Assembly: GCA_001953115.1 (NCBI GenBank)
Contig: LSSL01000077.1
Location: forward strand, 1-26,083
Direction of reading: 5' to 3'
DNA: 26,083 nucleotides
Source of the DNA: Smittium mucronatum
Taxonomy: Eukaryota; Kickxellomycota; Harpellomycetes; Harpellales; Legeriomycetaceae
The notes under the pieces were generated by a model. It saw only the letters and a program-made list of their open reading frames with translations. It did not search any database and was not told the DNA's origin. Position numbers and translations under genes: made by a program. Positions 1 through 26,083 of the stretch are shown here, piece by piece (position 1 is the first letter of the stretch; the number at the start of each line of letters is the position of its first letter).

Positions 1-124
1 GGCACATAGAGCGGAGGCTACAAACGTCCATAGAGAAAAAATTTAATTCAGATTCTTTTAGTAAAAATTCAAACAAAAGAATAGTTATTTAGCATTATAA
101 ATGATTGAGTAATATATTTTGAGC
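1..124. other. Left flank of the ribozyme element, no gene seen
   Basis: The first 40 bases are relatively G+C-rich; the rest is ordinary AT-rich sequence. I recognise no coding or RNA feature. It may be the interrupted left part of the degenerate repeat that resumes after 790, but I could not align it convincingly. Confidence 0.4.
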
Positions 125-140
125 ATATATAGCATCATCA
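125..140 (+). repeat. Left target-site duplication of the ribozyme element
   Basis: The 16-mer ATATATAGCATCATCA is repeated without mismatch at 775-790. The bases just outside differ (C124 against T774), so the duplication is bounded. The element between the copies starts exactly at the first paired base of the ribozyme. Part of the 16-mer is simple AT, but the AGCATCATCA portion is specific. Confidence 0.9.
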
Positions 141-219
141 CCCCTAAGAGTGAAATGCCTTGCCGTGGTTTAGGGGCTTAATAGTGTACTTTTCGAAGTA
201 CACTAGACTAAAATTTCAC
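141..219 (+). ncRNA. HDV-like self-cleaving ribozyme
   Basis: The nested double-pseudoknot order of the HDV family is complete. P1 is CCCCTAA 141-147 with TTAGGGG 170-176 (7 bp). P2 is GTGAAAT 150-156 with ATTTCAC 213-219 (7 bp). P3 is GCC 157-159 with GGT 167-169 (3 bp, one G-U), with a 7-nt L3, 160-166 (UUGCCGU). P4 is AGTGTACTT 183-191 with AAGTACACT 196-204 (9 bp) capped by UUCG; U182-A205 can extend it. J4/2 is GACUAAA (206-212), which puts a cytosine, C208, at the place of the catalytic C (C75 in genomic HDV), followed by AA. U160 and G165 match the L3 U-G wobble. P1.1 is weak: G162-C177 next to U161-U178. The predicted cut is between 140 and 141. Oddity: position 1 is C paired with G, whereas most family members have G in a G-U wobble. 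Activity is inferred, not shown. Confidence 0.9.
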
Positions 220-702
220 GCAGAGTTGTACTATTCTTGGTTGGGAGTAGTGGAGATAGCGCACAGCAATTCTGAGGACAGAGATTCCAGAGGAGGACCA
301 TCTCGAAACAGGAGGAACCGATCGTTTACCACAGCTGAGACATAGTCAAGTGCACAAGTCCAGCGTTCGACAGTCAGACGGATCTCAGCGTCTAACAGCT
401 ATTTGTAGGAAATCCATGTCGATCAAACCCACGTTTGGGTAGGAGCCTAATTTTATTAATCCTGTTAGAAGTAGGCTCTGACTAGGAGCTCAATAGCTTC
501 AATGAACTGTTGTTCATTGACAAAGAGCTTAATTCATGACTGCACGTAATCTCAGTCATCCAGATTACTTGAAGCAATGCCAGGGGGGGTCTTTCGGTTG
601 GTAGATTGAACCCTTTTCCCGTAGGTACGCAGCCGGTAGTCCGGCAGAGGAGCTTGTTGTAGTTAGGATAATAGTCTTTTCTATACGTCTTTTTCTTTTT
701 TT
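220..702 (+). other. Structured non-coding body of the ribozyme element
   Basis: Dense local pairing: AGACG 376-380 with CGTCT 389-393; ACCCA 427-431 with TGGGT 436-440; GAGCCTA 443-449 with TAGGCTC 472-478; a 9-bp hairpin 499-520 with a TGTT loop; interlocking 7-bp helices 536-568; GCCGG 632-636 with CCGGC 641-645. T runs follow at 677-680, 690-694 and 696-702. The open frame at 160-345 starts at TTG inside the ribozyme and is not taken as a gene. I compared the body with what I recall of 5S, 7SL/SRP, U-snRNA, RNase P and MRP RNAs and large-rRNA domains and recognised none. It may derive from an unfamiliar cellular RNA. Confidence 0.6.
248..259 (+). promoter_or_regulatory. Possible pol III A-box-like motif
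   Basis: TAGTGGAGATAG fits the 12-nt form of the A-box pattern TRGYNNARNNNG. GATCAAACC at 421-429 fits the B-box pattern GWTCRANNC. The about 160-bp spacing is long, and T runs from 677 would stop pol III before the element's 3' end. A match of this length can arise by chance. Confidence 0.2.
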
Positions 703-774
703 CAAATTTTTTTAGTATAGTTTTTAATGACGTTATCTTACAATAAAATTCCGTGATACAAAAAATAATAATAT

Positions 775-790
775 ATATATAGCATCATCA
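775..790 (+). repeat. Right target-site duplication of the ribozyme element
   Basis: Perfect copy of the 16-mer at 125-140, directly after the A-rich end of the element. The sequence then runs on into the degenerate tandem repeat, which suggests the element landed in or beside that array. Confidence 0.9.
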
Positions 791-807
791 ACCAATTAAA
801 GAGATAA

Positions 808-1300
808 ATGAAAAAATCTCTTCTTGCAGAAAAAGTAGCAATTTTTCTCTGTGGTATTGGGTCATAAATCTACAGTTTTTGACCATTATTAGTAGCTGTG
901 AACACGGCTCTATAGCTTTGGTCAGTGAAAAAGATACTTCCTGTCCATTAAAAGCCACTTTTTTCAAACTAATTATTGGGCTAAGAGGCGTCTATTTTTG
1001 ACCAATATCAACGGTTTAAAATTAAATCCTATAGCTGAGGTCGAGAAAAACGAAACTTCCTGCCCAAAAAGATCCATAGTTTAATCAGTAATATTGATCT
1101 ACAAGGTGGTTATTTTCGACCAATATTTTTTCATAGAAACCTATATTTATAACTTTGGTCAAGAAAAATGGCACTTGCTGTCCAAAAAGTGATCTTACAA
1201 TAAAATTCCGTGATACAAAAAAAAGAGTAACAGTCCAAAAAGTGGCCATTTTATCCGAATAAAATGGGGTTTTGGCTAGGTGAAAATCTCATCCCATAGT
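808..1300 (+). repeat. Degenerate tandem repeat, period about 119 bp
   Basis: Recurring landmarks: TTTTTGACCATTATT-like blocks with GACC at 881, 1000 and 1118; CTATAGCTTTGGTCA-like blocks about 30-50 bases later; then ACTTCCTGTCCAAAAAG-like blocks. Spacing is 119 and 118 bases. A partial unit lies before 881, and another continues after 1233 until similarity fades near 1300. Units are clearly diverged. No coding potential. A small retroelement fragment (1192-1232) interrupts the third unit. Confidence 0.75.
1192..1232 (+). mobile_element. 41-bp 5'-truncated copy of the ribozyme element
   Basis: Positions 1192-1222 are identical to 735-765 in the full-length copy, followed by a few A-rich bases. 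The insert is flanked by perfect 12-bp direct repeats, GTCCAAAAAGTG at 1180-1191 and 1233-1244. Removing the insert and one duplication restores a continuous tandem-repeat unit, which independently confirms the insertion. Confidence 0.85.
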
Positions 1301-1829
1301 TTTTTAGCTTATAAATAATCATGGTTTTATTGCATAATACACCAATTAGGTATGGATAAAAATTCTATTATCTTTGCCAAAATCAATTTTTTTTATGCAG
1401 AAATTCGGTCCCTGAAAGGGTTAAATACATTTAGGTTTCTAAACCCAATATGAACCTTAGTATAGTGCCAAGTTTATCGATTAAATACTATTTCATAAGT
1501 CTAAAAATAAATCCTGTTAGCATTTCACTAAGTTTTTTTGCAAATTTTTAGCTGAGTATTTTAAAATATTTTTTCAAGGAGAATATACACAGATATAAGG
1601 ATTTAGGATTTAAAAAAGTAATTTGATTTAAAATTATAGTCTTTTCCATCTTATTGAAGTCTTACTTTAGATATCTTTTATATATATTCTTTCAAGTTAA
1701 AAAGTATATAAGTATAGTTCAAGAACTAGGCTTATGAATTTTTTGACCAAACCTGTAATTCAATGGGAAGCTAAGTATGCTCATAATTTGAATAAAAATA
1801 ATAGTCATTTTATTACCAGTTTTCTATTG
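1301..1829. other. Non-coding AT-rich spacer
   Basis: No gene, RNA or clear repeat seen. All frames are broken by frequent stops. Confidence 0.5.
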
Positions 1830-2102
1830 CAGGGTTTTTCATATCAATAGACCCTTTTTTTCATTCCAATAGACCTTTTTTTCTAGACCTGTGGGGTCAT
1901 TCTTATAATCAATAAGTCGCTTTCACATATGAACTTTAGTTATGTAAACATCGGTTAAAATTTATTGTTCTTAGATATCATCAGTTTTTTTATTTTGATT
2001 GGTATAAATAATTATTCAGTCCAATAATAACTCTTTGATATTTTCATCAAAAAAATAACCCCGTAAATCTAAAAAAAGGTTCTATTGCTATGAAAACCCC
2101 TG
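1830..2102 (+). mobile_element. Foldback MITE, copy A
   Basis: The left end CAGGGTTTTTCATATCAATA and the reverse complement of the right end CAGGGGTTTTCATAGCAATA form an inverted repeat of about 32 bp, and weaker pairing continues inward through the AGACCTGTGGGGTCATT block. The left arm has two copies of a subterminal unit (CAATAGACC plus a T tract plus CATTC); the right arm has one. A copy about 80% identical by eye lies at 19297-19595 in the same orientation. No ORF; no clear target-site duplication. CAGGG ends are reminiscent of hAT-type elements, but without an 8-bp duplication I do not assign a superfamily. Confidence 0.8.
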
Positions 2103-4038
2103 TAATCGAGCTCATATCTATTGGAAAATATGCATAAATAGTTATTTATGTTTTAAGCTGCAGTAAATTTATTTCTCTATGGGGATGTTTTTTTTGACGC
2201 AAAATTTATTTTTAAACTCGATAAAAATGAATTAATACACTAATAAAAAGTTTTAAAAAAAGTTGAAATTTTTCGAAAAAGCTTCATACCAAATTCCGCT
2301 CAGTCCCATTAAGGGGTTCTTTTATTGCACTTCTATATTCGGGAAACTAAAATTTTAGCGTTTTATTGTTTAATGAGATATTTCTTATAATATTGGGAGG
2401 GAGGGGGTTAAGATTTTAAATTTTTTTTCTCTCATTCTTATGAATTCTTAATTTTAATAAAGTCGTTAAATTCAAACCTTGGAGCTTACAATAAAAAAAA
2501 CGGTAATAAATCAAATAAATTCAAAAATAAACCTGATGAAAGATTTATCTTTAAAATATACACCTGTGTAGGAGATATAGTGGTATTAAAACAAAGAGTT
2601 AAATAGGAAAATTAACTTATTATTTATAAATATTTTTGAAAAAATAAATCTCAACTTTCCTAGAAAATTGATCCAAAAGGGATGTTTGATAAACTGATAT
2701 GGCCCTGCCCATAGCTTTGAATGAATCACCTTTTTTTGAGATCTATTAAAATTTCAAATCACAATTATCAATATGGTGGACTAAAAATCTAAATAAATAA
2801 ATAACATCTAAAAAAATGTGATTTCAAATGATTAAAGACAAATACAGGGGGTTTAAATTCATTATATTTTAATATTTCAAATAAATATAAGAACCTGAAA
2901 TTGTGGTAAAGATTATTTGGTTTGGAGCTGCATTAAAGATCATATTGGTTTTAGATAAATATATTTAAACCAATATATTGCGCAGTAAATCAATTATATC
3001 TGATGTTTGGGTAATTATTGCAATTTTTTCTTTAACATTGGGAATTTAATCCTTTTTTTGGGAGAGTATTAATGAAGAGGGCGTTTTATAGTTTACACTT
3101 TCAGCGAAAATTCCAAAACATTATTTTTTATCCAATTTAAGTGAAATTTATGATAAAAAAAATTAAGTTGCGCTATTTGCCATTCAAATTTCTAATTAAG
3201 GTATTGGAAAAATGAAAAATTCTTTTTTTTTGTTCAATAGAAATTACTAAATTTAACTTAGCAAACTCATTGCGTAAATTTATAGAATGAACTAACCAGT
3301 AAAAGTGATATGCAACAAATGTCCCCCTCATAAAGAATCCCCCATTTGCTAATTATAAGATCGCGCTAATTTATTTTGACTACTATAAAAATTATTTTGA
3401 AATCTAACTATTTTTTAAAAAAGTTTCAAAAATTAGGATATCATTGCATTTTAACCAAAATCCATCGTATTCATTATTTATTTATTACATTTTTTTACTG
3501 GAAATTTCTATTAAAGTAAACGAAAAATTAGAAAGCCTTCTTTACATTTACTGGATTTCCACACTACTTCAAGTGGAAAGCCAGAGAATACAAATATGGT
3601 AAAATGATGGAGATTTTTATTTTAAGGATCACTAATGATTTAAATAGATCAGATAATAACAGGTAGCTATACCTAGAAGTTTGTTTAGAAAGGTTATTTT
3701 TCAAAAAATGGAAAATTTTCTCTTCTGTCTATTATGTTAATTTTTATAATATAAAACTATCTCATTAAATGATATAGTTTTCAAAAAGGTGATAGATGCG
3801 TCTAATTAGGTCTAAATTTGTTTTTATTTGCTATATTTAATATTTCAAATGCAAGGAAATAAATTATTATGTTCGAAATCTCTACTAAGAAGTAATTTTT
3901 TAAAAGAAAAATTAAGCCAGTTTGTAATCAAAGGAAAATAAATTAATCTAAAACCGAATAATTAAAGCAGACAATGGATTATTATAGATCCTAATAATTC
4001 ACATAGATTAAATTTATATGAGGATAGAATATTAATAT
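2103..4038. other. Non-coding AT-rich region downstream of the first transporter
   Basis: No gene seen on either strand. It holds a G-rich run at 2395-2407 (GGGAGGGAGGGGG) and a strong hairpin at 3551-3584, listed separately. The part nearest 4038 is the 3' flank of the transporter; I see no clear AATAAA signal close to its stop. Confidence 0.5.
3551..3584. other. Strong hairpin downstream of the first transporter
   Basis: CTGG-A-TTTCCAC (3551-3562) pairs with GTGGAAA-G-CCAG (3573-3584): 11 pairs around a single A/G mismatch, with a 10-nt loop. It is more G+C-rich than its surroundings. It lies about 450 bases past the transporter stop, so a role as a transcript-end structure is only a guess. 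Confidence 0.5.
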
Positions 4039-5544
4039 TCAAAGTGAGAACTCTGTAGATAATTGCTCAAATGATTTGCCCTTTGTTTCTGGAAGATAAT
4101 AATAAAAAAATGGGCCAAATACAGTTAACGTTGCCATAAACAAACAAAAGACATAGTTTCCGAAAGACCTTTGAAGAGATAGGAAAGTTGATCCAACAAT
4201 AAAAACAAAAATCCAATTCGAAGCTATTGAAATGGAATTCCCCACTGCTATAGCCCTTGTATCAAAAATCTCTGTAGAAATCAGAAAAGGTAGTGGTCCC
4301 AGACCTAAAGCAAAGGAAATGATGGATAGAAATATTGATGTAGCCGACAAATAGTCGAATTTATATACCAAAGATATTGTTAACATCCCTAAACTTAGGA
4401 ACATAGATATCATTGAAAAAAATAGTAACTTCTTCCTGCCAACTTTGTCAATAACTGAAGCTGATACGATTGTAGAAGTGAAAAAAATCAAACCACCTAG
4501 AATAGTCAGCAATGAGCTTGTGGATTTTGTGAAGATCTTATTGAAGATCTCGAAGGAAAAAAAAAAGATTGTATTTATTCCAGAAAGTTGTTGAGCCATT
4601 TGCAAAAGAAATACCAAAATAATGGGTTGACGATATTTTTTAACTCTTAGGATTGAAATAAGGTTAAGTTTCTGTTCTATTCCTTCAATTTCGTTGATAT
4701 TCTCAATTTGCTCTACATTTCTGTTCAGATAAGAACGCGGTTCAATTCCGTTTTGGATGCATCCATTATTTTCCCTCTCACATATCCATGAATCATATTC
4801 ATCTTCAACATTATTTTTACCCCTTAATTTACGAAGAGAAAATTTTGATTCTTCCTCCTGAGCCTTTTCACATAAATATTTAGGGCTCTCAACAATATAG
4901 AATAAAAATATTCCGTTGAGAAAACTTATGCATATTCCAGTACCTAAAACAACTCTCCATCCTTTTCCTGTGTTTAAAAAGTAACCTATGAGTTGAGAAA
5001 TGAAAATTCCTAAGGATAGGCTCAAAGCAAAAAACATATTCAAAAACCCTCTAGATTCAAGTGGTGCTATTTCGGTCAGGTACATTGGGACAATTACAAA
5101 TCCGATTCCTGCACCGATTCCTGATATTAACCTTCCCAATACAAGCATAAAAGGCGAGAAAGATATTGCTTCAAAAATGGATCCAACAAACAAAATTGCG
5201 CTGTTCAAGATCAAAGACTTTTTTCTACCTAACGAATCTGTCAATTTACTAGAAAAAATTGAGCCTACAAGCCCACCAATAGCTAGAACTGATGTTACAA
5301 ATCCAAAATAAAAATCAGACATTGGTAGACATAATGGAAGTTCAAATGTCACTTTTATTCCTTCTCCTTTGTTACAACTTGTTATGGAATCCTTGATGTT
5401 GTTTAACTCTGCCAGTTTATAACCAATGATGAAAGAACCTAATGATGCTATAAATCCACAATATATGCAGAAAAAAGTAATTTCGTTTTTTTGTCGCTGG
5501 CTGTAATTGTCGGATAGATTAAATATTTGAGTCTCAGATATCAT
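4039..5544 (-). CDS. MFS sugar transporter (GLUT/HXT-like), paralogue 1
   Basis: A complete intronless 501-residue protein of typical SLC2-family length, ATG to TGA. About 12 membrane segments are visible (near residues 24-45, 77-98, 110-128, 131-152, 165-190, 197-217, 307-334, 344-364, 371-393, 400-424, 436-456 and 463-484), with a long charged loop at 221-305. Family motifs: DSLGRKK (103-109), GRLISGIGAGIG (137-148), YLTEIAPLESRG (155-166), VESPKYL (218-224), QQLSGIN (318-324), DKVGRKK (366-372), a GPLPF block (416-420) and PETKG (485-489). GYKLAELN (41-48) and RGKNNVEDEYDSW (241-253) point to the fungal YBR241C-like branch. The Trp of the GPxPW block in mammalian GLUTs is Phe420 here, and the Asn in GLUT1 SNWTSN is Val. 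Probably passive or proton-coupled hexose transport at the plasma or an internal membrane; substrate unknown. Confidence 0.95.
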   Translation of the reverse strand: MISETQIFNLSDNYSQRQKNEITFFCIYCGFIASLGSFIIGYKLAELNNIKDSITSCNKGEGIKVTFELPLCLPMSDFYFGFVTSVLAIGGLVGSIFSSKLTDSLGRKKSLILNSAILFVGSIFEAISFSPFMLVLGRLISGIGAGIGFVIVPMYLTEIAPLESRGFLNMFFALSLSLGIFISQLIGYFLNTGKGWRVVLGTGICISFLNGIFLFYIVESPKYLCEKAQEEESKFSLRKLRGKNNVEDEYDSWICERENNGCIQNGIEPRSYLNRNVEQIENINEIEGIEQKLNLISILRVKKYRQPIILVFLLQMAQQLSGINTIFFFSFEIFNKIFTKSTSSLLTILGGLIFFTSTIVSASVIDKVGRKKLLFFSMISMFLSLGMLTISLVYKFDYLSATSIFLSIISFALGLGPLPFLISTEIFDTRAIAVGNSISIASNWIFVFIVGSTFLSLQRSFGNYVFCLFMATLTVFGPFFYYYLPETKGKSFEQLSTEFSL

Positions 5545-7545
5545 TTTTCCTCTGAAAAGAATCAGCTTTCGAAGTTGATAGAGAATTTAAGATTCTTTCT
5601 TTACAGTTTTCGGTTATCTGTTCTAATCTAGTAAATAGCTGTAAAAAAATTAATAGCACAGTATTTAGTGATTATATTCCTAGAGGCTATGTGTATTTGG
5701 TTACTGGGTATTATATACTTGAACATTTAGCTCTTCTTTTTCTTAAATTTTTAAATTTAGTTATTTTTGTTATGGGTGGTATTATTTTTTTGGTTGTTAG
5801 ATCAACTATTACGCCTTTTAAACAGGGAATTCTTATTTATCAGAAATATAAAAAAATCAATTTTAATAAACTTGAGTGAGTAAAACAATCTGATCATCAA
5901 GAATTAAGTCCTATTATCCATAAAAATTGTTATTAATATACAGTTTTTGTAAAAATAGGCAATAAAAATTCCAAGAGAACCTAGAGCCTTTACAAAAACT
6001 TTTACATTAGAACCTAAACTTCTATTCAATTCCAGTAAGATATAGATCTACTAGATTTTCATTTCATTCGTCATTTCTTTGTGGGCCAGCCCTGCAAAAG
6101 CTGCGCTTAATTTTCCATCAATTCAAAATTTAATTTCAAACACGCTATTATAATTGGATTTATTTTGTATATCGCTAACCCTTTCAAGAGATAAATTTGC
6201 AAAAGCGCCTGTCAATTTAATTCCTTAATACAAAAAAAAATGCTTGTCAATTTTCGACTAATATAAATACCTAATTTTTAAGTTAATAATTGGGTTAATT
6301 ATGTCTAATCAAATATAAGATCATCATGATTTTAACTTTGAAGGGGCTAATCATTTATTGATATATTTTTTTTTGATCTCTATTAATCGTGAAAGATTGA
6401 TTATTTGGCCTTAATGGGCTGGTTGTGAGGAAATGAAACTCAATATTATAGCTTATTTTATTTTCATTAATTTGAAATTTTTATCTAAACTTTTCCGTTC
6501 CCGTAATTATTTTTCCCCGAGTTTGGTTTTTTTTATTGTTTTCTATTCGACGAAACGTCAAATACAAAAATTACAAATGTGTATAAGGATTAATATTTTT
6601 TTATCGTGGGGTTTGGAAGTGTTAAGATAAAAATTTACTTTAAAACTCGATACTTGAATATCTCACTTATGTATTTTCAAATCCTGCTTATAGTTGGTTA
6701 ATATCTTATTCTTAAGAATTAAATCATACTTCTCAAATGGAGAACTAAGTATTTTTTTATACTAAAAAGGATTAAAAGTAATTTAAAATTTTATGCGGAG
6801 AGTTCTAATTAACCCAATAAGGGCCAAAAAAATTGTGTGCCCCAATATGATTATGTTAAATGAGCCAATTTTGAAATACCTTTAGTCAGCCAATTGATTA
6901 TACGCTTATCTATTTTATTAATAAATCAGTTTATATATTTTCGATAGACTATGGTGAAATTGAGCCCGCATACTGTTAAATTTTAATATTAGTTTTTTTA
7001 AAATTAAAAATTAAAAATAAATTTATATGAAACACATGTTTTAGATTCACTTTGCATTAAAGTACTTATGAATTTATCTTTAATTATCTATTCAGCTGGA
7101 GAAATGTCCTAAAAACAGTAATTGAAATCTATTGGGTAAAAAAAATTGAATCCCAAAATATACTTACTATTGGAATTTTTTTGGAATTTTTTTTTTAAAT
7201 TTTTATTGCCTTATTGGTGGTTTATAATCCTATATATCCTATGGTGTAAAAATTAGTTGAGGTTTGAAAAAGAATTTCTCTCATGCTATACCTGTATTTG
7301 ATCAATTTAATTTTGGTCCATAAATTAGTTTTCATGTTTCTATAAAATTTAATAAATATTCAATACATAAATTTTACCAATCCAAAATTTAAATTTGGTA
7401 AAATTTTTCACAAATTGAATTTTACGAGAACCTAGTATCTCTTTCAAAAAAAAAAGTTTAAATTCGTTATCCATTTTCAGGATTGAACAGAATAAGTACC
7501 AGCATATAGAAAACCGAAAACAAGTATTATTTGAAGTTTGAAGGA
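5545..7545. other. 2-kb spacer between the transporter genes
   Basis: The right part is the 3' flank of paralogue 2; the left part is the upstream region of paralogue 1. A 62-codon frame at 5691-5879 starts only at GTG, and a 65-codon frame from ATG at 6433 has no recognisable features. Two short G+C-richer blocks share GCAAAAGC followed by AATTTxxTTCC-like sequence (about 6094-6120 and 6198-6225). No promoter element could be assigned. Confidence 0.5.
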
Positions 7546-9120
7546 TTAAAGTGTGAACTTTATTAATATTTGATCAAACGTTTTTTCTCTAGTTTCTGGA
7601 AGATAGTAATAAAAGAATAAGCCAAAGATTGCTAAAGACGACATATACAGAAAGAACACATAGTCACCGAAAAGTTTCTGAAGAGGGAAGAAAGTTGATC
7701 CAACGATGAAAACAAAAGACCAATTCACAGTCATTGAGAAAGAGTTCCCTACTGCCATGGCTCTCGTATCAAAAATCTCTGTAGCAAGAAGAAATGGTAG
7801 TGTACCTAATCCTGGAGCGAACGACATGATGACAAGAAATGTTGATATAACCAACATATAATTGAGTTTGCATATTAAAGATATTGTAAACAACCCTAAA
7901 CTCACAAACATGGATATCATAGATAAAAAAAGCAGTTTTCTACGATTGATCTTATCGATAACAAAGGCTGCTAAAATTGTCAAAATTAGATAATTTAAGC
8001 CAACCATAAGCGTCAACATAGAACTTGTGAATTTATTGAAAATCTTGTTGAAGATTGCACTTGAAAAAAAAATAAAAATATTTATTCCAGATATTTGTTG
8101 ACACATTCGCAAAAAAAACACCAAAATGATTGCTTGCCGATACTTCCTGAATTGAAAGATCGTAATGAAATTAATTTTTTGTAATTTTTCATCAAATTCA
8201 TGAAGGTATTCACTCTGCTCAATACTACTATTCAAGTTGTGAAGATCGTTTCCATTTATTTCTTCATTGGTTTTCTCGATACTATGACCCCAAGTATTGA
8301 ATTCAAATTCAACATTATCCATACCCCTTAATTTTTTGAGAGAAAATTTAGATTCATTTTTATGATTGTTGATATATAAATATCTAGGGCTTTCAACAAT
8401 ATATAATAATGTAATTCCGCTGAAAACACTCATGAATATTCCAGAGCCCAACACAACTCTCCATCCATGATCTGTATTCAAAAAATGGCCCAATACTTGA
8501 GAAACAAAGGTACCCAAAGCTGCTCCCACGGTGTTAAACATATTTAAAAATCCTCTAGATTTAATTGGTGCTATTTCAGTCAGGTACATTGGGACAATTA
8601 CAAAGCCGATTCCTGCTCCAATTCCAGAGAGGAACCTTCCCAGTACAAGCATAAAAGGAGAGTAAGCAAATGTCTCAAGTATGGATCCAACAAACAAAAT
8701 TGAGCTGTTCAAAATCAAAGATTTTTTTCTACCTAACGAATCTGCCAATTTGCCAGATAAAATTGAGCCTATAAGCCCCCCAAGTGCGAGAACAGATGTC
8801 ACAAACCCAAAATAAACCTCAGACATTGGTAAACATAATGGTAGCCTGAACATTTCTTCGTTTTCTCCCGACTTATTACAGCTCATTATCGACTTTTTGG
8901 GATTGTTTAGTTCTGCCAACTTATATCCAGCAATGAAGGAAGTTAAGGATGTGATCAATCCACAAAGCATGCAGAATCTTGTCAATTTAAATTCATTTTG
9001 AAAATTGTAGTTAGCAGAAGAATTATATATTTTATCTTTCGACGAAATTAACATTTTTGGAACCTCATCATCAGAAGGAATAGGAGGATGCTGAAGCTCC
9101 CTAAAAGATTCTGCAGCCAT
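7546..9120 (-). CDS. MFS sugar transporter (GLUT/HXT-like), paralogue 2
   Basis: A complete intronless 524-residue protein, ATG to TAA, about 60% identical by eye to its neighbour at 4039-5544 on the same strand: a tandem duplication. Shared motifs: GYKLAELN (65-72), DSLGRKK (127-133), GRFLSGIGAGIG (161-172), YLTEIAPIKSRG (179-190), VESPRYL (242-248), QQISGIN (341-347). Several positions conserved in the family and in paralogue 1 differ: QQLSGIN to QQISGIN, DKVGRKK to DKINRRK (389-395), GPLP to GTLP (439-442), PETKG to PETRE (508-512). The N-terminus has 22 extra residues (Pro- and acid-rich) before Met23, which aligns near the start of paralogue 1. I kept the first ATG because the extension has coding-like base use, but Met23 is a fair alternative. 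Likely sugar transport with altered specificity or relaxed constraint; the reading frame is intact. Confidence 0.95.
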   Translation of the reverse strand: MAAESFRELQHPPIPSDDEVPKMLISSKDKIYNSSANYNFQNEFKLTRFCMLCGLITSLTSFIAGYKLAELNNPKKSIMSCNKSGENEEMFRLPLCLPMSEVYFGFVTSVLALGGLIGSILSGKLADSLGRKKSLILNSSILFVGSILETFAYSPFMLVLGRFLSGIGAGIGFVIVPMYLTEIAPIKSRGFLNMFNTVGAALGTFVSQVLGHFLNTDHGWRVVLGSGIFMSVFSGITLLYIVESPRYLYINNHKNESKFSLKKLRGMDNVEFEFNTWGHSIEKTNEEINGNDLHNLNSSIEQSEYLHEFDEKLQKINFITIFQFRKYRQAIILVFFLRMCQQISGINIFIFFSSAIFNKIFNKFTSSMLTLMVGLNYLILTILAAFVIDKINRRKLLFLSMISMFVSLGLFTISLICKLNYMLVISTFLVIMSFAPGLGTLPFLLATEIFDTRAMAVGNSFSMTVNWSFVFIVGSTFFPLQKLFGDYVFFLYMSSLAIFGLFFYYYLPETREKTFDQILIKFTL

Positions 9121-9974
9121 ATGCTTTGCAGTGTATAAAATTTTGAAAGTTTTGTTTGCTATAAATACAAACTGCCCTTAATTACTTGTTTTTGGTAGAG
9201 ATTTAAATTTTACTCTCCCTAGTTTGAACTCTAACTTATATGTTTTAAAATGAGTATTTTATTTTCGACTACATGGGTAGAAAGATATTGGTGATATTTC
9301 ACTAGTTTTACTAACTTTTACCCAACTTTATCAGCAATTCTTTCAAGACAATATTAATTTCAATCTTCAATCGGTTTATTATTATTTTACTGATTTTCCT
9401 CTTTAACTTCGATCTATTGGGGAGGTGAAGAAGTTAATAAATATCTTTATAAACTTAATATTAAGTTTTGATAAGTTTTTTAAACCACTTTTTGGACGCC
9501 TTTGTGACCATGTGGGGCTAAATATATTTTTATTGGATGATATTGTTTATTTGTTTTATTTATATCCAATACAATGAGTATATTTTTGATATTCATCAGC
9601 AGATCCAATTATTTGAGCATAGTTTCCATCCAGAACATTGGGGATTAGTGATTCAATAAAACATAAAGTAACTAGAATTTAGATCATTAGATATTATTAA
9701 ACCCCATTTTTTGAGTTATAATTTTCCATGCTTAAATAAAAAAAGTCGGCAAGATTTTTTAGAAAAAAGCGGGGAATATTTAAAGAAATCTTATGAATAA
9801 TTTGATACAAAACTTGGTAAATTGATAAAAGATTAAGCAAACCCATACAAAATCTACTTGATAATACAAATTTAGTTAATCACTGCTATTTTTTGACGCG
9901 TATTTGGTCAATTTGATGCAAAAAATTGGAAATTTTATCTAATTCGCTAAAATACTCTTTTTTACGCGTTAATT
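9121..9974. other. Upstream region of paralogue 2, non-coding
   Basis: No gene seen. The first about 150 bases must include the promoter of paralogue 2, but I see no diagnostic element. CCACTTTTTGGAC at 9485-9497 is the reverse complement of the GTCCAAAAAGTGG block of the 119-bp repeat, with weak further similarity beside it, so a decayed minus-strand repeat unit may lie here. Confidence 0.45.
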
Positions 9975-10256
9975 TTAGGGTTAATTACTAAAACAGTCAA
10001 GATTTTGAAAGTATTTACAAAAATAGTCAAATAAATTAATGCGGTTTCAAAATTGGCGAATAAAAGCTAGTTTGGTTTATGAAATATAAATAAGATAGCT
10101 CATAGAGCAAAAATTCGCCGCACATTGTTATTTTTATTATCCATTTGCCCAAACTATATTCTGGAAACAAATTCTCACTTCATCCCTATTTTGATCTAGA
10201 AAAAGAAAAGCCACACCTATTTTGGGGTTAAAATTTTGATATATTATATTTGAAGC
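9975..10256 (+). repeat. Left inverted-repeat arm of the 1.6-kb element
   Basis: Matches the reverse complement of 11266-11575. The alignment is best from the GTCAAGATTTTG block near 9997 to TATATTTGAA ending at 10254. The right arm has an extra stretch of about 20 bases near its outer end. Confidence 0.75.
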
Positions 10257-11265
10257 TCATCTGACTGTTCTAAAAAAATTGCATTTGCTCCGTTAAGATA
10301 GATAATTTTATCAAAAAACTACTCTGAGCCACTCATGAATATTAATGTGTGGCATTTATTATTTCTTTTTGATTATTTCACTTAATTTTTTTAAAAATCA
10401 TTCTAGGTCTGTGAATAATTTACCCCCCACCATACATTATGTTTCTCAATCCGCGTAATACTTTCAATTGAATTTCATCCAAGATTAATTTGATAAAGCT
10501 ACTAATTTCTCTACATAAAAATTATTACTTAGCCACAATTTTCTTAATTTAAACATTCTAAATTTCAGAAAAAATTTACTTTTCACAATCAGTCAACATT
10601 AAAACATTCATTTTTTAGCGTGCATTTAATACTGTAATTGAGTATTTATATTGTTAAACTTGACATGTATCACTGACGCTGCAAATTTTGATATATATAT
10701 ACATATTCACAATTAAAAATCAATATTTCAATCACGTATCAAATATAACCTGTAAATTTAAAATTGATAAGTTAAGGCTATCAAAAATTAATTTCAAAAT
10801 ACTAATTTTCTTAGTAATCATAATTTAGCTAATAAAAATCAATTTACTGATAAATAAGTAATATTTTTTCAACATACTAATTTTATAAAAGATAAAAAAC
10901 CATCTACAAACTCATATTACTATAAAAATACAGATACATATTTTCTACATATATTTATTATACATTTTTTTAGAATGGTTGAAGAGTCTTTAGCATTCTG
11001 AGGATCTCAGATAAAATAAAAAGTAAAAATATTACTCAAACCCATTTTTATTTCATTGCTATCTATCCTTATTGAATTATATTTACCTTTTTGGATTTAT
11101 CTATTAAATCAATCAATTAGAGAATTAAAATTCAGATTTATTTGGTGGAAGAAATATATGTTTGAAAAAATAATTTTACAGCCAATTTTACAGTTAACAA
11201 AGTGTATCAGCATTCGAAAGCCTCTATTGAATTTAGTTTTTCAGAGAATAAAAACATTCATGTGA

Positions 11266-11575
11266 AATTCAAATATAATAGAACAAAATTTTAATCCAAA
11301 ATAGGTACGACTTTTCTTTTTCTAGATCAAAATAGGAACGAAGTGTGAATTTATTTCGAGAATATGGTTTAAACCAATGGATAATTGAAATGCTGATGTG
11401 TCATAAAAAAAATTTTCTGTGAGCTATTTTATTTATATTTATCAATCCAAAATAGCTTTATTTGCAAATTTCGAAACCGCATTAATTTATTTGACGGGTT
11501 TTGATAATATTTTGAAAATTTTATTAAATACATCCAAAATCATGACTATTTTTGTATTATCAATTTTAATAATAA
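11266..11575 (-). repeat. Right inverted-repeat arm of the 1.6-kb element
   Basis: Inverted partner of 9975-10256. Conserved over the GATCTAG block and the GAAACCGCATTAATTTATTT block. Just outside, TTGATAG / CTATCAA around 11580-11602 forms a small hairpin that may mark the old element end. Confidence 0.7.
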
Positions 11576-13508
11576 AATATTGATAGTACTGACGCTATCA
11601 AGAAAGAAAAAATAAAAAATAAACGCAAATAAACGTTTTTTGTATAAAAAATATTTTTAAAAAAAAAATCATACCACAATATCCAATTCAAAAAAAATTA
11701 AGTATTAAATCACCCAATAGAAATTTTAGTTTTTTTTAGTTTGATTAATTTAAGATAAAATTTATCATATATTTTTAACTGTTTTTAATTTTTAATTATA
11801 GTTTATACCGGGGATAATTTAAATAAACGTTAAAAATTGGTGTATATTAAAAATTTAAATATCATGAATTTCTGGACTAGAATCAATAATATTGAGTTTT
11901 ACTTGTATTTATTCTTTTCATATCTTATAAACATCCGATTATTTCGGTTATAATGCGGTTAATCTTGATTTTTATAATAAATATAAAATATAAACATTAT
12001 ATTTACATATATAGAAAAATAAATACACATTAACTTACACCTTTTCCACCAACTAAAATAATAATGATAGAAATTACAAAAATAATAACATATAATTGGA
12101 AGTAGGTTGATCTAATTCAATAATCTTGAAAATTGTCTCACAGATAGTTGATTTGATTTGAAAACTGGTGTGATCGATTTTTTAAAATTAAATATTAGTT
12201 TGGAATTATATAACGCATAAAATTTCTAAACATATTTACCAGTAATATTTAATCAAAATTCTTAAAATTATCTTTATTACTGAATAGAAGATATTCCTTC
12301 ATCAGAAGTATTACAATTAAAATAATCATATTCACTATAATATAAAATCTATAATTCCATACTCTTTTTTGTGTTATTTCGCTTTAAAAAAGTCATAATT
12401 TTTAAATATAATATAAAAAGCTCATAATTTTGAGAAATATGTTTCGAAGTGCAAAAAACTTAATAAAAATTTGTTTAAAAATTAATTCTGTATTCCTTAG
12501 GATCATCCGTATCACCCTGAAAATAAACGTATTAATTTTTAGATACATCTCTGATGAATATTTAGAAAAATTCACTAAATATATCTAAGTTAAACTTTAA
12601 GATAAAAGAGCGGAAAGCGTTCATTTTTTCAACATTAAAAAAAAATCAGCCAAATGCTCTTTTTTCGGTTACTTATTTATTTTTTTATTATTTTTACTCA
12701 TTTTTTGTTGAAATGGTATAATTTTACGTCCAAGATATTTATATCAATATAAATGATCGATTATTTCTAGATAAATTACTGGTTAAATTTCTTGGATTTT
12801 TTATGCGCTATATGCTTTAGAATTAGAATTTAATTTTTAACAATGCGATTAAACTAGTTTTCAAATTAAATTCACAATGTGCGAGCCAATTTTAACTATT
12901 ATTCAAATATAATTCACTATATCTGACTTAATTGTATTATTTATGGCTCATTTTTCACTATTCTTAAATTAGTTCGCACCACATCAAGTTGGATTTTATT
13001 ATTATTTTGATTTCTTTAACTATTTTTTAATATTTATTGAAATTTGATAATTTTTATTTTAGGGTTTTTATATATATTTTTAAATCTAAAGATGAATAAT
13101 AATTAATATATACTTTTGCTTCGATTTTTTAAAAGTACTATTGAGCAGATTTCTTATCAAAAAACTCGATATTTAAGTTTTATTTTATCTCGGAACTGCT
13201 TTAATCAATCCTTAGAAAAAATCATAATTGTATATTAAATAGTTTTTAAGTTGATATTTATTGGGAATTTTTTATTCAAAATTATCTCTGATTAATTTTT
13301 GATATTCATAATTTCATATGTAAAAAAATAAGATTGAAAATTAAGTATTTGCATAAAATACAATTAAATCTAAAAATATTTTTATTCGATTAAGATTTTG
13401 AATATATTCAAGTTTTCATACATATTTATGCTAATAATTTATCATAACACACAAACAATAAAACCTCGATAAAAAAATTAAATATGCAGAAAGTTATTTT
13501 TAATTAAA
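11576..13508. other. Non-coding AT-rich desert
   Basis: No gene seen. It contains only a degenerate foldback at 12879-12979. Frames are short and of low complexity. Confidence 0.5.
12879..12979. repeat. Small degenerate foldback
   Basis: GTGCGAGC.AATTT (12879-12892) pairs with AAATT.GTTCGCAC (12966-12979): about 13 pairs including one G-U, with one mismatch, around a 73-base loop. Arms are G+C-rich for this region. Possibly a decayed MITE; the GAGCCAATTTT block recurs near 6861 and 21227. Confidence 0.35.
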
Positions 13509-13564
13509 TCTTTCATTCCTTATTTATTTATTTTATTGTACCACGGAATCTCTTTCATTCCTTA
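13509..13564 (-). mobile_element. 28-bp minus-strand fragment of the ribozyme element with its duplication
   Basis: Perfect 14-bp direct repeats, TCTTTCATTCCTTA, at 13509-13522 and 13551-13564 enclose 28 bases. Their reverse complement begins GATTCCGTGGTACAATAAAA, matching the element's 3' end (ATTCCGTGATACAA plus A-rich tail) with one substitution in the 14-base core. This is a third insertion of the family, on the opposite strand and cut down to little more than the tail. Confidence 0.75.
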
Positions 13565-16500
13565 ATTAACAAAAATTGATTCATTAAATAAAAACTATAA
13601 ATTATTAATTTCGTTTTCATAAACCAAAAATACCTCATAATTTTTTTTGACCATTCTTATCTTTATTTTGTGAAAATATTATTATTTTAAAATCAATTTA
13701 TAAAAAAAAAATTCTAAATATATTAAATAAAGAATAAAAATTTACTTTTTTTAGTTTTATCTTTGAAAAATAAACGTTGAATTATATCTATGTAAAATCT
13801 TTAACAATAAAAAAAATGAAATAGACAATAATTTTTTGAATTAGTAATAATTATCTAATCAAAATATAAAATTATCAAATATTTGATAAAAAAAGGAATG
13901 ATTAGTATATAGTTTTGTAGTAAAATTAAATGCGCAAAGACAATAACGAAATTTATAGTCAATTTGAAAAACATACAAATACTTTGTAAATTAATTTGCT
14001 CAATTTTCTTTCTAAAAAAATATGGACATATATTATATATATTTCTATATAATTTTATTGATTGAGAAATCTTTTTCACCATGGAAAAAAAATCTATATT
14101 CAAAATATATCTAAAATTATAATATTGAGCTCAATATATAAAATTAAGTTTTAATAAAATTACTTATAAATCAATAAAAAACTTATTATCAATACAAGTT
14201 AAATTAAAAATTATGGAATTTAAATTATTTTTATTATGGAAAAAATCACATGTAAAATCATCTTTTTAGCGTATAGTTACACCTGTTACTCTTCAGTAAA
14301 ATTTAATTTTTCTGAAAAAATTATGTGCCAATAATTAAAATAATAGAAGCTTTTGAGTGATTTAAAATGATTATAAAGGAATAGCCAGAAAATTGATATG
14401 AATTAATTATTTTTAATTAGATTTTTCACCTAAACTCCTAAGAAAAAAGCACTCAATTATAAAATTAAAAGAAAATAAAAAAAATATGAGGAAATTAAAT
14501 ATAAAAATTTCGAGTTTAATTAATACAAAATTATCACCTAAGTATCTTTATCTTAATTTTTATTTTTACTATGTTATAATTTATTGGATACCAATAAGAT
14601 AATCATTCCTTAAAAAAAATTAAAAAGATTAGTATAGAAAAAAACTATCAAAAAAATATTGTCTTAATTTAAATGAGAATTATTATTTTTTTCTGTAATT
14701 TTCATTCAAATCTTCATTTAAATCAGGATTAAATTGAACTTTTTGTATTGTTTTTTTGTGTATTTGAAGATAAGATATATTAAATATTATTGAATTTACT
14801 CATATTTTTTGAAATTTTGGCTAAATATGAGTTATTAGATGTAATTTAATTATATTTAATAAATTCATCAACTTCAAGAATTACATAAATCCAAATAAAA
14901 ATCTGATTATTTTCACATTAAATCTCATTTTCATTCAAGCTGCTTCTATAATAAGCCTAATGCAGTTATATCTAATGACTTTATTAAAACCCATTTTTTT
15001 ATATAGATTTTAAAGAATTTTAAATGTTTATTTATAGGAATTTTTTGATAAGAAATATATATTCCGAATATTTAGAACATTTTCAAATTAAAAATTCGAA
15101 ATTAAGTTTTACTTAAACGAAAAAAATTAAAATTAAAACTATTTTTGGGTTGTATTTTTCGATTAAAAAAATCACATTAGAAATGGGAAAAAAATCATAA
15201 TTTTAACATTAATTTATATAATTTAATATTATATCTGAAAAAATAGAAAATTGTGAATAAAAAAACATTCACCTTTATGATATTTTTGAATACAGTAAAT
15301 TTATACAAGTATTAGCTAAAGATATTTTACTAAGTTAATAAATAGTATATTAAAATCCAATCTATTATGACTGATTAGTAAATAAGCTAAATTATATTTC
15401 GATTTAAGAGATTTATCTTAAAAATATATCGGTTAAGCCTTAAGGAATTCATAAATTTTTAATATATTAATACCATTTTTTGTTCAATAAACGGCAATTT
15501 CAAGTAAAATTTTCATATCATGTTTCAAATATATCTTTATTATTTCATTTAAATATTTTTAAATACATTTTAACAATAACATAAATCTCGCTATTTTTAA
15601 TTTTAAAGAAGATACACACAATTCTAAGCCGAATAAAATTATTGAAAGAATTTTTTTAAAATATAATTTTAATTTCCAATAAACTCAATAATTTTTAAAA
15701 ATCCGCCAATTCTTTACAATATTTATCTACAAATAATACAGGAATATTTACTAATTAGTTACTACTCGAGTTCCTCATTTAATTTTTTTCAAATTTTACG
15801 GCACCGATTATATGAATTTTTAGCTCTGTTTAAACATTATCTAAAATAATTAATAGGATTGACTAATTTTAATTATAGATTACAAATCTGTTTATAATAA
15901 GGGTTTTAAATTTATTTTCCTATTCTAAATTTTCTTAATTTGGTTGATTATAGCTAATTATTGATAAATTATTTAATTTTATGTTTGTTTCGTATAAATT
16001 AAAGTTCATTATTTAAAAAAACTAACAATAAAAATCTCTGAAATTATTTATTAAAATATTTTATCAAGTATAATAAATATTTAAAAAAGTGAAAAAAAAA
16101 AGTGGGGTGTATTGATATATGCATATAATTTAGTTATTTCAAAAAAAATAATTTATAACAAGAGAATATATACCGATTATTTATATTGGGAATTAAATGA
16201 GGTATTTTTCTATAAATTACGGCTCATTTTTAAATTGTTCCATTTTTATCACATTCTTCAACTTTGAAAATCAATATCTTATCTAATAATTTGCATATTA
16301 GAGTTTATAAGCTCTCTCAAAAAAATTAGCGTAATTCATAACGGATTTATATATTTTTTTTATAGCTTATATATTTCCCATACAATTTTTTTTTGTGAAA
16401 ATTTGGAAAATATTTAACCCTTTTAGTTAAAAATTTGAAATTTATACGCGATTATTTATCTGAAAAATAATAATTTTGAATAAAAAATACATTTAAAACA

Positions 16501-19296
16501 ATCAAACTATAAGAAAAAAAATGATATATATATATTATTTTATTTCAATATCCTTAAAATTTTTAGATAAATCATTTGTACTTATAAAAATCATAAGTAT
16601 TTTTTCCAAAAAAACTGTTTTAAAATTCTGACATTTATAATTTTTTTATAGATTTAAAAAAAGATCCTTTTTTCCGATTATAATAATTTATATCCATTTG
16701 GGGAGTTTTTTAATCCTAGTTTCAAATGAAATTCAAAAAACACATCAAAAAGCTATTATTATACAAAAAAAATTAGCAGAAACATTCACCACTTTTTACC
16801 CTCTATTTTAATCATAAATACTTTAATTAATATAAATTTGATTAATTCATCTATTATAACCTTTTCTATTTTCAAGAATTTTAAAAATTAGGTATCGAGA
16901 AAAAAATTTTAATAGCTTTATATTTCATGAAAAAATTATTATTGGTTTTTAAAGCCTAAAAAGCTATCAAAATTTTATCATTGGTGTACCAAATTAGTAA
17001 TTATTACACCTTTAATTTGGGAATGAAAATTTTAATCGTTATAAAAATAAATCCCTAATCAATTTTTGGATTTTTTTTTTTCAAAAAAAAATTAAGCAGA
17101 ATTTTAAAAATCAATGCCAAAATATATTTTCCAACTCTTTAATTTCAATTGAAGCTTAATTAAATTTCATAAAAAAATAAAATTAAATCACCCCTTTTAT
17201 GTAAGTATTAAGTTATAATATGAAAAAGAATTCCAAAAGATGTTTTTTCTTACCAAATCTTTAATAAAAAAAAAGATTTAGAACTAAAATTTTTGAGAAA
17301 ATTGTATGTGTTTTTATATTTGAAATCTCTATGTGAAGTTTTTTACTTTTTTTTGTGAAAATTCACGAAAAATGGATTTAAATATTTAATCCCATCTTGA
17401 AAAAAATTAGCATTTGTCAACTTCATTATTTATATTCATGGGTAATTTTTTTTTGGATAAAAAAAAAAAGAATATATTTAAATGTAATTTTTTTGTAAAA
17501 TTTTTATACTTGTAAATCGTAAAAAACCATCCGTATCTTTTTATATTTCTGAATTAAGTGTAATGATATATAAATATATTAATCAAATAGTTCTGAATTT
17601 TAATCAAAAAATGTTCAAAAATCTAGTAAAATTAATTTTGGAGTTTTCTTTGTCGCTTTTTTGATTTTTCGTTTGAATTTAATAGATTTAAAATTTTTAT
17701 TCGGGGTTTTAAAGCTTAAACTCCTAAGAATAATAATAGATATTTCCGATACTAAGGCAAGTATCGTAAAAAGCTATCTTTTAATATTTTTTTAAACGAT
17801 TTTTAATAAATTTGTTTGATTATTGTTGATTTTCTTTTTTTATACTAAATAAACTTGTTATTTTAAAGTCTGATTTTTTTTGATACTGATGTTATTTTTA
17901 ATGTAAATTTTAAAAGTTTAGGATGGACATATATACTATTAAATATTATTGAACTTGATTTTAAAAAATTCTATAATAATAAAAAGCTTAAAATATTTTT
18001 TTCGGAATATCTTTTAAAAATTTATATTTATTTAAATGAAAACCATTGGTTAAATAGAGGTATTTAAAAGATTAAAAAAAGATTTAACAATTTTTTCATT
18101 TTTTTTTTTTTTGAAAATAATAACAAAAAAACTATAGTTTTATAGATTTTCGGTAAATTTATTTACATCAAGTTCTTGTTAAATTTTTTTATTAAACTTG
18201 ATTTTAAAAAGTTAAAAAATAAAATCATAGCTAAAATTATAAAATACTCACTCAAGTATTCTGATTTCTACTTATTGAAAAAAAATTATTAGAAAATAAA
18301 AAGGTTAAAAAATAATATAGGTTCTTCTTTATAAAAATTAATAAATAAATTTACAACCACAATATATGATTCGATATATCTAGATGACATATTTTTTAGA
18401 ACTTTGTTTTATTAAGCTTTTTTAAAACAAAGAATACAGAATTTATGATAAATAACTTAATAAAAAAAAAATGAATAGGATTATTTGGTTTTATTTATTA
18501 AATGATTTAAATCATTATATATTTTTTCAAGGTGAAAGCTAAAATATTAAATTACATCCTAAATTAATGTACATAAATATCAAAAATACAAAAATTACGC
18601 AAATTCACTTTAAATTAATTGATAACTTTGATTTTTCTTAATTTGGGAATTTAGTGGAACTAATGGTACTAAAATTATTTATTTACGCATTAAATATATC
18701 TTGATATCCTTAAAATATCAAAAATAATTTTAAACATAATAAAAAGGTTGAAAAAATTAAATTATTTTATATAGAAGTTTCAGAAAATTTCACCTAACTC
18801 ACCTCAGACGCTCTATCAGCTCCACATTCAGTATAGTGCTTTCAGTGCTCATAATTAAATATCACATTTCAAAAATATCATTATAAAGTGCCATTGGCTT
18901 CTATAAGAGTTCACAAGAAAAAAATTGATTTTTTTATAAGCAGTCTTGCAGTTGTAAAAAAATCATTTGAATTTCGCAATTATTGTAAATAACAAGTAAA
19001 AAATTAAAGAGAAAAATACGTATTTTCCTTACCTTTCTTTGTATATGTATCTTATACACCTTCTACAGTTCTAAATTAAATATTTGATTTATTTATCCGA
19101 TTAATTTAAAATGGTTATTTTTAATCTTAAATTTATTTCAGTGAACAATTCCATATAATAATTAGGCTAAGTATAATCTTTTTTAGGAATTCTTTCCATA
19201 AATAATATTTAGAGGGGATATTATGAATATATTCAGAAATGAAAATGATAAATATTTCCTAAATTTATTTGACATTAAAATTTTTAGACAGCATCA
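13565..19296. other. 5.7-kb AT-rich gene desert
   Basis: No gene seen. The frame at 13855-14103 (minus) starts at TTG and is low-complexity. Small structures only: a 7-bp hairpin CGATACT/AGTATCG at 17747-17766, and a slightly G+C-richer patch around 18790-18845 that is not a tRNA. Long A and T homopolymers are frequent. Confidence 0.5.
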
Positions 19297-19595
19297 CAGG
19301 GTTTTTATTTCCAACAGACCTTTTTTTCTGGATCTGTGGGGTCATTATTATAACCAATAATCCATTTTAACTTATATGCATTGATATATGTCATTATTGG
19401 TTAAAATACTATTGTTCTTGGGTATTATAACTTTTTTTTCTTTTTTATTGGTATAAACAGTTATTCAGTCTAATAATAACGCTTTTTCTATTTTCATCAA
19501 AAAAATAACCCCGCAAATCTAAAAAAGGGGTCTATTGGAATGAAAAAAAGGTAATATTATAATGAAAAAAAGGTATATTACTATGGAAACCCCGG
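19297..19595 (+). mobile_element. Foldback MITE, copy B
   Basis: Second copy of the 1830-2102 element, same orientation, about 80% identical by eye across the interior (for example the TTGGTATAAA and ATTTTCATCAAAAAAATAAC blocks). The ends are inverted repeats: CAGGGTTTTTATTTCCAACA on the left and, on the minus strand, CCGGGGTTTCCATAGTAATA. Here the right arm has three copies of the subterminal AATGAAAAAAAGGT-type unit and the left arm one, the opposite asymmetry to copy A. Centrally, TAACCAATAAT and ATTATTGGTTA pair perfectly over 11 bp. No ORF or clear target-site duplication. Confidence 0.8.
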
Positions 19596-22324
19596 TAATA
19601 TATAAAAATAATTCATTTATTATTTAATGATTTTAGAACAATAAATACAAAGTTCATCAATTAAAACTAAATAATTCGGAAATTTCGAATAAAGATAAAA
19701 AATTTGTTGATAAATAAATAAATATGTATACTTTTTATAATATCTACCAATTTTAATTAATAAGCTTTATAAATATATTTTTAAATTTTTTTTGTAATTT
19801 TTTTATTTTAAAATGCTTTATTATATATTTTTAATAGATATAACTAGCTTTATAGATTTTCATTTTAGTTTTTACAGATCACTTTAATGGATTAACTATT
19901 TTTTGTTCATTAATAATTTACTCTACATGTATCCACGAAAAATTTAATTCTTGTTTTCATTCAAAAATATATTCAATGTTGAAAACTTTTGGTAATTAAT
20001 AGCAATAAAAAGAAAAGTTTGATATTATGAACTTGATATATACATATTTTTGAAAATTTTAATTATTTCAGTTTCAATTTTCTTTAATAAAATAGCCCTT
20101 AGTTTAAATTGAGTTTTAGGTAGTCTTCCATATAATTAAAAAAAATATCTCTTATTTTAATAGTAACACCATTCATCCGATATATAACCACTTAAATTGG
20201 GTACGGATAAGATTCAAAAATACCTTTTGCTTCTAGAAAGATAAATATGTATTGTAAGCTTGATTTCACAACCATATTTGTATATATATTATATAAATTG
20301 CGACTGTCTGATATCATTAGTAAGCCTTCTTATTAAAAATTGGTTTAGGGATGGAATATCATATAAAAAATCTAATAATTCCAATGCATTCAATTGGAGG
20401 GTAAAAGTGGAAAAAATTTAGTTTTACTTATTTATTTATTCTATTCTAATGATAATTTGATTTTATTTTCTACATTACTTTCACCAAAAATAAATTTACT
20501 TATTTTATAAACAATCAAATTATTTTTTTAAGAGAAATAATTTATAATTTATTTTAATATAACTTATTATTTATTACTGGAGAAATTTTTATTTATTTAT
20601 CTTATTATTGAATTTATAGTGAAATATATTACGGAAAAATATTTTACTGATTGCTATTAATTGAGCTCTTACTATAGATGAAATACAGCTTTAATTGTAA
20701 TTACATGTTAGTTGATAAAAAGAAGCAGCCCCTTCACCCATCTACTAAAGTGTGGTAAGTAAGAGTAATTTTATTTAAAATACGGGTATAACATCTAGCA
20801 ATAGCTATCATGCAACGAAATTTTCAGATTGCCTTTAAAAAAACTCGGGGAAAAATGAGAGTTACTTTTTTTTTTCTTCCAGAAAAAATTTGTGTGTATT
20901 AACAACGGTTCCAAACAAGATAATCCATTTTTTCCCGATAAATCAACGAAATGTATAAACTTCGATTAATCTATTGATCACAATTAATCTGGAAAGAAAA
21001 TTTAAACTATGCCATAAAATTTTTATTTAAATTAAAAGAGCTTTATATTTAGTCAATACCTCCTCTAACTATTTATATATAATTTATTTTAATATAATAT
21101 GGTGATTTCTATAGTAAAAATATACGGTAATTTTATTTTTATTGATACTCATGGTATCTAAATGATTTTGGATCGAGATTATTAAATGTGCAATATGATA
21201 TTAACAAATATTAATAGCTATATATGAGCCAATTTTAATTTATGTTATCATATTTTTCTTATACAATATGTGATAACTTTTTGTTGGCAGCGTTTATAGA
21301 TTTTTTATAGCTGATATGTTAATCTATATAAGCAATTAGTGAAAAAAAATCCAAAATTTTACAGCAGATAAATTATGTTTTTATAAATCGGTATACAAAT
21401 AAAATTTGATAAGAACTGATAATATTTTACTCAAACAATTAATTTTTACATGTTTTTATTTTTCTAATAAACATGCAATCATTAAAAAAAAATCAAGTTC
21501 TAATCACTAAGAAAATAATGTAGTGTAAAAGTTTCATTTAAATAGGCCAATTTATGGCATCCTCTTTTTCAATTCTAAAAAATTTACAGTTTTTTTAGCT
21601 TTAATTTGGTATTAATTTTAATTAAGGCGAAAATAACCTCAAGGGTGAATTTTCTGTTATTATTTTTATAGATTTTTTTATGTCCTCGTAGAGGTTTCTG
21701 AAAATTTTCCTATCTTTTAAAACTCAAATAAAAAGTATTAAATGGAAGAAAATATTTAAAAAAAGAGCATTTATTTACTCCAATTTTTTTTTCTAATATC
21801 AATTAATTTACTTTTATATATTGAAATTTTTTCATCAAAAAAATCATTAGTTAATAACTATTCAGCTCTGAAATTTTTCAAAAAAACGGCTATGAAATAT
21901 GAATTCGCCACAAGTATGCAATGAAAATTTTTAATTTATAAATATTTATAATATATATATCCTAAGGATGGTTTAAATAAAAATTTTTGAAGCTATAATA
22001 TTGCTTCGGGCTTATATATAAGCATATAAGTTCTATTTTCATATAATGGTTACACTATTAAATAAAAATTTATTTTTTTCAATTGTGAAATATTAATATT
22101 TTTGGGCTTAACTAAGGTTGGGTAAAAGTCTAATATATATATTTTCCAGTCTATTTCTTAGAAAGAAAGTATAAAAATTGAAAAAAAAAAATTCACGCTT
22201 TAGAAAAATTGAATATTCTTATAAATTTCTGAAAATTAATTTAAAAAAATTATTATCACTTTGTATAAAAAATCAAAATGAATTTTAACTGAAAAATTAT
22301 CTGGTAACATTATTATAAGAACAG

Positions 22325-22385
22325 TCGCATATCTAACTGCGATTTATCTCAAAACATTATGAGGTGCAAGTGGGGGTAGAGCACC
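22325..22385. other. G+C-richer islet with three adjacent hairpins
   Basis: TCGCA 22325-22329 with TGCGA 22338-22342; CTCA 22348-22351 with TGAG 22360-22363; GGTGC 22363-22367 with GCACC 22381-22385 around a loop containing GGGGG. The second and third share base 22363. The GTGGGGGTAGAGCACC stretch recalls a tRNA D-arm, but no anticodon arm, T-arm or acceptor stem can be built. Possibly an RNA relic. Confidence 0.3.
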
Positions 22386-22799
22386 ACAACACCTTTAGCT
22401 TTCCATTTAAAAAAATGATATTGATTAAAAAAATGAACAGTAAGAAGGAAAAAAAAAGAAATTTATACATAATTTGGCGATGCAGAACAAACATGAATGT
22501 ATTTAACTTTTAATGATGGATTTTCAAAAAATTCTATATCAAAAAGTCAATTTTTAGTAAAAATCTCAGACTTATTAGCACCTATCGAATGATCAAAAAT
22601 AAAGCCTAAATCGATTATTTTACTGATTATATTAAAGCATCTAAAGCAAGCATATAGAGTATTTTATTATTATCTTATTTTTCATTTATTTATTTACCCA
22701 CATCTAGAATCTTTTCCTCCTTACCGATAAAGGTTTTTTTAGATTCTATTACTATTTCAGTCTCCTAAATTATTATATAAAAAGGGTTTCAATTGCCTA

Positions 22800-22839
22800 T
22801 TTTAAGTATAATGGATAAATACAACCATTATACCTAAAA
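22800..22839. other. 14-pair hairpin
   Basis: GTATAATGG (22806-22814) pairs perfectly with CCATTATAC (22825-22833) around a 10-nt loop. After one A/C mismatch, pairing continues through TTTTA and TAAAA. Another hairpin (TAGAATC 22705-22711 with GATTCTA 22742-22748) lies just before it. No gene nearby. Confidence 0.45.
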
Positions 22840-23974
22840 ACAAATTAAAAAAATAAAGCTACATTTATTATCTAATAATCTTGCTTCTTACGAAAAAAAA
22901 CACATCGTTTGACAGATACCGAAAAAGATCTTTATTTGAAGATAACTAGCTTCTTAAATTTTTCTAGACCCATTTCCCGTCAATTAAATCAACTAAAAAG
23001 AAAATATTTAGAGACAGTGTAACTACTCCAAAAAAAAATCTAGAAAGATTCAGGACTATTTTTGATGGATGGAAAAGAATAAAACTAGATCGATTTTTGC
23101 AAATAAACGCTTATTTAAATGAAGAGAAAATTAAGAATTCGGGTCTCGTAAAAATATATGACGTTTGCACATCCAAAATTCTGGTAAAACCGGTAAAAAA
23201 AAATAATTAATTTTCTCTTTTTTGAATCCTTTTAGAGGAATAGGTGACTGGACTAATAATTGCTAGTCGGTTATGGATAAACATGAACCATTGATACCAT
23301 AATAAAGCTAATTAAGGTTAAAACAGGGTATATGTTCAGACATAAAAAAAGTTTTATTCAGTAAATAAAATAATCCTGAAGATTTTAACAGCCACAGAAA
23401 AATTTTTAGACAAAAAACTAGATTATATTAAAATATATCTGTATTAAGTGATACTTTCCTGATTAAAATATACTCAAACTGTTATTTTTTATAAATTCAA
23501 TGCGTATAATATTACACACAAGAAAAATTAAAAAAAAATCTAAAACGTTCTCCTATAAAAAATAACGACTTTTAAAGCCTGTTTTTTAAAAAAGGTGTTA
23601 AAATTTTTTTAACTGAAAGCAGACTCAATGATAATATTTAAATCAATAGTTCCAATTATGATTTTTTTTTCTACATGATGGAATTTTTAGAGAGTATTTG
23701 AAAAAAAGTAGAGGGATATATATATTAATTCGCATATTTAAAATGGCTTCAAGAGCTACATGAGGTATTTTACCTTTGTAAGGTGCAATAGAAAAATTTA
23801 GCTCAAAAAATAGTAACTTAAAATGTGGATATATAGTCTGTAAGATAATGTATAGAATATTATGTAATTTAAAACTTGTCTTTTAATAATTATTTTGGGA
23901 CATACAAAAACTTATTATCGTAAAAAAAGAAGCATGAAAGCAGTGCCATCTTTTGAATTATGAAAAGTGTATAA

Positions 23975-23991
23975 CCCCCCCTCCCCCCGCC
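23975..23991. other. C-rich tract
   Basis: C7-T-C6-G-CC in sequence otherwise about 20% G+C. The minus strand could form a short G-quadruplex-like structure and the plus strand an i-motif. No adjacent gene gives it a role. Confidence 0.5.
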
Positions 23992-26083
23992 TAAAAGATT
24001 TGATCTAAAACGGAGAAATAATACTTTGTATATAAAAATAAAAACGAGATAATTGAACATTTATCAAATTTATTAAATATAATCTTTAAATACACCTCTT
24101 AAATAAATAAAACCCAATAATTGATAATTTACACACTGAAAAAGACCTATTTTTCGATTAAGAATGTGAAGAACTTTAGAAATCACAACTATCTAATCCG
24201 ATAAAAATTCATCACTAAAATATGTTCAAGACTATTTTGGTTTTTTTTATTAAAAAAATAAAACCCGAAAATTTGTGAAATTTACTAAAATCTTGTTAAA
24301 AATCCAGCCAAAATTTACATCATCTGAACAGAACTTCTCGTTTTCAGTAGGATTTTACACGAAAATCAAAAATAGATTGGGTTATGTGCTCTTAAACGCT
24401 TTAATTTTTTTAAAACACTATTTCAAAAAAATTGACTCTTTTTTATCTCCTTATTATTACGAATATAATTTAATTTTGAAAAATATCTTTCAAATTATTT
24501 CATTATTAAAAAAAAGAAAGATAAACACATTTTCTTTTTCTTAATTTGTGTTAAAATTTTTCTCTCTTCTAATTCAAGTTCTAAATGAAAATGAAAACAA
24601 AATTTTATTTTCTTATATTCTTTGAATTTAATTTATTCCTTAGCTTTAATAGTATTGTAAAGATCTACTATATTATATCAGATCTTTATAATTTTTCTGT
24701 AAAAATTCTAATTAATTTTAGTTTTTTGTGTTATGATATGAAAAGTTTCTAAAAAAAAGGTTGAAATCGCCTGTTTAATTACAAAATTATTTGATGATAA
24801 AGCATTTTTTATTATTTCAAACCCCTATAAAAAAATTTAGGATATTTTTGACTTTATTAATATATTAAAAAAACTTTGGGTCCAACTATCTTCCAGAACA
24901 TAAAAATATTCAGGAATATGCATTTATATGATATAAAGATATTTATTTTTAAATTTTTATAAGATTTTTCTGAAACTTTTCATATTCAAAATAAAAAATC
25001 ATTTTCCCATACATAAACCAATATTTAAATGATCTGTTGCAGTTTTCAGAAAATTTAGCCTAAGTTTATTATTAAATAGTTCGAAAAATACATATCAATT
25101 TCGATCAAAATTCACATTAACAAACACGTTTTAAATAATAGAGCTAAAAAAAACTCGATTATTTCTATATGATATAAAATAATTTTTTGTGTTATTTGAT
25201 GAATTAAAGCGATTTAAGAACACTCTTAATCATATAATTACTATATCATAATCTTAAAAATAATAAATCAGTTTAAAATTTTCATATTTTTAGTGTGGTA
25301 TTAAAATTATTTAGCTTTCAAAAATATAAGCTTAGTTATAAATTATGATAAAAATAAGATTTACCATACAGTAAAGCAAGTATAAGAACATTATCAGTCA
25401 ATATCGTTTATATAATCATCACAAGAATTTTATATCTAATGTATTTATAATTGCATCTAGTATTAACTCTATAATATTTATTTTGCCAAAAATTTTTTTC
25501 CCACCCGATCAGTACTATTTAAAGGTTTAAATTTAAATTTTACTTTAATAATAGACTTAAATAGCTTTTCAAAAAATATCCTCAAAATTTACCTTGTTTT
25601 TAAAATCAGAAAATTTGACTGAAGGATTATTTCTGAAAAATCCATTATAATTATAGAATTTATTCTTATTTATGAATTAATAAATAGGGAAATTATCATA
25701 ATTATTAACTTATAATGATGTAGTTTACCAATTAAAAACAATTTCAACTGTTATATCTTAAAACCCCATAATAAGTATTTTTTTAATGTATAAAATTCGT
25801 TAAAACGGACTAATTAGGAAATAAGTAGTTGTTTTTAATAATTAATCGCTTAATTGTGAGCCCATTTGCCATTTTTTAATAGAATTTTCTAATTTTATAT
25901 ATTCGTACAAATTGATTAATAGGTCATAAATTCAAATATACATGTAAAAAGCCTTAATAAAACCCCATATTAATTAATAGGAATATTAATAAATAAATAG
26001 GAAACAAAAAAAAGAAACTCAAAAGCTTTGGTTTTTGGTGAGAATCTATGTTAAAGTTAAAATTCTTCACACTGAAATTATGT

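Follow-up and report, generated by a model that had tools for sequence, protein, structure and literature searches.

Introduction

Short derivatives of non-LTR retroelements that carry HDV-like ribozymes are known (PMC3414825; PMC4035085). In trypanosomatids, the NARTc, RIME and SIDER elements are short, non-coding and dispersed, with a 5' HDV-like ribozyme of ~77 nt whose cut is expected at +1; they share their head (NARTc also its tail) with a named LINE, and their Pr77 is also a promoter (PMC4035085). In Drosophila, the R2 SIDEs and R2/R1 hybrid SIDEs are non-autonomous, carry a 5' HDV-like ribozyme and make use of co-transcription and of the machinery of another element; they lie in 28S rDNA and are rare (PMC3414825). 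The ribozymes of R2 have a P1 of 6-7 pairs, a P2 of at least 5 and a catalytic C in J4/2, and in some species they cut at the first base of the element (PMC3774820). Metazoan non-LTR retrozymes, which are likewise small and non-autonomous, carry a self-cleaving ribozyme of the hammerhead type; they form tandem repeats and circular RNA and have been compared to SINEs (PMC7761336).

Here we describe a repeat family of Smittium mucronatum, an insect-gut fungus (Fungi, Kickxellomycota, Harpellales). The analysis starts from a stretch of 26,083 nucleotides (contig LSSL01000077.1, positions 1 to 26,083 of the forward strand, assembly GCA_001953115.1), hereafter called the window, for which a sequence-only reading had proposed a complete HDV-like ribozyme at the head of a mobile element. 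That reading had also supposed a microsporidian-like genome; the host is the fungus just named, and the implied strangeness of the find is less than was thought, given the short ribozyme-bearing elements listed above. The Smittium element is, like those of trypanosomatids, short, non-coding and dispersed, with the cut expected at +1, but its host is a fungus and no LINE sharing its head or tail was found in the stretches compared. It agrees with the Drosophila SIDEs in being non-autonomous with a 5' ribozyme and in presumably using the machinery of another element after co-transcription, whereas it is dispersed over hundreds of places and ends in a 3' A-run. Alu-like SINEs are non-coding and A-tailed, have target-site duplications and are moved in trans by poly(A)-dependent LINEs; the Smittium element resembles them in these traits, but the polymerase III head of Alu was not found in it.

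HDV-like ribozymes have precedent in fungi, one from a 'cold tolerant fungus' being mentioned in PMC3774820. No short element with a ribozyme head appeared for any fungus, Kickxellomycota included, in the literature searched, subscription journals lying outside its coverage, and the passages covered of PMC8865084 and PMC7761336 hold no fungal case.

We hypothesise that the repeats form a non-autonomous SINE/SIDE-like family of S. mucronatum with an HDV-like ribozyme as its head, in which self-cleavage sets the 5' end and mobilisation occurs in trans; we regard this account as probably correct. In mode of action the family would, by analogy, most likely resemble trypanosomatid NARTc/SIDER and the Drosophila R2 SIDEs. 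If the ribozyme is active, ribozyme-headed short retroelements extend from trypanosomes and insects to Kickxellomycota, which bears on whether HDV-like ribozymes originate repeatedly at retroelement 5' ends. In addition, the hundreds of natural insertions of this family allow ribozyme sequence, 5' junction and position to be compared.

Anatomy of the candidate ribozyme

A full HDV-type double-pseudoknot fold occupies positions 141-219 of the window, as confirmed letter by letter, and this segment looks like an HDV-like ribozyme, with activity predicted. Its parts are:

141..219, + strand: putative HDV-like ribozyme, cut expected at 140/141
141..147, + strand: P1 5' strand, CCCCUAA, pairs with 170-176
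148-149, + strand: J1/2, letters checked
150..156, + strand: P2 5' strand, GUGAAAU, partner strand 213-219 (crosses P1 as a pseudoknot)
157..169, + strand: P3 (157-159/167-169) and L3 (160-166, UUGCCGU, 7 nt)
162..177, + strand: putative P1.1, single pair G162-C177, positions assigned by analogy with the HDV ribozyme
170..176, + strand: P1 3' strand, UUAGGGG, 7 Watson-Crick pairs with 141-147
177-181, + strand: J1/4, CUUAA (5 nt), letters checked
182..205, + strand: P4, 10 pairs (182-191/196-205), UUCG loop 192-195
206..212, + strand: J4/2, GACUAAA, with putative catalytic C208
213..219, + strand: P2 3' strand, AUUUCAC, 7 Watson-Crick pairs with 150-156

The order P1, P2, P3, P4 and the helix sizes agree with what is required of HDV-like ribozymes (P1 ~7, P2 at least 5 and P3 ~3 pairs). 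The two perfect, interlocking 7-bp helices that had been claimed for P1 and P2 are borne out by the letters, as is the 3-bp P3 with its 7-nt L3, in which one P3 pair is G.U in the window copy and A-U in the commonest family sequence. For P4, the UUCG cap is as had been described, whereas the helix counts 10 pairs and not 9. J4/2 has, as proposed, a C in the catalytic position (C208) followed by A residues; C is found at 208 in 27 of 31 distinct genomic copies and is changed in the other 4. The U and G expected in L3 are present as U160 and G165, which we take to be the reverse-wobble positions. A conserved U and G are described for L3 of HDV-like ribozymes (PMC3774820).

Three features depart from the best known ribozymes of this type. 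First, J1/4 has 5 nt as against 0-2 nt in R2 (PMC3774820); so short a J1/4 is a trait of R2 ribozymes and is not known to be general among HDV-like ribozymes. Second, C141 stands at the first position, a departure noted in the earlier reading that is real and has a precedent in a Leishmania ribozyme with C1, for which very low activity was ascribed to a C1-A39 mismatch together with a short P2 (PMC4035085). Third, P1.1 is weak, as had been suspected, since the position next to G162-C177 is a U161-U178 mismatch and there is one pair at most; columns 162 and 177 are able to pair in 28 of the 31 distinct copies. In HDV the P1.1 mini-helix comprises two pairs.

Folding without pseudoknots, of the 79 nt alone and also with natural flanks, gave P1, P3 and P4 and left both P2 strands free. 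The folding energy of the 79 nt alone has a z of -2.33 against dinucleotide shuffles, with 4 of 200 shuffles as good, and that of the longer stretch with natural flanks a z of only -0.92. We infer that the ribozyme very likely cleaves itself.

Chance resemblance to the fold

The numerical limits of the descriptors used for searching were picked after the sequence had been seen, the fold itself being the pre-set fold of the family. With a loose descriptor, 400 shuffled single-strand windows yielded 162 matches, and the real window had, besides the ribozyme, an AT-rich match at 12153; at window scale a loose match is not significant and carries little weight. A strict descriptor (7 Watson-Crick pairs in each of P1 and P2; 9 or more pairs in P4, no more than one of them G.U) matched the real window once and none of 2000 shuffled single-strand windows. 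The element has a higher G+C content than the window (0.42 vs 0.24); for this reason its own first 125 nt were also shuffled, and an intermediate descriptor (7 pairs in P1, 6 or more in both P2 and P4, one G.U allowed per helix) found no match, at any position within them, in 40,000 shuffles. It is thus very improbable that a stable 5' hairpin region merely resembles the HDV fold by chance: the frequent loose matches, the lack of an Rfam match and covariation no higher than in shuffles (below) are in line with such a coincidence, but the tighter descriptors (0/2000 and 0/40,000) are not, nor is the fact that the fold begins on the first base of the element as fixed independently.

Element, ends and copy number

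The boundaries of the window copy are given by a 16-bp duplication, since positions 125-140 are identical to 775-790 and the element is therefore 141-774. The features are:

125..140, no strand: target-site duplication, 5' copy, 16 bp, ATATATAGCATCATCA
141..774, + strand: non-coding SINE-like retroelement, full-length copy, bounded by the 16-bp duplication
742..765, + strand: AATAAA (742-747) and, after 12 nt, an A-run (760-765), probably the poly(A) signal and the tail
775..790, no strand: target-site duplication, 3' copy, identical to 125-140
1180..1243, + strand: 5'-truncated copy reduced to the tail (1191-1232), flanked by direct repeats of 11 bp (1180-1190, 1233-1243)

The first base of the element is also the first base of P1 (141), and the earlier claim that the predicted 5' product end coincides with the boundary set by the target-site duplication holds, the 16-bp repeat ending at 140. 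The longest stop-to-stop frame in 141-774 is 63 aa on the element's own strand and 100 aa on the opposite strand. In the truncated copy at 1191-1232, eight bases lie between the A-run and the 3' repeat.

The genome searched was a 73.8 Mb assembly of S. mucronatum; the published assembly is given as 102.35 Mb with 26.05% GC (PMC5954228). The family appears there as a non-coding repeat of ~625 nt ending in AATAAA and an A-run, with at least 43 matches, of which 41 are long including the window copy (40 scored of 2683 first-look candidates). Among 29 copies with a readable 3' end, 23 retain AATAAA, and the A-runs measure 0-15 nt. A 26-nt core of the ribozyme occurs exactly at 265 places and a 26-nt tail at 518; the surplus of tails fits 5' truncation, with mutation and contig ends contributing. 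The family thus shows the marks of retroposition (TPRT), namely target-site duplication, A-run and 5'-truncated copies, and the make-up of SIDE/NARTc in being short and non-coding and in having an HDV-like ribozyme, here a candidate, at the 5' end. Comparison of the element with phages, viral contigs and prokaryote genome contigs gave no match, which is expected because it is a fungal repeat.

Among the copies whose ribozymes are most alike (L062-L090), many lie within ~600 bases of a contig end, as if young copies broke the assembly. Tandem dimers or long forms, which would have suggested a route through circular RNA, were hinted at by head-tail distances and by C86. The two examined were rejected: L099 (562-740) and L100 (396-681) have the same copy on both sides of a run of N and are scaffolding artefacts. 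As far as these two go, the family differs from the tandemly repeated retrozymes.

Insertion boundary across the family

We collected 62 copies of the ribozyme region and removed one that was the window copy again (L061); of the remaining 61, the 27 with a readable tail and enough flank were used and 34 were dropped. In 18 of the 27 copies the predicted cut is adjoined by a direct repeat 7 bp or more in length, which ends at -1 in 17 and at -2 in one, with low-complexity repeats in three of these 18 duplications (L012, L023, L024), whereas exchanging flanks between copies gave a mean of 2.03 and a maximum of 6 of 27 over 200 rounds. The upstream letters vary between copies. Two copies, L026 and L028, have common flanks and probably represent a single place that was assembled twice; the 18 include neither of them. 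The placing of +1 of the HDV-like anatomy at the 5' end of a retro-inserted element, claimed at first for a single copy, therefore holds across the family, and the expected HDV-like cut site is the insertion boundary by an independent criterion. This boundary would equally result from a fixed transcription start, and it is only the fold that speaks for a ribozyme.

The Smittium junctions are mostly sharp, whereas variable 5' junctions are reported for R2 where cleavage falls at the end of the element (PMC3774820); the cut predicted here at the first base has its counterpart in R2 of some species. Small variation of the 5' junction is seen in L005, L010, L012 and L017, which start with CTCC instead of CCCC, and in L011, which has three foreign bases at the junction (AAG before CTAAG).

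Covariance models and covariation

Two checks that had been suggested for the candidate, a covariance-model search and a search for compensatory changes among genomic copies, did not come out in its favour. Rfam at gathering thresholds gave no match over the whole window, no HDV family appeared in window 1-1300 at E up to 10, and RF00094 had no match over the S. mucronatum genome. Over 31 distinct ribozyme copies, which are of a single young family, helix pairing was 94.5% as against 94.5% in shuffles, the covariation score was 0.068 against a shuffled mean of 0.068, and double changes numbered 2 against 1.5; in L018 a P1 pair has gone from U-A to C-G. When the structure was slid along the alignment, pairing favoured the true position (94.5% vs at most 47.7%), as expected for a structure derived from these same sequences, and double changes did not (2 vs 2-4).

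These failures are not decisive against a ribozyme. The copies are one young family decaying after insertion, for which reason the covariation result does not decide, and the Rfam result does not decide because the Rfam HDV model is not known to include the P2 pseudoknot. A ribozyme candidate as complete as this one can, as the case shows, escape Rfam's model.

Conservation among copies

How well the fold is preserved depends on how the copies are chosen. With the intermediate descriptor, 12 of 31 copies keep the fold in a set chosen by similarity of the whole element, and 30 of 31 in a set chosen by similarity of the ribozyme. The fraction of minor letters is 0.058 in the ribozyme and 0.025-0.060 in the body for the whole-element set; in the other set the values are 0.005 and 0.021-0.075, a difference to be read with the selection by ribozyme similarity in mind. 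Divergence in the whole-element set thus shows no selection on the ribozyme. An insertion of ~43 nt behind element position 96, present in L064, L067 and 15 other loci, separates two subfamilies of 37 and 17 copies; their majority letters agree in every one of the 436 columns compared, so that they are uninformative on selection.

One reading of these figures is that the ribozyme worked in source elements and that the window copy and most others are now dead fossils. The decay of copies at the pace of the element body, the 19 of 31 whole-element copies that fail the descriptor and the altered C208 in 4 of 31 distinct copies are what such a history would leave behind. Every helix is nevertheless intact in the window copy, and the fold is kept in 30 of 31 ribozyme-selected copies, many of them with identical 79-mers, which suggests recent movement; we therefore consider the fossil state improbable, and a ribozyme still competent to cleave remains our preferred reading.

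Transcription of the element

A classical SINE begins with a polymerase III head (tRNA, 7SL or 5S type; A box and B box). No tRNA was found in the element by tRNA search, and no Rfam match gave it a polymerase III head. Scored with degenerate A- and B-box patterns, the element has a best B-box match of 8/11 and an A-box-like word at 166-176 that agrees with the degenerate pattern at 11 of 11 positions. Runs of five to seven T lie at 690-725, upstream of the tail, and T-runs of such length are expected to stop polymerase III. The AATAAA 12 nt before the A-run suggests a polymerase II poly(A) signal, and read-through by polymerase II is, by a small margin, our favoured source of the element RNA.

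The first 79 nt might instead be an internal promoter or start-site element, the 5' end being a transcription start and self-cleavage absent or secondary. A fixed start site also yields precise 5' ends, the A-box-like word at 166-176 is of the kind that such a promoter could contain, and trypanosomatid Pr77 offers a model, being both promoter and ribozyme in one sequence. A promoter alone would, however, not need crossing helices of seven pairs, a hairpin of 10 pairs and C-U-A-A, all in the right order, a combination not found in 40,000 shuffles, and there is no tRNA and a B box of only 8/11. We hold this explanation to be unlikely, and a 5' end made by ribozyme cleavage to be the more probable.

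Search for a helper LINE

LINE-type reverse transcriptases with long open frames are present in the genome, and one LINE-type locus (L092) ends, like the Smittium element, in AATAAA and an A-run. The exact head or tail motif of the element was absent from the stretches compared at 30 reverse transcriptase loci (L031-L060), most LINE ends lying outside these stretches, and with the same limit on the ends covered the best ungapped matches in 17 loci were 21/29 for the tail and 24/44 for the head. Patterns that exclude the element's own upstream letters occur at 4, 7 and 3 places in the genome; two pairs of places of the 7-place pattern have common upstream letters, as does one pair of the 3-place pattern. 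The tail ATTCCGTGATACAAAA follows non-element letters at C1288:6062 and C2515:4576, and at C748:26345 and C2730:9645, each pair having common upstream letters; these would be duplicated truncated copies or another family with the same tail. We find it likely that the element is moved in trans by a LINE. Because no LINE with its ends was met in the stretches compared, and no polymerase III head in the element, the family is classed here neither as a SIDE nor as a classical SINE.

Proposed mechanism

We propose that the family spreads as follows: 1) transcription from outside, most likely read-through by RNA polymerase II, would enter a copy and give a chimeric RNA; 2) the ribozyme would fold during transcription and cut 5' of C141; 3) the cut would leave an element RNA with a 5'-OH that starts exactly at the element; 4) the element's AATAAA would cause the RNA to end in poly(A); 5) the reverse transcriptase of a LINE would, in trans, copy the RNA into new sites by target-primed reverse transcription; and, 6) the products would be A-tailed copies with target-site duplications, some of them 5'-truncated and the full-length ones starting at the cut site. 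The sequences directly show the anatomy, the many copies, the agreement between +1 and the duplications, the A-run and the truncated copy in the window; self-cleavage, the source of the RNA and movement in trans are inferred.

A bolder reading would make the family a class of its own, a promoterless dispersed SINE of an early-diverging fungus that would use host transcription at each landing site, with a ribozyme at its head in place of a polymerase III promoter and its own poly(A) signal, moved in trans by a poly(A)-dependent LINE and not itself a deleted LINE. We put this forward tentatively, as somewhat less than an even prospect; the A-box-like word and the LINE ends outside the stretches compared weaken the terms 'promoterless' and 'not a deleted LINE'.

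Other repeats and genes of the window

A second repeat, of ~240 nt, is present in two copies at window 1835-2100 and 19300-19590, which are 82-89% alike over two stretches; its ends are mutual inverted repeats (AATAGACC...GGTCTATT) and, judged by its letters, it looks like a MITE. Window 9999-11522 has two pairs of inverted arms, of 116 nt (80%) and 66 nt (83% complementary), around ~1.5 kb, and is possibly an old DNA transposon or foldback element. On the - strand, two sugar-transporter genes (Sugar_tr) stand in tandem at 4039-5544 and 7546-9120; they are related to each other, with 74% DNA identity over two 300-nt stretches, and the best match of the window transporter, at 65% identity, is from Smittium mucronatum.
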